A stretch of 64,000 nt of DNA, taken from the NCBI RefSeq assembly GCF_017948245.1, contig NZ_CP072865.1, positions 459,501 to 523,500 on the forward strand, in the 5' to 3' direction. Positions within the stretch are counted from its first letter, which is position 1, and the number at the start of each line of letters is the position of its first letter. The stretch is from Rhizobium sp. NLR16a (GTDB lineage: Bacteria > Pseudomonadota > Alphaproteobacteria > Rhizobiales > Rhizobiaceae). Of the stretch, positions 1 to 64,000 are shown piece after piece. Below the pieces are notes generated by a model, which was not told where the DNA came from, searched no databases, and saw only the letters and a program-made list of their open reading frames with translations. Position numbers and translations under genes: made by a program.

Positions 1-2004
1 GCGGATCGGGCCTTTCATCATCATCGGGTTGGTGAGGTTGAAGAGGCTGACTGCCATGCCCTCACCGTTTTCGCGTAGCGCCAGATCGATGACGCCCTTG
101 CCCTCGATGGTGACGCGTGGTGTCTTGCCGAGTGCCCAATGGACGGCGTTGGCGAGGAGCCGCGCATGATCGACGGCATAGACCTCCCAGAAGATCTCAC
201 CGATATTCCAGGGAATATAGACTGTGCGGCCACCCTTGCCAGTCTCGCGGGCGATGACGGCAGCACCTTTTGGTTCTTCTCGCGGATAGACCTCTTCCAT
301 CGGCAGATCGGGAAAGTCGGGAACGTAGAGGAAGGGCGCCTTCGCATCGGCCGACGGTACGGCGTGGATCAGGCGAGTGCCGCCCATGATGCGCTCGGCG
401 CCGTCGAAGCCCCGGTTGATCGGGTGATCGCCGGAAAGTGCGACATAGGTGTTCTTGACGATGCCGCGCGGGCCGGAGACGTAGCTGGCACCCAGCACGT
501 CGGCGAGGCCGAAGTCGGGGCGCTTCTTGCCGAATTCGTCGCGCAGCGACGTCTCGTAAGAGGCAATCATGCTGCCACCGCGATCGACATAGGCGCGGAT
601 CGCCGCGTTCTGCGCATCCGAAAGGCAGGAAGCGTTGGCAAGGATGATGAGCTTGAACCGATCGAGGCTCTCGTCGGTCAACACCTGGTCCGAAAGCAGC
701 TCGAAGGGCAGGCGGGCCTCGACGAGGGCATGGTAGAAACCGAGGTCGTGCTTCTCGGCGGAATGCCGTTCTTCCGGCGCCCAGTGGCGCAGCGTCGTCG
801 AGGGATCGATGACGGCGATTTCGGCGGTCGGCTTCATGCTTTCCAGCACCGGCTCGATGGCTGCCTGCAGGGCGAATGCGTCGGCCACCGGCTCGACCCA
901 GCGTTTGTCAGGCACGACGCCGTTGAACTTGGTGAACCAGGCGTAGAGGCCGTGGGCGGTGCCGTCATTGATCCAGAGCTGCATCTCCTCGCCCGAGGTG
1001 ACGGCATCCTTCCAGCGATATTCCTCCTCGGGGCCGATCGAGGTGATCAGCACGACCGGGCGGTCGGGGAAGGTGGCTCGGATGCGCTTGCCATTGCGGC
1101 CTGCCGACCAGCCGAGCTCAAGGCCCTTGCGGCCCTGATGGTCGACGACGAGGAAGGGGCAGTGTTTGGCGATGACCGAGAGATCGAATTCCATCAGCGA
1201 AGCGCCACCCATGTTCGGAATGAAGCTCGCATGCGGGCGGATCGCTTTGACGGCATCGTCCCACTGCGCGATCATGTCGGTGAGCACGCGGCGGCGCCAC
1301 TGCACCCAGGCCTGCCAGGCGGGATCCTCGGCATCGGGTCTTGCAGGAAGGGCATAGCCGAACATGTCCTTGAAGCGGCGGGCGCTGTCTTCGCTGTAAT
1401 CGACGCCGTGGCCCTGCCAGCGATTGGCGAAGACCGCGTCGATATCGTATTTGCGGACGATCTCCTTGACCACCTCAGGCATGAAGACGGTGTTGTAGTC
1501 GCCATAAGCATTGGTGACCCAGACATCGGGATAGGCCCAGTGGCGGCGCGGCGTGCCGTCGGCATTGATCATCACCCATTCCGGATTGGCTTTGGCGGCA
1601 TCGTCATGGACCGCATGCGGGTCGACGCGGGCCATGACGTGCATGTCGAGCTTGCGGGCGGCATCGACGAGCGCGCCGAAGATATCCTTGTCGCCGAGAT
1701 ATTTGCTGACATAGTGGTAAGGCACTTCGCTCGGATAATAGGCGATATAGCCGCCGGCACTGAGGCAGACCGCGTTCGATTTCGTGCGTTTGAAGACGTC
1801 GATCCAGAAGGCCGGGTCGTATTTCTCCGGGTCGTCTTCCACGAAGGTCAGCTGGGTCCAGCGGGTCGCGGTCTTAAACCAGTCCGGCGTCCTCAGCGTG
1901 TGGGTGTTCTGTCTCCTGGCGTCGAGCATCGTCTTCATCCAATCATTGGCAAAAGAGAGCGCCTCAGCGCCAACCGGAGGGGCCGGCGCCTGAGAAGGCA
2001 TCAT
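1..2004 (-). CDS. Glycoside hydrolase-like protein with beta-galactosidase trimerisation-type domain (partial)
   Basis: An open frame of 668 codons runs off the left edge, so the C-terminus is missing. Translation of the minus strand gives a TIM-barrel-like N-terminal part (about residues 40-390, rich in W, H, D and E, for example AVFANRWQGHGVDY). A flavodoxin-like part follows (about 430-600, with ILANASCLSDAQ and GGSMIASYETS), as in the trimerisation domain of GH42-type enzymes. This resembles the 'hypothetical glycosyl hydrolase 6' class; no signal peptide is seen, so cytoplasmic action is likely. It lies downstream of a family-5 solute-binding protein gene on the same strand, suggesting hydrolysis of an imported glycoside. 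The start is the first of two tandem ATGs at 2002-2004; no strong ribosome site is visible. Substrate and catalytic residues were not established. Confidence 0.75.
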   Translation of the reverse strand, partial: MMPSQAPAPPVGAEALSFANDWMKTMLDARRQNTHTLRTPDWFKTATRWTQLTFVEDDPEKYDPAFWIDVFKRTKSNAVCLSAGGYIAYYPSEVPYHYVSKYLGDKDIFGALVDAARKLDMHVMARVDPHAVHDDAAKANPEWVMINADGTPRRHWAYPDVWVTNAYGDYNTVFMPEVVKEIVRKYDIDAVFANRWQGHGVDYSEDSARRFKDMFGYALPARPDAEDPAWQAWVQWRRRVLTDMIAQWDDAVKAIRPHASFIPNMGGASLMEFDLSVIAKHCPFLVVDHQGRKGLELGWSAGRNGKRIRATFPDRPVVLITSIGPEEEYRWKDAVTSGEEMQLWINDGTAHGLYAWFTKFNGVVPDKRWVEPVADAFALQAAIEPVLESMKPTAEIAVIDPSTTLRHWAPEERHSAEKHDLGFYHALVEARLPFELLSDQVLTDESLDRFKLIILANASCLSDAQNAAIRAYVDRGGSMIASYETSLRDEFGKKRPDFGLADVLGASYVSGPRGIVKNTYVALSGDHPINRGFDGAERIMGGTRLIHAVPSADAKAPFLYVPDFPDLPMEEVYPREEPKGAAVIARETGKGGRTVYIPWNIGEIFWEVYAVDHARLLANAVHWALGKTPRVTIEGKGVIDLALRENGEGMAVSLFNLTNPMMMKGPIR

Positions 2005-2070
2005 GGAAAAAGGTCATCAGAGCGGTTCAATCTTACCAGTCGTGTAATCGCTCTGAGTTTTTGTCTTAAC

Positions 2071-2110
2071 GCAGTTCCAGGAAAACCGCTTCGCATTTTC
2101 CTGGAACTGC
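2071..2110. repeat. Perfect 15-bp inverted repeat between the binding-protein and hydrolase genes
   Basis: GCAGTTCCAGGAAAA (2071-2085) is matched exactly by its reverse complement at 2096-2110 around a 10-base loop. It begins 1 base past the stop codon of the solute-binding protein gene. The minus-strand sequence resembles elements at 19340-19396 and 49587-49628 (shared core GCAATTCCAG...GAAGCGGTTTT), so this is a member of a dispersed palindrome family. It could terminate transcription or protect the upstream mRNA, giving more binding protein than hydrolase. Confidence 0.8.
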
Positions 2111-2111
2111 T

Positions 2112-4037
2112 CTAGACCTTGTAGAACTGCTCCGGCATGGTCGGAGCGGGCGTCGGCCAGCCGAAGGAGTTCGGCATGGTTTTCGTGATGTTCTTCATGT
2201 TGTTTTTGACGATGCCGTAGCCGTCGGGCGGCAGCGAGATGCCGAAGACATAGAAATTGTCGGCGGCGCCTTGAAGGATCTGCTTCATGACCTCGCGCTG
2301 GCCCGATGGGTCGGAAGTCGTCTTCAGCTTGTCGTAGAGCGCAAGCTGGTTCTTCGTGCTTTCCGGCGGTTCCTCGGCATTGGCATTGGTGCGGTCGCGA
2401 TACCAGAGTTGCCAGGCCGGGGCGTACATGGCGTTGGCATCGGTCGGCACGTAGTAGCGCGGGTCGAGCATGGCGGCGACGCCGCCATTTGCGCCGAACT
2501 GATGGGCGGTCGCATCGAAATCACGGCCCTGGCGGACGCGCGTCTCCCAGAGCGAACGGTCCATCGTGCGCATCTGCGCATCGATGCCGACCGCCTGGAA
2601 CATCGGGATCACCAGCTGGAAGAGATCGAGGAAGACGGCGCGCGCCTGGTCGATCTCGAAGATGATCGTCAGGCGGCGGCCCTTTTCGTCGAGGCGGAAG
2701 TTCTGGTCGTCGCGCTTCGGCACGATCTGATCGAGCATGGCATTCGCCTTGTCGACGTCATAGGCCGTGAACTGCGTGGCGAGTTGCTCGTTGTAAAGCG
2801 GATCTTCCTTCTTGATCGACGGCTGGGCAGGCGCCCCCTGGCCGACGAGCACCGCATCGATCAGCGACTGCCGGTCGAGTGCGGTCGAGAGTGCGGCACG
2901 GAAATCCTTGTTCCGGAAGAGCTTCCGCTTGGTCTCGTCATTGTGGTTCAGGTTGAAGATGAAATTCATGACATTGGCTTCGGTCGAAGTCAGCGTGTAG
3001 AAATCATAGCCGCCCTGCTCACGCGCATCGTAGAGAACCGATTTGTTGTTCGGCGTGGCAATGTACTGGTCCATCAGGTCGACCTCGCCCTGCATGGCCT
3101 TCAGCAGCAGAACCTGCGGGTCGGCGACCATCTGGTAAACGATGCGGTCCATATAGGGCAGCTGGTTGCCCTCGCTATCAACCTTCCAATAGTATGGATT
3201 GCGCTCGGCAACAGCCCGTTCGGTGTTTTCGCCTGGCGCGATCGTGAACACCCAGGCATGCACGCAGGGCTTCTTCGAGGAGTTGAGGAAGAAGGCGTTG
3301 TCGTCCTGGAAGCCGGCGGCCGCCTGGAACGACGCGATCCAACTTTCGAAGCCGCGTTGGTTGGCGAGTTCATCGGCCTTCGGATTGTAATCGATGTGGA
3401 ATTGCTCGAGATAATGCTTCGGCGTGCGCGTCGTCTGATCGTTGTTTGCCCAGGCGACCTGCAGCGGGAACAGGCCGTTCGGCTTGTCGAAGATGACCTT
3501 GAAGGTCTGCTCGTCCACGATCTCCAGCTTGGCCGGCTTACCGCCGGATTTCCAATGATCCTGACCGACAAAGGCGACGCGCTTGTCGGTGAAAACAGTA
3601 TCGTACCAGAACTTGATGTCGGCGGTGGTGTAGGGATGGCCATCCGACCATTTCATGCCCTTGCGCAGGCGGATCGTATAGACCTTGGAGTCGGCATCGC
3701 CCTCAAAGGACTCGGCGACATTCAGCGTCACGCCAGACCAATCGCGCGTATAGCGTAGCAGCGGCTCATAGGCCTGGTAGCGGAACAGCATCGACAGCGA
3801 CCCGCCGCCGACTAGCGCCATGTTCCAGTCGCCGCCGTATTTGCCGATGCTTTCAACCGGTTTGACGACGAGCGGATTTTCGGGAAGCCTCTCCTGGAGA
3901 CCCGGCAGGGCGCCGCTCGACACTTTCGCTTTCAGGACATCCGCTTCCTTGAAGTCAGCGGCGAAAACCGGCAGGGCCGGCATTATCAGGGCGGCCGACG
4001 TCCCGGCCAGAAACGCACGTCGTTTCAGCTTGATCAT
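2112..4037 (-). CDS. ABC transporter solute-binding protein, family 5 (SBP_bac_5), Tat-exported
   Basis: A 641-residue periplasmic binding protein. It starts with KLKRRAFLAG and a hydrophobic stretch ending in FAAD, a twin-arginine signal. The mature part has family-5 features: YEPLLRY near residue 95, then LRKGMKWSDGHPYTTADIKF. This family binds oligopeptides, nickel, opines and, in rhizobia, some oligosaccharides. The linked hydrolase, LacI regulator and isomerase favour a sugar ligand, which is inference. The start at 4037 is chosen because GGAGGAG lies 6 bases upstream and the Tat motif follows at once. Permease and ATPase genes are not in the window and may lie beyond position 1. It is transcribed divergently from the LacI gene. 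Confidence 0.88.
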   Translation of the reverse strand: MIKLKRRAFLAGTSAALIMPALPVFAADFKEADVLKAKVSSGALPGLQERLPENPLVVKPVESIGKYGGDWNMALVGGGSLSMLFRYQAYEPLLRYTRDWSGVTLNVAESFEGDADSKVYTIRLRKGMKWSDGHPYTTADIKFWYDTVFTDKRVAFVGQDHWKSGGKPAKLEIVDEQTFKVIFDKPNGLFPLQVAWANNDQTTRTPKHYLEQFHIDYNPKADELANQRGFESWIASFQAAAGFQDDNAFFLNSSKKPCVHAWVFTIAPGENTERAVAERNPYYWKVDSEGNQLPYMDRIVYQMVADPQVLLLKAMQGEVDLMDQYIATPNNKSVLYDAREQGGYDFYTLTSTEANVMNFIFNLNHNDETKRKLFRNKDFRAALSTALDRQSLIDAVLVGQGAPAQPSIKKEDPLYNEQLATQFTAYDVDKANAMLDQIVPKRDDQNFRLDEKGRRLTIIFEIDQARAVFLDLFQLVIPMFQAVGIDAQMRTMDRSLWETRVRQGRDFDATAHQFGANGGVAAMLDPRYYVPTDANAMYAPAWQLWYRDRTNANAEEPPESTKNQLALYDKLKTTSDPSGQREVMKQILQGAADNFYVFGISLPPDGYGIVKNNMKNITKTMPNSFGWPTPAPTMPEQFYKV

Positions 4038-4215
4038 AGGGATCTCCTCCAAAAACCCGTGCCATTATCATTATTTTTGCTGTGGGGCCGGGATGAGGGA
4101 AAGATTACATTTGGATATTGTTAGGTAAAGCGTTATGTTCACGTTAGTGAGAAAATTTGGCATACAGGCGCAGTTGGTATAACCAGCGCCTATCAATCGA
4201 AGGGCGAGGTGCCAC
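4038..4215. promoter_or_regulatory. Divergent promoter region between binding protein and LacI regulator
   Basis: This 178-bp spacer is AT-rich in 4100-4160, unlike the flanking genes. A small dyad TCAC-GTTA-GTGA is at 4139-4150, and a direct repeat of CGTTA flanks a TGTTCA spacer (4131-4145). LacI-family proteins normally bind such dyads near their own gene, so this is a plausible operator, but the symmetry is short. Confidence 0.4.
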
Positions 4216-5235
4216 GTGGGAAGCAGGGGCCGGGTTACTTTGCAGACGATCGCGCGAGAGGTCGGGCTGTCGAAATTTGCGGTCTCGCGGTCGCTCGCCG
4301 GCAAGAGCGGTGTCAGCGAGGAAACGCGCGCGCTGATCCGCGACACGGCGCAGCGCCTAGGCTACACCAAGCCCGCCGGGCATGGTGCTGCCGGCGAGGT
4401 TGCGGTGGTCTTTCACGATCTCGATGCCGTCAACAGCGAGCTCTATATGCAGGTGCAGAACGGTGTGCAGCGAGAGGCTCATCGGCTTGGCATGACGCTG
4501 CGCGTGCGCTGGACCCATGATGTCGGCCAGTTGGAAGAGTTGGCGCGCAGCTGTGATGGCCTGATGCTCGTTGGTCCGCATGCCCGTGAGGCCGTGGCAG
4601 CGGCGAGCGCCACCGGCGTTCCGATCGTGCGTTTCGGCTGGGTCGATGCGCTCGAGCAGGTCGACCATGTCGGCGGCACCGACCATGAGGCAGGGCAGGC
4701 GGTGGTGGAGTATCTAGTCGGACTCGGCCACCGGTCCATCGTGTACGTCTATGGCATGCCGGGCCTGCGGGGACGTCAGGAGCGCCATTACGGCGCTCGC
4801 GAAATCGCCGAACGTTATCCTGATGTTGCGCTCCATGTTATGCAATTCGACGAAGAGAATGGCTTCGGCACGGCGTTCCGGGCGCTCGTGGACAAAGGCA
4901 TTCGCCCGACGGCTTTTTTCTGCGCCCATGACGGGTTAGCGCTGACCGTGGTCTCCGAACTGCTTGGGCAGGGGTACCGCATTCCGGACGATATTTCGGT
5001 TGTCGGTTTCGGCGACTACTCGCCGGCGTCACTGATCTCGCCGGCGCTGACGACGGTGAGGATGGAGGGGCAGGAATGCGGGGCCGTGGGGCTGCGGCTA
5101 TTGCTTGAGCGGATCGAGAATCCACGCCTGCCGGGCATGCCGGCGAGGCGCATCATGATCGCCTCGCGCATTATCGAGCGCCGCTCGGCCGGACCTTGCA
5201 AGGCGGCGGCGAGCGTCGATGTCCCCGGGGTTTAA
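4216..5235 (+). CDS. LacI family transcriptional regulator
   Basis: A 339-residue repressor-type protein. The N-terminus has the LacI helix-turn-helix (VTLQTIAREVGLSKFAVSRS) followed by the hinge-type sequence IRDTAQRLGY. The remainder is a periplasmic-binding-protein-like ligand domain that includes PDDISVVGFGDYSPASLISP, a typical LacI/GalR signature. The start is GTG at 4216 with a GAGGTG sequence about 8 bases upstream. Being divergent from the binding-protein gene, it probably represses or activates that gene in response to a sugar. The ligand is unknown. Confidence 0.93.
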   Translation: MGSRGRVTLQTIAREVGLSKFAVSRSLAGKSGVSEETRALIRDTAQRLGYTKPAGHGAAGEVAVVFHDLDAVNSELYMQVQNGVQREAHRLGMTLRVRWTHDVGQLEELARSCDGLMLVGPHAREAVAAASATGVPIVRFGWVDALEQVDHVGGTDHEAGQAVVEYLVGLGHRSIVYVYGMPGLRGRQERHYGAREIAERYPDVALHVMQFDEENGFGTAFRALVDKGIRPTAFFCAHDGLALTVVSELLGQGYRIPDDISVVGFGDYSPASLISPALTTVRMEGQECGAVGLRLLLERIENPRLPGMPARRIMIASRIIERRSAGPCKAAASVDVPGV

Positions 5236-6002
5236 CCACCGAGCGCAGCAATGGCAGCCTTGACTGCGTCCGCGCCGGGCTTGGTCGGCCGGTATTCCAG
5301 ACCGACGGCGCCGGCATAGCCGTTGGCGAAGATCCAGTCGAGGCGATGAGCGAGGTCTATCCCGCCGGAACCCGGTTCGTTGCGGCCGGGATGATCGGCG
5401 ACATGGACGTGGAAAACACGGTCGAGGCGGCCGTCCAGCACGTCTTCGGTGCGTTCGCCCATCACGGCGGAATGGTAGATGTCGTAGACGATGCCGATCT
5501 CGGGGCGGGCGACGTCATCGACGACGTCGAGGCCTTCGCGGGTTGAATCGAGGAAGTAGCCGATATGATCGATACGGATGTTGAGAGGTTCTACGCCGAG
5601 CCGCACGCCGCTGCCTTTCAGGATATCGGCACCTGGTTTCAAGGTTTCGCTGAGGGCCCGGCGCTGTTCTTCACGGCTGAAGCCGGCGAGATCGTCGCCT
5701 GCCTGGGCGATCAGCACCGGCGCGCCGAGGCGTTTGGCGACTGTGACGGAATCGGCAAGGCCTTTCAGCCAGGCCTTCCGGTTGGCGGCATCGGTCAGCG
5801 CGATCATCGGCTCGGCGACGAGGCTGGTGACGGCAAGGCCGGTTTCCTTCAACGCCGCCTCGATCGCGTCCAGATCCTTGTCGGTCCAGCGCCAGAATTC
5901 GACCGCCGTCAGGCCGCCAGCATGGGCGCGACGGATGCGGTCGGGAAAGCTGTCGCCGTCCTCGGCAAACAGCCACTCTATACAGGCTGAATAACGTCGC
6001 AT
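5232..6002 (-). CDS. Hydroxypyruvate isomerase-like sugar isomerase/epimerase (TIM barrel)
   Basis: A 256-residue protein of the xylose-isomerase-like TIM-barrel superfamily (AP endonuclease family 2 fold). It opens with YSACIEWLF and contains GVEPLN (candidate metal-binding Glu), YDIYHS and GLEYRP (second candidate Glu), the pattern of Hyi/OtnI-type isomerases that interconvert hydroxypyruvate and tartronate semialdehyde or epimerise related sugars. GGGAGGAG lies just upstream of the ATG. It is convergent with the LacI gene (4-bp overlap at the 3' ends) and divergent from the SDR gene. The exact substrate cannot be read from sequence. Confidence 0.85.
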   Translation of the reverse strand: MRRYSACIEWLFAEDGDSFPDRIRRAHAGGLTAVEFWRWTDKDLDAIEAALKETGLAVTSLVAEPMIALTDAANRKAWLKGLADSVTVAKRLGAPVLIAQAGDDLAGFSREEQRRALSETLKPGADILKGSGVRLGVEPLNIRIDHIGYFLDSTREGLDVVDDVARPEIGIVYDIYHSAVMGERTEDVLDGRLDRVFHVHVADHPGRNEPGSGGIDLAHRLDWIFANGYAGAVGLEYRPTKPGADAVKAAIAALGG

Positions 6003-6140
6003 GAAAACTCCTCCCGGTGCGGATGCAGGCTGCGACAGAACGGAGACCGCCGCAAGAGGCGTTTGGGTGCTTGACGCCCGGATTCATTGGCGGAACACTT
6101 GCTTCCACGAGCCGGGATCGCCGGCGCTTCGGAGGAAGAC

Positions 6141-6929
6141 ATGGATCTGGGATTGAAGGGTAAGATCGCCGTCATAACGGGTGCGTCGGTCGGCATCGGA
6201 CTGGCGATCGCCGAAGGGCTGGCGGCTGAGGGCGTGGACCTCGTGCTGGCTGCGCGTGGCGGCGAACGGCTGGAGGCGGAGGGCGCCCGCATTGCCGAGA
6301 AATTCGGCGTCAGCGCCACCGCCGTCGCCGCCGACGTCGCGACGGCTGCGGGAACGGAGGCGATCATTGCCGCGGCTGCCGAAAAGGGTGGCGCCGATAT
6401 CCTCATCAATAATGCCGGCACCGGATCGAACGAGACCGTCATGGAGGCGCCTGATGAGAAATGGCAGGCCTATTGGGACCTGCACGTGATGGCCGCCGTG
6501 AGGCTTGCGCGCGGCATCGCACCGCAGATGAAGAAGCGAGGCGGCGGGGTGATCCTGCACAATGCCTCGATCTGCGCCGTCCAGCCGCTCTGGTACGAAC
6601 CGATCTACAATGTCAGCAAATCGGCGCTGATGATGTTTTCAAAGACGCTCTCGACCGAGCTCATCCAGGACAATATCCGCGTCAACTGCATCAATGCCGG
6701 CCTGATCCTGACGCCCGACTGGATCAAGACCGCCAAGCAGCTGACGGCCGAAAGCGGCGGAAACTGGGAAGGGTACCTGCAAAGCGTTGCCAATGAGCAT
6801 GCTGCCTCCAAACGCTTCGGCACGCCGGAGGAACTGGCGAACGTCTTCGTCTTTCTGAGTTCGGAGAGGGCGAGTTACTGCATCGGATCGACCTATTTCG
6901 TCGATGGCGGCATGCTGAAGACGATTTGA
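6141..6929 (+). CDS. SDR family NAD(P)-dependent oxidoreductase
   Basis: A 262-residue classical short-chain dehydrogenase. TGASVGIG is the nucleotide-binding glycine motif, NNAGT follows strand 4, and the catalytic tetrad includes YNVSK (YxxxK). The C-terminus TYFVDGGMLKT is the usual SDR ending. The start at 6141 follows GGAGGAAG with good spacing; an upstream in-frame ATG at 6087 lacks one and overlaps the promoter region. It is divergent from the isomerase gene and likely oxidises or reduces a sugar or polyol intermediate of the same pathway (inference). Confidence 0.9.
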   Translation: MDLGLKGKIAVITGASVGIGLAIAEGLAAEGVDLVLAARGGERLEAEGARIAEKFGVSATAVAADVATAAGTEAIIAAAAEKGGADILINNAGTGSNETVMEAPDEKWQAYWDLHVMAAVRLARGIAPQMKKRGGGVILHNASICAVQPLWYEPIYNVSKSALMMFSKTLSTELIQDNIRVNCINAGLILTPDWIKTAKQLTAESGGNWEGYLQSVANEHAASKRFGTPEELANVFVFLSSERASYCIGSTYFVDGGMLKTI

Positions 6930-7007
6930 TCGAAGCTGGCGCAATGAGCAGCACGGCAAGCCTGTTCTTCGCATGACTGCCAGCCGGCCGTGGACGTTGC
7001 CGATACA

Positions 7008-7080
7008 AGCTATAAAAATTAGCTATTTTGTTGTATCTTCACGCTTTCGACGTTATTTGCCTGCTATTGACGGGCAAATA
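7008..7080. promoter_or_regulatory. Two dyads upstream of the Rrf2 gene, candidate autoregulatory operators
   Basis: AGCTA-N7-TAGCT lies at 7008-7024 inside an AT-rich stretch. A perfect 8-bp inverted repeat TATTTGCC-N11-GGCAAATA lies at 7054-7080, ending 25 bases before the ATG. Rrf2 proteins bind dyads overlapping their promoters, so either is a reasonable operator candidate. No T-run follows the second one, which argues against a terminator. Confidence 0.5.
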
Positions 7081-7105
7081 TTGCGGTTTTCAAAAGGCGA
7101 CGACA

Positions 7106-7570
7106 ATGCTGACGAAGAAGGGAAAATACGGCCTGAAGGCACTGGTCGATCTGGCGCGCCTGGCGCCGGGCGAGACTGCCTTCATCAATGACGTCGCGGC
7201 GCGCAACAATATTCCGAAGAAGTTTCTCGACACGATCCTGCTCGAGCTGCGCAATGTCGGTATCCTGCGTTCAAAAAAGGGGCCTGGCGGCGGGTATTCT
7301 CTCTCGCGGCCGGCTTCCGAGATCCGCATCGGCCATGTCATCCGCACGCTCGATGGGCCGCTGGCGCCGATCCGCTGCGCCAGCCGGACGGCTTACGAGG
7401 CCTGCGACGACTGCGCCGACCCGGAAACCTGTCAGGTGCGGCGTTCGATGACCGATGTTCGGGATGCGATCGCCGCCATTCTGGACAATATGACCCTCGA
7501 CCAATTCGTCGCAGCCGGCGGCCGCATTGAAGACACCGGGGACGAATTGCCGATCTCCGCCGCCAGCTGA
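7106..7570 (+). CDS. Rrf2 family transcriptional regulator with four cysteines
   Basis: A 154-residue winged-helix regulator. LTKKGKYGLKALVDLA and the wing KKGPGGGYSLSRP are typical of Rrf2. Cysteines at 91, 100, 103 and 109 fall where IscR, NsrR and RirA hold an Fe-S cluster, but the spacing differs from those proteins, so cluster binding is possible rather than shown. It is not RirA by sequence. The start at 7106 begins the conserved MLTKKGKY; a longer frame from 7028 would put the dyads inside the gene. It faces the SfnB-like gene end to end, so a role in sulfur or redox control is a guess from context. Confidence 0.9.
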   Translation: MLTKKGKYGLKALVDLARLAPGETAFINDVAARNNIPKKFLDTILLELRNVGILRSKKGPGGGYSLSRPASEIRIGHVIRTLDGPLAPIRCASRTAYEACDDCADPETCQVRRSMTDVRDAIAAILDNMTLDQFVAAGGRIEDTGDELPISAAS

Positions 7571-7620
7571 GACGTTTCGATTTCATACGGTCTAAAGCGC
7601 CATGCTGTGTCGTTCAGGGC

Positions 7621-8730
7621 TCATCTCGACATATGGTCGCCGGCGCGGTCCAGCAATCGATCGCGAGGCAGCGACAGCGCGTGGATGCGTGCATTGCGCC
7701 AATGGCGGTCGAGATTAAGGCCTATGCCGGTTGACGCTTCGCCCGCGAGCTCGAACAGTGCGTTTGCGGCGTTGAGAGCGGTTTCTCCGGCAGTGATCGC
7801 GGCCGCCGAGGCGGAAAAATAGGCATCCGCCATCGCAGCCTCTACAGGATTGACCTGGGCGATATCGAGTTTGCGGCCCGCTCGCTCCAGAGCTGCCGCC
7901 GTGATTTCGATGCCGACGGCGTGTTCGCCGAGCCGGGAGCGGGAGACGGTATGATCGCCAATGGCTGTCATCAGGTCGGCCCAGGCGGCCCGCGCGATGC
8001 CGAGGGCCACTCCAGCCTTGAGCAGCAGGCCGAGCGAAACGCCCGTCGAACCGGACGACGGGGCCGGCGCGATCGTGCCGGCATCGACATGCACTGCGCC
8101 GGCGAGCGTCGTTGCCGATCCATTGGTGCGCTGGCCGAAACCGTCCCAATCATCGACCACTTGCACGTCCCCGCTGTTGCGGCTGAGGTAGAGCGTCACA
8201 GGGCGGCCGGGCGGAAGTGTGAGGGCAGCGGCAATCCAATCGGCATAGAGAATACCGGGCGCCGGCCGCATCCGCCCGCTCAAACGGTACCCCGGTCCGT
8301 CGATCGACAGCTCGCTGCCGTCGGCGACGGTTGCGCCGGCGAAGCGGTCGCCGAGCAGCACACGGGCAAACAGCGATGCTTTCAGATCCTCGGCCGCCTG
8401 GGTACGGAGGGTTTCCAGTACGGAAAAGTGATTTTCCAGTGTCTCGCCAATCGAGGCGTCGGCCTCGGCAATGATCGCGATGATTTCGGCAAGCAGGGCG
8501 TTCGACACGTCGAGCCCTTCATGTTCGGGCGGAACAGAGATTGCCGTCAGTCCCGATATCGACAGCGCGTCGAGCTCGGCAAAAGGCAGGATGCGGTTGA
8601 TATCGCGCTCATTTGCCTGATGACGGAATGTGTCGGCGAGGTTGCGAGCCGTGGATACGGCCTCCTCTTCGTTTTCGATGCGGCGGGCCGGCGGCCTCAG
8701 ACGGTCTTGAAACTGCGATAACGTTCCCAT
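7621..8730 (-). CDS. SfnB/DszC-like acyl-CoA dehydrogenase-fold flavoprotein
   Basis: A 369-residue protein of the acyl-CoA dehydrogenase fold. ISVPPEHEG near residue 60 and HWRNARIHAL near the C-terminus match the DszC/SfnB group, flavin-dependent enzymes used when bacteria take sulfur from organosulfur compounds. The family usually has about 390-410 residues, so this is slightly short. It lacks the classic acyl-CoA dehydrogenase catalytic context, consistent with a monooxygenase-like role using reduced FMN from a partner reductase that is not in the window. AGGAAAG precedes the ATG by 9 bases. Confidence 0.8.
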   Translation of the reverse strand: MGTLSQFQDRLRPPARRIENEEEAVSTARNLADTFRHQANERDINRILPFAELDALSISGLTAISVPPEHEGLDVSNALLAEIIAIIAEADASIGETLENHFSVLETLRTQAAEDLKASLFARVLLGDRFAGATVADGSELSIDGPGYRLSGRMRPAPGILYADWIAAALTLPPGRPVTLYLSRNSGDVQVVDDWDGFGQRTNGSATTLAGAVHVDAGTIAPAPSSGSTGVSLGLLLKAGVALGIARAAWADLMTAIGDHTVSRSRLGEHAVGIEITAAALERAGRKLDIAQVNPVEAAMADAYFSASAAAITAGETALNAANALFELAGEASTGIGLNLDRHWRNARIHALSLPRDRLLDRAGDHMSR

Positions 8731-8774
8731 CGCTCACTCTTTCCTCGAAGGATGACAGGATTGAGGGATTTTCC

Positions 8775-8820
8775 TTCGAATGATAAGAACGGTTTTTCCA
8801 GAAAAACCGGACGCTTCGAA
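8775..8820. repeat. Nested palindrome upstream of SfnB-like gene
   Basis: CGGTTTTT (8790-8797) pairs with AAAAACCG (8802-8809) around a CCAG loop, and two copies of the self-complementary TTCGAA (8775-8780 and 8815-8820) flank it. The core GGTTTTTCC resembles other intergenic palindromes here (for example 19341-19396). It lies between two divergently transcribed genes, so it is not a terminator for either; repeat debris or a regulatory site are the options. Confidence 0.5.
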
Positions 8821-8933
8821 TTTTCTCACCAACTTGATCGCCTCGCCCTCCACTCTACTTATGGTTAACCGGGGCTATCCAATTGAGGAACATGATGGGT
8901 GAAGCACTTGCTCGCCATAGCGAGGTTTGGAAA

Positions 8934-9671
8934 ATGGGGCGCCAGCCGAGACCGCGTCTGACGCTGGATATCGCCGAGATTCCAACTTATGCGATCGGCG
9001 ACATTCACGGCCGCTACGATCTGCTTTTAAAAGCTGAGGAGGCGATCCTGCAAGATGGCGCGCGATTGCCCGGGCAAAAGCTGATCGTGACACTGGGTGA
9101 CTATATCGACCGGGGTCTGGAATCGGCGCAGGTCATCGCTCACCTCATGGAGCCGCCGCCTGATGGTTTCGACCGCATCTGCCTTGCCGGCAATCACGAG
9201 ATCGCCATGCTCGACTATGTCGACGGCTGGCTCCCTTATGACGACTGGATGCGGATGGGGTCAGCGGAATCGCTGAAATCCTATGGCCTCGATCCGGAGC
9301 ATCTGCCGCTCGTCTTTCCCTCCGGCGTGCAGCTCGACGCCTTTCTGCGGCAGTCTCTGCCGCATACGCATCTCGATTTCATGCGAGCGCTGCCCATCAT
9401 GCTGGACACACCGAGCGTGGTGTTCGTGCACGCCGGCATCGACCCGATGCTGCCGCTCTCCGCACAGACGGATGAGGACCTGGTCCTCATCCGCCACCGC
9501 TTTCTTGAAAGCAGGGTTCCCTTGCCGAAACTCGTCGTCCACGGCCACACGCCCAGCGACGAGCCCGACATTCGCCCGAGGCGGCTCAATCTCGATACGC
9601 GCGCCTTTCGCAGCGGTAGGCTGACCGTTGCCCGGTTCTGGCAGGGCCGGGTGCATCTGTTTTCCACCTGA
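8934..9671 (+). CDS. Metallophosphoesterase, serine/threonine protein phosphatase-like
   Basis: A protein of about 245 residues of the PPP phosphatase fold with all core metal motifs: GDIHGR, GDYIDRG, GNHE, VFVHAGID and VVHGHT. These bind two metals and hydrolyse phosphoesters on proteins or diadenosine tetraphosphate-like molecules. The start at 8934 is chosen because GAGG sits 8 bases upstream and the conserved part begins soon after. ATGs at 8892/8895 with GAGGAA are an alternative adding 13-14 residues. No signal peptide is visible, so it is probably cytoplasmic. It is convergent with the RND permease gene. Confidence 0.9.
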   Translation: MGRQPRPRLTLDIAEIPTYAIGDIHGRYDLLLKAEEAILQDGARLPGQKLIVTLGDYIDRGLESAQVIAHLMEPPPDGFDRICLAGNHEIAMLDYVDGWLPYDDWMRMGSAESLKSYGLDPEHLPLVFPSGVQLDAFLRQSLPHTHLDFMRALPIMLDTPSVVFVHAGIDPMLPLSAQTDEDLVLIRHRFLESRVPLPKLVVHGHTPSDEPDIRPRRLNLDTRAFRSGRLTVARFWQGRVHLFST

Positions 9672-9705
9672 CATCATCCCACCGGGAGGCTGTATGACAC
9701 CGTGA

Positions 9706-12700
9706 TCAGACCGTCTCGCTTTGGGCCGGGGCGGCTTCGACCGGCCTTTCAGCCGGCCGGCTGCGGCGCCAGCCGCGCAGAACGACATAGAAGACCGGCG
9801 TCAGGAACAGGCCGAAGAGCGTCACCCCGAGCATGCCCGAAAAGACGGCGGTGCCGAGCGACTGGCGCATCTCGGCGCCGGGGCCGGTGGCGATGGCGAG
9901 CGGCAGAACGCCGAAGATGAAGGCGAATGCCGTCATCAGGATCGGGCGCAGGCGAAGGTGGCTCGCCTCGATGGCGGCCTCCACTGGCGTTTTTCCTTCC
10001 TCTTCCGCCTGCCTGGCGAACTCGACGATCAGAATGGCGTTCTTGGCCGCAAGGCCGATCAGGACGATCAGGCCGATCTGCGTCAGGACGTTGTTGTCCA
10101 TTCCTCTCAGCGAGACCCCGATCAGTGCGGCGAGCACGGCAAGCGGGACGATGAGAATGATCGCGAGTGGCAGAACCCAGCTTTCATATTGGGCCGCCAG
10201 CGCCAGGAAGACGAAAATGACGGAGAGGGCGAAGATGTAGACGGCGGTGTTGCCGGTATGGGTTTCCTGATAGGCGAGTTCCGTCCATTCGAAGGTCGTC
10301 CCCGGCGGAAGGATCTTGGCCGCCAGCTCCTCCATCTTCTTCAGCGCGTCGCCCGTCGAGGTGCCGGGTGTCGGATTGCCCTGAAGCGGCACCGAGACAT
10401 ACATGTTGTAGCGCTGGACGAGCGCCGGGCCGCTGGAATCCTGAATGTCCATCAGAGTGCCGAGAGGAACCAGCGCGCCGGTCGCCGAGCGTACCTTCAG
10501 CGCGAGAATATCCTCCCTGTCCATGCGGTATTGCCGGTCGGCCTGGGCGCGAACCTGGTAGACGCGGCCGAACGCGTTGAAATCGTTCACGTAGGCGACG
10601 CCGAGGTTGATCGAAAGCGCATTGAAGATATTGGGGATCGGCACGTTCAGGAAGCGCGCCTTGTCGCGGTCGATCGACAGGAAATATTGCGGGCTGGCAT
10701 CGGAGAAGGTCGTAAAGACGCCGGTCAGCCCTTCGGTCGTTGCCGCCGCCCCCATCATCTGGCGGGCAAGGCCCAGCACGCGCGTCATGTCGGGATTTTC
10801 GAGATCGGAAATCTGCATCTTGAAGCCGCCGGAGTTTCCGACGCCGCGCACGGATGGCGGCGGGATTGCGATGATGAAGGCTTCCTGGATGCTCTGCAGC
10901 TTGCCGAAGAGCTCGCCGATGATCTTGTTGGCGTTTTCTCCGCCTTCCTCGCGTTCGGCGAAGGATTTGAACGGAACGAAGACGACCCCCGCATTCGAGG
11001 CATTGGTGAAGGTCGCTCCGCTGAAACCGGCAAACTGCACGGCATTGCCGACGCCGGGCACGGTTCGGGCGATGTCGCCCACCTGTTTGACGACGGCATC
11101 AGTCCGCGCCAGCGAGGCGCCGTCCGGAAGCTGCACCACAACGATCGCGTAACCCTGGTCCATGGTCGGGATGAAACCCGAGGGCACCCGGGTGGTCATG
11201 TACCAGGTCGCGCCGAGCAGGCCGGCGAAGGCGAGCATCGAGCAGGTCAAGCCTATCCAGCTGCCGACCAGGTGCCGGACGGTCCACGAATAGCCGGAGC
11301 TCATCCGGTCGAAGCCGCGATTGAAGCCGTTTGCAAGACCGGTGCCCAGGCGTGAGGCAATGCTTTTGCGCTTCGTCTCGTGATCGTGGGCTTTCAGCAA
11401 TATGCCGGCAAGGGCGGGCGAAAGCGTCAGGGAGTTCAAGGCCGATATCGCAGTGGTGACCGAGATCGTCACGGCGAACTGCCTGTAGAACTGACCTGAT
11501 ATGCCCGGAATGAAGGCCGTCGGCACGAAGACCGCGATCAGCACCAGCGAGATCGCCACCACAGCGGTGCCGACTTCGTCCATCGTCACGTGCGACGCCT
11601 GCTTCGGCGTCATGCCGCGCGCCAGATTGCGCTCGACGTTTTCCACCACCACGATCGCGTCGTCGACGACGATGCCGATGGCGAGCACCAGGCCGAACAG
11701 CGTCAGCATATTGAGCGAGAAACCGAAGGCGAGCAGGATAGCGAAGGTGCCGATCAGCGACACTGGGATGGCGACGATCGGGATGATCGCGGTCCGCCAG
11801 GATTGCAGGAAGACGAGAACGACGATCGCCACCAGGATGGCCGCTTCGGCGATGGTTCTGTAGACCTCATCGATCGAATCCGAGATGAATTCGGTCGTGT
11901 CGTAGACGATGCGATATTCCAGGCCCTCCGGGAAACTCTGGGAGATATCCTTCATCAGCGTCTGGACCTGGTGGGCCGTATCGAGAGCGTTGGTTCCCGG
12001 CCGGGCGAAAATGCCGAGAGCGACCGCAGGGTCGTTGTTGAGGTAGCTGTTGGTGACGTAGTCCTGCGCGCCGAGTTCGATGCGGGCGACATCCTGCAAC
12101 TGTACGAGCCGGCCCGCCCCCGTCGATTTGACGATGACATAGCGGAACTCGCGCACATCGGAGAAACGCCCATCCGTTCGCACCGTATATTCGAAGGCGT
12201 TCCTGCCGGTCACCGGCGGCGCGCCGATCTTGCCGCCGGAGACCTGTACGTTCTGGTCCCTCAGGGCGGAGACGACGTCATCCGAGGTCATGCCATAGGC
12301 GGAGAGTTTTTCCGGATCCAGCCAGATGCGCATCGAATACTGCCGTTCGCCGAAGATCTGCACATCGCCGACGCCGTCGAGGCGCACGAGCACGTCACGG
12401 ATGCGGTTGCGGGCATAGTTCGAGACGTAAAGCTGGTCATAACGATGCGACGGCGACAGGAGGTGCACCACCATCATCAGGTCGGGCGAGCTCTTGTCGG
12501 TGGTCACGCCGAGCCGCTGAACCTCCTCGGGAAGACGGGGCAGCGCGATGGAAACGCGGTTCTGGACCAGCACCTGCACCTTGTCGAGATCGGTGCCGAG
12601 CTTGAAGGTGATCGTCAGCGACATGGCGCCGTCGGCGCTGGAATAGGACGACATGTACAGCATGTCTTCGACGCCGTTGATCTGCTGTTCGAGCGGGGTC

Positions 12701-12891
12701 GAAACGGTATCGGCGATGGTCTGCGGGTCGGCGCCAGGATAGGAGGTGCGCACGACGATGGTCGGCGGCGCGATCTCCGGATATTGAGAGACCGGCAGCT
12801 GCGTATAGGCGATGCCGCCGACGACGAGAAAGAGGATCGAGATGACGGCCGCAAAAATCGGCCGGTCCACGAAGAAATGGGCGAATCTCAT
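9706..12891 (-). CDS. RND efflux pump inner-membrane permease (HAE1/AcrB type)
   Basis: A 1061-residue permease with the RND duplicated architecture: an N-terminal transmembrane helix starting FFVDRPIFAAVISI, two large periplasmic loops and twelve predicted helices. Motifs include FGLVLAIGIVVDDAIVVVEN (helix 4, with the proton-relay Asp pair), and GLAAKNAILIVEFA and RPILMTAFAF in the second half. It would drive drug or lipid efflux with the adaptor encoded by the overlapping upstream gene (ATGA overlap at 12888-12891). No outer-membrane TolC-type gene is nearby. The substrate is unknown. Confidence 0.95.
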   Translation of the reverse strand: MRFAHFFVDRPIFAAVISILFLVVGGIAYTQLPVSQYPEIAPPTIVVRTSYPGADPQTIADTVSTPLEQQINGVEDMLYMSSYSSADGAMSLTITFKLGTDLDKVQVLVQNRVSIALPRLPEEVQRLGVTTDKSSPDLMMVVHLLSPSHRYDQLYVSNYARNRIRDVLVRLDGVGDVQIFGERQYSMRIWLDPEKLSAYGMTSDDVVSALRDQNVQVSGGKIGAPPVTGRNAFEYTVRTDGRFSDVREFRYVIVKSTGAGRLVQLQDVARIELGAQDYVTNSYLNNDPAVALGIFARPGTNALDTAHQVQTLMKDISQSFPEGLEYRIVYDTTEFISDSIDEVYRTIAEAAILVAIVVLVFLQSWRTAIIPIVAIPVSLIGTFAILLAFGFSLNMLTLFGLVLAIGIVVDDAIVVVENVERNLARGMTPKQASHVTMDEVGTAVVAISLVLIAVFVPTAFIPGISGQFYRQFAVTISVTTAISALNSLTLSPALAGILLKAHDHETKRKSIASRLGTGLANGFNRGFDRMSSGYSWTVRHLVGSWIGLTCSMLAFAGLLGATWYMTTRVPSGFIPTMDQGYAIVVVQLPDGASLARTDAVVKQVGDIARTVPGVGNAVQFAGFSGATFTNASNAGVVFVPFKSFAEREEGGENANKIIGELFGKLQSIQEAFIIAIPPPSVRGVGNSGGFKMQISDLENPDMTRVLGLARQMMGAAATTEGLTGVFTTFSDASPQYFLSIDRDKARFLNVPIPNIFNALSINLGVAYVNDFNAFGRVYQVRAQADRQYRMDREDILALKVRSATGALVPLGTLMDIQDSSGPALVQRYNMYVSVPLQGNPTPGTSTGDALKKMEELAAKILPPGTTFEWTELAYQETHTGNTAVYIFALSVIFVFLALAAQYESWVLPLAIILIVPLAVLAALIGVSLRGMDNNVLTQIGLIVLIGLAAKNAILIVEFARQAEEEGKTPVEAAIEASHLRLRPILMTAFAFIFGVLPLAIATGPGAEMRQSLGTAVFSGMLGVTLFGLFLTPVFYVVLRGWRRSRPAERPVEAAPAQSETV

Positions 12892-14066
12892 TGTCCGCTC
12901 TCCGCGTTTGCGGATTCGGGGGGCGTGTCCTGCCGCTCCTGCGGCAGTTCGCTCATCTGCGGCGTGATGGTCGAACCCGGCCGCGCCCGCATCAGGCCGT
13001 TGACGATGATCGTCTCGGTGCCGTCGAGACCTTCGCGGATGACGCGATAGCCGTAGAGCCGAGGTCCGGGCCGCACCGGCTTGGTCGAAACCTTGCCTTG
13101 CGCGTCGACGACATAGACGACGCGTTCGTTCTGGTCCGAGCCGATCGCCTCATCGGGAACGAGAATGGCCTTGTAGGTATTGGAGGCTGCGACCTGCACA
13201 CGGCCGAACAGGCCCGGCTGCAGGACGAGGTCGGGATTTGCAAGGCGGGCGCGGATGCGGATGGTGCCGCTCTCATTGTCGACCCGGTTCTCGGCGAAAT
13301 CGAGCTTTCCCATGAAAGGTTTGGCGGTGGGGTCGGAGATCGTGACGGATACATCGACGCCGCCGCCGCCGAGCTGCAGATCCTTGCCCTGCTTGCGTGC
13401 GGTGTCGGCGAAATTCAGCAGGCGGCGCTCGTCGACGTCGAAATAGAAGTCGATCGGGTCGAGCGAGACGATCGTGGTGAGCACCGTCTGGTCGGCCTGC
13501 ACGAGATTGCCGGTCGAGAGCAGGCGGCGGTCGATGCGGCCGCTCAGTGGCGCCCTGATCTCGGTATATTCGAGGTCGAGCGCCGCGCGGTCGGCGGCGG
13601 CCTGAGCGCCGCGGACATTGGCCTGGGCGGAATCGAATTCACGGCGGCGATCGTCCAGCGTCTGTGCGGATTGGCTGCCACTCGAAGCGAGCGACTGGGC
13701 GCGCTTGTACTGAGCGTCGGCGAAAACAAGGGTGGACTGCGACGCTTCGAGCGCGGCCTTCGCTTGGCTGAGCGCGGTGACGAACGGCCGCTGGTCGATG
13801 ACGAAGAGCAGGTCGCCCTGCTTGACCAGGGCGCCATCTTCGAAATGAACTTCCTGCAGGTAGCCGCCGACGCGCGAACGCACGGAGACTTCGTCGACCG
13901 GCTGGAAACGGCCGATGAATTCGTCATTGTCGATGACATCGCGCACCACCGGCTTCGCGACCGTGACAGGGGGAGGGGCGGACGGTGCGCCCTGCGCCAT
14001 CGCGACCATAGGCATGAACGTGGCGATGCAGGCGAGCAACAATTTCCGTCGAAGCGCGAAAGTCAT
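12888..14066 (-). CDS. RND efflux periplasmic adaptor (membrane fusion protein)
   Basis: A 392-residue adaptor with a signal peptide (LLLACIATFMPMVAMAQ). A lipoyl/barrel-sandwich half (VRSRVGGYLQEVHFEDGALV, then VKQGDLLFVID) and a coiled-coil hairpin around residues 100-165 follow. The second lipoyl half is EIRAPLSGRIDRR, and the membrane-proximal domain comes near the C-terminus. It links the permease to an outer-membrane channel. The stop overlaps the permease start, so the two are translationally coupled. No dedicated regulator gene is adjacent, and the 14067-14325 spacer shows no clear operator. Confidence 0.94.
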   Translation of the reverse strand: MTFALRRKLLLACIATFMPMVAMAQGAPSAPPPVTVAKPVVRDVIDNDEFIGRFQPVDEVSVRSRVGGYLQEVHFEDGALVKQGDLLFVIDQRPFVTALSQAKAALEASQSTLVFADAQYKRAQSLASSGSQSAQTLDDRRREFDSAQANVRGAQAAADRAALDLEYTEIRAPLSGRIDRRLLSTGNLVQADQTVLTTIVSLDPIDFYFDVDERRLLNFADTARKQGKDLQLGGGGVDVSVTISDPTAKPFMGKLDFAENRVDNESGTIRIRARLANPDLVLQPGLFGRVQVAASNTYKAILVPDEAIGSDQNERVVYVVDAQGKVSTKPVRPGPRLYGYRVIREGLDGTETIIVNGLMRARPGSTITPQMSELPQERQDTPPESANAESGQ

Positions 14067-14325
14067 ATCGGTCCCTCCAATCGCGGCGGCCGATCGACTG
14101 CCACCGAACTTAAGATGAAGTGATGCTATTCATGTCTTGTTGCTTTGAACGAAAGCCTCTGGCTCCCGTGATTTCCCCGGCGTTCAATCGTTGGAAGGGA
14201 AAGCCGGTATGCGATGCACAATGGAAAATCGAAACGCTATGGAACGGGATATAAGCGGCAGCGACAAAAAATAGCAAATGCCAATTATTCGCTTTTCCGG
14301 AATCCGTGAACTTCATGGAACGGCA

Positions 14326-15867
14326 TCAGCTTTCGACGATCTCATCTCGACCGGGCGGCAGAACGGCAAGCTCAGCCCAATCAAGCTCCTGTTCCAGCAT
14401 ATGAAAGACGTCGTCGTCGATCTCGCCGGCGCGGCGCATCGCGGCCAGTTTGCGGCGTTTCGCACCGATGACATTGCGGCGCTGTTTGTCGAGCCTGCTG
14501 ACCTCGCGCGGGTGTTTGCCGTCGGCGGCGATCTCGCGCTCAGAGGTATAGACGTCACGCAGAATGCGGGTCGATTTGTCTTGACCTTCAAGCTCGGCAA
14601 GCGCCGCGTCGATCAATGCCACGCGGGCTTTGGTGATGTCGCGGTTCAGGGATGTGTCCGGATCGAATTTCAGGAAGCGGATCAGCGGCCCGAGCGTCAA
14701 TCCCTGGACGATGAGCGTGCCGAGAACGACGGCCAGCGCGCTGAGCAGGATGATATCGCGATCATGGAAGTCGATCGGCAGGGCGAGCGCAGTTGCCAAT
14801 GTTACGAGACCGCGCATGCCGCACCAGCCGGCAAGTAGGCTCGCGGCAAACGTGGGAGCAGCTTGTGTCGTGAGACCGCGCTCGGCAAGAAAGGTGATGG
14901 CGCGGTTATAGACGAGCACCCAGGCCAGGCGCACGACAATGACAGTGACGAAGACCGCGGCTGCCAAGGTCATGGCAAAATTCAGGCGGCCGGGATCGAG
15001 ATCGAGGACGATCTGGCGGACCTGCAAGCCCATCAGCAGGAAGGCGAGCACGTTAAGCAGGAAAACCGCGGCTTCCCAAACCGAATAGGAATGAATGCGA
15101 TGCCGGGCCGTCTGCCGCTCCGGCATGTAGCGGGCGATCACCATGGCATATGCGACGATCGCCAGGATCGCCGAAAGGTGCAGTCGCTCGGCAATGATCC
15201 ACGTGCCGAAGGTGGCGACGAACTCGAGCAGCGTGCCGCCGAGCGTGCCGGCGAGCTTCAGACCAACGATCATGTAGAGACGGCCGAGAAGATAGCCGAG
15301 GATGAGACCGCCCGGCGCTGCCAGCGTCAATTCTGCCAGAATGCCGGTGAAGAAGGCGGGATTGGTGGCGGCCGCCACTGCGGCGCTGAAGATGAGGAGG
15401 GCGACTGCGTCATTGAGCAGGCTCTCGCCCTTGAGGATTACATAGGTCTGGCGCGGCAGATTGAAACGGTCGAGCATGACGGTCGCCGCAACCGCGTCCG
15501 GTGGGGCGACGATAGCGCCGAGTGCGACGGCCACGGCAAGCGGCAGGCCGGCCATTGCGACGCCGACGGCTGTGACGGCCGCGGCCGTCAAAATGACGGC
15601 GATTGCGGCGAGCGAAAAGAGTGGCAGCCAGTTGCGCCTCAACGTCCTCGGCGGCAAATCGTACGCGGCATCGAAAAGTACGGGTGCGATGAAAAGCGCC
15701 AGCGCCAGCCTGGGATCGATCGCCACCTCCGGAGCCCATGGGAAGGCAGCGACAATGATGCCGGCGATCGCCAGCATGGTCGGATAAGGAACACGGAACT
15801 TCCTGGAGAATTGCAGGAAGATGATCGCCACCAAGAGCAGCGTCAGCATGCTTTCGAAGAACGCCAT
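14326..15867 (-). CDS. CPA1 family Na+/H+ antiporter
   Basis: A 513-residue cation:proton antiporter. About twelve hydrophobic helices occupy residues 5-410. APPDAVAATV and GESLLNDAVALLIF (the ND motif of CPA1 exchangers) carry the ion-binding acidic residues. A hydrophilic C-terminal tail of about 100 residues (from FLKFDPDTS) probably regulates activity in the cytoplasm. The gene stands alone between the adaptor of the first RND pump and the divergent MarR gene. It would export Na+, K+ or Li+ and contribute to pH and salt tolerance. Confidence 0.92.
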   Translation of the reverse strand: MAFFESMLTLLLVAIIFLQFSRKFRVPYPTMLAIAGIIVAAFPWAPEVAIDPRLALALFIAPVLFDAAYDLPPRTLRRNWLPLFSLAAIAVILTAAAVTAVGVAMAGLPLAVAVALGAIVAPPDAVAATVMLDRFNLPRQTYVILKGESLLNDAVALLIFSAAVAAATNPAFFTGILAELTLAAPGGLILGYLLGRLYMIVGLKLAGTLGGTLLEFVATFGTWIIAERLHLSAILAIVAYAMVIARYMPERQTARHRIHSYSVWEAAVFLLNVLAFLLMGLQVRQIVLDLDPGRLNFAMTLAAAVFVTVIVVRLAWVLVYNRAITFLAERGLTTQAAPTFAASLLAGWCGMRGLVTLATALALPIDFHDRDIILLSALAVVLGTLIVQGLTLGPLIRFLKFDPDTSLNRDITKARVALIDAALAELEGQDKSTRILRDVYTSEREIAADGKHPREVSRLDKQRRNVIGAKRRKLAAMRRAGEIDDDVFHMLEQELDWAELAVLPPGRDEIVES

Positions 15868-16048
15868 GGGCCCTCCAGGCCATTTCAGCGGGTGGTTCTT
15901 TGCCTGAAACTAGGGCCGGGCGATGCCACGGCTACCGTTCGAGCCTAAAGCTGTGAGGGACGGCAAGCGCCCGGCCGCGGCCTGCGGCATTTTGGCCGGG
16001 GTTGCGGAATCGCCGGCTTACGCTCTTGTGCAGGCATCTGTACTCAAT

Positions 16049-16077
16049 ATATGTGGCCATATCATAAGTATGCTTAT
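16049..16077. promoter_or_regulatory. Two abutting 14-bp dyads upstream of marR, candidate operator
   Basis: ATATG-TGGC-CATAT (16049-16062) is followed after a single base by ATAAG-TATG-CTTAT (16064-16077). Both have perfect 5-bp arms with 4-base centres, placed 15 bp centre to centre. They end 21 bases before the marR ATG. MarR dimers bind AT-rich dyads of about this size in their own promoters, so autorepression of the marR-emrAB operon is the obvious reading. Confidence 0.6.
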
Positions 16078-16098
16078 AAATATCCGGCATAGGTTTCC

Positions 16099-16563
16099 AT
16101 GAACGCCACGCCCACACTCGGTTTCCTTCTGCACGACGTCGCACGGCTGCTGCGCAAGCGGTTCGAGCAACGCGCGAAATGCCTCGGCCTGACGCGGTCG
16201 CAATGGCAGACGCTCGCCTATCTCTCGAACAACGAGGGCATCCACCAGAGCGGCCTTGCCGAGATTCTCGAAGTCGAGCCGATCACGCTGGTGCGCATTC
16301 TCGACAAGCTCGCCGAACGTGGGCTCATCGAACGCCGCCAGCATCCGACCGACCGGCGGATCTGGCTGCTCTACATGCGCGACGAGGCGCATCCCCTGCT
16401 CGCCGAAATGCGCGAACTTGGCGATGTCACCCGCGCAGAGGCACTGGACGGGGTCTCAGCCGAGCAGCGCGAGCAGCTTTTCCACATCCTGTCCGTAATG
16501 AAGACCAACCTGGTCCAGGCATGCAGGACCCCGGTTGACGAGAATGAGATGAACGATGGCTGA
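16099..16563 (+). CDS. MarR family transcriptional regulator
   Basis: A 154-residue winged-helix regulator. LTRSQWQTLAYLSNNEG and VEPITLVRILDKLAERGLIE form the recognition region, and RQHPTDRRIWLLY is the wing with the conserved DRR. It is the first gene of an operon with an EmrA-type and an EmrB-type protein, overlapping the next gene by 8 bases. It therefore probably represses that pump and is released by a pump substrate, as EmrR/MprA and similar MarR proteins do. Confidence 0.94.
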   Translation: MNATPTLGFLLHDVARLLRKRFEQRAKCLGLTRSQWQTLAYLSNNEGIHQSGLAEILEVEPITLVRILDKLAERGLIERRQHPTDRRIWLLYMRDEAHPLLAEMRELGDVTRAEALDGVSAEQREQLFHILSVMKTNLVQACRTPVDENEMNDG

Positions 16564-17779
16564 TCAATCTCCCCTCCGCGTCGTTGCCGACGCCAATGCC
16601 AAGTCACCTGTTGAAGAAAATGAAGCGAAACAGCAGGAAACGGTAGCCGAAGCGCCTTCATCCAATTCAGCGCCGGCTGCTGCCGTGGCTGCGCCTGGCG
16701 GTAGCAAGGTCCGCCGCCGGCGCAGTCTCACGCGGCCGATCCTGTTCGCGCTCCTGCCGGTGGCGCTCGTCGTCGGCGGCTATTATTACGTCAATGGCGG
16801 CCAGGTGATGTCGACCGACAACGCCTACATCCAGGCCGACATGGTCGGGGTCACCACCGATGTCTCCGGCATCGTCGATCAGATCGACGTGCATGAGAAC
16901 GAGGCGGTCAAGGCGGGGCAGGTGCTGTTCAGCCTGAGGGCCGATTCCTTCAAAATCGCGCTCGACGGCGCCAAGGCGCAGCTCGGCGCGCAGCGCAACC
17001 AGATCATGAACCTCAAGGCGAGCTATCAGCAGTCTCTCGCCGAGATCACCCAGGCGCAGGCCGATCTGCCCTATTACCAGGATCAGTTCGACCGGCAGCA
17101 GGCCCTCGTCAACAACGGCAGCGCGACGCAGTCGGCCTACGACGAGGCCAAGCACAATCTGGAGGCCGCTCAGCAGAAGGTTGCCGTCGCCAAGGCGGAA
17201 GCAGCAACGACGCTCGCCCAGCTCGGCGGCAGCGCCGACCAGCCGGTCGAGGAAAACCCGCTCTATCTGCAGGCCAAATCGCAGGTCGACAACGCCCAGC
17301 GCGAACTCGACCACAGTGTTGTCAAGGCGCCGTTCGACGGCATCGTCACCAATGTCAACGCGCTTCAGGTCGGCTCCTACCTGCAGGCCTCGCAGCAGGC
17401 CTTCTCGCTTGTCGCCACCGATCATCTGTGGATCGCCGCCAGCCCGAAGGAAACCGAGCTGACCTATGTCAAAGCAGGTCAGACCGCCGAGATCTACGTC
17501 GACACCTATCCCGGCGTGACGTGGAAGGGTAAGGTCGAGAGCATCAGCCCGGCCTCCGGCTCCAGCTTCTCGCTGCTGCCGGCGCAGAACACCACCGGCA
17601 ACTGGGTGAAGGTCGTGCAGCGCATTCCGATGCGCGTCAGCATCGAGGATGCCGCAGGCAAGCCGCCGCTGCGCGTCGGCATGAGCACGGTCGTCGACAT
17701 CGATACCGGCCATATCAGAGGCCTGCCCGACTTCGTCAACACGCTTCTGGGCCGGCCTCAGGGCGAGGACCATGAGTGA
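16556..17779 (+). CDS. emrA: EmrA/HlyD family membrane fusion protein
   Basis: A 407-residue adaptor. A cytoplasmic Ala/Glu-rich tail (1-55), one transmembrane helix (LTRPILFALLPVALVVGGYY, about 60-80), a lipoyl-like half beginning STDNAYIQADMVGV, a long coiled coil (about 130-225), the second lipoyl half (VKAPFDGIVTNVNA) and a beta-barrel domain match EmrA. It would connect the MFS pump to an outer-membrane channel. It overlaps marR upstream and the MFS gene downstream by 8 bases each, so the three are one coupled operon. Confidence 0.92.
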   Translation: MADQSPLRVVADANAKSPVEENEAKQQETVAEAPSSNSAPAAAVAAPGGSKVRRRRSLTRPILFALLPVALVVGGYYYVNGGQVMSTDNAYIQADMVGVTTDVSGIVDQIDVHENEAVKAGQVLFSLRADSFKIALDGAKAQLGAQRNQIMNLKASYQQSLAEITQAQADLPYYQDQFDRQQALVNNGSATQSAYDEAKHNLEAAQQKVAVAKAEAATTLAQLGGSADQPVEENPLYLQAKSQVDNAQRELDHSVVKAPFDGIVTNVNALQVGSYLQASQQAFSLVATDHLWIAASPKETELTYVKAGQTAEIYVDTYPGVTWKGKVESISPASGSSFSLLPAQNTTGNWVKVVQRIPMRVSIEDAAGKPPLRVGMSTVVDIDTGHIRGLPDFVNTLLGRPQGEDHE

Positions 17780-19313
17780 CGCTCTGGCATCTCCGGCGAC
17801 CTCGGTCGCCAATCGCGGCGCGATCACGGCCTGCGTCATCCTCGCCGTCATCATGCAGGCGCTGGACACGACGATCGCCAACGTGGCGCTGCCCTATATC
17901 CAGGGCAGCGTGTCTGCCTCCGCCGACCAGATCAATTGGGTGCTCACTTCCTATATCGTCGCGGCGGCGATCATGACGCCGCCCTCCGGTTTCCTCGCCG
18001 CGAAATTCGGCCGCAAGCGCGTGCTGCTCGTCGCCATCGCCGGCTTCGTGGCCGCCTCCGTTCTCTGCGGCCTTGCGCAATCGCTGAACCAGATCGTCGC
18101 CTTCCGCCTGTTGCAGGGCCTGTTCGGCGCATCGCTGGTGCCGCTTTCCCAGGGCATCCTTCTCGACATCTATTCTGTCGAGGAACGCGGTTCGGCCATG
18201 GCGCTTTTCGGCGTCTCGGTCATGGTCGGGCCGGTGCTCGGCCCGGTCATCGGCGGCTGGCTGACCGACAATATCAGCTGGCGTTGGGTGTTCTACATCA
18301 ACGTGCCGATCGGCGCGCTCGCCTTCATGGGCATCGTCGTCTTCGTCACCGAGACCAAGCGGGATCTGCTCGCCAAGCTGGACTGGTTCGGTTTCGGAAT
18401 GATGAGCCTGTTCATCGCCGCGCTGCAGCTCTTCCTCGACCGCGGCGAACAGCTCGACTGGTTCTCCTCGGGCGAGATCATGGTCGAAGCGATTGTCTGC
18501 GCCGCGGCATTCTATCTGCTTCTGGTGCACACGCTGACGGCAGAGAAATCCTTCGTTAATCCGAAGCTGTTTCTCGACCAGAACTTCACGGTCAGCATGA
18601 TCTTCATCTTCGTTGTTGGCGTCACCTATCTCGCCTCGTTGGCGCTGATGACCCCCTATCTGCAGACGCTTATGGGCTATCCCGTCATCACCGCCGGCAT
18701 CGTCATGGGGCCGCGCGGGCTCGGCACCATGCTCTGCATGTTCATTGTCGGACGGCTGATCGGCAAGGTCGATACGCGCTTGCTGCTGGTGCTCGGCCTC
18801 GGCTTGACCGCCTGGGCGATGTACGACATGACGGGCTGGACGCCCGATGTTTCGCAATGGACGATCGTCTCGGTCGGCTTCATCCAGGGCGCCGGCCTCG
18901 GCTTTCTCTTCGTGCCGCTGACGACGATTGCCTTCGCGACGCTGCCCGCCCAAATGCGTGGCGACGGCACCGGCCTCTACAATCTGTCGCGAAACATCGG
19001 TTCGGCGGTCGGCATCTCGATCGTCTCGGCACTGATCGTCGAGAACACGCAGAGCAATCACGAGTCGATCGCGGCCTATGTGACGCCTTTCAACCACGCC
19101 TTCAACGCCATGGCGGCGCAAGGGTTGAGCCCCCTGACGGCCACTGGCCGTGCTTCGCTCAACGAGATCATCACCCTGCAATCGACGATCATCGCCTATA
19201 TGGACGATTTCAAGCTCTTGATGCTGATGTCGCTCGCGGTCATCCCGCTGGCGCTGCTGCTGCGCAAGCCGAAGGCGGCGCCCGCCGTCGACCACAGCGC
19301 GGTCATGGAATAG
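17772..19313 (+). CDS. emrB: DHA2 family MFS drug efflux permease (EmrB type)
   Basis: A 513-residue, 14-helix major facilitator. VILAVIMQALDTTIANVALP is the DHA2 helix-1 motif D1; FGRKRVLL is the loop 2-3 motif A; GVSVMVGPVLGPVIGGW is motif C of drug antiporters. It exports hydrophobic drugs or uncouplers against protons in a complex with the EmrA-type protein. It is the last gene of the marR operon and is followed by an intergenic palindrome. Confidence 0.94.
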   Translation: MSDALASPATSVANRGAITACVILAVIMQALDTTIANVALPYIQGSVSASADQINWVLTSYIVAAAIMTPPSGFLAAKFGRKRVLLVAIAGFVAASVLCGLAQSLNQIVAFRLLQGLFGASLVPLSQGILLDIYSVEERGSAMALFGVSVMVGPVLGPVIGGWLTDNISWRWVFYINVPIGALAFMGIVVFVTETKRDLLAKLDWFGFGMMSLFIAALQLFLDRGEQLDWFSSGEIMVEAIVCAAAFYLLLVHTLTAEKSFVNPKLFLDQNFTVSMIFIFVVGVTYLASLALMTPYLQTLMGYPVITAGIVMGPRGLGTMLCMFIVGRLIGKVDTRLLLVLGLGLTAWAMYDMTGWTPDVSQWTIVSVGFIQGAGLGFLFVPLTTIAFATLPAQMRGDGTGLYNLSRNIGSAVGISIVSALIVENTQSNHESIAAYVTPFNHAFNAMAAQGLSPLTATGRASLNEIITLQSTIIAYMDDFKLLMLMSLAVIPLALLLRKPKAAPAVDHSAVME

Positions 19314-19339
19314 ACTTCAAGCGTTTACGCAATCCCTGG

Positions 19340-19396
19340 GAAAGCCGGCTTCCGGTTTTTCCTGGCAAAACCGCTTCACACTTTTGCTGGAATTGC
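19340..19396. repeat. Dispersed intergenic palindrome, possible bidirectional terminator
   Basis: Read on the minus strand, this contains AGCAATTCCAGCAAAAG then GAAGCGGTTTTGCC, the same core as the elements at 2071-2110 and 49587-49628. It sits between the convergent ends of emrB and the glycosylase gene. The stems are imperfect. Its position suits termination in both directions. Confidence 0.55.
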
Positions 19397-19996
19397 TTAG
19401 CGAAACGGTTTGCTGAGATATCGCGATCCCTGAATGCCGAAGCGCCACGGTGCTTCGGCATTTCTAGTGATGCCGATGCGTTTTCCCGAGACGACAGGCA
19501 CCGGCGCAGACGGTGTCAGCGCATAGGGCGGGCGGTCGAGCGGCCTGTCGTTGATTTCGATATCGATGCCGAGCGCCTGGCAGAGCTTGCCCGGGCCGCT
19601 GCAGAGCGCCGTCAGCATATCGGTGCCGCGCCGCTCCGTCATGGCGGCAATTCCCGTTTCCGGCTCGAGCGCCCGGATCAGCACGGCCGAGCCCGGATGA
19701 CAGACGAAGTTCAGGCACCAGTACATGCCGTAGATGCGGTAGATGTAGACATTGCCGGGCCGGCCGAACATGGCGCCGTTGCGCCTGGTCGGGCCGCGAA
19801 AACTGTGCGAGGCTTCGTCATCGGGGAAATAGGCTTCGGTCTCGGTGATGCGGCCGCCGGCGCCATGAACTGTGAGATGGCAGCCGAGCAGGTCGCGGGC
19901 CACAGTGATCGCGTCGCGCTCGAAAAACGCCCTGAGGCCTTCGCCGGCAAGCGCGCCGGCGCCGATCGAGCTCTTTGTCATTCCACCATCGGTCAT
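19397..19996 (-). CDS. DNA-3-methyladenine glycosylase (AAG/MPG family)
   Basis: A protein of about 199 residues of the mammalian-type alkyladenine glycosylase family. It excises 3-methyladenine and other alkylated purines in base excision repair. Visible are LARDLLG-like ARDLLGCHL, the active-site region ITETEAYFPDDEASHSFRG, VYIYRIYGMYWCLNFV (base-intercalating tyrosines) and VLIRALEP. The length suits the family (about 180-210). The start is uncertain: ATGs at 20014, 19996 and 19981 are all possible and none has a strong ribosome site. Confidence 0.9.
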   Translation of the reverse strand: MTDGGMTKSSIGAGALAGEGLRAFFERDAITVARDLLGCHLTVHGAGGRITETEAYFPDDEASHSFRGPTRRNGAMFGRPGNVYIYRIYGMYWCLNFVCHPGSAVLIRALEPETGIAAMTERRGTDMLTALCSGPGKLCQALGIDIEINDRPLDRPPYALTPSAPVPVVSGKRIGITRNAEAPWRFGIQGSRYLSKPFR

Positions 19997-20062
19997 AACC
20001 GAGGCAGATAACATTCGCTGCCGCCGCCGTCATCCCAAAACCATTTGATGAGGCCGGCCGCG

Positions 20063-20401
<339 letters not shown>

Positions 20402-21310
20402 TTAGCAAAGCGTGTTTTTGGAATTTTGTCGAGTGAAGACCTTCACCAGCCAATCGACGAAGACGCGCACGCGCGGCGAAAGCTGGCGGTTGCGGGGATA
20501 GAGCAGGGAGACCGGCGTCGGGGTCAGCGGAAAATCCGGGAGCACGTGGACCAGCGTGCCGTCGGACAGGTCTTTTTCGGCGTGGTAGCGCGGGATCTGG
20601 ATCAGGCCGAGGCCCATCCTCGCTGCAGCAACATAGCTTTCGGCGGCGTTGACGGTGACGGCCGCGGGAATACTTAGCTTGCGTACCGTGCCATCGACGA
20701 TGAATTCGAGCGGCAGCAGACCGTCCGCGCTGCTGGAGCGGAAGCCGACCATGCGATGGCCGGCAAGCCGGTCCGGATGCTGCGGCAGGCCGCGCGCGGC
20801 GACATAGGCGGGAGAGGCGAGCGTGACCTCATCAAGCATGGCGACACGCCTGATGATCATGTCGCTGTCCGCAGGCGTACCGACGCGCAGCACGCAATCG
20901 ATGCCTTCGTGCACCAGATCGACCAGCCGATCGCCTTCGCTCATATAGAACTCGATCTCGGGATAGCTCTCCAGAAAGGACGGCAAGCTCGGCAGCACGA
21001 AATAGCGCGCGAGCGTGCCGTGCACATCGACGCGCAGCAGGCCTTTCGGTCTGGCGCCGGCAAAGGCCCCTTCCGCGTTCTCGATGTCGGCGAGGATCGA
21101 CAGGCAGCTCTGATAATAGGCCTCGCCGTCGAGCGTCGGGCTGACATGGCGCGTCGTGCGCTGGAGCAGGCGCACGCCGAGGCGGGCCTCGAGCTGCTTG
21201 ACAGCGTCAGTAACGGTCGAGCGCGGCAGGCCGGTGTCTCCCGCAGCGAGGGTGAAGCTGCGGCGCTCTACAACGCGGCAGAACACACGCATGGCATCGA
21301 ACCTGTCCAT
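20402..21310 (-). CDS. LysR family transcriptional regulator (CrgA-like)
   Basis: A 302-residue LysR regulator. The N-terminal helix-turn-helix (FTLAAGDTGLPRSTVTDAVK, then QLEARLGVRLLQRTTRHVSPT) is typical of the group containing CrgA and DsdC-like regulators. The C-terminal effector domain includes LRVGTPADSDMIIRRVA. It is divergent from the SDR gene at 21427 with a 116-bp spacer, so it likely controls that gene and itself. The paralogue at 22415 has the same architecture. Confidence 0.92.
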   Translation of the reverse strand: MDRFDAMRVFCRVVERRSFTLAAGDTGLPRSTVTDAVKQLEARLGVRLLQRTTRHVSPTLDGEAYYQSCLSILADIENAEGAFAGARPKGLLRVDVHGTLARYFVLPSLPSFLESYPEIEFYMSEGDRLVDLVHEGIDCVLRVGTPADSDMIIRRVAMLDEVTLASPAYVAARGLPQHPDRLAGHRMVGFRSSSADGLLPLEFIVDGTVRKLSIPAAVTVNAAESYVAAARMGLGLIQIPRYHAEKDLSDGTLVHVLPDFPLTPTPVSLLYPRNRQLSPRVRVFVDWLVKVFTRQNSKNTLC

Positions 21311-21426
21311 CTTCTTTGTTCGTATTTCCCGGATAGTGATGGCGGAGAATGCACGATTATCCGCCGCAGGAAAAGGCTCATCTTCTTCTCATCGAAAACG
21401 CGCTGCGGCGCAGAAGGAGAAGAACA

Positions 21427-22170
21427 ATGGCTTCCAACAAAGACAGCAAGATCGCACTGGTCACCGGCGCTTCCCGTGGTATCGGCGCGGCCGTTGCCAG
21501 ACGCCTCGCCAGAGACGGTTTCACCGTCGTCGTCAACTATTCCGGCAGTGCGGCCGCGGCCGAAGACCTCGCCCGAGAGATCGAGCAGGCTGGCGGCAGG
21601 GCGCTGGCGGCCAAGGCGGATGTCAGCGATGCTGAAGCCGTCCGGCGGATGTTCGACGCTGCGGAAGACGCCTTTGGCGGCGTCGATGTGCTCGTCAACA
21701 ATGCCGGCATCATGATGCTGTCGTCGCTTGCCGAGGCTGACGACGAAAACTTCGATCGCCAGATCGGCGTCAATCTCAAGGGCACTTTCAATACGCTCAG
21801 GGAAGCGGCCCGGCGCCTGCGCGATGGCGGCAGGGTCATCAACTTTTCGACTTCGGTCGTCGGGCTGAAGCTCGAAACCTACGGGGTTTACGCCGCCACC
21901 AAGGCCGCCGTCGAAACGCTGACGGCGATCATGGCCAAGGAGATGCGCGGCCGTAACATCACGGTCAATGCCATCGCGCCCGGGCCGGTGGCTACTGATC
22001 TTTTCCTCAACGGCAAGACGGAGGAACTCATTGCCCGCATGGCGAAGATGAACCCGCTGGAGCGGCTCGGCTCGCCTGAGGACATTGCCTGCGTGGTCGC
22101 CTTTCTCGCCGGCCCGGACGGCGGCTGGATCAATGGCCAGACGCTGCGCGCCAATGGCGGCGTGATCTGA
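21427..22170 (+). CDS. SDR family oxidoreductase (FabG-like)
   Basis: A 247-residue classical short-chain dehydrogenase. ALVTGASRGIG is the cofactor loop, NNAGIMM follows, INFSTSVVG holds the catalytic Ser region, YAATKAA is YxxxK, and INGQTLRANGGV is the C-terminal signature. The Arg after the glycine motif suggests NADPH preference. The start at 21427 follows GGAGAAG; the frame extends upstream to 21349 but that part covers the promoter. It is paired divergently with a LysR gene. The substrate is unknown. Confidence 0.92.
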   Translation: MASNKDSKIALVTGASRGIGAAVARRLARDGFTVVVNYSGSAAAAEDLAREIEQAGGRALAAKADVSDAEAVRRMFDAAEDAFGGVDVLVNNAGIMMLSSLAEADDENFDRQIGVNLKGTFNTLREAARRLRDGGRVINFSTSVVGLKLETYGVYAATKAAVETLTAIMAKEMRGRNITVNAIAPGPVATDLFLNGKTEELIARMAKMNPLERLGSPEDIACVVAFLAGPDGGWINGQTLRANGGVI

Positions 22171-22201
22171 CGAAGGCGCCGTCATCGCAATCATGTGAAC
22201 G

Positions 22202-22231
22202 AAGATTGTAGGTCTTCCCCCTTACAATCTT
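22202..22231. terminator. Perfect 9-bp inverted repeat after the SDR gene
   Basis: AAGATTGTA (22202-22210) pairs with TACAATCTT (22223-22231) across 12 bases, 32 bases after the SDR stop. There is no clear T-run, so it is either a weak terminator or a protein-binding dyad. A second repeat, GAGAGAG-N15-CTCTCTC at 22261-22289, lies in the same spacer before the converging LysR gene. Confidence 0.5.
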
Positions 22232-22414
22232 GTCGGGAGTGGCTATAGTTACTTTATCGCGAGAGAGTGGAGTTCCCTGACGCTCTCTCCCGAACCTCCA
22301 GAGCCTGCCGCGCCCAGTCTGCGGCGCGACAGGTCCGATGTTCAAAATTTGCGGCCCGTCGAAGGTTTCTCTTGCCTTCCGGGCCGTCTCTGTTTTGCCG
22401 CCGCGCGACATGCT

Positions 22415-23326
22415 CTAGAAATCGTTCAGCTTGGCCTCGACCAGGAGCTTGACCAGCCAATCGACGAAGACGCGGACCTTGTTGCTGAGGTGGCGGTTCG
22501 GTGGATAAACCACATAAAGCGGCACCGGATCGCGGCGCCAGTCCGGCAGCACGCGGACGAGTTCGCCCCGCCGCATCGGTTCACGCGCCATGAAGGTCGG
22601 CACCTGCGCGACGCCGAGGCCCGTCAGGGCCGCGGTCAGATAGGTGCGGCTGTCATTGACCGAGGCGATGCAGCGCGGGGTAGTCTCGACCATTTCGTTG
22701 CCCCTGCGAAATTCGAAGGGCAGGGTCCGGTTGTTCTGGGCGCGGAAATAACTGACGGAGTAGTGCGTGGCCTCCAAATCCTCCGGCCGTTCGGGCATGC
22801 CGAATTTCTGAATGTAGCTCGGCGAAGCGCAGGTGACGAGCTCCATCTCCGAAACGCGCCGGGCTATCAGCGACTGGTCGGTGGGCGTGCCCGCCCGCAG
22901 CGCGCAATCGACGTTTTCGACCAGGTAATCCACCGTGCGGTCGCTGACCCCCAGATCCAGACGGATGTCGGGATAGCGTTGGTAGAAATCGCAAAGTGCC
23001 GGAACGACGATGGCGTCAGCAAAGGCGCCGCTCATCTCGATGCGCAGCCGCCCGCTCGGCAAGCTTTGCGAGTTGGAGAGGCTGCCGTCGAGTTCCTCCA
23101 GCTCGGAGATGATCTGGGCGGCGCGTTCGTAATAAAGCGCGCCGTCCGTGGTCACCATGACCCGTCGCGTGGTGCGGTTCAGAAGCTTGGTGCGCAGATG
23201 CGCTTCCAGGCCCTGGATGAGATTGGTCACCGTCGCCTTGGGCATTGCGAGCATGTCGGCGGCGCGGGTGAAATTGCCCGTCTCCACGACGCGGATGAAG
23301 ACGCGCATTGCCGAAAGTTGATCCAT
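22415..23326 (-). CDS. LysR family transcriptional regulator, divergent from second RND operon
   Basis: A 303-residue LysR protein: MDQLSAMRVFIRVVETGNFT and MPKATVTNLIQGLEAHLRTK form the DNA-binding domain, and the effector domain has LRAGTPTDQSLIARRV. A TTG at 23335 could add three residues; ATG at 23326 is preferred because it matches the paralogue at 20402. It is transcribed away from the hydrolase-RND operon, and dyads in the spacer fit LysR binding. It probably regulates the operon. Confidence 0.92.
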   Translation of the reverse strand: MDQLSAMRVFIRVVETGNFTRAADMLAMPKATVTNLIQGLEAHLRTKLLNRTTRRVMVTTDGALYYERAAQIISELEELDGSLSNSQSLPSGRLRIEMSGAFADAIVVPALCDFYQRYPDIRLDLGVSDRTVDYLVENVDCALRAGTPTDQSLIARRVSEMELVTCASPSYIQKFGMPERPEDLEATHYSVSYFRAQNNRTLPFEFRRGNEMVETTPRCIASVNDSRTYLTAALTGLGVAQVPTFMAREPMRRGELVRVLPDWRRDPVPLYVVYPPNRHLSNKVRVFVDWLVKLLVEAKLNDF

Positions 23327-23386
23327 CGGTTTCAAGTCCGCAGTTTGCGTTGCACCATTATTCGAGAATCGGAACAGTGTTATCGC

Positions 23387-23424
23387 GATATTGCTTCTTA
23401 TTCCCTGTTCTGAATAACAATATC
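23387..23424. promoter_or_regulatory. Nested dyads between LysR and the hydrolase-RND operon
   Basis: An outer pair GATATTG (23387-23393)/CAATATC (23418-23424) encloses an inner pair TTATTC (23398-23403)/GAATAA (23412-23417). ATTC-N8-GAAT is the shape of LysR-type recognition sites (T-N11-A within a dyad). The location in the divergent spacer, 69-106 bases before the ATG at 23493, suits a LysR activator. Confidence 0.6.
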
Positions 23425-23492
23425 TTTTTTATACGAAATGCAAGCGGCAGGTGCTGTGTGCCCGGCGGTTGCGTGCAAAAGAGACAGGATCG

Positions 23493-24308
23493 ATGACGGT
23501 AGAATGGAAGGACATGATGCTGGATAAGGTGGCCATCGGCCCCGTTTCCGCGCGCGTCTACCAAGGCGCCGATTACGGCAAGGGTCCGCCGATCGTGCTT
23601 TACCTGCATGGGGGGGCATTTCTCGACAGCGAAACGAATGTCGACCGGCCGGTTGCCGTCAGTCTCGCCAAAGCCGGCGCCATCGTCGCCGCCGTCGACT
23701 ACAGCACACTGTCCGGCAACCTCTTTCCGAAGGCGTTGGAAGTCTCCTTCTCCGTTTTCACCTATCTCGCCAACAAGCGCGCCGCTGGTCTCGGCGACCG
23801 CAAGTCGCTGCTATTCGTCGCCGGCGAGGAGGCGGGCGGCAACGTCGCTGCCGGAGTGGCGCTCAAGGCGCGCGATGAGATGCCGGATGCGCTCGACGGC
23901 CAGGTACTGATTTCACCGCTGCTCGATCCCTTCATGGGCACGTCGTCGATCCGCAAGGCCGAAGCGATCGGCATGCGACAGCGCTGGGCGGACGGCTGGA
24001 GCCATTATCTGAGCGGTGGCGGCTGCCACCCCTACGCGGCCCCCTGCCTCTGTTCGCGTCTTTCAGGCGTCGCGCCAGCGCTGATATTCACCGCAGAGGA
24101 CGATCCTCTGCACGACGAAACACTCGGTTACGGTGCCCGCCTGAAAAAGGCCGGCGTCGGTGTGCGCCAGCATGTCCTTCCCGCCGGGACGGGCTGGCCC
24201 TCGATTTATGGTGGGAAATCTGGGGAGGCACCCGACTGGCAGGAACACGTCAGCCGCCATTTCGGACGTTTCCTACAGGACGTAAGCGTCCAACCGCAAT
24301 TGCATTGA
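23493..24308 (+). CDS. Alpha/beta-hydrolase-fold protein lacking the catalytic serine
   Basis: A 271-residue protein resembling the hormone-sensitive lipase group of alpha/beta hydrolases. HGGAF (39-43) is the oxyanion-hole motif. At the nucleophile elbow, where active members have GDSAGGN, this protein reads GEEAGGN (111-117), so Glu113 stands in place of Ser. The acidic motif EDDPLHDE (202-209) remains, but no HGF-type catalytic His is seen near the C-terminus (AGTGWPSIYG at that place). An enzyme of this class is therefore unlikely to be active; a binding or sensing role is inference. It is the first gene before an RND pump, 46 bases ahead of the adaptor. Confidence 0.82.
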   Translation: MTVEWKDMMLDKVAIGPVSARVYQGADYGKGPPIVLYLHGGAFLDSETNVDRPVAVSLAKAGAIVAAVDYSTLSGNLFPKALEVSFSVFTYLANKRAAGLGDRKSLLFVAGEEAGGNVAAGVALKARDEMPDALDGQVLISPLLDPFMGTSSIRKAEAIGMRQRWADGWSHYLSGGGCHPYAAPCLCSRLSGVAPALIFTAEDDPLHDETLGYGARLKKAGVGVRQHVLPAGTGWPSIYGGKSGEAPDWQEHVSRHFGRFLQDVSVQPQLH

Positions 24309-24354
24309 AGAAGATCTGATATTTTGGCGGCCTGGGGCCGCAAGGAGAGTACTG

Positions 24355-25545
24355 ATGACGTCCAGAAGCAAGCGCTGGGCCCTCGTGGGCGCCGGCATAG
24401 GACTTATTGCGTCCGTTTCAGGCGCTGCATTGTTTTTCGAGCTGCCGATGAGCACGACGGCTACGGCAGCTTCCGCTCCCGCGCAGCCTCCCGCCGTACC
24501 GGTGACGGTGGCCGTGGTCGAAGCCCGCGACGTGACGGCCTGGGAGACCTTCTCCGGCCGTCTCGAAGCGGTCGATCGTGTCCAGGTCCGTCCCCGTGTC
24601 GAAGGCGCGATCCTTTCGGTGGCTTTCCGTGAGGGCGCGCTGGTGAAGCAGGGCGACCTGCTCTTCACCATCGATCCGGCTCCCTACCAGGCGAGCGTGG
24701 CGCAGGCCCAAGGCCAGGTGGCTTCGGCCGAAGCCAAGGTCAGTCTGGCGCAGACCGAGCTTGACCGCGGCCGCAGGCTTTCCGATAACCGCACCATCTC
24801 CCAGAGCGATCTCGATCAGCGCCAGAGCGCGCTGGCCGAGGCGCAGGCAGGCTTGCGTTCGGCACAAGCCGCGTTGCAGTCTGCCCAGCTCAATCTCGAT
24901 TATACTCAGGTACGGGCGCCGGTTGCCGGCCGCATCGGCAAGATCGAGGTGACGACAGGCAACCTGGTTGCGGCCGGATCGGCCTCGCCTGCGCTGACGA
25001 CGCTCGTTTCGGTCGATCCGATCTATGCGAGCTTCAACGCCAGCGAAGAGATGGTGACCCGCGCTCTCGCCCAGCTGCCGCAGACGGACGGCGCCCTGCC
25101 GCCCGTCGAAGAGATTCCGGTCGAGGTCGGCACGCTCGCCGACGAAGGCACGCCGATCAAGGGCAAGCTGCAGTTGATCGACAACGAGGTTGACGCATCG
25201 AGCGGCACCATCGGTGTGCGCGCCGTCTTCGATAATCCGGGCGGACGCCTCATCCCCGGCCAGTTCGTGCGCGTGCGCATGGGCCAGCCGAAGGCCGAGA
25301 ACAAGATCGTCATCAGCGACCGCGCCGTCGGCACCGACCAGGACAAGAAATTCGTCTTCGTCGTCGACGGTGAGAACAGGGTCGCCTACCGGCAGGTGCA
25401 GCTCGGCGCTTTGACTGAGGGGCAGCGGGTGGTCGAAAGTGGCCTGAAGGCCGGCGAGAAGATCGTCGTCAACGGCCTGCAGCGCATCCGTCCCGGTGCC
25501 GTCGTCGTTCCGCAGATGGAAGAGAAGGTCGCGACCGCTCAGTAA
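24355..25545 (+). CDS. RND efflux periplasmic adaptor (second system)
   Basis: A 396-residue membrane fusion protein. It has an N-terminal signal/anchor (KRWALVGAGIGLIASVSGAA), the lipoyl half VRPRVEGAILSVAFREGALV, a coiled-coil hairpin (about 100-165), YTQVRAPVAGRIGKIEVTTG and a C-terminal membrane-proximal domain ending RIRPGAVVVPQM. It is placed between the hydrolase-like gene and the permease gene on the same strand, so all three are probably one operon under the divergent LysR regulator. Confidence 0.94.
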   Translation: MTSRSKRWALVGAGIGLIASVSGAALFFELPMSTTATAASAPAQPPAVPVTVAVVEARDVTAWETFSGRLEAVDRVQVRPRVEGAILSVAFREGALVKQGDLLFTIDPAPYQASVAQAQGQVASAEAKVSLAQTELDRGRRLSDNRTISQSDLDQRQSALAEAQAGLRSAQAALQSAQLNLDYTQVRAPVAGRIGKIEVTTGNLVAAGSASPALTTLVSVDPIYASFNASEEMVTRALAQLPQTDGALPPVEEIPVEVGTLADEGTPIKGKLQLIDNEVDASSGTIGVRAVFDNPGGRLIPGQFVRVRMGQPKAENKIVISDRAVGTDQDKKFVFVVDGENRVAYRQVQLGALTEGQRVVESGLKAGEKIVVNGLQRIRPGAVVVPQMEEKVATAQ

Positions 25546-25661
25546 GATCCCGCCTTCTCCTGCGGGGAAGGCCGATACCCGAAATAATATGACCCGCCGG
25601 CGGCGCCTCACCCGCCGGAGAGGGAGTTTGCATCCATGTTCACCCCGGAGAGGGCTTTGAA

Positions 25662-28600
25662 ATGAACATCTCCAGATTCTTTGTCGACCGGCCGGTCTTT
25701 GCCGGCGTTCTTTCGGTCCTCATCGTCGTTGCCGGCCTGATCGGCCTGCGGGCGCTGCCGATTTCCGAGTATCCCAACGTCGTGCCGCCGTCGGTCGTCG
25801 TGCGCGCCACCTATCCCGGCGCAAATCCGAGCGTCATTGCCGAAACCGTGGCGACACCGCTCGAAGAGCAGATCAACGGCGTCGAGGACATGCTCTACAT
25901 GTCGAGCCAGGCGACGTCGGATGGCGTGCTCAATGTCACCGTCACCTTCAAGCTCGGCACCGACCCTGACAAGGCACAGCAGCTCGTGCAGAACCGCGTT
26001 TCGCAGGCCGAACCGCGCCTGCCGGCGGAGGTGCGCGCCCTCGGGATCACGACAGTCAAGAGCTCGCCCGACTTCATCATGGTCGTCAACCTCGTCTCCG
26101 ACGGGAACAGCCACGACATCACCTATCTTCGCAACTACGCGACCTTGAACATCAAGGATCGGCTTGCCCGCATCCCCGGCGTCGGCCAGGTGCAGGTGTT
26201 CGGCGCCGGCGATTATTCGATGCGTGTCTGGATCGACCCGCAGAAGGCCGCCGAGCATGAACTCGCCGCCAGCGACATCAGCAACGCGATCAGCTCGCAG
26301 AACGTCCAGGCGGCCGCCGGCATTATCGGCGCCTCGCCGAGCCAGCCGGGCGTCGACCTGCAGCTCAACGTGAATGCCCAGGGCCGCCTGCGTACGCCCG
26401 AGGAGTTCGGCAACATCATCGTCAAGACGGGCGCCAATGGCGAGATCACCCGCCTTCGCGACGTCGCCCGCATCGAGCTTGGCGCCGCCGACTATACGTT
26501 GCGGTCGCTGCTCGACGGCAAGCCGGCCGTCGCCGTGGCCGCCCTTCAGGCGCCCGGGTCGAATGCGATCGAAATCGCCGACAACGTGCGCGCAACCATG
26601 GATCAGCTGCAATTGGCCATGCCTGAGGGCGTCAAATACGAGATCGTCTACGATACGACGAAATTCGTCCGCTCCTCGATCGAGAAGGTCATCGACACGC
26701 TGCTTGAAGCCATCGCGCTCGTCGTCCTCGTCGTCATCGTCTTCCTGCAGACGTGGCGCGCTTCGATCATTCCGCTGATCGCGGTTCCGGTCTCCATCAT
26801 CGGCACTTTCGCGGTCATGTATGTCTTCGGCTTCTCGATCAACGCGCTCAGTCTGTTCGGATTGGTGCTTGCCATCGGTATCGTGGTGGACGACGCGATC
26901 GTCGTCGTCGAAAACGTCGAGCGCAATATCGAGCATGGCCTGTCGCCGCGCGCGGCCACCTATAAGGCGATGAAGGAAGTGTCCGGTCCGATCATCGCGA
27001 TCGCGCTGGTGCTCGTCGCGGTATTCGTGCCGCTCGCCTTCATCTCCGGCCTGTCGGGTCAGTTCTATCGTCAGTTCGCGCTGACGATCGCGATCTCGAC
27101 CGTCATCTCGGCCTTCAACTCACTGACCCTGTCGCCGGCCCTCGCCGCCCTTCTGCTGAAGGGCCACGACGCGCCCAAGGACTGGCTGACGCGGTTCATG
27201 GACGCGATCTTCGGTTGGTTCTTCCGTGGCTTCAACCGCCTCTTCGGCGCAGGCTCGAATGCCTATGGCAAAGGTGTTGGCGGCCTGGTGTCGCGCAAGA
27301 GCATCGTCATGGTGGTCTACCTGGCGCTGGTCGGCGCGACCTACAGCATGTTCACCACGGTTCCCGGTGGCTTCGTGCCGTCGCAGGACAAGCAGTATCT
27401 GATCGGCTTCGCTCAGCTGCCGGATGCCGCAAGCCTCGACCGCACGGAAGACGTCATCAAGCGCATGACCGATATCGCGCTCGCGCAGCCCGGCGTCGCC
27501 AATGCAATCGCCTTCCCCGGCCTGTCGATCAACGGCTTCACCAACTCTTCGAATGCCGGCATCGTCTTCGTGACGCTGAAGGATTTCGAGGAGCGTAAGA
27601 CGCCGGATCTTTCTGGCGGCGCCATCGCCATGGCGTTGAACCAGAAATTCGGTGCCATCCAGGATGCCTTCATCGCCATGTTCCCGCCGCCGCCGGTCAA
27701 CGGTCTCGGCACGACCGGCGGTTTCAAGCTGCAGATCGAGGATCGCGCAGGCTTGGGCAACCAGGCGCTCGATGAGGCGACCAAGGCAGTGCTTGCCAAG
27801 GCCTACCAGACGCCTGAACTTGCCGGGCTGTTCTCCAGCTTCCAGATCAACGTGCCGCAGCTCTATGCCGATCTCGATCGCGCCAAGGCCGAGCAGCTCG
27901 GGGTTTCCGTCACCGACGTCTTCCAGACGCTGCAGATCTATCTCGGCTCGCTCTATGTGAACGATTTCAATGCGTTCGGCCGCACCTACAGCGTCCGGGT
28001 GCAGGCCGATGCGAAATTCCGCGCCCAGCCGGAAGATATCGGGCAGCTGAAGGTCCGTTCGGCATCGGGCGAGATGATCCCGCTTTCGGCGCTGCTGAAG
28101 GTGGAGCCGAGCACCGGTCCCGAACGCGCCAACCGTTACAACGGCTTCCTCGCCGCCGATATCAACGGCGGTCCGGCACCGGGCTTTTCGTCCGGCCAGG
28201 CGCAGGCGGCAATCGAGAAGATCCTTCGCGAGACACTGCCTGCCGGCATCGACTTCGAATGGACGGATCTGACCTATCAGCAGATCCTGGCCGGTAATTC
28301 GAGCGTCGTCGTTTTCCCGCTGGCGCTGCTGCTGGTCTTCCTGGTGCTGGCTGCCCAGTACGAGAGCCTGACCCTGCCGCTGGCGATCATCATGATCGTG
28401 CCGATGGGCGTGCTGGCCGCGCTGACGGGTGTCTGGCTCACCGGTGGAGACAATAATATCTTCACCCAGATCGGTCTCGTGGTGCTAGTCGGCCTCTCGG
28501 CGAAGAACGCGATCCTGATCGTGGAATTCGCCCGCGAACTGGAGTTCGAGGGCAGGACGCCGCGGGAGGCGGCGGTCGAGGCCAGTCGCCTTCGCCTTCG

Positions 28601-28862
28601 CCCGATCCTCATGACCTCCATGGCCTTCATCATGGGCGTCGTGCCGCTGGTCGCCTCCACGGGCGCCGGCGCGGAAATGCGTGCCGCCATGGGTGTCGCG
28701 GTGTTCTCCGGCATGATCGGCGTGACCTTCTTCGGCATCTTCATGACGCCGGTGTTCTACGTGCTGCTGCGACGGCTGACGGGCAACCGTCCGCTCATCC
28801 AGCACAAGCCGGACGAGCACAAGGAGGAAGAGGCCGAGGTCATCCGGCTAGCAGCGGAATAA
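25662..28862 (+). CDS. RND efflux pump permease (HAE1/AcrB type, second system)
   Basis: A 1066-residue RND permease similar in layout to the one at 9706-12891. It begins ISRFFVDRPVFAGVLSVL, has FGLVLAIGIVVDDAIVVVEN in helix 4, two periplasmic loops, and GLSAKNAILIVEFA plus RPILMTSMAF in the second half. A 116-bp spacer containing short GC-rich palindromes separates it from its adaptor gene. A stem-loop follows the stop. The substrate is unknown; no outer-membrane channel gene is linked. Confidence 0.95.
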   Translation: MNISRFFVDRPVFAGVLSVLIVVAGLIGLRALPISEYPNVVPPSVVVRATYPGANPSVIAETVATPLEEQINGVEDMLYMSSQATSDGVLNVTVTFKLGTDPDKAQQLVQNRVSQAEPRLPAEVRALGITTVKSSPDFIMVVNLVSDGNSHDITYLRNYATLNIKDRLARIPGVGQVQVFGAGDYSMRVWIDPQKAAEHELAASDISNAISSQNVQAAAGIIGASPSQPGVDLQLNVNAQGRLRTPEEFGNIIVKTGANGEITRLRDVARIELGAADYTLRSLLDGKPAVAVAALQAPGSNAIEIADNVRATMDQLQLAMPEGVKYEIVYDTTKFVRSSIEKVIDTLLEAIALVVLVVIVFLQTWRASIIPLIAVPVSIIGTFAVMYVFGFSINALSLFGLVLAIGIVVDDAIVVVENVERNIEHGLSPRAATYKAMKEVSGPIIAIALVLVAVFVPLAFISGLSGQFYRQFALTIAISTVISAFNSLTLSPALAALLLKGHDAPKDWLTRFMDAIFGWFFRGFNRLFGAGSNAYGKGVGGLVSRKSIVMVVYLALVGATYSMFTTVPGGFVPSQDKQYLIGFAQLPDAASLDRTEDVIKRMTDIALAQPGVANAIAFPGLSINGFTNSSNAGIVFVTLKDFEERKTPDLSGGAIAMALNQKFGAIQDAFIAMFPPPPVNGLGTTGGFKLQIEDRAGLGNQALDEATKAVLAKAYQTPELAGLFSSFQINVPQLYADLDRAKAEQLGVSVTDVFQTLQIYLGSLYVNDFNAFGRTYSVRVQADAKFRAQPEDIGQLKVRSASGEMIPLSALLKVEPSTGPERANRYNGFLAADINGGPAPGFSSGQAQAAIEKILRETLPAGIDFEWTDLTYQQILAGNSSVVVFPLALLLVFLVLAAQYESLTLPLAIIMIVPMGVLAALTGVWLTGGDNNIFTQIGLVVLVGLSAKNAILIVEFARELEFEGRTPREAAVEASRLRLRPILMTSMAFIMGVVPLVASTGAGAEMRAAMGVAVFSGMIGVTFFGIFMTPVFYVLLRRLTGNRPLIQHKPDEHKEEEAEVIRLAAE

Positions 28863-28894
28863 ACGGAATTCAATCTTCCTTTGTCGAGTAAATC

Positions 28895-28920
28895 GGGCGG
28901 GAACTTCGGTTCTCGCCCGT
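28895..28920 (+). terminator. Stem-loop with TTCG loop after the second RND operon
   Basis: CGGGCGGGAAC (28895-28905) pairs with GTTCTCGCCCG (28910-28920) with one G-U pair, closed by a TTCG tetraloop. It is 32 bases after the permease stop. The following T content is weak, so termination efficiency is uncertain. Confidence 0.6.
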
Positions 28921-29148
28921 ATCGATTTCCGACACCCGACGAAAATGCGTTACGTTCATCAAAACGGTTGCAACCGTGGACGAGGGGACTATCAAAGACG
29001 GATAGCAGATGGGAGGATCGGCGCGGCTCCATCTCCACCATCCGGGTAGTCGATGCCGGCAAGCCGGCGCGGTTGCGGAAATGGTGACGGAATGCAGTGC
29101 TTCGCTTCTCGACTTCAAAGAGAAGAATAGCCGATCGGGAGGATGATA

Positions 29149-30933
29149 ATGACGGACAGCCAACCGAAGAAGCGCCGCCTGCGTTCGCAGGATTGGTTCG
29201 ACAATCCCGATCATATCGACATGGCGGCGCTCTATCTCGAGCGTTTCATGAATTACGGCATCACGCCGGAAGAACTGCGGTCCGGCAGGCCGATCATCGG
29301 AATTGCCCAGAGCGGTAGCGATCTGACGCCCTGCAACAGGGTGCATGTCGAGCTCGCCAAGCGCGTGCGTGACGGTATTCGCGACGCGGGCGGCATCCCC
29401 ATCGAATTTCCGACGCATCCGATCTTCGAGAACTGCAAGCGCCCGACCGCCGCCCTCGACCGCAATCTAGCCTATCTCGGCCTTGTCGAGATCCTCTACG
29501 GCTATCCGCTCGACGGTGTCGTGTTGACCACCGGCTGCGACAAGACCACGCCTTCGGCAATCATGGCTGCTTCGACAGTCGATATTCCGGCCATCGTGCT
29601 CTCCGGCGGGCCGATGCTCGATGGCTGGCACGAGGGGGAACTGGCCGGCTCCGGCACCGTCATCTGGCGGATGCGGCGGAAATATGCGGCCGGTGAAATC
29701 GATCGGGAGGAGTTTCTGCAGGCGGCGCTCGATTCGGCTCCATCCGTCGGTCACTGCAATACGATGGGCACCGCCTCGACGATGAATGCGCTGGCGGAAG
29801 CACTCGGCCTATCGCTCACCGGCTGCGGCGCCATTCCGGCCGCCTACCGGGAGCGGGGGCAGATGGCCTACCGCACCGGACGGCGCGCCGTCGAGATCGT
29901 GTTCGAGGATCTGAAGCCATCGGATATCCTGACGCGGGCCGCGTTCCTCAATGCGATCCGCACCAATTCGGCGATCGGCGGCTCGACCAATGCGCAGCCG
30001 CATCTGGCTGCCATGGCCAAGCACGCCGGCGTCGAACTTTATCCGGATGACTGGCAGGTGCACGGCTTCGATATCCCGCTTCTGGCCAATGTCCAGCCGG
30101 CGGGCGCCTATCTCGGCGAGCGCTATCACCGCGCGGGCGGCACGCCGGCGATCATGTGGGAGCTGCTGCAGGCCGGAAAGCTCGACGGCGACTGTCGCAC
30201 GGTGACGGGGAGGACGATGGCCGAGAACCTGAAAGGCCGCCAGGCCAGCGACCGCGAGGTCATCCGGCCTTTCGACGAACCGCTGAAGGAGCGGGCGGGC
30301 TTCCTCGTCCTCAAGGGCAATCTCTTCGATTTCGCGATCATGAAGATGAGCGTAGTCTCGGAAGATTTCCGCCAGCGCTATCTTCTGGAGCCCGGGCGGG
30401 AAGGTGTTTTCGAGGGCAGGGCGGTGGTTTTCGATGGTTCCGAGGATTATCACAGGCGCATCAACGACCCTGAACTCGGCGTCGACGAGGATACCATCCT
30501 CGTCATCCGCGGAGCGGGGCCGCTCGGCTGGCCTGGATCGGCTGAGGTCGTCAACATGCAGCCGCCGGATCATCTCCTGAAACGCGGCATCCGGAGTCTG
30601 CCGACGATCGGCGACGGCCGTCAGTCGGGCACCGCCGACAGTCCATCGATTCTCAACGCCTCGCCGGAAAGTGCAGCCGGTGGCGGCCTCGCCTGGCTTC
30701 GGACCGGCGATGTCATCCGCATCGATTTCAATGTGGGGCGCTGCGACATGCTGGTGGATGACGCCGAGATCGAGCGGCGCAAGGCCGACGGCATTCCGGC
30801 GGTGCTGGCGGATGCGACGCCGTGGCAGCGGATCTACCGCCGCTCGGTCACGCAACTGTCTGACGGCGCGGTTTTAGAGGGGGCTTCGGAGTTCCGCCAG
30901 ATCGCGAAAAACACGCCACGGCACAACCATTGA
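29149..30933 (+). CDS. IlvD/Edd family dehydratase, probable sugar-acid dehydratase
   Basis: A 594-residue dehydratase of the dihydroxyacid/phosphogluconate dehydratase family, which uses an Fe-S cluster and Mg2+ to remove water from sugar acids. Cluster cysteines are likely in TPCNRVH, TTGCDKTTP and VGHCNTMGTAST; SAIGGSTNAQPHLAA and SPESAAGGGLA are active-site regions. The sequence is closer to the aldonic acid dehydratases (L-arabinonate/D-xylonate type known from R. leguminosarum) than to IlvD as far as can be judged by eye. The start at 29149 lies 6 bases after GGGAGG. It is monocistronic here, with no linked sugar transporter, so the pathway remains inferred. Confidence 0.85.
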   Translation: MTDSQPKKRRLRSQDWFDNPDHIDMAALYLERFMNYGITPEELRSGRPIIGIAQSGSDLTPCNRVHVELAKRVRDGIRDAGGIPIEFPTHPIFENCKRPTAALDRNLAYLGLVEILYGYPLDGVVLTTGCDKTTPSAIMAASTVDIPAIVLSGGPMLDGWHEGELAGSGTVIWRMRRKYAAGEIDREEFLQAALDSAPSVGHCNTMGTASTMNALAEALGLSLTGCGAIPAAYRERGQMAYRTGRRAVEIVFEDLKPSDILTRAAFLNAIRTNSAIGGSTNAQPHLAAMAKHAGVELYPDDWQVHGFDIPLLANVQPAGAYLGERYHRAGGTPAIMWELLQAGKLDGDCRTVTGRTMAENLKGRQASDREVIRPFDEPLKERAGFLVLKGNLFDFAIMKMSVVSEDFRQRYLLEPGREGVFEGRAVVFDGSEDYHRRINDPELGVDEDTILVIRGAGPLGWPGSAEVVNMQPPDHLLKRGIRSLPTIGDGRQSGTADSPSILNASPESAAGGGLAWLRTGDVIRIDFNVGRCDMLVDDAEIERRKADGIPAVLADATPWQRIYRRSVTQLSDGAVLEGASEFRQIAKNTPRHNH

Positions 30934-31088
30934 TGTGGTTTGAACGCAGATTGCAATCTCATGATCCAAAAAGGAACGTCGTAACGAACAGTTCACCTAG
31001 TGACCAGTTCGGGCGTCCGCACAAGGCTTCTTTAATGCCGGCTTGAGACCATATTGCAATTAAGGAAGCTTCCAAGGCTGAGACCGCG

Positions 31089-32879
31089 TTGTCAGAAAAC
31101 AAAGCCACACGATCCGAACAAGAGTTCCAGGATCTTCTGCGCCGGCTCGAACTCGCCCTCGATGCATCCCGGATCGGAGTCTGGGAGTACAGCATCGCCA
31201 AGGGCGGGATCTTGTGGGATGCGCAGATGCACCGGCTCTACGAAACCGGCGAGACATGCCGACATGTGCCGGCATGGTTCTGGTCGAATGCGATCCACCC
31301 TGATGACCGCGAGCGGGCCGAACGCGATTTCGAACAGGCGATCACGGCGCGAGGCGCATACGACTCGCAATTCCGGATCGTGCTGCCGAGCGGCGAGATC
31401 CGCCACCTTCGCTCGCGGGCGCATTTCTATGTGGATGCGGAGGGGGCGCCCTCCTTCATCGGCGCCGAATGGGATGTGACGGCCGACGTGCAGCTCAACG
31501 CGGAACTCGAGCGACAGAAGATGGTGGCCGAGGCGAGAGCGCTGGCGCTTGAGGAAAGCAATGCGCGCATCGAGCATGTTGCCGATCATGATTACCTTAC
31601 CGGTCTGCCGAACCGCCGCCTGCTCGACAAACGGCTCGCAGAGCTGCCGGCGGACCGGAGCGTCACGACGCTTGGCGTCCTGCATCTCGATCTCGACCAG
31701 TTCAAGCAGATCAACGACAGCCACGGCCATGCGGCCGGCGATGCGGTGCTGCGGGCCGCGGCCCTTCGCATCACCGCTGCCATTCCCGCGAACGGTATGG
31801 TTGCCCGCGTTGGCGGCGACGAGTTCGTTATCGTGCTCGTCAATTTCGCCGATCTCGCGGAATTGAGACTGATCACAGAGGATGTTCAGCGGCGGCTGCG
31901 GAAGAAGATCCGTTTCGGTCAAGAGATGCTGCAATCCGGTGCATCGATCGGCGTTTCATGGAGCGGCGATCGGCGGGCACGCAACCTCCTGGCCGAATCC
32001 GACCTGGCGCTCTATCAAGCCAAGAAGCTTGGGCGCAACCGCATCGAATTCTTTACGAGGCAACTGCAGGAAGATCTGCGATCGAAACGCCGCCTGGCTG
32101 AAGAGCTCAAGCTCGGTCTGGATCGCGGCGAGATTGTTCCCTATTATCAGGTGCAGCTCGACGCCCAAACGCGCGAGGTGATCGGCTTCGAGGCGCTGGC
32201 CCGCTGGAAACATCCCGAGAAGGGCGTGCTTGCGCCGGGGGTGTTCCTCAAGGTCGCCGACGAGCACGGGCTTGCGGCCGAGATCGACGCCGCGATTCTG
32301 AAGAGCGTTCTCGAAGACCGGTTGTCCTGGCAGTTGCGGGGCGTTGCGGTTCCGCGCATCGCCGTCAACATTTCGGCGTCGCGCCTTGCCGATCCGGCGC
32401 TGCTCGGCAAATTGAAGAAGCTCGATATTCCGCCGGGCGCAGTCGTGTTCGAGCTGGTCGAGACGATTTTCCTGGACGACAGCGACGAAAAGCTGCTCGA
32501 TCATATCGATGACATCAAACAGCTGGGCATCGACATCGAAATCGACGATTTCGGATCGGGCCATGCCTCGCTCATCGGTCTCGTCAAGCTGCGGCCGAAG
32601 CGGCTGAAGATCGACCGGCAACTCGTTGCTGAGGTCGTCAGCTCGGACGAGCAGCGGCGCGTCGTAGGATCAATCGTCGAGATCGCCAAGGCGCTCGATG
32701 TCGAGGTGATCGCCGAGGGCATAGAGACCGAGGCACACGCCGCGGTGCTGGCGCAGTTGGGTTGCGACGGTCTGCAGGGTTATGCGTTCGGCTATCCCGC
32801 GCCGGCAGCCCAGACAGACCGGCTGTTCCCTTCGCTCGCGGGCGGAGTGGAAAAGCAAAGGGCAGCGATAGGTGGCTGA
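31089..32879 (+). CDS. PAS-GGDEF-EAL protein (cyclic-di-GMP turnover)
   Basis: A 596-residue cytoplasmic signalling protein with no transmembrane segment. A PAS fold occupies about 15-140 (LDASRIGVWEYS to GAEWDVTAD). A short coiled coil leads to a GGDEF domain (about 165-325) with intact VGGDEFVIV and NRRLLD, then an EAL domain (about 335-585) with EALARW, NISASRL, DDFGSGHASL and EGIETEAH. Both synthase and phosphodiesterase motifs are present; the first EAL position reads EALAR rather than EALLR. The start is TTG at 31089; the next in-frame ATG would cut the PAS domain. It stands alone. Confidence 0.92.
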   Translation: MSENKATRSEQEFQDLLRRLELALDASRIGVWEYSIAKGGILWDAQMHRLYETGETCRHVPAWFWSNAIHPDDRERAERDFEQAITARGAYDSQFRIVLPSGEIRHLRSRAHFYVDAEGAPSFIGAEWDVTADVQLNAELERQKMVAEARALALEESNARIEHVADHDYLTGLPNRRLLDKRLAELPADRSVTTLGVLHLDLDQFKQINDSHGHAAGDAVLRAAALRITAAIPANGMVARVGGDEFVIVLVNFADLAELRLITEDVQRRLRKKIRFGQEMLQSGASIGVSWSGDRRARNLLAESDLALYQAKKLGRNRIEFFTRQLQEDLRSKRRLAEELKLGLDRGEIVPYYQVQLDAQTREVIGFEALARWKHPEKGVLAPGVFLKVADEHGLAAEIDAAILKSVLEDRLSWQLRGVAVPRIAVNISASRLADPALLGKLKKLDIPPGAVVFELVETIFLDDSDEKLLDHIDDIKQLGIDIEIDDFGSGHASLIGLVKLRPKRLKIDRQLVAEVVSSDEQRRVVGSIVEIAKALDVEVIAEGIETEAHAAVLAQLGCDGLQGYAFGYPAPAAQTDRLFPSLAGGVEKQRAAIGG

Positions 32880-33167
32880 TTTCCGCTGAAATGCTTCTTG
32901 GTCTTCGGGGTTGAGTAAGCGAGAGATTTCGGCGCGACATTTATTCGCGCCGGCAGGACGATTATTGGGCGCCAAGTAATTTTCTTGAGCTTGCAACGGC
33001 ATTGTTTCATGGTAATGCGGAAACGAAGCTTACTGAAAACGACTATAGGCGTGGTCAAGACCATCGGCGCTGCTTCTCCATCATTCGCAGGTGCGGTGGC
33101 GGTGACCTGACAATTGCTTTGCCGTTGGCGGGATGGACTTGCGGGACATTCAATCTGGGAAGGGCGC

Positions 33168-34016
33168 ATGAATTCGGAATTTGCCGTTCGTTCGATGCGG
33201 CCCGGCGAATTGGAACTCGTGCTCGAATGGGCGCGTCAGGAGGGGTGGAATCCGGGTCTCGACGATTCGTTTGCATTCCTCGAAGCCGATCCGTCGGGAT
33301 TTTTCGTCGGCTCCGTCGGTGAAGTCCCCGTCGGCTCGCTCTCAGTCGTCAAATATGGCGACAGCTTCGCCTTTCTCGGCCTCTACATCGTTCACCCGGA
33401 TTTCCGCGGCAAGGGCTATGGCAAGGCGATCTGGGAAGCGGGGATCGCCACGGCGGAAGGTCGGACGATCGGTCTCGACGCCGTTGCCGCGCAGCAGGGG
33501 AATTATCGCAAGGCTGGCTTTGAGCCCGCCTATTCCACCATTCGTTACGGCGGTGTTGCCTCCTCTTTGCCGGGCTCGACGCTTGTCGCGCAGCCGGCGC
33601 TGGATTCACGCCTGGAAGGGCTGCAGCGTTATGATGCGGCGATCTTTCCGCAGCCGCGGGATGCCTTCCTCGCCGCCTGGTGCAGCAGCCGTAAGGGGCG
33701 GCGTACGGCTGTGGTCCGCAAAAGCCACAAGATCCGCGGCTACGGCACGATCCGCCGCTGCTATGAAGGCTACAAGATCGGCCCGCTTTTCGCCAACGAT
33801 GCAGACAGCGCCGCGGCGCTGCTTGTCGAATTAATCCCCGAAGCAAAGGGCGCTCAGATCTTCATCGACATCCCCGTCGAAAACCGCGAGGCGATCGCGC
33901 TTGCCGAAAGCATAGGCCTCCAGCCGGTGTTCGAGACCATGCGGATGTATCGGGGACCAGCGCCAGCCATCCCGTTGAAGCATGTCTTCGGAGTGACGAC
34001 GCTGGAGCTTGGTTAG
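33168..34016 (+). CDS. GNAT family N-acetyltransferase with two acetyltransferase-like halves
   Basis: A 282-residue protein. The N-terminal half is a GNAT domain: FLGLYIVHPDFRGKGYGKAIW holds the acetyl-CoA loop (residues 65-85, RGKGYG), and GLDAVAAQQGNYRKAGFEP follows. The C-terminal half (about 150-282) resembles the second domain found in double GNAT proteins of this type (IRGYGTIRRCYEGYKIGPLFA). The start at 33168 follows GGAAGGG; the frame extends upstream to 33114 without support. It is convergent with the EamA gene with no gap. The substrate is unknown. Confidence 0.88.
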   Translation: MNSEFAVRSMRPGELELVLEWARQEGWNPGLDDSFAFLEADPSGFFVGSVGEVPVGSLSVVKYGDSFAFLGLYIVHPDFRGKGYGKAIWEAGIATAEGRTIGLDAVAAQQGNYRKAGFEPAYSTIRYGGVASSLPGSTLVAQPALDSRLEGLQRYDAAIFPQPRDAFLAAWCSSRKGRRTAVVRKSHKIRGYGTIRRCYEGYKIGPLFANDADSAAALLVELIPEAKGAQIFIDIPVENREAIALAESIGLQPVFETMRMYRGPAPAIPLKHVFGVTTLELG

Positions 34017-34934
34017 CTAGTCCACGGGCGAGGCGGGCACGGTGGGAGCGGACGCTTTCGGTCGGCCCTTTTCGGCGATCGCGATGCCGCCGAGCGTCAG
34101 CATCAGCGCTATCATATGGAAGGACTGAAGCCGTTCTCCGATCAGAACGACGGAGAGCAGTGTTCCGAACACCGGCACGAGATTGATGAAGAGACCGGCG
34201 CGGTTGGCGCCGATAGCCTCGACACCCTTGATATATAGGATCTGCGCCAGCAATGAGGGGAAGATCGCCGTATAGAAGGTGATGCTCCAACCGGCCTGGT
34301 CCGGCCACTGCGCAACGCCGCGGGCGATCTCCCAAAGAAGCAGCGGCAGCGAGGTCAGCATGGCGGCGAGGGCGGGAAAGGCCATCAGCGTGCGCCAATC
34401 CACCGCCGGTTTCCAGCGCAGGAAGATGGTGTAGAGCGCATAGGCGGCAATCGCGATCAGCATCAGCCCGTCGCCCCGGTTGAGCTGCAATTGCAGCAGC
34501 GTGGCGAGGTCGCCATGGGAAGCCGTCAGCGCCACGCCCAGCAGCGTCATGCCGAAGCCGAAACATTGCGCCAGCGAGATACCAGTGCGGAAAAAGAAGA
34601 AATTCAACAGGAAGATCAGCATCGGAATGCCGGCTTGCTCGATGGCGACGTTGATCGCCGTCGTATATTGTACCGCCGAGTAGAGCATGGCGTTGAAGAG
34701 TGTATAGCCGATGGCGCCGTAGCAAAGGAGCAGTGGCAGGTTTTTCCTCGCCACGGGCCAATCCTTCTTCAGTTGCGGCACGGATATCAAGGCGATGAGC
34801 GCGACGGCGAGGAACCAACGCAGAAAGGTCAGCATCATCGGGCTGATATGACCGACCGCAAGTTTGCCGGCGACGGAGTTGCCGCCCCAGCAGAGGGTGG
34901 CGATGACGAGGCAGATATAGGCTGTGGCTTGCAA
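34017..34934 (-). CDS. EamA/DMT superfamily metabolite exporter
   Basis: A 305-residue membrane protein with ten predicted helices in two EamA repeats. CWGGNSVAGKLAV in helix 1 and LVPVFGTLLSVVLIGERL near the start of the last helices are characteristic of RhaT/YdcZ-like drug/metabolite transporters. The start is TTG at 34934 with GAGGAAG 8 bases upstream. It probably exports an amino acid or other small metabolite; nothing nearby shows which. Confidence 0.9.
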   Translation of the reverse strand: MQATAYICLVIATLCWGGNSVAGKLAVGHISPMMLTFLRWFLAVALIALISVPQLKKDWPVARKNLPLLLCYGAIGYTLFNAMLYSAVQYTTAINVAIEQAGIPMLIFLLNFFFFRTGISLAQCFGFGMTLLGVALTASHGDLATLLQLQLNRGDGLMLIAIAAYALYTIFLRWKPAVDWRTLMAFPALAAMLTSLPLLLWEIARGVAQWPDQAGWSITFYTAIFPSLLAQILYIKGVEAIGANRAGLFINLVPVFGTLLSVVLIGERLQSFHMIALMLTLGGIAIAEKGRPKASAPTVPASPVD

Positions 34935-35126
34935 GAGCGTGCTTCCTCGTCACTTTGCTAGAGATAATCGGCTTTTTCCCAGGGGAAATAGACTGCCGGC
35001 TGCTGATTTGTCACGTAAAAAGCCCAATCGGCTGTGACAACAGGGTCGCTTTCCCAAAAACAAAGCTTTATAGATGCGCGGGTTTGAGCAGGTGCGCGGT
35101 TCTCCGCCGGTAACAGGAAGAGTTGG

Positions 35127-36425
35127 ATGACGAACGTAGTCGTGGTCGGTTCGCAATGGGGTGACGAAGGCAAAGGCAAAATTGTCGATTGGCTTTCGGA
35201 ACGTGCGGATATTGTCGTGCGCTATCAGGGCGGCCACAATGCCGGCCATACGCTCGTCATCGACGGCACGAGCTATAAGCTCTCGCTGTTGCCTTCCGGC
35301 GTCGTGCGTCCCGGCAAGATGGCTGTGATCGGCAACGGCGTCGTCGTCGATCCGCATGCCCTGATCGCCGAGATCGGCCGGCTGGAGGCGCAGGGCGTGA
35401 AGGTGACGCCTGATAATCTGCGGATCGCCGACAATGCGACGCTCATCCTGTCGCTGCACCGCGAGCTCGACGCGATGCGCGAGGATGCGGCGTCCAACAG
35501 CGGCACGAAGATCGGCACGACGCGCCGCGGCATCGGCCCGGCCTATGAGGACAAGGTCGGCCGCCGCGCCATCCGGGTCATGGATCTTGCCGATCTCGAC
35601 AGCCTTTCCGGCAAGGTCGACCGCATCCTGACGCATCACAATGCGCTTCGCCGCGGCCTCGGCGTCGCCGAGGTCAGCCACCAGGCGATCATGGACGAAC
35701 TGACCTCGATCGCCGATCGGGTGCTGCCGTTCCGCGACACGGTCTGGCTGTTGCTTGATAAGGAGCGTCGCAAGGGCGCCCGCATCCTGTTCGAAGGCGC
35801 GCAGGGCAGTTTGCTCGACATCGATCACGGCACCTATCCTTTCGTAACCTCCTCCAACACCGTGGCCGGCCAGGCGGCGGCCGGTTCCGGCATGGGACCT
35901 GGCTCACTCGGCTATATCCTCGGCATCACCAAGGCCTATACGACACGCGTCGGCGAAGGTCCGTTCCCGACGGAGCTAACCGACGAAATCGGCCAGTTCC
36001 TGGGTGAGAAGGGGCATGAGTTCGGTACCGTGACGGGGCGCAAGCGTCGCTGCGGCTGGTTCGACGCAGCATTGGTGCGCCAGTCGGTCGCCACCAACGG
36101 CATCACCGGCATCGCGCTCACCAAGCTCGACGTGCTCGACGGTCTCGAGGAATTGAAGATCTGCGTCGGTTATATGCTCGACGGCGAACAGATTGATCAT
36201 CTTCCCGCAAGCCAGGGAGCGCAAGCTCGGGTCGAACCGATCTATGTCACGCTGGAGGGATGGAAAGAATCGACCGTCGGCGCCCGCAGTTGGGCGGATC
36301 TTCCGGCGCAGGCGATCAAGTATGTTCGCCAGGTCGAAGAACTGATCGGAGCGCCGGTCGCGCTCCTTTCCACCAGTCCGGAACGGGACGACACGATACT
36401 TGTGACCGATCCGTTTGAGGATTAA
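35127..36425 (+). CDS. purA: Adenylosuccinate synthetase
   Basis: A 432-residue enzyme that joins IMP and aspartate using GTP, the first committed step to AMP. It shows [16 protein letters not shown] (P-loop variant with catalytic Asp13), GGHNAGHT (His41 region), [14 protein letters not shown] (IMP-binding signature) and [13 protein letters not shown]. The length is normal for bacterial PurA. It has its own 192-bp upstream spacer and precedes the large membrane-anchored protein gene by 60 bp on the same strand. Confidence 0.98.
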
Positions 36426-36485
36426 GGTCACGGCCCACTGTGGAGGACAGTTCGGCAGAAGGCCGGACTTCTTGAGAAAGTAAGA

Positions 36486-38960
36486 ATGGCGGATTTTATT
36501 GCAGTTATTCGGCGGGCCGTCGATGGCCTGGCTGAAAATACCCCCGAGATGCGGGTGAAAGTCTACGAGCGTGCTCGCGGCGCAGTGCAGCGGCAGCTCG
36601 AGAATATGAAGCCGCGTCCGCCGGAAGCCATGCTGCAACGCCAGCTCGAAAAGCTCGAGGCCGCCATCCGCGAAGTGGAGGCTGAACACTCCGAAGCGCT
36701 GCCCCTCGATGAGGCGGCTGGCGCCGGCGCCGCGCCGGAAATCTTGGAAGAACAAGCGGTTCCTGACGAAAGCACGTCGCCGCCTGCGCCCCAGACGGCT
36801 GTCGACGAGCCGGCCGGTGAAGCCGATGCGGGATCGCCGACAACCGACGCAGCCCACGAGCCGGATCACCTGGAAGCCGACGCACGGCAGGAAACTGAGG
36901 AAGAGGTCGCGGCTGAGGAGCCCCTTTCCGCGGAACCTGAGCCCGAACAAGCACCTGTTTCCGCTGAGACAGCTGCACCCGTCGAGGCCTATTGGCATCC
37001 CTCGCATGAGGAGGAGGCGCCGGCCGAGGAATGGCATGCCGGCGAGGCGCGTGACGTCGCCGCCGAAGAAATGCAGCCGGAACATCACGGCTTCGAAACG
37101 CCATCTGCCGATCATTCCTACGAGGAAGCCGACGAGCATCGTGCCGATGAGCAGCATCCCCAGGAGATCGCGGCCGAACCGGCGATGGCGGAAAGCCATG
37201 AGCCGAAGGCCGAGGCAGCTTACGAGCCCATCGAGTCGTTTCAGCCGATCACACGCGGCATGGAGCATGCATCCAACCGGCTCGTGGAGCCGGTCGCCGA
37301 TTTCGATCGGGCGGAATTCGTCGAACATAGCCGCGAGGAGCCGCTGCAGGCGGATGCTGCGGGACATTTCGATCCTGTCTGGGCCGAGCCTGCCGTCGAG
37401 ACGCCGGCTCCGGCGCCCAAGGATGCTGAGACCGAATGGGCCGAAGAGGAGCTCCGGCAATATTCGGAAACGGCGCCGGTCACCGGCGACGCTTCGGCGC
37501 GTGCCTTCGAAGACGTGATATCGAGTCTCGAGAAAATGGCGCCCGCCGCTGTCATGCCGGCCGCTAAGGAAGCTTTCTCCTGGGAGAAGGCTGCCTTTGA
37601 CGACCTGCCGCCGATCGAGGCAGGCACCGACAAGAAGACGCCCGTTTCATCGCATTTCGACGACGTTGATATCTTCGCGGAGGTGCACGACGGCAAGCCT
37701 ACACCCCCCGCCGGCGCGCCGAGCGAGGAGTGGCGCGAAGCGAAGGCCCTGCGTGGCTATGACCGCCGCGGTCCGATCGCCGCCGACGATGACGACGCCA
37801 ATCCGGCGATGGATATCGATCAGATCGTCGCCTCGAAGCTGCAGGGCAAGAATTTCCGCATGGAACCGAAGCGCCGCCGCTTCGGCATCGGCACGATAAT
37901 CACTCTCCTCTTCGCGCTTATCCTGATCGGTGGCGGCGCCTATGCCGGCTGGATGAACAGAGAAGCGCTGGTGGCGATGGTCGATGGGCTTGTCAGCTCG
38001 GCGCCATCGCAGGCTACGAGAAACGAGGCGGCAATGACGCCGGCGGGGTCCGAGACGTCGACTCAGGCCACGCCGACTCCAGCCCAGCCAGTTGCGCCGG
38101 AAGCGCAGAATCCGCCGCCGGCCGCGGCACAGCCGAACCAGCAAGTGGCGTCATTGAACAATGACGGCGCGGCGGCCAATTCCAAATTTACGCAACGACT
38201 GCTTTCCGACGGAACTGAAGTCGATAGCGGTCCGGCGACGGTGCCGGGAACGCCGACTGCCGAAGGAAAATCGGTGGCCGAACAGAATGTTGCGGCAGCG
38301 GATACGCCGCCCGCCAGCGCGCAAGGCGATGCGGCCCCGCCCGAAACGCTGACGCCGAACGGTCCCACGGCATCGCCGCAGCAGGCTGCGCCGGTCGGTT
38401 CGTCGGAAAAAATGTTCCTCTATGAGGAGCGTATCGGCCAGAGCTCGCCGACGGCCATCGAGGGAACGGTCGTCTGGAGCGTCCAGCACGAGGCCGGCCA
38501 GGACGGCCGGCAGGAGGCGACGGTGCAGGGCAACGTCAGCGTTCCCGAGCGCAACCTCTCCGCTCTCGTTACCTTCAAGCGCAACTCCGATCCGTCCCTG
38601 CCGGCAAGTCATCTCGTCGAGATCGTCTTCTCGGTGCCGCCGAATTTCGAAGGCGGCAGCATCGAGAGCGTCCAGCGCATTTCGATGAAGCGCACGGAAC
38701 AGGATCGCGGCGACGCGCTGATCGCGGTTCCGGCCAAGATCACCGATGATTTCCACATGATTGCGCTCAACGACTATCCCGATGCGCGCAAGGCCAATCT
38801 CGATCTGTTGTCGACCCGCAACTGGATCGATATTCCGATCACCTACCGCAACGGCCGCCGTGCGCTGCTGACAATGGAGAAGGGGGGCACGGGAACGAAC
38901 GCCTTCAATACAGCCATCAAGGAGTGGACTGCACTCGGGGATGTCTCCACGAGCCAGTGA
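36486..38960 (+). CDS. Large acidic, single-span membrane protein of unknown function
   Basis: An 824-residue protein conserved in rhizobia as far as recognised, without an assigned function. Residues 1-65 are a basic, helical start (ADFIAVIRRAVDGLAENTPE, with RGAVQRQLENMKPRPPE). About 65-460 are low-complexity, very rich in E, A, P and H and probably disordered. One transmembrane helix (about 465-485, IITLLFALILIGGGAYAGW) follows a basic KRRR stretch, so the N-terminus is cytoplasmic. A Pro/Ala/Gln-rich linker leads to a folded C-terminal domain (about 640-820, starting SEKMFLYEERIG). It lies just after purA and may be co-transcribed. Confidence 0.85.
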   Translation: MADFIAVIRRAVDGLAENTPEMRVKVYERARGAVQRQLENMKPRPPEAMLQRQLEKLEAAIREVEAEHSEALPLDEAAGAGAAPEILEEQAVPDESTSPPAPQTAVDEPAGEADAGSPTTDAAHEPDHLEADARQETEEEVAAEEPLSAEPEPEQAPVSAETAAPVEAYWHPSHEEEAPAEEWHAGEARDVAAEEMQPEHHGFETPSADHSYEEADEHRADEQHPQEIAAEPAMAESHEPKAEAAYEPIESFQPITRGMEHASNRLVEPVADFDRAEFVEHSREEPLQADAAGHFDPVWAEPAVETPAPAPKDAETEWAEEELRQYSETAPVTGDASARAFEDVISSLEKMAPAAVMPAAKEAFSWEKAAFDDLPPIEAGTDKKTPVSSHFDDVDIFAEVHDGKPTPPAGAPSEEWREAKALRGYDRRGPIAADDDDANPAMDIDQIVASKLQGKNFRMEPKRRRFGIGTIITLLFALILIGGGAYAGWMNREALVAMVDGLVSSAPSQATRNEAAMTPAGSETSTQATPTPAQPVAPEAQNPPPAAAQPNQQVASLNNDGAAANSKFTQRLLSDGTEVDSGPATVPGTPTAEGKSVAEQNVAAADTPPASAQGDAAPPETLTPNGPTASPQQAAPVGSSEKMFLYEERIGQSSPTAIEGTVVWSVQHEAGQDGRQEATVQGNVSVPERNLSALVTFKRNSDPSLPASHLVEIVFSVPPNFEGGSIESVQRISMKRTEQDRGDALIAVPAKITDDFHMIALNDYPDARKANLDLLSTRNWIDIPITYRNGRRALLTMEKGGTGTNAFNTAIKEWTALGDVSTSQ

Positions 38961-39043
38961 GTGGGTTCTCGATGCCTTGTGCCACCGGCCTCCTCATTCG
39001 CCGGCTGGCTCCCGCTGGCGTCGAGCCACAGGTCTCGACCCGT

Positions 39044-39169
39044 CCTTCGGACCCCCGCTGGGGAGAAGAGAATCGTGGCAAGCTCCTGTCTTTCATAAAG
39101 CATTCTTTTTGGAAATGAGGGCGAGCAGCTTGCTCCTCCTCTTCTCCCCAGCAGACGGTGGCCCGAAGG
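39044..39169. repeat. RIME-like rhizobial intergenic mosaic element
   Basis: A long imperfect inverted repeat. The left arm at 39044-39070 (CCTTCGGACCCCCGCTGGGG then AGAAGAG) is mirrored at 39139-39169 (CTCTTCTCCCCAGC then a diverged stretch and CCGAAGG). The GGGGAGAAG/CTTCTCCCC core and flanking GGATGAGGGGGG are the hallmark of RIME elements in Rhizobium and relatives. The 331-bp gap between the membrane protein gene and rpoH holds only this element and the rpoH terminator; no gene is seen there. Confidence 0.75.
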
Positions 39170-39235
39170 GTCGGATGAGGGGGGCTGCACGGCACCCCTT
39201 TGACGTCCTTCCCGCAGGCGTCGCCCGCTACAAAA

Positions 39236-39270
39236 CAAAAACGCCACCTCCCGTCTAGGAGGTGGCGTTT
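39236..39270 (-). terminator. Rho-independent terminator of rpoH
   Basis: ACGCCACCTCC (39241-39251) pairs with GGAGGTGGCGT (39258-39268) around a 6-base loop, with two more A-T pairs at the base. Read on the minus strand, the stem is followed by a T-rich tract (TTTTTGTTTTG). It begins 22 bases after the rpoH stop codon. Confidence 0.9.
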
Positions 39271-39291
39271 GCAATTCTCGAGCTCAGCCGA

Positions 39292-40200
39292 TCAGGCCGT
39301 GGCTTCGACGACGCGAATGGCCTTGGCGCGTTCCAGGGCTTCCTTGCGAACAGCATCCTGCACCTTTTCAAAGGCGCGGACTTCGATCTGACGGACGCGT
39401 TCGCGGCTGATGTCGAACTCGGCCGAGAGATCTTCCAGCGTCACCGGATCCTCGGCAAGGCGGCGGGCCTCGAAGATGCGGCGCTCGCGTTCGTTCAGAA
39501 CACTCATTGCTTTGGCCAGCATGCGCCGGCGGGTTTCGAGCTCATCCTGTTCGATCAGCACGTCTTCCTGGCTCTCATGGTCGTCCACAAGCCAATCCTG
39601 CCATTGACCGCTGTCGCCTTCGGCCGCCTTGATCGGCGCGTTCAGCGAGGCGTCGCCGGAGAGACGGCGGTTCATCGAGATGACCTCCTCCTCCGAGACG
39701 TTCAGCTTGGTGGCGATTTCCGAGACGTGCTCCGGCTTCAGGTCGCCGTCGTCGATCGCCTGGATGCGGCCCTTCAGCCGGCGCAGATTGAAGAACAGAC
39801 GCTTCTGGTTGGCGGTCGTGCCCATTTTCACCAGCGACCACGACCGTAGGATATATTCCTGGATCGAGGCCTTGATCCACCACATGGCGTAGGTGGCGAG
39901 GCGGAAGCCGCGTTCGGGATCGAATTTCTTGACGGCCTGCATCAGACCGACATTGCCTTCAGAGACGACTTCGCCGATCGGCAGGCCGTAGCCGCGATAA
40001 CCCATCGCGATCTTCGCGACGAGGCGAAGATGGCTGGTGACGAGTTTATGGGCAGCGTCGCGGTCGCCATGCTCGGCATAACGCTTGGCCAACATATATT
40101 CCTGCTGCGGCTCCAGCATCGGGAATTTGCGGATTTCGTCGAGATAACGGTTGAGACCGGCTTCGCCGGCGGTAATGGACGGCAAGGTATTTCGGGCCAT
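39292..40200 (-). CDS. rpoH: RNA polymerase sigma factor RpoH (sigma-32 type)
   Basis: A 302-residue sigma-70 family member. Region 2 reads SHLRLVAKIAMGYRGYGLPI and RGFRLATYAMWWIKASIQEY; the RpoH box QKRLFFNLR identifies the heat-shock group; region 4 ends with ISRERVRQIEVRAFEKVQ. It directs transcription of chaperone and stress genes. Rhizobia carry two rpoH paralogues; this resembles the main one (RpoH1) but the call between them is not certain from one copy. It is monocistronic with its own terminator. Confidence 0.95.
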   Translation of the reverse strand: MARNTLPSITAGEAGLNRYLDEIRKFPMLEPQQEYMLAKRYAEHGDRDAAHKLVTSHLRLVAKIAMGYRGYGLPIGEVVSEGNVGLMQAVKKFDPERGFRLATYAMWWIKASIQEYILRSWSLVKMGTTANQKRLFFNLRRLKGRIQAIDDGDLKPEHVSEIATKLNVSEEEVISMNRRLSGDASLNAPIKAAEGDSGQWQDWLVDDHESQEDVLIEQDELETRRRMLAKAMSVLNERERRIFEARRLAEDPVTLEDLSAEFDISRERVRQIEVRAFEKVQDAVRKEALERAKAIRVVEATA

Positions 40201-40389
40201 AGTGCACCCTCCTAAAGTGAATTCCGGCTCCCGATGGAAACGCGCCCCCGCGTTAAAAGGCGAACCGGGACGTGCGGCTTTTGTTCCAAGCCCGCACTAA
40301 GTCCATATACAGATAAGTATGGCGAAACGGCGGTTCAAGGTGCCGCTCACGCAGGTGTGAGGCGGCGAGAGCGGTGTCCCGAAGCCGCT

Positions 40390-41415
40390 TTATCGTCGCA
40401 ATGCCTCGACCAGTTTCACCATATCGTCCGGCAGCGGTATTTCGAAATGCTTGAGTTCGCCGGTGCGGGGATGCTCGAATTGCAGCATGAAGGCATGCAG
40501 TGCCTGACGGCCGAAACCATTGACAACCTTGCGGATCTCTTCGGGCAGCAGATTGGCCTTGGTCCTGAAGCCGGCGCCGTAAACGATGTCGCCAACGAGC
40601 GGATGACCGATATGGGCCATGTGCACGCGAATCTGATGGGTGCGGCCGGTTTCCAAGTGGCACTCGACCAGCGACGCGAGCGCGGTCGCGTCAGGGTTCT
40701 CCTGGAAGCGCTCGATCACTTCGTAGTGGGTGATCGCCGCGTCGGCATCCTGGCTGTCGGTGCGCTTGACGGCCCGGCGGGTGCGGTCGCCGGTGGCGCG
40801 GCCGAGAGGCGCATCGATTGTTCCCGACAGAGCGCGGGGACGGCCCCAGACGACTGCCCGGTAAGCCCGCTCCAGCGGCATGCTGCGGCCGTGGTCGGCA
40901 AATTGAAGCGAGAGGTGGCGATGGGCGACGTCGTTCTTGGCGACGACCATGACGCCTGTCGTGTCCTTGTCGAGACGATGGACAATGCCAGGACGGCGCA
41001 CGCCGCCGATGCCGGAGAGCGTATCGCCGCAATGATGGATCAGCGCGTTGACCAGAGTTCCTGTCCAGTTACCGGAGCCGGGATGGACGACCAGACCTGC
41101 CGGTTTCGATATGACGATAAGGTCATCGTCCTCATAAAGGATGTCGAGCGGGATATCTTCGCCCTTTGGGGTCGGGTCTTCAGGTTCGGGCAGGGTGATT
41201 TCGAAGCTGTCGCCGACGCGCACCTTGCGCTGCGGATCGGTAACCTGCTCGCCTCGCAAAGAAACCAGCCCCTCCTTGATCAGCGCCTTGATGCGGCTGC
41301 GGGAAAAATCCTTACCGACCTGCGCGGTCAGCCATGCGTCGAGCCGGCCTTCGGCGGTTTCATCGGCGGTCAGGACTTTTCTAATGCCGGCTGCTTGTTT
41401 AAAGGGGTCGCTCAA
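40390..41415 (-). CDS. RluD-type 23S rRNA pseudouridine synthase
   Basis: A 341-residue RluA-family enzyme. The N-terminal S4 RNA-binding domain (RLDAWLTAQ, FSRSRIKALIKEGLVSLRG) precedes the catalytic domain, which has ISKPAGLVVHPGSG and GIVHRLDKDTTGVMVVAK with the catalytic Asp in RLDKDTTG. It isomerises uridines in large-subunit rRNA, as RluD does for helix 69 (by family). The start is TTG at 41415 with GGAGAAG 7 bases upstream; the ORF can be read from 41466, but that overlaps the divergent gene. Confidence 0.93.
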   Translation of the reverse strand: MSDPFKQAAGIRKVLTADETAEGRLDAWLTAQVGKDFSRSRIKALIKEGLVSLRGEQVTDPQRKVRVGDSFEITLPEPEDPTPKGEDIPLDILYEDDDLIVISKPAGLVVHPGSGNWTGTLVNALIHHCGDTLSGIGGVRRPGIVHRLDKDTTGVMVVAKNDVAHRHLSLQFADHGRSMPLERAYRAVVWGRPRALSGTIDAPLGRATGDRTRRAVKRTDSQDADAAITHYEVIERFQENPDATALASLVECHLETGRTHQIRVHMAHIGHPLVGDIVYGAGFRTKANLLPEEIRKVVNGFGRQALHAFMLQFEHPRTGELKHFEIPLPDDMVKLVEALRR

Positions 41416-41456
41416 GACGCTTCTTCTCCGACGTATTTTTAGAACGGAACGCAAAG

Positions 41457-41840
41457 ATGACCGCAATCGAGCCAGACGACCAGGAAGAGAAGCCCCTTGA
41501 TCCGGCGATGGAAAGTGTCCGGCGCAAGATGGTCCGCCTGCAGATTGTATCCGGCGCCATCATGTTCGTCAGCCTTATGGCGGTCTTCGGCGCTGTTGTC
41601 TACAAGACGATGCGCGAGCCCAAGGAGACCGCGTCCACTGCCGCAGCTTCCGGTGTGCCTTCGGATGCACCGCTTGCTGCGACCCTTTCCCTGCCGCTCG
41701 GGTTCAAGGTGCAGTCAACCTCGTTTTCGGCGGGACAGATCCTGTTCTATGGAGAAACGGTTGAAGGCACGAGGAAGGCGCTGGTATTCGATCTGAGGAC
41801 CGGCCGCACCGTCGCCGACGTCACCGTCGCCGGGAATTGA
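41457..41840 (+). CDS. Small single-span membrane protein (DUF6476-like)
   Basis: A 127-residue protein with an acidic N-terminus, one transmembrane helix (about 31-50, IVSGAIMFVSLMAVFGAVVY) and a periplasmic C-terminal domain of short strands (GFKVQSTSFSAGQILFYGE, then LVFDLRTGRTVADV). The layout recalls the small proteins next to SpoU and RluD genes in many Alphaproteobacteria, sometimes listed as DUF6476; this name is from memory. It is 6 bp upstream of the methyltransferase gene, so likely co-transcribed. Confidence 0.8.
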   Translation: MTAIEPDDQEEKPLDPAMESVRRKMVRLQIVSGAIMFVSLMAVFGAVVYKTMREPKETASTAAASGVPSDAPLAATLSLPLGFKVQSTSFSAGQILFYGETVEGTRKALVFDLRTGRTVADVTVAGN

Positions 41841-41846
41841 GGCGAG

Positions 41847-42665
41847 ATGGCCCCGATCGTCATCGACAGCGCCGACGACCCACGCATTGCCGAGTTTCGC
41901 GATATAAGAGAGCGTGACCTGACGGGCCGGGAAAACCGCTTTATCGCCGAAGGCACTGTCGTGCTGCGCATGCTCGCCGAGGCGCATGCGGCACGTCGCG
42001 GCTTCTCGGCCGAGAAAATCCTGCTGCTGCGCAATCGCGTCGACGGTCTGCAATCCATCCTCGAACGGTTTCCGGCTAGCGTGCCGGTTTATGTCGCCGA
42101 GGCTGAAGTGCTCGATGGTGTCGTCGGCTTTCATCTGCATCGCGGCGTTCTCGCCCTCGGCAAGCGAGAGGACCGCGGCGAGGCAGCACTTCTCGACGCA
42201 TTGCCGGAACGGGCGCTGGTGCTGGTCGGCTGCGGCATTTCCAACCACGACAATGCCGGCTCGATGTTTCGCAATGCTGCCGCCTTCCGGGCGGATGCCG
42301 TGCTGCTCGACGAAACCTGCTGCGATCCGCTCTATCGCAAGGCATTGCGCGTGTCGGTCGGCTCGGTGTTGAGCGTTCCGCACCGGCGCGGCGGCAAGGC
42401 GCTGGACCTGCTTCTGGCGCTTGCCCAACGTGGGTTTGCGATCTGGACGCTGTCGCCGCATGGGAAGACCGACATCCGCGCCATTCCGGCCGGGGCACGC
42501 ATGGCGCTCGTCATCGGCACGGAGGGGGAGGGCTTGCCGGAGGCACTGCTGGCGCACTTTCAGAGCGCCCGTATCCCGCAATCGGAGGAGCTCGACAGTC
42601 TCAACGCGGCGACTGCGACGGGGATCGCATTGTTTTCCATGGCCTCCGCCATGGGGCGGATCTGA
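41847..42665 (+). CDS. TrmH/SpoU family RNA 2'-O-methyltransferase
   Basis: A 272-residue SPOUT enzyme. An N-terminal RNA-binding L30e-like part (about 1-110) is followed by the knotted methyltransferase domain with motif 1 NHDNAGSMFRNAAAF, motif 2 LVIGTEGEGLP and motif 3 SLNAATATGIALF. It methylates a ribose in tRNA or rRNA with S-adenosylmethionine; the target nucleotide is not evident. It follows the small membrane protein gene closely and is convergent with the coiled-coil gene. Confidence 0.93.
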   Translation: MAPIVIDSADDPRIAEFRDIRERDLTGRENRFIAEGTVVLRMLAEAHAARRGFSAEKILLLRNRVDGLQSILERFPASVPVYVAEAEVLDGVVGFHLHRGVLALGKREDRGEAALLDALPERALVLVGCGISNHDNAGSMFRNAAAFRADAVLLDETCCDPLYRKALRVSVGSVLSVPHRRGGKALDLLLALAQRGFAIWTLSPHGKTDIRAIPAGARMALVIGTEGEGLPEALLAHFQSARIPQSEELDSLNAATATGIALFSMASAMGRI

Positions 42666-42696
42666 CGTTTGGAACGACGCGCGTCGGATCGATGGG

Positions 42697-43857
42697 CTAA
42701 CGCACCGGATTGGCGATGACGGCCGCCGCCCTGTCGGCAAGGCTGACGCGATCGTTCGGGTTCTTGTTGCCGGCATCCGGCAGCAGCGCGTGGATCGGTG
42801 AGGAAGGGCCCTCGTTGAGTGCGGTCAGCGCGACCATATTGGCGGCGATCGAGGCGATCTCCTCGCGGATCGCGCCATCGCGTCCGGTGACGGACTTTGC
42901 CTTCTGCAGGCGCTCGGCAAGGGCGGCGCTGCGCTTGCGGACATCCTCGCCCATCTCAGCCGTCACAGCGGCCGTGTCGAGCACGGATGCGGTCGTGTCT
43001 TCAGCCGTCAGTTCCGCCGGTAGTTCCGCCGCTATCTTGGCCAGGCCGGCATCGCGCAGCACCCGGTTGATCTTGCGGATCTCGGCATTGGCGGCTTTCA
43101 ACTGCTCCTTCAACTTGGCGATCTCCTGCTGACGGCGGGCGAGCTGCGTTTCCTTCTCGGCGGCGGAAGCGCTTTCGCGTGCAGCCTTGTCCTCCAGGCG
43201 GATCACCATATGCTGCTGCTGCGTCAGTTTCTGTTCGGCATCCCTAGCCCGCTTCTGGAGCAGGTTGACGTCCTGGCGCAATGTGTCGCGTTCGTCGCGC
43301 AGCGCGTTGGCGCGGAATTTCAGGCTTTCCGCTTCGGTCTCACGCGCGGCGAGATCGATTCTCAGCCCGTCGGCCTGTTCGATGAGTTTGCTCAGCCGCG
43401 TTCGCATTGTCGCCAGTTCGCTCTCCTTGTCGGCGGCGGATTGTTCGGCAATATGCAGATTGGTTTTCAACTGGCTGATGTAGTTCTCATCCTTGCGCAG
43501 GTGCGAGCGCTGCTCGGCCGCCTCGACATGCATCTCGCCGATCTGGGCCTGCAATTCGCCGATCTCGGCGGCGAGCCTGCCGGCATCGACGGCGAGCGCA
43601 TCGTGGCGCAGCTGGAGCGACAGGGATTTCTCGCGCTCACGCAGAAGGTCCTGGGTGGTGCGGGCATTCTCGGCGGCATGAAGCGCGCGCACCATATCCT
43701 TCTGGGCGCGAACCTCCTGCGGGCTCAGCGGCATCGTCGCCTTGAGACGGTTTTCGGTATACCAGACAATGCGGCGGTGAACGGCCGGCGAGACCAGAAA
43801 GACGAGGAAGGCCGCGGTCAGGAAGCCCAATCCGAACAAGAGAGCGTATTCGATCAC
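42697..43857 (-). CDS. Membrane-anchored coiled-coil protein of unknown function
   Basis: A 386-residue protein. One N-terminal transmembrane helix (about 3-25, YALLFGLGFLTAAFLVFLVS) is followed by roughly 220 residues of heptad-rich coiled coil (from about residue 50, for example LRLQ-like repeats rich in E, K, A, L and R). A less regular C-terminal part of about 100 residues follows. It resembles other rhizobial one-helix coiled-coil proteins without known role; envelope organisation is a guess. It is adjacent to EipA on the same strand, 116 bp downstream. Confidence 0.85.
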   Translation of the reverse strand: MIEYALLFGLGFLTAAFLVFLVSPAVHRRIVWYTENRLKATMPLSPQEVRAQKDMVRALHAAENARTTQDLLREREKSLSLQLRHDALAVDAGRLAAEIGELQAQIGEMHVEAAEQRSHLRKDENYISQLKTNLHIAEQSAADKESELATMRTRLSKLIEQADGLRIDLAARETEAESLKFRANALRDERDTLRQDVNLLQKRARDAEQKLTQQQHMVIRLEDKAARESASAAEKETQLARRQQEIAKLKEQLKAANAEIRKINRVLRDAGLAKIAAELPAELTAEDTTASVLDTAAVTAEMGEDVRKRSAALAERLQKAKSVTGRDGAIREEIASIAANMVALTALNEGPSSPIHALLPDAGNKNPNDRVSLADRAAAVIANPVR

Positions 43858-43973
43858 GGCGCGGCCATCGATTCGACAGTTAATACGGGGTCAGCCGCGA
43901 TGATTAAGCATGCATGGCACGCATGGCAAGGCCGCCGATGCCGGCGGCAGCCGATTCCTGCCGCTTTACCGCC

Positions 43974-44561
43974 TCAGAAGGGGTTCCAGGTCGGCGCCTG
44001 GGTGATCTTGAGATAACCGACATTGACCCCGAGGCGGGCGCCGACGCCAGTGCGGATCGGCACAACCAGCACGTCATTGTTTTTCAGCACCGTCATGCCG
44101 AAGCCGGCGATCACATAGGCCGAGCCACTGACGCCGCCGAAGCGGGCATAGATGCCGTCGATGGAGGGCAGGTCGTAGACCAGCATCATGACGCGCGAAC
44201 CCTGGCCGCCGTAATCGATGCCGAGAGACGGGCCCTGCCAGTAGAGCGGATGCTCGCCGGCGTTCTTGGTGTTGAGTTGGCCTTCGCCGTAGGTGAGACC
44301 GGCGATGAAGGCGCCGCCGCCTTCCTGCCCAAGAATATAACCGTTCGGCAGGCCGTATTTCTGGAAGGCGCTCTCGACCACCTTGGCAAGGCCGCCGCTG
44401 GCGGAGCCGAAGAAGGAGTGGCCGGCATCGATGATTTCCTGCATCGTATACTGACCGTTGTTCTGGGCCGCGGCCGGCCCGGCAATCATCAGCGAGGAGA
44501 AGACGAGGGCCGAAAGCAACCTGCAGAAGCCAATGAATCGGTGCGGAAATCGAGGGCGCAT
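43974..44561 (-). CDS. eipA: DUF1134 envelope protein (EipA-like)
   Basis: A 195-residue exported protein. It has a signal peptide (GFCRLLSALVFSSLMIAGPAAAQ), then the DUF1134 domain including YTMQEIIDAGHSFFG, GSRVMMLVYDLP and the C-terminal beta strands ending NPF. The Brucella homologue EipA is a periplasmic beta-barrel-like protein needed for envelope integrity. The start at 44561 is preferred because the signal peptide begins there; the frame could be read 46 codons upstream, into the divergent chpT promoter. CtrA-pathway genes lie next door. Confidence 0.88.
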   Translation of the reverse strand: MRPRFPHRFIGFCRLLSALVFSSLMIAGPAAAQNNGQYTMQEIIDAGHSFFGSASGGLAKVVESAFQKYGLPNGYILGQEGGGAFIAGLTYGEGQLNTKNAGEHPLYWQGPSLGIDYGGQGSRVMMLVYDLPSIDGIYARFGGVSGSAYVIAGFGMTVLKNNDVLVVPIRTGVGARLGVNVGYLKITQAPTWNPF

Positions 44562-44755
44562 GATGTCATCCGTTCGTCGTTTGGCTGGAGCGGGCACCCG
44601 CTCGCGTCGATTGCTGCATTTTGCGCCGATGATCTTAACAATCGGTTTACCAAATATGGTGTCATTATGGCACTGAATACGATCGCAAACTTCGCGCAAT
44701 TTTGATGAAGCATATTTGCGGGCGCGATGAGATTGCCGCCCTTCAGGAGACGATG

Positions 44756-45403
44756 ATGTCCAAGAACCCGAACCTCACCCTGTCCGGCCCGGATCTGGCC
44801 GCGCTTCTCTGCAGCCGCGTTTGCCACGATGTCATCTCGCCCGTCGGCGCGATCAACAACGGCCTGGAGCTTCTGGATGAAGGCGGCGCTGATTCCGATG
44901 CAATGGATCTGATCCGCACCAGTGCGCTCAACGCTTCCGTCCGCCTGAAATTCGCGCGCCTCGCCTTCGGCGCATCGGGTTCAGTCGGCGCCTCGATCGA
45001 TACCGGCGAGGCCGAGCGGGCCGCCAAGGATTTTGCCCTCGCCGAGAAGAAGACCGAGGTGATCTGGAACGGACCGCGTGCCATCGTGGCCAAGAACCGC
45101 GTCAAGCTGTTGCTCAACCTCTTCCTCGTCGCCTATTCGGCGATTCCGCGCGGCGGCGTGCTCGAGGTCACGCTCGAAAATCCTGAATTCGAGGCCAAGT
45201 TCACCCTCTCGGTGAAAGGCAAGCTGATGCGTCTGCCGCCGAAATTCGTCGAGATATCGACGGGGACGATCGAGGAAGCGATCGACGCCCATTCGATCCA
45301 GCCGTACTACGCCGTGCTTCTGGCCGAGGAGTGCGGAATGACGCTCGACCACAGCGCAAGTCCGGACGAACTGGTGTTCACGGCGACGGTTGCTGCGGTC
45401 TGA
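44756..45403 (+). CDS. chpT: Histidine phosphotransferase ChpT
   Basis: A 215-residue phosphotransferase of the CtrA phosphorelay. LSGPDLAALLCSRVCHDVIS carries the phosphorylated His (CHD), followed by PVGAINNGLELLDEG; the remainder forms a degenerate ATPase-like fold that does not bind ATP in known homologues. ChpT takes phosphate from the hybrid kinase CckA and passes it to CtrA and CpdR. The start at 44756 is 6 bases after GGAG; an adjacent ATG at 44753 and a longer frame from 44702 are less likely. cckA is not in the window. Confidence 0.93.
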   Translation: MSKNPNLTLSGPDLAALLCSRVCHDVISPVGAINNGLELLDEGGADSDAMDLIRTSALNASVRLKFARLAFGASGSVGASIDTGEAERAAKDFALAEKKTEVIWNGPRAIVAKNRVKLLLNLFLVAYSAIPRGGVLEVTLENPEFEAKFTLSVKGKLMRLPPKFVEISTGTIEEAIDAHSIQPYYAVLLAEECGMTLDHSASPDELVFTATVAAV

Positions 45404-45523
45404 TTTTTCGGCGTGCAGCAGCATGCTCTCGCCCGTCCGGTAACGATTCCTTAGCCTGATGGACCTATTCTCTTAGGTTGTGGAAGACCCCTCGTTGCGA
45501 CGAATGCGGGGAAAGGAGTAGTC

Positions 45524-45886
45524 ATGCAAAGGTTCATGATCACCGATAATTCGGACATTGTCCGTAAGGTCGGCAAGCGCATTCTCTCCGAACTCGACTT
45601 TCTCGTCAGCGAGGCCTCCGATGCCGCCGAGGCGCTGCAGCGCTGCCAGGCAGAGTTGCCGGAATACCTCATCGTCGATTCCGGCATGGAAGGTGCGCTC
45701 GACCTCATCGCGGCGATCCGCGCCATGGACGGCGGCAAAGAGGTCAAGATCTATTACTGCGTCATCGAGGCGGATCTGAAGAAGCTGATGGCGGGTAAAC
45801 GAGCCGGCGCCACCGATTTCCTGCTGAAGCCGTTCGATCGTAAGATCCTAACCGCCGTTTTCGGAAACCGCGCGATTGCTGCCTGA
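45524..45886 (+). CDS. Stand-alone receiver-domain response regulator
   Basis: A 120-residue single REC domain without output. Asp52 in IVDSGMEG is the likely phosphoacceptor, FLLKPFD supplies the conserved Lys, and the N-terminal acidic pair is reduced to one Asp (ITDNSD). Its sequence differs from CpdR and DivK. Its place between chpT and ctrA suggests phosphorelay work, perhaps as an alternative acceptor or sink for ChpT phosphate, which is inference. Upstream AAGGAG at 45514-45519 is a good ribosome site. Confidence 0.88.
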   Translation: MQRFMITDNSDIVRKVGKRILSELDFLVSEASDAAEALQRCQAELPEYLIVDSGMEGALDLIAAIRAMDGGKEVKIYYCVIEADLKKLMAGKRAGATDFLLKPFDRKILTAVFGNRAIAA

Positions 45887-46047
45887 CATCAGCTTTCTTC
45901 CCGGCCGCATCGGCCGTCCCTGAGCATAGTGCCGCAAGCGCCGCCGGGCTCCGGCTGACGCTGCGCTTTTCCTTGACCGGAATGTTAACCTGTTCGGCCA
46001 GATCAGGCGGAATCCCTCTAACGGGGCGGCAGCGCCGGCGGTGCAAA

Positions 46048-46076
46048 CGAAAAATCCCGCCGAAAGGGCGGGATTT
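46048..46076 (-). terminator. Rho-independent terminator of ctrA
   Basis: AAATCCCGCC (46052-46061) pairs with GGCGGGATTT (46067-46076) around GAAAG. On the minus strand the stem is followed by a run of T before CG. It begins 28 bases after the ctrA stop codon. Confidence 0.88.
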
Positions 46077-46103
46077 CGTCATCCGATAAGGGGGATCGGA
46101 AGA

Positions 46104-46805
<702 letters not shown>

Positions 46806-47242
46806 AATTATCCCCTTTACCGCCGCCGAAAGGTGGTCTGGCCCCCTACACGCTACCCGAACAAGCTACGTGATTTGGAAGCTGCCACGAAATGGTTAAC
46901 AAATTCTAATTCACTCTGGCAAGGAGTATCGAATTTATTAAATAATTTTTCCATTTCTCTGTTTTCCAATAGGAATCTCAAAAAGGCGTTCCTCAACGTT
47001 AACATTAGGAAACAGCGCTAACTGATTCATCCGACTCGCCAATGAAAAGGTTCGAACTTCGTGCCGTGGCATTTACCGACCCTTAAATCATCGGGCCTAT
47101 CATTAACGATGCCCGTAAACGAAAGGTTACCAGCGGTAGGTTTTTGTTAATATCGCAGGAAATTTTTTAGCAAACCGTGTCAAAGCGGCGCGCAGGGCGG
47201 TTTCAAGTTGAGCCGGGGTCTCGCATCACGGGAGTAATGCGT
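46806..47242. promoter_or_regulatory. Shared ctrA / fliJ-like upstream region with three GANTC sites
   Basis: This 437-bp AT-rich spacer contains no gene. GANTC, the CcrM methylation site, occurs at 46973-46977 (GAATC), 47024-47028 (GATTC) and 47033-47037 (GACTC). Six TTAA half-sites are present, including GTTAAC at 46895-46900 and 46998-47003, but no perfect TTAA-N7-TTAA CtrA box was found; the closest is TTAA-N7-TAAT at 46896-46910. Methylation-dependent and autoregulatory control of ctrA is known in related bacteria. Confidence 0.6.
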
Positions 47243-47596
47243 ATGAAGTCGCGAGAAAGTCTCGTTCGCCTGAAAGAGTTTCAGGTGAACGAAAAACGAC
47301 GTCAATTGCAGCAATTGCAGATGATGATGTCCGAATTCGAACGGATGACGAAGGATCTGGAGAGCCAGATCGTCGTCGAGGAAAAGAAGTCCGGTATATC
47401 CGACCCGAATCACTTTGCTTATCCGACCTTCGCCAAGGCCGCGCGTCAGCGGGCCGACAACCTGCAGGTTTCGATCAAGGAACTGAAGATGCAGGAAGAG
47501 GCGCTGGAACTGGCGCTTGAGGAAATGCAGGCGGAATATGCAAGGGCGACGGCGCTGGAAGAACGTGACAGCGGCGTCCGCGCCGCCAGGGCCTGA
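47243..47596 (+). CDS. FliJ-like coiled-coil protein
   Basis: A 117-residue, almost wholly helical protein (KSRESLVRLKEFQVNEKRRQ, then LQQLQMMMSEFERMTKDLES and LKMQEEALELALEEMQAEYA). This coiled-coil hairpin layout is that of FliJ, the flagellar export chaperone that contacts the FliI ATPase stalk. Sequence alone does not exclude another small coiled-coil protein. The start at 47243 is 8 bases after GGGAG; an ATG two codons upstream is too close to it. No other flagellar genes are nearby, but divergence from ctrA fits a cell-cycle-controlled motility gene. Confidence 0.75.
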   Translation: MKSRESLVRLKEFQVNEKRRQLQQLQMMMSEFERMTKDLESQIVVEEKKSGISDPNHFAYPTFAKAARQRADNLQVSIKELKMQEEALELALEEMQAEYARATALEERDSGVRAARA

Positions 47597-47644
47597 GAGA
47601 AAATGCGGGCGCCGGCGTCGGCGCCTGACGATCGCCTGAGAGAG

Positions 47645-47685
47645 GCCATGTATGATGGGCGCGCTGTCCGTCATACATGGCTTTT
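47645..47685 (+). terminator. Terminator of the FliJ-like gene
   Basis: GCCATGTATGA (47645-47655) pairs perfectly with TCATACATGGC (47671-47681) around a 15-base loop and is followed by TTTT. It starts 48 bases after the stop codon. Confidence 0.8.
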
Positions 47686-47751
47686 GGTGTTTCCCGCCTT
47701 TTGCGTCCGCACGCCGCCGCTCCCCGCGGCGACCGCTTCAGGCGTCGCGAA

Positions 47752-48030
47752 TCAATTCACGACATCCTGCCATTCCGGATGACGTTGCGCCTGCGCCTTG
47801 AAGAACGGGCAGAGCGGGATGATCTTCCAACCGCCGGCGCGGGCCGCTTCCACCGCGTGAAGCGCCAATGCCTGGCCGACACCCTTGCCGCGCAGGGCAT
47901 CGGGAACTGCCGTGTGATCGATGATGACGTGCTTCGGCGAGGTTCGCGAATAGGTCATCTCCGCCTCGTGCCCCTCGACGTCCACGGCATAACGGCCACC
48001 GGATACGCCTTCCTCATTTCGGATATCCAT
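47752..48030 (-). CDS. YjdJ-type GNAT N-acetyltransferase
   Basis: A 92-residue compact acetyltransferase of the GCN5-related class found as single short proteins. AEMTYSRTSPKHVIIDHTAV is followed by the acetyl-CoA loop RGKGVGQAL and IIPLCPFFKAQAQRHPEW, which is characteristic of this family. The start at 48030 follows GAGGAAAG; the frame extends upstream to 48075 without support. The substrate is unknown. Confidence 0.9.
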   Translation of the reverse strand: MDIRNEEGVSGGRYAVDVEGHEAEMTYSRTSPKHVIIDHTAVPDALRGKGVGQALALHAVEAARAGGWKIIPLCPFFKAQAQRHPEWQDVVN

Positions 48031-48165
48031 CGTCTTTCCTCGTGCACAGATATTAATCGCAGCCGACGGTGACACGGCGGCGCGGTCGTGCCAAGGCGGT
48101 AGAACAGTTCCTCAGGGAGACGCAGTGTTCATGAAAAATGTCGGATCGACGCGAGGTCTTTGGCA

Positions 48166-48633
48166 ATGAGCGCGCTTTCGATCATCCGCCCCGCTCTTCT
48201 CGTGGCCGCGCCGTTCCTCCTGGCGCTCGGCCTGATCTTACCGCTGGTCCGTTTCGAGACGCTGTATTTCTTCGATCAGACCCCTTCGCTCATCGAAATC
48301 GTCGTCTCGCTCTGGCAAGGCGGCGATGGGCTGCTGGCGGCGGTCGTCGCGCTGGTCTCGATCGTGCTTCCGTTTCTGAAGATGATCGGGATTGCGGCGG
48401 AAGCGACGGCTGCCGGCAGCGGGGCCGGGAGGCAGTTCTATCGGCGCGTCGTGCCGCATCTGTCCAAGTGGTCAATGATGGACGTGCTGCTGGTCGCGAT
48501 CGTCATTGCTGCGGCGAAGACAACGGGGTTGGCGGATGCCTTCACGCAGCCCGGCCTCTGGTGCTACGCCGCCTCGTCAATAATTTCGGGCCTTCTTCAT
48601 TCCCTGATGGGAGATGCGTCCGGCCCGAAATAA
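48166..48633 (+). CDS. PqiA-domain membrane protein
   Basis: A 155-residue inner-membrane protein with four predicted helices. LILPLVRFETLYFF and VALVSIVLPFLKMIGI, followed by HLSKWSMMDVLLVAIVIAAAK, match one repeat of the paraquat-inducible protein A family (KWSMxDVF-type motif). E. coli PqiA has two such repeats; this has one, as several rhizobial members do. It is likely involved in envelope lipid handling by family resemblance. The start is ATG at 48166 with GAGG 9 bases upstream; a TTG two codons earlier is possible. Confidence 0.88.
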   Translation: MSALSIIRPALLVAAPFLLALGLILPLVRFETLYFFDQTPSLIEIVVSLWQGGDGLLAAVVALVSIVLPFLKMIGIAAEATAAGSGAGRQFYRRVVPHLSKWSMMDVLLVAIVIAAAKTTGLADAFTQPGLWCYAASSIISGLLHSLMGDASGPK

Positions 48634-48653
48634 ATGTCGGCGATGGCGCGCGA

Positions 48654-48929
48654 TCAGTGGCGATATTGCTGGATGCGCGTGGTGCGCAGGCCGGCGAGGC
48701 CATGGCTGTTGATCGACGACTGCCAGGAAAGGAACTCTTCGACCGTGAGCGTGTAACGCTCGCAGGCCTCTTCCAAGCTCAACAGGCCACCGCGAACAGC
48801 CGCGACAACCTCTGCCTTGCGGCGGATCACCCAGCGCCGCGTATTGGGCGGCGGAAGGTCCGCGATGGTCAGGGGGCTGCCATCGGGGCCGATGACATAT
48901 TTCACTCGGGGACGTATCATTTCGGTCAT
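48654..48929 (-). CDS. sciP: SciP (DUF1153), CtrA inhibitory protein
   Basis: A 91-residue helix-turn-helix protein. MIRPRVKYVIGPDGSPLTIA, then DLPPPNTRRWVIRRKAEVVA and LLSLEEACERYTLTVEEFLS, are near-invariant in alphaproteobacterial SciP. In Caulobacter it binds CtrA on DNA and blocks transcription of CtrA targets early in the cell cycle. The start at 48929 matches the conserved N-terminus; the frame runs 17 codons further upstream without support. It is convergent with the PqiA-type gene and only 1.8 kb from ctrA. Confidence 0.93.
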   Translation of the reverse strand: MTEMIRPRVKYVIGPDGSPLTIADLPPPNTRRWVIRRKAEVVAAVRGGLLSLEEACERYTLTVEEFLSWQSSINSHGLAGLRTTRIQQYRH

Positions 48930-49026
48930 TGGACTCTCTACACAACGCAAGACCACGAGCGCCACTCTAGCCTGCCACATTTAAAAATTGCCTAAGCCCA
49001 ACGTAAGACTTTGATAACAAATTTAG

Positions 49027-49570
49027 ATGCCCGGAGTGGCCGGTGAACGAGCGAAGCAAAATCCCGCCGGCTCTCACGAGCACGTCGATCTCTTCTACGG
49101 CATCGGACCGGTGACGCCGATGAAGCGGACGGTTCCGCCGATCTTCCGTGAGGAGGGATCGATTGCGGGAAGTGCGGCCGATCAGGAAAATTGCCGCCGC
49201 TGCACGCTCTTCCAGGTGCCCGGCCTGAAAAACGGCTTCGCCTTCGCATTGCCAGCATTGACCTGAAACAATACATTTTCGCTACTCGGGCAGCCATGCA
49301 TTCTATGGCAGTGCGCTTTAGCTGCGTGAGCTTCTGGAGCAGCTCTCAGGCAACAGCAATCCTGAAGATGGCTCGCCGGCAACGTCTAGCCGGCCCCAGA
49401 TCGGAGAGCTGCGCTGTCGGCGAATCGCAAGAGCAGCGATGAGATCGCGATCATTCTCGATCTCTCATCGCACGCTGTCGACGGTTATCTGAAGAGCGCG
49501 ATGTAAAAGCCATACAGGGTCGACCGCACGCAGGCGGTCGCCAGAACGGCACCGGCCGCCCTGTCCTTTC
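49027..49570 (+). pseudogene. Decayed LuxR-family regulator
   Basis: The stretch carries broken pieces of a LuxR protein with an autoinducer-binding-type domain. GLKNGFAFALPAL ends at a stop near 49265. PRSES-type sequence of the HTH start is in one frame (about 49382-49440). KSSDEIAIILDLSSHAVDGY is in another (49429-49488), ending at a TAA (49504-49506), after which VDRTQAVAR continues in the same frame (49519-49545). At least one frameshift and one internal stop separate them. It fills most of the 750-bp gap between sciP and pssA. No intact reading frame remains. Confidence 0.6.
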
Positions 49571-49586
49571 TCACAAAAAGGCGAGA

Positions 49587-49680
49587 GCAATTCCAGGCAA
49601 AGCGTAAAGTGCTTTTGCCGGGAATTGCACAATACAAAAGGTTAGAGCGGTTCTGCGCTTCCGTGGAAAGCTGAACCGCT
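49587..49680. repeat. Two intergenic palindromes downstream of pssA
   Basis: GCAATTCC-A-GGCAA (49587-49599) pairs with TTGCC-G-GGAATTGC (49616-49628), belonging to the family seen at 2071-2110 and 19340-19396. A second stem, AGCGGTTC (49646-49653)/GAACCGCT (49673-49680), abuts the pssA stop codon and belongs to another element type whose start AGAGCGGTTC also occurs near 2014. Together they may terminate pssA. Confidence 0.65.
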
Positions 49681-49681
49681 G

Positions 49682-50407
49682 TTAAAAGCCTTTTCCGCCG
49701 GTCACTTCTGACACAACGGTCCCGACGATGATGCGCATGTCCATCAAGATCGAGAAATTCCCGACATAATAAAGATCACAAGCGATGCGGGCGCGCGCCT
49801 TGGCGGGACGATCGGTCGGACCGCGCAGGCCACGCATCTGGGCAAGACCGGTCATGCCGGGGCGCATGGCGTGGCGCTGATGATATTCCGGCACGAGCTC
49901 TTCATAGAGCATGCCGCCGGCGCGCATGCCGATTGCATGGCAGCGAGGACCGACGACCGACATATCGCCCAACAGCACGTTCAACAGCTGTGGCAACTCG
50001 TCGATATTCGTGCGGCGCAGAATGGCGCCGATGCGGGTGATACGGGGGTCGTTCTTCACCGTCTGGGCGACGCCCGAGACATCGCAGAGATCGGTACGCA
50101 TGGAACGGAACTTGTAGACCTTGATGGCCTTGCAGTTCTTACCCCAGCGGGTCTGCTTGAACAGCACCGGTCCCGGGCTGTCGAGCTTGATCAGCAGGGC
50201 GACGAGGAGAAGGAAAGGGGCGAGGACGAGGAGGGCGCTCAACGACGAAACTATGTCGAACGCCCGCTTCAGGGCGAGATCCACCCACGGCGCCTGGGAG
50301 GCATCGCTATGGATGACAGGGGTTTGAATCTTCAGGCTCGGCTGCTGGCGGCGGCTCGGCCGGAAGGAATCAGTCGAAATGGTGTTGTTTAATTCCGTGA
50401 TGCTCAA
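49682..50407 (-). CDS. pssA: Exopolysaccharide sugar-1-phosphate transferase PssA
   Basis: A 241-residue membrane glycosyltransferase that loads the first sugar phosphate on undecaprenyl phosphate in acidic exopolysaccharide synthesis. One N-terminal transmembrane helix (about 47-75, FDIVSSLSALLVLAPFLLLV) precedes the bacterial sugar transferase domain: YKFRSMRTD, NIDELPQLLNVLLGDMSVVG and MRPGMTGLAQMRG. R. leguminosarum PssA fits in sequence type and in having an inositol-monophosphatase-like gene (pssB) upstream. The start appears to be TTG at 50407; published PssA is shorter, so the true start may be internal. Confidence 0.8.
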   Translation of the reverse strand: MSITELNNTISTDSFRPSRRQQPSLKIQTPVIHSDASQAPWVDLALKRAFDIVSSLSALLVLAPFLLLVALLIKLDSPGPVLFKQTRWGKNCKAIKVYKFRSMRTDLCDVSGVAQTVKNDPRITRIGAILRRTNIDELPQLLNVLLGDMSVVGPRCHAIGMRAGGMLYEELVPEYHQRHAMRPGMTGLAQMRGLRGPTDRPAKARARIACDLYYVGNFSILMDMRIIVGTVVSEVTGGKGF

Positions 50408-51054
50408 GGATCGTACTCTGTTGTCTTCGAGGGGCGCGGCGGCAATAGGCGATCAATGGTTTGCCCTGTGACCAGGGCTGCACTCAGGTGTTGGTAACCC
50501 TACTAAAACGGAAAAATGCGACAATTGTGTAATGGTGTCCAGAGAAATATCGCATCGCAACAAATCTTTCGCACTTGCGTTAAGTTGAGGCAACCTCATG
50601 ATATTTCGTTAATAATTGGAATTTCGTCAAGGTTTCTAGGCTCTTGGCGAGGGCTTCCACAGGTCTGTCCTCGTGTTGTTTCGACACGCGACCGACGGTT
50701 GGCCGACGGCATTTTTAACGAATTCCGACGTGAATTTTTTTGCCGGATATGTTCGGCCGTTCTCAATCTGTGTCAAAATATGACAAAATCAAGGCCGAAT
50801 CGGCAGGGGTTCGAACCGGTGAAGATGGACGTTAAGCCCACCGGGAATCACGCGCGCCGCATCGGCCAAATCACTTTCCGATTTCTACGAGTGTCTGCGG
50901 TGCGGCTCGAACGCGGCAGGACGATATTTGAACGATTAAGAGCAGGGGCCGCAGTGGTCGCCACGCGCCAAGGCGTTCGTGGAGCGGGCGGCAGGCGCAG
51001 AACATATCATGAGCGGGACCGCGTATCATGGCATTTGCGAATGCCCGCGGACGG
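50408..51054. promoter_or_regulatory. Long pssA upstream region without a gene
   Basis: There is no convincing coding sequence in these 647 bases; the plus-strand open frame from 50516 lacks a ribosome site and homology. The part nearest pssA (50460-50640) is AT-rich. A dyad TGAGG-CAA-CCTCA lies at 50586-50598 and ACAATTGT at 50521-50528. Published R. leguminosarum pssA has a long upstream region with several promoters and RosR control; the present dyads are unproven candidates. Confidence 0.55.
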
Positions 51055-51852
51055 TCACGCCGGTTCGAGGACGCGTTTCCTGCCGCCCCAGGAAATGAAG
51101 TTCGGGTTGGCGAAGTCGAAATCGGCCGCTGTCCCCGTCTTGCCATAGGTCAGCGGCGCTCCGTCGAGCGTCACCGTCGATCCCCCGGCAGCGCGCAGCA
51201 CCGCATCGCCGGCCGCGGTGTCCCACTCCATCGTGCGGGTGAAGCGTGGATAGACGTCGGCCTTGCCTTCCGCCAGCAGGCAGAATTTCAGCGAGGAGCC
51301 GATATTGGTGCATTTGGAGATCGCGTGATCGGCGAGGAAGGTTCCCGTCTCCGGGCTGTTGTGACGAAGGCTTGCAAGTGCAAGCCGGTCGTCCGGCTGC
51401 TCGCGCACGGCAATTGCGGTGCGCGCCCCGATGGTGAAGTCCTCGGTGACATCAAGCCTTTCGGCACGGCCGTGCTCTCCTAAGAAGGCGAGCCCGAGCG
51501 CCGGCGCGTAGACGATCCCGGCGACCGGGGCGCCGTTCTCGATATAAGCGATGTTGACGGTGAATTCCTGCCGTCCGTCGACGAATTCACGGGTGCCGTC
51601 GAGCGGGTCGACCAGGAAGAAGCCGCGGCCGCTGATGTCGGGCACGCTTCCAGCGGCAACCGACTCTTCCGCCACGACGGGTATATCGGGATAATCCCTG
51701 GACAGATGGGCGAGGATGATGCGTTCGGCCTCCTCGTCGGCAACCGTAACCGGGCTCGCGTCCGCCTTCATGGTGATGGGAAAGCCTTCGCGCAAGATCG
51801 CGATGATGGCCTTACCGGCTTCGAGCGCCGCCTTTTCAAATGTCGTCAGCAT
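51055..51852 (-). CDS. pssB: Inositol-monophosphatase family protein PssB (CysQ-like)
   Basis: A 265-residue Mg2+-dependent phosphatase. VVAEES, FFLVDPLDGTREFVDGRQEF (metal-binding DPLDGT) and MEWDTAAGDAVLRAAGG are the signatures of the IMPase/CysQ family, whose members hydrolyse inositol phosphate or 3'-phosphoadenosine 5'-phosphate. In R. leguminosarum the gene upstream of pssA, named pssB, encodes such a protein and affects exopolysaccharide level. By motif alone (DGTREF) cysQ is an equally good name; context favours pssB. ATG start; no overlap with neighbours. Confidence 0.85.
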   Translation of the reverse strand: MLTTFEKAALEAGKAIIAILREGFPITMKADASPVTVADEEAERIILAHLSRDYPDIPVVAEESVAAGSVPDISGRGFFLVDPLDGTREFVDGRQEFTVNIAYIENGAPVAGIVYAPALGLAFLGEHGRAERLDVTEDFTIGARTAIAVREQPDDRLALASLRHNSPETGTFLADHAISKCTNIGSSLKFCLLAEGKADVYPRFTRTMEWDTAAGDAVLRAAGGSTVTLDGAPLTYGKTGTAADFDFANPNFISWGGRKRVLEPA

Positions 51853-52387
51853 TGTCCTTTTGCCGTTCGCCGCGCCGCGAGCGCCCGCTGTCGCTCGTCG
51901 TCAACCATCCCTGTCGCACCAGATATCGATATGGTGGTTCTCGCCGCGCCCCGCACCCCCGATAACGCAGATTGAAGATGCTACCATAAGTTCCCGCAGC
52001 TGTCAGGCGAGGATGGCGGCATTTACCTGTGAAATACCATTCGCAAAAACTGCAGGCTCAAGGGTTGAATTTGCGCTTTCTTCCAGCCTTATGGAATAGC
52101 TTACGCGGGAAGCGGCGCAGGAAATCGACGGCGCGCTTGCCGGATGGTTAAGCCGGCAGCAGGTTTTGGCTAAAAATGGGTCGGTCTTTGCCGATTTTCT
52201 GTGGATTCTGGTTCAAAATGCGCCATTTAGGCCTGTTCGAATAAGAATCTGCTGGCGTAAATCCTTTTTGTCTTCACATTTTCACCGAAACCGCTATGCA
52301 TGCGGCCTATGAGGTTCCTTGAACGAGGAGCCGAATAACCAAAAAGAGATGCAGCATCTTCGGCTCGCATCCAGGGGAAAACGACAT
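51853..52387. promoter_or_regulatory. bra operon upstream region with leader stem-loop
   Basis: No gene is seen in these 535 bases. A stem TGCCGG-N9-CCGGCA lies at 52138-52158. Close to the operon, GAGCCGAA (52328-52335) pairs with TTCGGCTC (52359-52366), and the loop ends in the self-complementary AGATGC-A-GCATCT (52347-52359). These two structures share position 52359 and would compete in part. The stem ends 21 bases before the braD ATG. A leader or attenuator function is conceivable. Confidence 0.45.
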
Positions 52388-53290
52388 ATGGAGTATTTCG
52401 TCCAGCAGCTCTTCAATGGGCTGACGCTCGGATCCATCTATGGCCTCGTGGCTATCGGCTATACGATGGTTTATGGCATTATCGGCATGATCAATTTCGC
52501 CCATGGCGACATCTTCATGCTCGGTGGTTTCGCCGCTCTTATCGTCTTTCTCGTCCTCACATCCATCTTCGCAGGTCTCCCGGTGGCAATTTTGCTGCTG
52601 GCGATGCTTGTCGTCGCGATGCTGATGACGAGTCTGTGGAATTGGACGATCGAGCGTGTCGCCTACCGTCCGCTGCGCGGATCCTTCCGCCTTGCACCGT
52701 TGATCACCGCGATCGGCATGTCGATTGTGCTGTCCAACTTCATCCAGGTGACGCAGGGGCCGCGCAACAAGCCGATCCCGCCGATGGTGAGCTCGGTTTA
52801 CCAGTTCGGCAACATCTCGGTGTCGCTGAAGCAGATCATCATCATCCTGATCACGGCGGTGCTGCTGACCGTCTTCTGGTATATCGTCAATCACACGGCC
52901 CTCGGCCGCGCCCAGCGCGCCACCGAGCAGGATCGCAAGATGGCGGCGCTGCTCGGCGTCAATGTCGACCAGACGATCTCGATCACTTTCGTCATGGGGG
53001 CGGCGCTGGCTGCCGTCGCCGGGACGATGTATCTGATGTATTATGGCGTCGCTTCGTTCGCCGATGGTTTCACGCCGGGTGTGAAGGCATTTACCGCAGC
53101 CGTTCTCGGCGGCATCGGCTCGTTGCCGGGCGCCGTTCTTGGTGGGCTGATGATTGGCCTGATCGAATCGCTGTGGTCAGCCTATTTCACCATCGCGTAT
53201 AAGGATGTGGCGACCTTCGCCATCCTCGCTTTCGTGCTGATCTTCAAACCGACGGGCATCCTCGGACGGCCGGAAGTCGAGAAGGTATAA
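52388..53290 (+). CDS. braD: Branched-chain amino acid ABC transporter permease BraD/LivH
   Basis: A 300-residue inner-membrane permease with about eight helices. [20 protein letters not shown] and [18 protein letters not shown] are the LivH signature; [20 protein letters not shown] is the conserved loop that contacts the ATPases. It imports leucine-type and, in R. leguminosarum Bra, a broad range of amino acids. The start at 52388 matches the family N-terminus and follows GGGGAAAA. It is the first gene of a run of six on one strand. Confidence 0.95.
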
Positions 53291-53294
53291 CGTC

Positions 53295-54686
53295 ATGGCA
53301 AATATCGAGAATTCTGCAGGCAAGCCCGATGCCGGACTTGTCCGCAAAGGTCTTATCGAAGCCCTTTTCGCCGCCGTTCTCTCCCTCGGCATGTTCGTTC
53401 TCTATGTCGGCCTAAAAACCGATCAGAACATCAACAACGAGCTGATCATCGTCCAGCGTTGGGGACTGCTGGCGATTTTTGTCGCTATCGCCGCGATCGG
53501 CCGTTTCGCGATGGTCGTTTTCATCAAGCCGAATATCGACCGCCGAAAACTCCGCAAGGCGCGGGAAGGCGATCTCGACATTTCGACCGAGAAGAGTTTC
53601 TTCCATCGGCATTTCCTGAAGATCGCGCTGCTCGCGCTACTGCTTTATCCCATGGTGATCGTGGCGCTCGTCGGCGCTCAGGGCTCGTTGAAATGGGTCG
53701 ACAATTTCGGCATCCAGATCCTGATCTACGTGATGCTCGCGTGGGGACTGAACATCGTCGTCGGCCTCGCGGGCCTTCTCGATCTCGGCTATGTCGCCTT
53801 CTATGCGGTCGGCGCCTATTCCTACGCCCTGCTGTCGAGCTATTTCGGCCTGTCCTTCTGGTTGCTGCTGCCGCTTTCCGGCATTCTCGCAGCGCTCTGG
53901 GGCGTCATTCTCGGCTTCCCGGTGCTGCGCCTGCGCGGCGACTATCTCGCCATCGTCACGCTCGCCTTCGGTGAAATCATCCGCCTCGTCCTGATCAACT
54001 GGACCGACGTGACCAAGGGAACCTTTGGTATCTCGAGCATTCCCAAGGCGACGCTCTTCGGCATTCCTTTCGATGCGACGGCCGGCGGCTTTGCCAAGCT
54101 CTTTCACCTGCCGATGTCTTCCGCGTACTACAAGATTTTCCTCTTCTACCTGATCCTGGCGCTGTGCATGCTGACGGCCTACGTCACCATCCGCCTGCGG
54201 CGCATGCCGATCGGGCGTGCCTGGGAAGCGCTGCGTGAAGACGAGATCGCTTGCCGTTCGCTCGGCATCAACACGGTGACGACCAAGCTGACGGCGTTCG
54301 CGACGGGAGCCATGTTCGGTGGCTTCGCGGGCTCGTTCTTCGCCGCTCGCCAGGGATTCGTCTCGCCGGAATCCTTCATCTTCCTGGAATCGGCCGTCGT
54401 TCTCGCCATCGTCGTTCTCGGCGGCATGGGCTCGCTGACCGGCATTGCGATCGCCGCGATCGTCATGGTGGGCGGTACCGAAGCGCTGCGCGAAATGGAT
54501 TTCCTGAAAGCAGTCTTTGGGCCCGACTTCACGCCGGAACTCTACCGCATGCTGCTCTTCGGTCTCGCCATGGTGGTCGTCATGCTATTCAAACCGCGCG
54601 GTTTCGTCGGATCGCGTGAACCAACCGCCTTCCTCAAGACACGCAAGGCCGTATCTGGAAGCTTCACCAAGGAGGGCCACGGTTGA
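53295..54686 (+). CDS. braE: Branched-chain amino acid ABC transporter permease BraE/LivM
   Basis: A 463-residue permease, second partner of BraD. The long N-terminal part (about 1-115) contains extra helices and a charged cytoplasmic segment, as in other long LivM proteins. The core has [40 protein letters not shown] and [20 protein letters not shown]. It starts 4 bases after braD and its TGA overlaps the braF ATG by one base. Confidence 0.95.
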
Positions 54687-55561
54687 TGAGCCCCGTCACC
54701 AATACGATGTCGAGCGACACGCTTCTCAAGGTCGAGCACCTGTCGATGAAGTTCGGCGGCCTGATGGCCATCAACGACTTTTCCTTCGAGGCCAAGCGCG
54801 GCGACATCACCGCGTTGATCGGTCCGAACGGCGCCGGCAAGACCACCGTCTTCAACTGCATCACCGGCTTCTATAAGCCGACGATGGGGATGATCACGCT
54901 TAATCAGAGAAGCGGCAAGCAGTACCTGCTGGAGCGTCTCCCGGACTTTCGCATCACCAAGGAAGCCAAGGTGGCGCGAACGTTCCAAAACATCCGGCTG
55001 TTTTCCGGCCTGACGGTTCTGGAAAATCTGCTCGTCGCCCAGCACAACAAGCTGATGCAGGCGTCGGGTTATACCATTCTCGGCCTCATCGGCATCGGTC
55101 CCTACAAGCGAGAAGCGGCCGCATCGATCGAGCTGGCGCGCCATTGGCTCGAGAAGGCCGATCTGATCGACCGTGCCGATGATCCGGCAGGCGACCTGCC
55201 TTACGGCGCCCAGCGGCGTCTCGAGATCGCGCGTGCAATGTGCACGGGCCCAGAATTGCTTTGCCTGGACGAACCGGCCGCAGGCCTCAACCCACGCGAA
55301 TCTGCTAAGCTCAACGAGCTTCTGCAGGGCATTCGAGCCGATACCGGAACCTCCATTCTCCTTATCGAGCATGACATGTCTGTGGTTATGGAAATCTCCG
55401 ATCACGTCGTCGTGCTTGAATATGGCCAGAAGATTTCCGATGGCACGCCCGACCATGTGAAGCACGACCCGAAGGTCATTGCGGCCTATCTCGGCGTCGA
55501 GGATGAAGAAGTGGAAGAGGTGATCGCAACCGTCGAGCAGCTCGAAGGAGGCGCAAACTGA
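54686..55561 (+). CDS. braF: Branched-chain amino acid ABC transporter ATPase BraF/LivG
   Basis: A 291-residue ATPase. Walker A GPNGAGKT, the Q-loop region, the LivG-type signature DLPYGAQRRLEIARAM, Walker B LLCLDEPAAGLN and the H-loop ILLIEHDMS are intact. The C-terminal tail (VEDEEVEEVIATVEQLEGG) is acidic and longer than in E. coli LivG. A TTG one codon earlier is possible, but ATG at 54686 follows GGAGGG properly. It pairs with BraG to power BraDE. Confidence 0.95.
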   Translation: MSPVTNTMSSDTLLKVEHLSMKFGGLMAINDFSFEAKRGDITALIGPNGAGKTTVFNCITGFYKPTMGMITLNQRSGKQYLLERLPDFRITKEAKVARTFQNIRLFSGLTVLENLLVAQHNKLMQASGYTILGLIGIGPYKREAAASIELARHWLEKADLIDRADDPAGDLPYGAQRRLEIARAMCTGPELLCLDEPAAGLNPRESAKLNELLQGIRADTGTSILLIEHDMSVVMEISDHVVVLEYGQKISDGTPDHVKHDPKVIAAYLGVEDEEVEEVIATVEQLEGGAN

Positions 55562-56304
55562 TGGGCGATGCAGTCATGACGGGTCAACCGCTTCTTCAGG
55601 TGAATGGCGTCGAAACCTACTACGGCAATATCCGCGCGCTGGCCGGCATCGATGTCGAGGTCAACAAGGGCGAGATCGTCAGTCTGATCGGCGCCAATGG
55701 CGCCGGCAAGTCGACGCTGATGATGACGATCTGCGGCAGCCCCCAGGCCCGTAAGGGCTCCGTCGTCTTCGAGGGTCGCGAGATCACCCGTATGCCGACC
55801 CATGAAATCGCACGCCTGCGCATCGCGCAGTCGCCGGAAGGGCGTCGCATCTTCCCGCGCATGACGGTCATGGAAAACCTCCAGATGGGGGCGGGTCTCG
55901 ACAATCTCAAATATTTCGCCGAAGACGTCGAGAAGATCTTCACGCTCTTCCCGCGTCTCAAGGAACGTCACGCCCAGCGCGGCGGCACGCTTTCGGGCGG
56001 CGAGCAGCAGATGCTGTCGATCGGCCGCGCGCTGATGGCGCGCCCGAAGCTGCTGCTGCTCGACGAACCTTCGCTCGGCCTGGCGCCGCTGATCGTCAAG
56101 GGGATTTTCGAAGCAATCCGGAAGCTCAATGAGCAGGAAGGCCTCACCGTGTTCCTTGTCGAGCAGAATGCATTCGCGGCGCTGAGACTCTCGCACCGCG
56201 CTTACGTGATGGTGAACGGCAAGGTGACCATGAGCGGCTCCGGCAAGGAACTGCTCGCCAATCCGGAAGTCCGCGCCGCCTATCTCGAAGGCGGAAGACA
56301 TTAG
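55561..56304 (+). CDS. braG: Branched-chain amino acid ABC transporter ATPase BraG/LivF
   Basis: A 247-residue ATPase. Walker A GANGAGKST, SPEGRRIFPRMTVMENLQMG (LivF hallmark), signature LSGGEQQMLSIGRALM, Walker B LLLLDEPSLGLAP and VFLVEQNAFAAL are present. The ATG overlaps the braF stop by one base (TGATG), with GGAGG upstream. It forms the ATPase pair with BraF. Confidence 0.95.
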   Translation: MGDAVMTGQPLLQVNGVETYYGNIRALAGIDVEVNKGEIVSLIGANGAGKSTLMMTICGSPQARKGSVVFEGREITRMPTHEIARLRIAQSPEGRRIFPRMTVMENLQMGAGLDNLKYFAEDVEKIFTLFPRLKERHAQRGGTLSGGEQQMLSIGRALMARPKLLLLDEPSLGLAPLIVKGIFEAIRKLNEQEGLTVFLVEQNAFAALRLSHRAYVMVNGKVTMSGSGKELLANPEVRAAYLEGGRH

Positions 56305-56322
56305 TCGAAGGGAGAGTTTGAC

Positions 56323-56676
56323 ATGCAGGGACTTTTCTTCGAAAGCGACGACGGCGTCCGGGTTGTCATTCGCGCCCTCGTCGTACTGATCGGCTTCTGG
56401 ACGGCTTGGCGAGCCGGCAAGGCGGTGGCTGACGGCTGGAACAATTATCCGCTCGCCGTCGTCTACACTTTCCTCCTTGCCTGGGCGATGCAGTTTCTGC
56501 ACCACGCCCTGTTCAATGGGCCGATGCTCAGCGGTCTCTTCTATGGCATCGACTTCGTGACCTTGCTGGTCTTCTCGACGGCCGGCTACCGCTTTCGCCG
56601 TACCAATCAGATGGTCAACAACTATTACTGGCTGTACGAAAAAACTTCCGCGTTTTCGTGGAAGGACAAACATTGA
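56323..56676 (+). CDS. Small membrane protein in bra operon (DUF6867-like)
   Basis: A 117-residue protein with about three hydrophobic segments (VVIRALVVLIGFWTAW, LAVVYTFLLAWAMQFLHHAL and FYGIDFVTLLVFSTAGYRF) and a Tyr-rich C-terminal tail (NNYYWLYEKTSAF). It lies 18 bp after braG, with GGGAG upstream, and before braC. Small proteins of this kind sit in the same place in other rhizobial bra/liv operons, sometimes catalogued as DUF6867 (from memory). A role in assembling or regulating the transporter is inference. Confidence 0.82.
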   Translation: MQGLFFESDDGVRVVIRALVVLIGFWTAWRAGKAVADGWNNYPLAVVYTFLLAWAMQFLHHALFNGPMLSGLFYGIDFVTLLVFSTAGYRFRRTNQMVNNYYWLYEKTSAFSWKDKH

Positions 56677-56796
56677 CAGTCCGTTGAAACTAGGCATGAA
56701 TTGCCTTCAGAGTGGAACAGCTTTCCTGGCGCAGTCGATGGTGGGTAATGCGCCGGGCCTTGGACCAGAACCCGCCCAAAAATTGGGAGTAACAAT

Positions 56797-57918
56797 ATGA
56801 AGAAGTCTCTTCTGTCGGCAGTGGCTCTGACGGCGATGGTCGCCTTCAGCGGCAACGCTTGGGCCGACGTCCTCATCGCTGTCGCTGGTCCGCTGACCGG
56901 CCCGAACGCCGCTTTCGGCGCTCAGCTTCAGAAGGGTGCCGAGCAGGCAGCCGCCGACATCAACGCTGCTGGCGGCATCAACGGCGAGCAGATCAAGATC
57001 GAACTCGGTGACGACGTTTCCGACCCGAAGCAGGGCATTTCGGTCGCCAATAAATTCGTTGCCGACGGCGTCAAGTTCGTCATCGGCCACTTCAACTCGG
57101 GCGTTTCGATTCCGGCTTCGGAAGTCTATGCCGAAAACGGCATCCTCGAAATCACCCCGGCCGCCACGAACCCGAAGTTCACGGAACGGGGCCTCTGGAA
57201 CACGTTCCGCACCTGCGGCCGTGACGACCAGCAGGGCGCCATCGCCGGCAAGTATCTCGCCGACCACTTCAAGGACGCCAAGATCGCCGTCGTTCACGAC
57301 AAGACCCCCTACGGTCAGGGCCTTGCAGACGAAACCAAGAAGGCGATGAATGCCGCCGGCCTGACGGAAGTCATGTACGAAGGCATCAACGTCGGCGACA
57401 AGGACTTCTCGGCGCTCATCGCCAAGATGAAGGAAGCCGGCGTCTCGATCATCTATTGGGGCGGTCTGCACACCGAAGCCGGTCTCATCATCCGTCAGGC
57501 CGCAGACCAGGGCCTGAAGGCAACGCTGGTTTCCGGTGACGGCATCGTTTCGAATGAACTGGCTTCGATCGCTGGTGACGCTGTCGCCGGTACTCTGAAC
57601 ACCTTCGGCCCCGATCCGACGCTGAACCCGGCCAACAAGGAGCTCGTCGAAAAGTTCAAGGCCGCCGGTTTCAACCCAGAAGCCTATACGCTCTACTCCT
57701 ACGCAGCGATGCAGGCGATCGCCGGCGCAGCCAAGGCTGCCGGTTCGGTGGATCCTGAAGCCGTTGCCACGGCCATGAAGGAAAAGGGTCCGTTCCCGAC
57801 CGTTCTCGGCGACATTTCGTTCGACGAAAAGGGCGACCCGAAGATTCCTGGCTACATCATGTACGAATGGAAGAAGGGCGCGGACGGCAAGTACACCTAC
57901 GTCCCGCAGGGCATGTAA
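56797..57918 (+). CDS. braC: Branched-chain amino acid solute-binding protein BraC/LivK
   Basis: A 373-residue periplasmic protein. It has a signal peptide ([20 protein letters not shown]), then the leucine-binding-protein fold: [55 protein letters not shown] and [19 protein letters not shown]. It delivers amino acids to BraDEFG. A 120-bp spacer before it may hold a second promoter, which would explain higher binding-protein levels. GGGAG precedes the ATG; a strong terminator follows. Confidence 0.95.
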
Positions 57919-57951
57919 GCTTCGCTTGCCTGTCGATAACATGATCTGATC

Positions 57952-57983
57952 GAAGCCCGGTTCGGCCGGGCTTCTTTCTTTTT
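57952..57983 (+). terminator. Rho-independent terminator of the bra operon
   Basis: GAAGCCCGG (57952-57960) pairs with CCGGGCTTC (57966-57974) around TTCGG and is followed by TTTCTTTTT. It lies 33 bases after the braC stop. Confidence 0.92.
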
Positions 57984-58094
57984 AGGGACATCTCAATCGT
58001 GGTGCGCCCTTTCGAGGCGAGGGACGTGCCAGATCGAGCCGTTCGAAAGCTTGCAACCGACATCGCGCCGGGTGGCGCTCCGTTTCAATATCCC

Positions 58095-59012
58095 TCACAT
58101 TTCATGCAGAACATGCGTCGCCTTCACGGCCGCCGACGCCCGGTTTTCGACGCCGAGTTTCACGTAGATCTGTTCGAGGTGCTTATTCACGGTGCGCGCC
58201 GACAAACCCAGTATTTCGCCAATGTCACGGTTGGCCTTGCCCTTGGCGATCCAGAGCAGCACTTCGGATTCTCGTTGGGTGAGCGAAAAACGCTGGCGCA
58301 GCATCTCGTCGTCGCTGCGCTGGCTGGCGGCAGTGAGGCGGAAGAGATATTCATCCGGGCCAATTGCGCCTAGGAAGGCGAGCTGCAGCGCCGCCTGGCC
58401 GGCATGGGTGATTGAGATGATGCCGTCGCGCACTGCTGCCCCGCGGTCACGCATCCAGCCGGCGATATGGCGGACGACGATCTCCATGCCATCGTCACTG
58501 CCCATGGCGGCATTGACCAGCCGGGTCGCCTGCGGCGTCGACCAGTGGATCGCGCCGTCGCCCTTGACCGCCAGCAGGTGACGGCCGGCAGCGTCCAGTG
58601 CAACGCGGGCGCTCTGGGCCGAGCGGGCATTGCGCAGATGGACGCGGATGCGGGCGCGCAGTTCGTCGATGTTGATCGGCTTGGTGAGGTAATCGACGCC
58701 GCCGGATTCCAGCGCGTGCACGACATGCTCGGTCTCCGTCAGACCGGTCATGAAGATGACGGGCACCTGCGCTACAGTGGCATTCGCTTTCAGCCTTCGG
58801 CAGGTCTCGAAGCCGTCCATTACGGGCATGACGGCGTCGAGCAGGATGAGATCAGGCGTGATCCGCTCGACGATGCCAAGCGCTGCCGTGCCCGAGGTGG
58901 CGATCAGCACGGAGAAGCCGGATTGTTCGAGCGCGTCTGTGAGGAAACCGAGCGCTTCGGGCGAGTCGTCGACCAGCAGAACGATGTCGCGAGGGAGGGC
59001 CGGCTCAGCCAA
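58095..59012 (-). CDS. Response regulator, REC plus LuxR-type HTH
   Basis: A 305-residue regulator. The receiver (about 10-130) has LLVDDSPEAL, the phosphoacceptor Asp in LILLDAVMPVMDG and YLTKPINI. A middle region of about 100 residues with no recognised domain follows, then a LuxR HTH (FSLTQRESEVLLWIAKGKAN, RDIGEILGLSARTVNKHLEQ). It starts at a TTG inside the end of the kinase gene, overlapping it by 8 bases, so it is translationally coupled and almost certainly receives phosphate from that kinase. The extra middle segment might sense a ligand. Confidence 0.93.
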   Translation of the reverse strand: MAEPALPRDIVLLVDDSPEALGFLTDALEQSGFSVLIATSGTAALGIVERITPDLILLDAVMPVMDGFETCRRLKANATVAQVPVIFMTGLTETEHVVHALESGGVDYLTKPINIDELRARIRVHLRNARSAQSARVALDAAGRHLLAVKGDGAIHWSTPQATRLVNAAMGSDDGMEIVVRHIAGWMRDRGAAVRDGIISITHAGQAALQLAFLGAIGPDEYLFRLTAASQRSDDEMLRQRFSLTQRESEVLLWIAKGKANRDIGEILGLSARTVNKHLEQIYVKLGVENRASAAVKATHVLHEM

Positions 59013-62000
59013 TGGATTCCACCTTTTCGTCGAAGTCGTGCAGGAAGGTCATGAAGCCGGCCAGATCGAAGGCGGCCACATAGGGTCGAAGAGCCTCGGT
59101 GAATGGCCGATTTGCCTCCACCTTGGCAAGGTCCGAAAGCTTGGCTTCGATGCCCCTGATGTAACCGATCTCGCCGAGCCGCAGCAATTCCTGCACATGG
59201 GCTGCACCCGGGCCCAGCATCGGCGCTGCGATCTTTGCAGGAGCGGCGGGGGCGTCATCGGCATAGACCCAGTTCAGGCCAAGATGCAAGGCGAGCTTGT
59301 CGCGCAGCCGGCGGATGTCGACGGGCTTGCCGATCGCATCATTGTGGCTGTCGTCGCTGTCACTTAGAACCGTCGCATCACCGATATTGGCCGAAAGCAT
59401 CACAACCGGTGCTGTCTGGCCGGCCTCGCGCAGACGCGAGACGAGCTGCCAGCCGCTCATGCCGGGCATCAGGATATCGACGAGGAACAGATCGGGCAGG
59501 ATGCCGTCGATCAGCGTCAGGCATTCGGCGCCGCCTGCGGCCGTCAGCACGATGAAATCGAGCGGCGCCAGGATTTCGCGCATCATCTCGCGGTGATCCT
59601 CATTGTCGTCGACGACGACGATGGTGCGGCGCGGACCGTCGTAACCGGCGATGCGTTTTTCTTGCGGCGGCGCGGCGGCGCGCATGACGGCGGACAGCAT
59701 CAGCCGCACGCGGAATGTCGAGCCTTCGTCCTTGACGCTCGATACCGCAATCTCGCCACCAAGCGTGTTGGTCAGAAGCCGGGTGATGGTAAGCCCGAGA
59801 CCGAGGCCCGGCATCGGCCGCACGCTGTCTGCCTCGCCCCGCTGGAAAGGTTCGTAGATCCGCATCAGGTCCTTCTCGGCGATGCCGCGGCCGGTATCGG
59901 TGACGGTGAAGGTCGCGACCTGGCTGCGATAGGCGACATCGAAGGTGACGCTGCCTTCGTCGGTGAACTTGATGGCATTGGAGAGCAGGTTGACGAGAAT
60001 CTGGCGCAGGCGCTTTTCGTCGGTGCGGACGAATTGCGGCAAGGCGGGCGAGCGATCATGGATGAAGGCGAGCCCCTTTGCCTGCGCCTGCGGCCGAAAC
60101 AGCTCGATGATCTGGTCGAGGAAATCCTGGATGTTGATCTCGTTGGAATAGACCTGCAGGCGGCCGGCCTCGATCTTGGAGATATCGAGCAGGCCGTCGA
60201 TCAGCCCGGAGAGATGTTCGGCGCTGCGGCGGATGACCTTGATCGAGGATTGGCGCGGCGCCGGGATCGTTTCGTCGCGTTCGAGGATCTGCGCATAACC
60301 GAGCACGGCGTTCAAAGGCGTGCGCAGCTCGTGGCTGAGGCCGACGACATAGCGGCTCTTGGCGCGGTTGGCAGCCTCGGCCGTCTCCTTGGCGTTCTGC
60401 AGCGCGGCATCGGTTTTCTTGTGGGCGGCGATTTCCTTGAGCAGCAGCGTGTTCTGACGGGAGGATTCCTCCTCGGCAACGACACGGCTGTCATGGGCGA
60501 GCACATAGAACCAGCAGACAACGCCTGAAATCACCGAAAACACGAAGAAGACGATGAGGATCGTGCGATTGACCACGTCTGCCGTTTCCGGCGAAGCGGA
60601 GGCAACCTGATGGGCGATCATCGCCAGGATCGCGCCGATGGCGGTCAGCGCCAGCGCAACGGCGATGGCGTAGCGGCCGAGGCGCGTCGTCAGCTTGCCC
60701 AGAATGCTCTCGGGCAGCAGCGTTCTCGCGACCGTGCCGACCTGGGCATTGAAGCGAGCGGCTGGCTTGCACATGTCGTGGCAGCGGCTGTCGAGCGAAC
60801 AGCAGAGCGAGCAGATCGGTGCGACGTAGGCCGGACACCAGGCCATATCCTCTGGCTCGAATGGATGCTCGCAGACGGAACAGGTGATATTCGTCTGGTT
60901 CTTCCAACTCTGGCGCGGCTTGCGCGCGAGGTAGAATTTTCCCTTTGTCGCCCAGGCGAGCGCCGGCGTGGCGATGAGGGCGATGACGAGGGTGATATAG
61001 GGGGCGAGTGAAGCGGCTGTCTCGCCGAAGGCGCCGAAATGGGCGACCAGCGATATCGTCGCCGACAGCGTCATGGCGCCGAGGCCGACCGGGTTGATGT
61101 CGTAGAGATGGGCGCGCTTGAACTCGATGCCAGGAGGGGCAAGTCCCAGCGGCTTGTTGATGAAGAGATCGGCCGAGATCGTGCAGAGCCAGGCCATGGC
61201 GATGATCGAGAAGATGCCGAGCGTCTCTTCCAGCAGCCGGTAGATGCCGAGTTCCATCAGGAGCAGGGCGATTGCGACGTTGAAGACAAGCCAGATGACG
61301 CGGCCGGGATGGCTGTGGGTCAGCCGCGAGAAGAAGTTCGACCAGGCGAGCGAGCCGGCATAGGCGTTCATCACGTTGATCTTGAGCTGCGAAACGACGA
61401 CGAAGGCGGCCATCAGCAGCAGTGTGGCGTTATGCCAGGGAACCATGTAGCCGAAGGCGGTCAGATACATCTGCGCCGGATCGGCGGCACGGTCGAGAGG
61501 CACGCCCGAGGCGAGGGTCAGCACGACGAGGAACGAGCCGGCAAGCAGCTTCGGTGCGCCGATGATGACCCAGCCGGGACCGGCGAGGAAGACGGCGAGA
61601 CGATGGCGCCACTTGCGCTGCGAGACCGGCGGCAGGAAGCGCAGGAAGTCGGCCTGTTCGCCGATCTGCGACATCAGCGCCAGGATGACGGCGGAGGCCG
61701 CGCCGAATTCGACCAGATCGAATTCGGCAACGGTGCCAGCCGGACCCGAAGCATGATGGATGCCGGCGAAGGCGCGCCAGAGATCGAACTTTTCCCAGTC
61801 CATGAAGGCGATGAAGATGAAGGGCAGGATATTCAGCACGATCCAGAAGGGCTGGGTCATCAGCTGGAACTTGCTGATCAGCCGCACGCCGTGCGTCACC
61901 AGCGGGATCACCATGACGGCGCTGATGATATAGCCGATCCAGAGCGGGATGCCGAGGGTGAGCTCCAGCGCCCCGGACATGATCGAGGCCTCGATCGCAA

Positions 62001-62388
62001 ACAGCATGAAGGTGAAGCCCGCATAGATCAGCGAGGTGATGGTCGAGCCGATGTAGCCGAAGCCGGCGCCGCGGGTCAGAAGATCAATGTCGACGCCGTG
62101 CCGGATGGCGTATCGGCTGATCGGCAGACCGATCGCCAGCATGGCGACCGAGGCGACGATGATCGCATAAAAGGCATTGGTGGTGCCGTAGGAGAGGGTG
62201 ATCGCGGCGCCGATCGCTTCGAGCGCCAGGAAGGAAATTGCACCGATGGCCGTCTGCGAGATGCGCTCGGAGGAAAAATGCCGGGCGCTCTTTGCGGTGA
62301 AGCGCAGCGCGTAATCTTCCAGCGTCTGGTTGGCGACCCAGCGATTATATTCGCGTCTCACCGGAATGATGCGTTGGCGCGCTGTCAT
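59005..62388 (-). CDS. NCS1 permease-hybrid histidine kinase fusion with Cys-rich linker
   Basis: A 1127-residue membrane protein. Residues about 20-480 are a nucleobase:cation symporter-1 (purine/cytosine/allantoin permease) domain with about twelve helices. A Cys cluster follows (C503, C506, C518, C526, C529, C530, C536, C540), resembling a zinc or Fe-S site. Two more helices (about 571-592 and 608-632) lead to a coiled coil, a HisKA domain with H686 (GLSHELRTPL), an ATPase with NLLSNAIKF, DTGRGIA and GLGLGLTI, and a receiver with Asp971 (LVDILMPGMSG). A C-terminal helical tail follows. The plan parallels CbrA and PrlS, where a Na+/solute symporter domain is fused to a kinase, but with another transporter family. 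It probably senses or transports a nucleobase-like solute (inference). Confidence 0.92.
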   Translation of the reverse strand: MTARQRIIPVRREYNRWVANQTLEDYALRFTAKSARHFSSERISQTAIGAISFLALEAIGAAITLSYGTTNAFYAIIVASVAMLAIGLPISRYAIRHGVDIDLLTRGAGFGYIGSTITSLIYAGFTFMLFAIEASIMSGALELTLGIPLWIGYIISAVMVIPLVTHGVRLISKFQLMTQPFWIVLNILPFIFIAFMDWEKFDLWRAFAGIHHASGPAGTVAEFDLVEFGAASAVILALMSQIGEQADFLRFLPPVSQRKWRHRLAVFLAGPGWVIIGAPKLLAGSFLVVLTLASGVPLDRAADPAQMYLTAFGYMVPWHNATLLLMAAFVVVSQLKINVMNAYAGSLAWSNFFSRLTHSHPGRVIWLVFNVAIALLLMELGIYRLLEETLGIFSIIAMAWLCTISADLFINKPLGLAPPGIEFKRAHLYDINPVGLGAMTLSATISLVAHFGAFGETAASLAPYITLVIALIATPALAWATKGKFYLARKPRQSWKNQTNITCSVCEHPFEPEDMAWCPAYVAPICSLCCSLDSRCHDMCKPAARFNAQVGTVARTLLPESILGKLTTRLGRYAIAVALALTAIGAILAMIAHQVASASPETADVVNRTILIVFFVFSVISGVVCWFYVLAHDSRVVAEEESSRQNTLLLKEIAAHKKTDAALQNAKETAEAANRAKSRYVVGLSHELRTPLNAVLGYAQILERDETIPAPRQSSIKVIRRSAEHLSGLIDGLLDISKIEAGRLQVYSNEINIQDFLDQIIELFRPQAQAKGLAFIHDRSPALPQFVRTDEKRLRQILVNLLSNAIKFTDEGSVTFDVAYRSQVATFTVTDTGRGIAEKDLMRIYEPFQRGEADSVRPMPGLGLGLTITRLLTNTLGGEIAVSSVKDEGSTFRVRLMLSAVMRAAAPPQEKRIAGYDGPRRTIVVVDDNEDHREMMREILAPLDFIVLTAAGGAECLTLIDGILPDLFLVDILMPGMSGWQLVSRLREAGQTAPVVMLSANIGDATVLSDSDDSHNDAIGKPVDIRRLRDKLALHLGLNWVYADDAPAAPAKIAAPMLGPGAAHVQELLRLGEIGYIRGIEAKLSDLAKVEANRPFTEALRPYVAAFDLAGFMTFLHDFDEKVESIG

Positions 62389-62567
62389 GCCCTCTTTCCG
62401 GCACTCTCGTTGGGCTCATCGTTTCCACTGCAGTTTTGGCGGGATGGACGGGAAAGGCAAGAGGCTGAGCACTGGCGGATTCGCAGAACAGTAATATTTT
62501 TGAAACGGCGCTGTCACATAAGCGCTCTAACCCTCCTGCCGTTCGTTCAACCATTTCGGGTGCAGCC

Positions 62568-64000
62568 ATGTCTGTTTCAAAACTTTGCCGCCTGAGCACC
62601 GCTCTTGTCTGCCTCCTTTCGATCGTGCCATCGCTTGCCGCCGCCGAGCAGACCACGGCCGCGAAAGCGCCTTATGCTGAAACAGGAAACACCAATAAGC
62701 GCGGTGACGCATGCTTCTCGACGGTGGACACCAATGCTGCCGTCCATCTTCTCTCCGGCCTTCTCGAGGTCTGGACCCCGCGCACGCCTTTCGTCGATGC
62801 CGGTGTGGAAGCCGCAGCCAAGGACAATTGCCCTGCAGTCGCCAAGACGGATTGGGACGGCATCCCTTTCAGCAAGACCGACGGCCAGATCGTCAACAAG
62901 CCAGTCCACGATGCGAACATCGCCTATGTCGTGAAGGCGACGAAGGCGCGGACGGCCGAGCAGGCGGTTGCCGCCTATCTCGACGATCGGCGCGGCAAGA
63001 ATACCAGCATCGTCGATGGTCTCGGTCCGCTGACGGATGCCTGGAAGGCCGGTTCCAAGCAGATCACCACGATCACTGAGGTGGCGGCCGACGCGACGAC
63101 GGTCAAATATGACGACAAGGGTAACAATCGCGGCGCCGGCAGCAAACCGGACACGGAAAACAAGACCGATGCCAATCCGGACATGGGTCTCGCCATCGAC
63201 TTCATCAACGCCGCGAGCGGCGATGGCTCGACAGAGCCCGCCAAGCGCTATTTCAAATATGCCCGCCCCTATCGCTGGAGCCCGGACGTTTCGGTCGTCC
63301 CGACGCTCGAGCCCGCCAAAAGCGGCAAGCCGGTCGAGGACGGTGGCTTCCCCAGCGGACATACGGCGGAAGCCTGGCGGGATGCGCTCGCCATGGCCTA
63401 TCTGGTGCCGCAGCGATTCCAGGAAATGATCGCGCGTGCCAGCGAAATGGGTGAAGACCGCATCCTTGCCGGAATGCACTCTCCCCTCGACGTTATGGGC
63501 GGCCGCATGCTCGGCACCGCCACGGTCGTTTATAACCTGAACAAGTCCGACGATTCAGCGCTGAAGAGCGCCGCCTACGCCCAGGCGCAATCATGGCTGA
63601 TCGCCAAGTCGGGTGTTGCGGATGCGGGTGCGCTCGAAGTCGCAGCCCATGCGGCGCCACTTTCGGCGGACCGTTTCGCCGATCATGATGCCAATCGCGC
63701 TTACGTTCTGCAGCGCCTGAGCTATGGCCTGCCGACGATCCATGCGACCGATCAGCCGGCTCGCGTGCCGGAGGGCGCCGAAACGCTTCTCGAAACCCGT
63801 CTGCCTTATCTCGATGGTGAACAGCGCCGCGAGGTGCTTGGCACAACGGAAATCGCTTCGGGCTATCCGCTGCTCGACGACGCGGAAGGCTACGGTCGCC
63901 TCAATCTCTTTGCCGCCGCCGACGGCTATGGCGCCTTCAAACAGGATGTGACCGTGATGATGGATGCGGCAAAGGGTGGCTTCAATGCGATCGACACCTG
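62568..64000 (+). CDS. Secreted PAP2-type acid phosphatase (partial at window end)
   Basis: The frame opens at ATG 62568 with a signal peptide (RLSTALVCLLSIVPSLAAAE) and runs 477 codons off the right edge. The bacterial acid phosphatase signature is present in pieces: KYARPYRW, then FPSGHTAEAW and GEDRILAGMHSPLDVMGGR (catalytic His residues in SGHT and AGMHSPLD). Class A acid phosphatases have about 250 residues; here the match ends near residue 320 and at least 150 more follow, ending in LFAAADGYGAFKQDVTVMMD. This extension might lead into an autotransporter-type passenger, which cannot be checked in the window. No clear ribosome site is visible. Confidence 0.85.
   Translation, partial: MSVSKLCRLSTALVCLLSIVPSLAAAEQTTAAKAPYAETGNTNKRGDACFSTVDTNAAVHLLSGLLEVWTPRTPFVDAGVEAAAKDNCPAVAKTDWDGIPFSKTDGQIVNKPVHDANIAYVVKATKARTAEQAVAAYLDDRRGKNTSIVDGLGPLTDAWKAGSKQITTITEVAADATTVKYDDKGNNRGAGSKPDTENKTDANPDMGLAIDFINAASGDGSTEPAKRYFKYARPYRWSPDVSVVPTLEPAKSGKPVEDGGFPSGHTAEAWRDALAMAYLVPQRFQEMIARASEMGEDRILAGMHSPLDVMGGRMLGTATVVYNLNKSDDSALKSAAYAQAQSWLIAKSGVADAGALEVAAHAAPLSADRFADHDANRAYVLQRLSYGLPTIHATDQPARVPEGAETLLETRLPYLDGEQRREVLGTTEIASGYPLLDDAEGYGRLNLFAAADGYGAFKQDVTVMMDAAKGGFNAIDT

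Follow-up and report, generated by a model that had tools for sequence, protein, structure and literature searches.

A gene in the window analysed here (the whole stretch of 64,000 nucleotides from Rhizobium sp. NLR16a, to whose first letter all positions below refer) encodes a hybrid histidine kinase that begins with an NCS1-like transporter domain. Together with the LuxR-type response regulator encoded beside it, this kinase is likely to constitute a two-component transceptor system for urea and short-chain amides. This reading draws on the observed architecture of the protein, its conservation, its gene neighbourhood, its paralogues that consist of the transporter without the kinase (hereafter solos), and a palindromic DNA box and the position of that box. 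With somewhat less assurance, though still on balance in favour, we also regard these proteins as an undescribed and widespread class of NCS1-derived urea/amide receptors, comprising solos that sit in urease, formamidase or amidase operons and kinases that drive the urt genes via the box TACGTCAnnTGACGTA, with a two-metal cysteine module as the coupler.

The features concerned are collected in Table 1. The intact HisKA-HATPase-REC kinase recognized in a preliminary description of this DNA is borne out by the three Pfam matches and by the presence of H686, D971 and K1021; the partner regulator possesses D59 and K111. In an AlphaFold model that covers residues 1-661 (33 sequences, mean pLDDT 84.8), the transporter bundle is complete, a small strand-strand-helix unit lies at the cysteines, and two long helices come ahead of the kinase. 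The latter correspond to extra membrane helices, spanning 569-598 and 600-660 in the model, with hydropathy peaks at 574-592 and 609-627. This membrane hairpin between the cysteines and the kinase had been missed in the preliminary description, as had the overlapping response-regulator gene. Shorter forms of the fusion were encountered at two loci (L124, 3002-5683, and L125, 3166-5862; open frames of 894 and 899 residues), which retain the transporter and the full set of eight cysteines but have a different kinase end without a receiver domain; a formamidase gene lies nearby, and no LuxR-type regulator was found nearby.

Table 1. Features of the window and genomic settings of the solo relatives opened
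Feature	Window position	Strand	Remarks
NCS1-type transporter / hybrid histidine kinase	59005..62388	minus (62388 -> 59005)	1127 aa; ATG at 62388
NCS1-fold transporter domain, residues 1-488	60925..62388	minus	predicted ligand-binding domain
Eight-cysteine module, residues 503-540	60769..60882	minus	predicted hairpin-helix fold
Two-helix membrane hairpin, residues 569-632	60493..60684	minus	between cysteine module and kinase
HisKA, residues 677-742	60163..60360	minus	phospho-acceptor H686; above Pfam cut-off
HATPase_c, residues 789-898	59695..60024	minus	N, G1 and G2 boxes; above Pfam cut-off
Receiver domain (Response_reg), residues 923-1032	59293..59622	minus	D971 and K1021; above Pfam cut-off
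Response regulator	58095..59012	minus	305 aa; REC and GerE (LuxR-type) DNA-binding domains; overlaps kinase gene by 8 bases
Divergent intergenic region	62389..62567		179 bases, kinase versus phosphatase-like gene; box absent
Acinetobacter solo			ahead of ureE, ureF, ureG, ureJ, ureD, ureA, ureB, ureC (urease operon)
Klebsiella solo			behind ureG, in urease operon
Moraxella solo			adjoins fmdA
Tsukamurella solo			adjoins fmdA
Arthrobacter solo			aliphatic amidase gene close by
Methylovirgula solo			single stretch: formamidase, kinase, regulator, solo, amidase

The N-terminal part had been described as a full NCS1 transporter, and this assignment holds for the fold and the relatives but not as a direct profile match. 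PF02133 did not match the window protein at E up to 1, Pfam searches gave nothing over the first 490 residues beyond two chance-level matches (HisKA, HATPase_c and REC were found downstream), and neither Pfam nor NCBIfam searches gave this part a name. A fold comparison was needed because a profile of 34 N-terminal rows likewise found no match at E up to 1 among the PDB sequences; in that comparison the transporter model came closest to CodB and Mhp1 among the LeuT folds. Furthermore, the PF02133 cut-off was exceeded by three (P0290, P0304 and P0310) of eight solos scanned, which had been picked for their precomputed label and are about 40% identical (37.7-44.0%) to the N-terminal part of the kinase. 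It was also exceeded by the solo L121, which gave a profile match at E 1.3e-31. On account of these relatives and of the fold comparison we place the window transporter as NCS1-like.

The predicted pocket residues E133, Q241, E244, Q245, K336, N338 and N341 are identical in 62 of 62 kinase rows and in all 120 of 120 solos. Across the 24 positions compared, most are identical between kinases and solos, with a few single rows deviating; Y122 is mostly Phe in the solos, and position 129 is Phe or Leu in kinases and solos alike. In Mhp1 we take the Trp and Gln of TM3, W117 and Q121, to be pocket residues and S312 to be a sodium-site residue. The position of W117 is occupied here by Phe or Leu, that of Q121 by an invariant Glu, and that of S312 by Lys in 62/62 kinase rows and 120/120 solos; the place corresponding to W220 is ambiguous.

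The genes around the kinase point to urea and related amides. Directly past the window end, the genome itself continues with the phosphatase-like gene, followed by urtA, urtB, urtC, urtD and urtE, each of which exceeds its NCBIfam cut-off, and by a urease beta subunit gene. The phosphatase-like gene (window 62568-64000), which sits between the kinase and urtA, has a partial match below cut-off to a PhoC model. On the other side, frames at window 53295-57918 resemble by eye a branched-chain amino-acid type ABC operon that ends beside the response regulator; these were set aside as a candidate partner operon, since it is the urt genes on the opposite side that recur. Of 66 kinase copies found, 51 with about 4-8 kb of flank were analysed (the 15 left out include the window's own), and urt, urease, formamidase or amidase genes occur at 48 of these 51 loci. 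By gene, UrtA-like sequences, counted as any tblastn match at E 1e-8, were found at 38 loci, UreC at 9, FmdA at 21 and AmiE at 5. The UrtA-like proteins are 36-42% identical to the UrtA of this genome at 33 of the 38 loci and 67-78% identical at the other 5, and at the lower identity they may thus carry another amide. None of the urt, urease, formamidase or amidase genes was seen at the remaining three loci of the 51, namely L176, L179 and L130 (a contig of only 4.8 kb); at L176 and L179 seven neighbour frames were scanned and held no urea gene. A homologue of the regulator is present at 49 of the 51 loci, aligned over more than 240 residues in 45 and over the receiver part only in four, in one of which (L182) the frame ends by eye in a LuxR-type stretch. 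The other two loci, L183 and L184, lack a regulator homologue, and their kinases end differently.

Among 398 sampled genomes of the phylum, 54 match the N-terminal query and 52 of those possess the cysteine-module kinase. UrtA is encoded in 51 of these 52 kinase genomes versus 169 of all 398 (counts uncorrected for kinship), and at least 36 of 57 kinase copies have, no more than 10 kb away, a UrtA that exceeds the NCBIfam cut-off. In Sinorhizobium meliloti urtABCDE lies three genes from the kinase, and on the Klebsiella plasmid p69-1 (NZ_CP025457.1, locus L204; IncFIB/IncFII) urtABCDE and a formamidase gene adjoin it. A homologue was also found in Sinorhizobium fredii NGR234. The N-terminal query matches 342 plasmid records from Klebsiella in all; at least two of these are solos, and one that was opened has the kinase. 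Gene neighbourhood does not tell urea apart from other amides as the ligand, or a sensing role from a transport role.

The solos have similar company. In six of seven solo loci opened from a plasmid collection, urease, formamidase or amidase genes accompany the transporter (Table 1), and the seventh, from Streptomyces, had no such neighbour; outside this set, a carbon-nitrogen hydrolase gene follows the solo L121. A transcriptome table comparing wild-type Mycobacterium smegmatis with a glnR mutant contains msmeg_3402, a putative cytosine permease, together with msmeg_3403, a formamidase (PMC4222082); msmeg_3402 is a candidate for membership in the solo family. In a quick tree the solos other than L121 fall inside the kinases and the L121 branch is very long, a placement to which we give no weight.

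A DNA element that recurs upstream of urtA provides a further link. From 41 divergent kinase-urtA regions, with 12 duplicate loci skipped by hand, the 36 under 900 bases were searched, and the best shared motif was the palindrome TACGTCAnnTGACGTA, of the form TACGTCA-NN-TGACGTA. At width 18 it scored 843 in the 36 regions versus 394, 401 and 412 in three shuffled sets, which keep base content only, and the score is inflated by related genomes; sites were poor in two of the regions (L172 and L180). The window contains no copy at up to three mismatches. A degenerate form, TACGYMANNTKRCGTA, written by hand from the sites, has a single exact match in the 6.6-Mb genome from which the window comes, at G000:C1:524047-524062. 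This match lies about 550 bases past the window and 90 bases before the urtA start codon as read, in a region that was unused in motif finding. The 50 other kinase genomes hold 22 exact boxes in 19 genomes, and 14 of these boxes are situated either a short way upstream of urtA or in the interval that separates it from the kinase. Eight of these 14 fall outside the motif-finding regions (in genomes G043, G107, G253, G265, G366, G389, G246 and G142), the one in G389 being 40 kb away from the kinase. A fifteenth box is 1.3 kb before an fmdA gene, and for the remaining seven tblastn showed neither urea nor amide genes in the vicinity. By comparison, 50 genomes that lack the kinase, of which 48 have urtA, contain seven exact boxes, none of the seven near urtA.

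The total number of boxes does not exceed that of a reversed control pattern, with 22 versus 18 exact matches in the 50 other kinase genomes and 5 versus 17 at up to one mismatch in the window's own genome, so that the evidence lies only in the position of the box. Scoring boxes also occur upstream of urtA in S. meliloti and on Klebsiella p69-1, and upstream of the kinase at L176. Around the kinase at nine loci where it is beside urease no scoring box was found, and the other boxes within one mismatch in the window's own genome had no urea link by eye. A near-perfect palindrome, TACGTCATTCGACGTA, is located in that genome about 340 bases before a 297-aa frame (L218 5071-5086; G000:C1:1679070), and is possibly a further target or a chance occurrence.

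The eight cysteines of the module (503, 506, 518, 526, 529, 530, 536 and 540; the whole protein has three others) form the pattern CxxC-x11-C-x7-CxxCC-x5-C-x3-C. The count of eight within 503-540 agrees with the preliminary description, and every one of the 148 kinase rows retains all eight. Of these rows, 62 are less than 65% identical in the N-terminal part, one is the window's own, and some represent genes fetched twice; the tally excludes two solo rows, L121 and L122. In the 398 sampled genomes, 57 module matches and 57 kinase-fused transporter matches fall in the same open frames, a module count that may miss modules less similar to the query. Among the best 120 solo relatives, 119 end in a shorter, reduced tail with CxxC...CxxC. 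In the 115 solos with standard spacing the neighbouring cysteine equivalent to C530 is present in none, and one further cysteine lies between the CxxC pairs in 48. This suggests that the eight cysteines may comprise two sets, 503/506/526/529 and 518/530/536/540, a division that is not clean because of those 48 solos. The idea that the eight arose together with the kinase was dropped, as the Methylovirgula solo, which has no kinase, carries all of them. A fold search with the module returned mostly RING, PHD and FYVE two-zinc fingers as top matches, all at E 0.5 or worse and none of them significant; the topology would place the module in the cytoplasm, and structural zinc appears the likeliest content. 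The preliminary description had further envisaged that metal or redox state, too, might be coupled to phosphorylation. This is a slight possibility, and its stronger version, in which the module itself does the sensing (of zinc, iron-sulphur or thiol redox) and the transporter plays a subordinate part, strikes us as highly improbable. The invariance of the eight cysteines in the kinases would suit such a sensor, but the same module ends the kinase-less Methylovirgula protein, and its reduction in 119/120 solos, along with the loss of the CxxC pairs in two actinobacterial solos, is more in keeping with a structural site than with a sensing one. Moreover, no metal-transport or redox gene was recognised among the 25 commonest neighbour families, many of which are wrong-strand frames and some of which are unnamed.

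The same part-named set of 25 families bears on the reading that what the protein detects or takes up is a nucleobase, hydantoin or allantoin, in the manner of canonical NCS1 carriers, as the preliminary description had proposed. The proximity of the fold to CodB and Mhp1 favours it, as does the database labelling of many solos as allantoin or cytosine permeases; allantoin breakdown, moreover, yields urea, and the urea genes could hence be downstream of it. Nevertheless, no purine, pyrimidine or hydantoin gene was recognised in the set, those neighbours that were named have urea, formamide and aliphatic amides as their substrates, and other residues stand where Mhp1 has its TM3 Trp and Gln. 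For these reasons the nucleobase or hydantoin ligand is left unsupported, and we consider this reading unlikely. We likewise give little probability to a role of the NCS1 domain in sensing general nitrogen status or membrane energy, or as a mere anchor, with the urea genes as one target among others. It finds a parallel in CbrA, which transports histidine, yet histidine had no significant effect on the activities measured in the report concerned (PMC7096432). Against it stand the invariant polar pocket residues common to kinases and solos, and the chemical likeness of the substrates used by the neighbouring enzymes, which themselves vary between urease, formamidase and amidase.

Under the preferred urea/amide transceptor reading, the NCS1-type domain would bind urea, with formamide or acetamide as the probable ligand in other clades, and would move through a transport-like cycle, perhaps importing the ligand too. 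The cysteine module, which probably forms a pair of Cys4 metal sites facing the cytoplasm, would relay this movement to the kinase together with the membrane hairpin. Phosphate from H686 would then reach D59 of the LuxR-type regulator, either by way of D971 or without that step. The regulator may in turn bind TACGTCAnnTGACGTA and switch on urtABCDE and, depending on the clade, formamidase or amidase genes.

The closest known parallels are the SLC5/STAC kinases (CbrA, CrbS/MxtR, RpuS and PrlS), which similarly combine an N-terminal LeuT-fold transporter, a linker module and a histidine kinase. The fusion of an NCS1-type transporter with a hybrid kinase through an invariant cysteine module, likened in the preliminary description to those proteins, is supported as an analogous arrangement. 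PrlS in particular is also described as a hybrid kinase with a LuxR-family partner (PMC7918813), and RpuS/R is reported to raise the expression of a transporter operon (PMC9100948), as we propose for the window system. CbrA binds and transports histidine and phosphorylates its own regulator (PMC7096432), and thereby shows a transporter-kinase of this general plan to be workable. There are also differences. The window transporter is NCS1-like, with no SSF match in Pfam and with NCS1 structures ranking well above SLC5. An eight-cysteine module and a two-helix hairpin together form its linker, which is cysteine-rich and not a four-helix bundle in the model; there is no PAS match in Pfam, and the predicted ligand is urea or an amide. 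From CodB and Mhp1 (PF02133) it differs in the lack of a PF02133 match, the replaced TM3 Trp and Gln and the Lys at the S312 position. The solos of Acinetobacter, Klebsiella and Streptomyces, which carry the name of allantoin or cytosine permease, share its predicted pocket and differ in having no kinase and mostly a reduced cysteine tail. The best reading, in our view, is that a urea/amide transceptor with an NCS1-type domain joins the known kind of transporter-kinases represented by CbrA, CrbS and RpuS.

Control of urea use in bacteria is usually explained by internal nitrogen status, which is what NtrC, AmtR and GlnR read. The UrtABCDE transport operon governed by these regulators is the same as the one considered here, but the window system is a proposed membrane receptor. 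Control of urtABCDE by AmtR is described in the mycobacterial study cited above (PMC4222082). If the proposal is true, the control of urea use would gain, through a dedicated membrane receptor, an input that is external and specific to the substrate, and substrates would be assigned to permeases that databases call allantoin or cytosine permeases. It would also place beside CbrA a second and independent example of a transporter that has become a kinase receptor, one in which the transporter-to-kinase coupling could be tested on a small, invariant cysteine module. By the count of 52 of 398 sampled genomes, the system is common. No study of an NCS1-kinase fusion was recognised among the titles and abstracts of the literature searched, whose coverage excludes most subscription journals. 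The fusion is nevertheless visible in some automatic names, such as a JGI name that combines a histidine kinase with a purine-cytosine permease-like protein.
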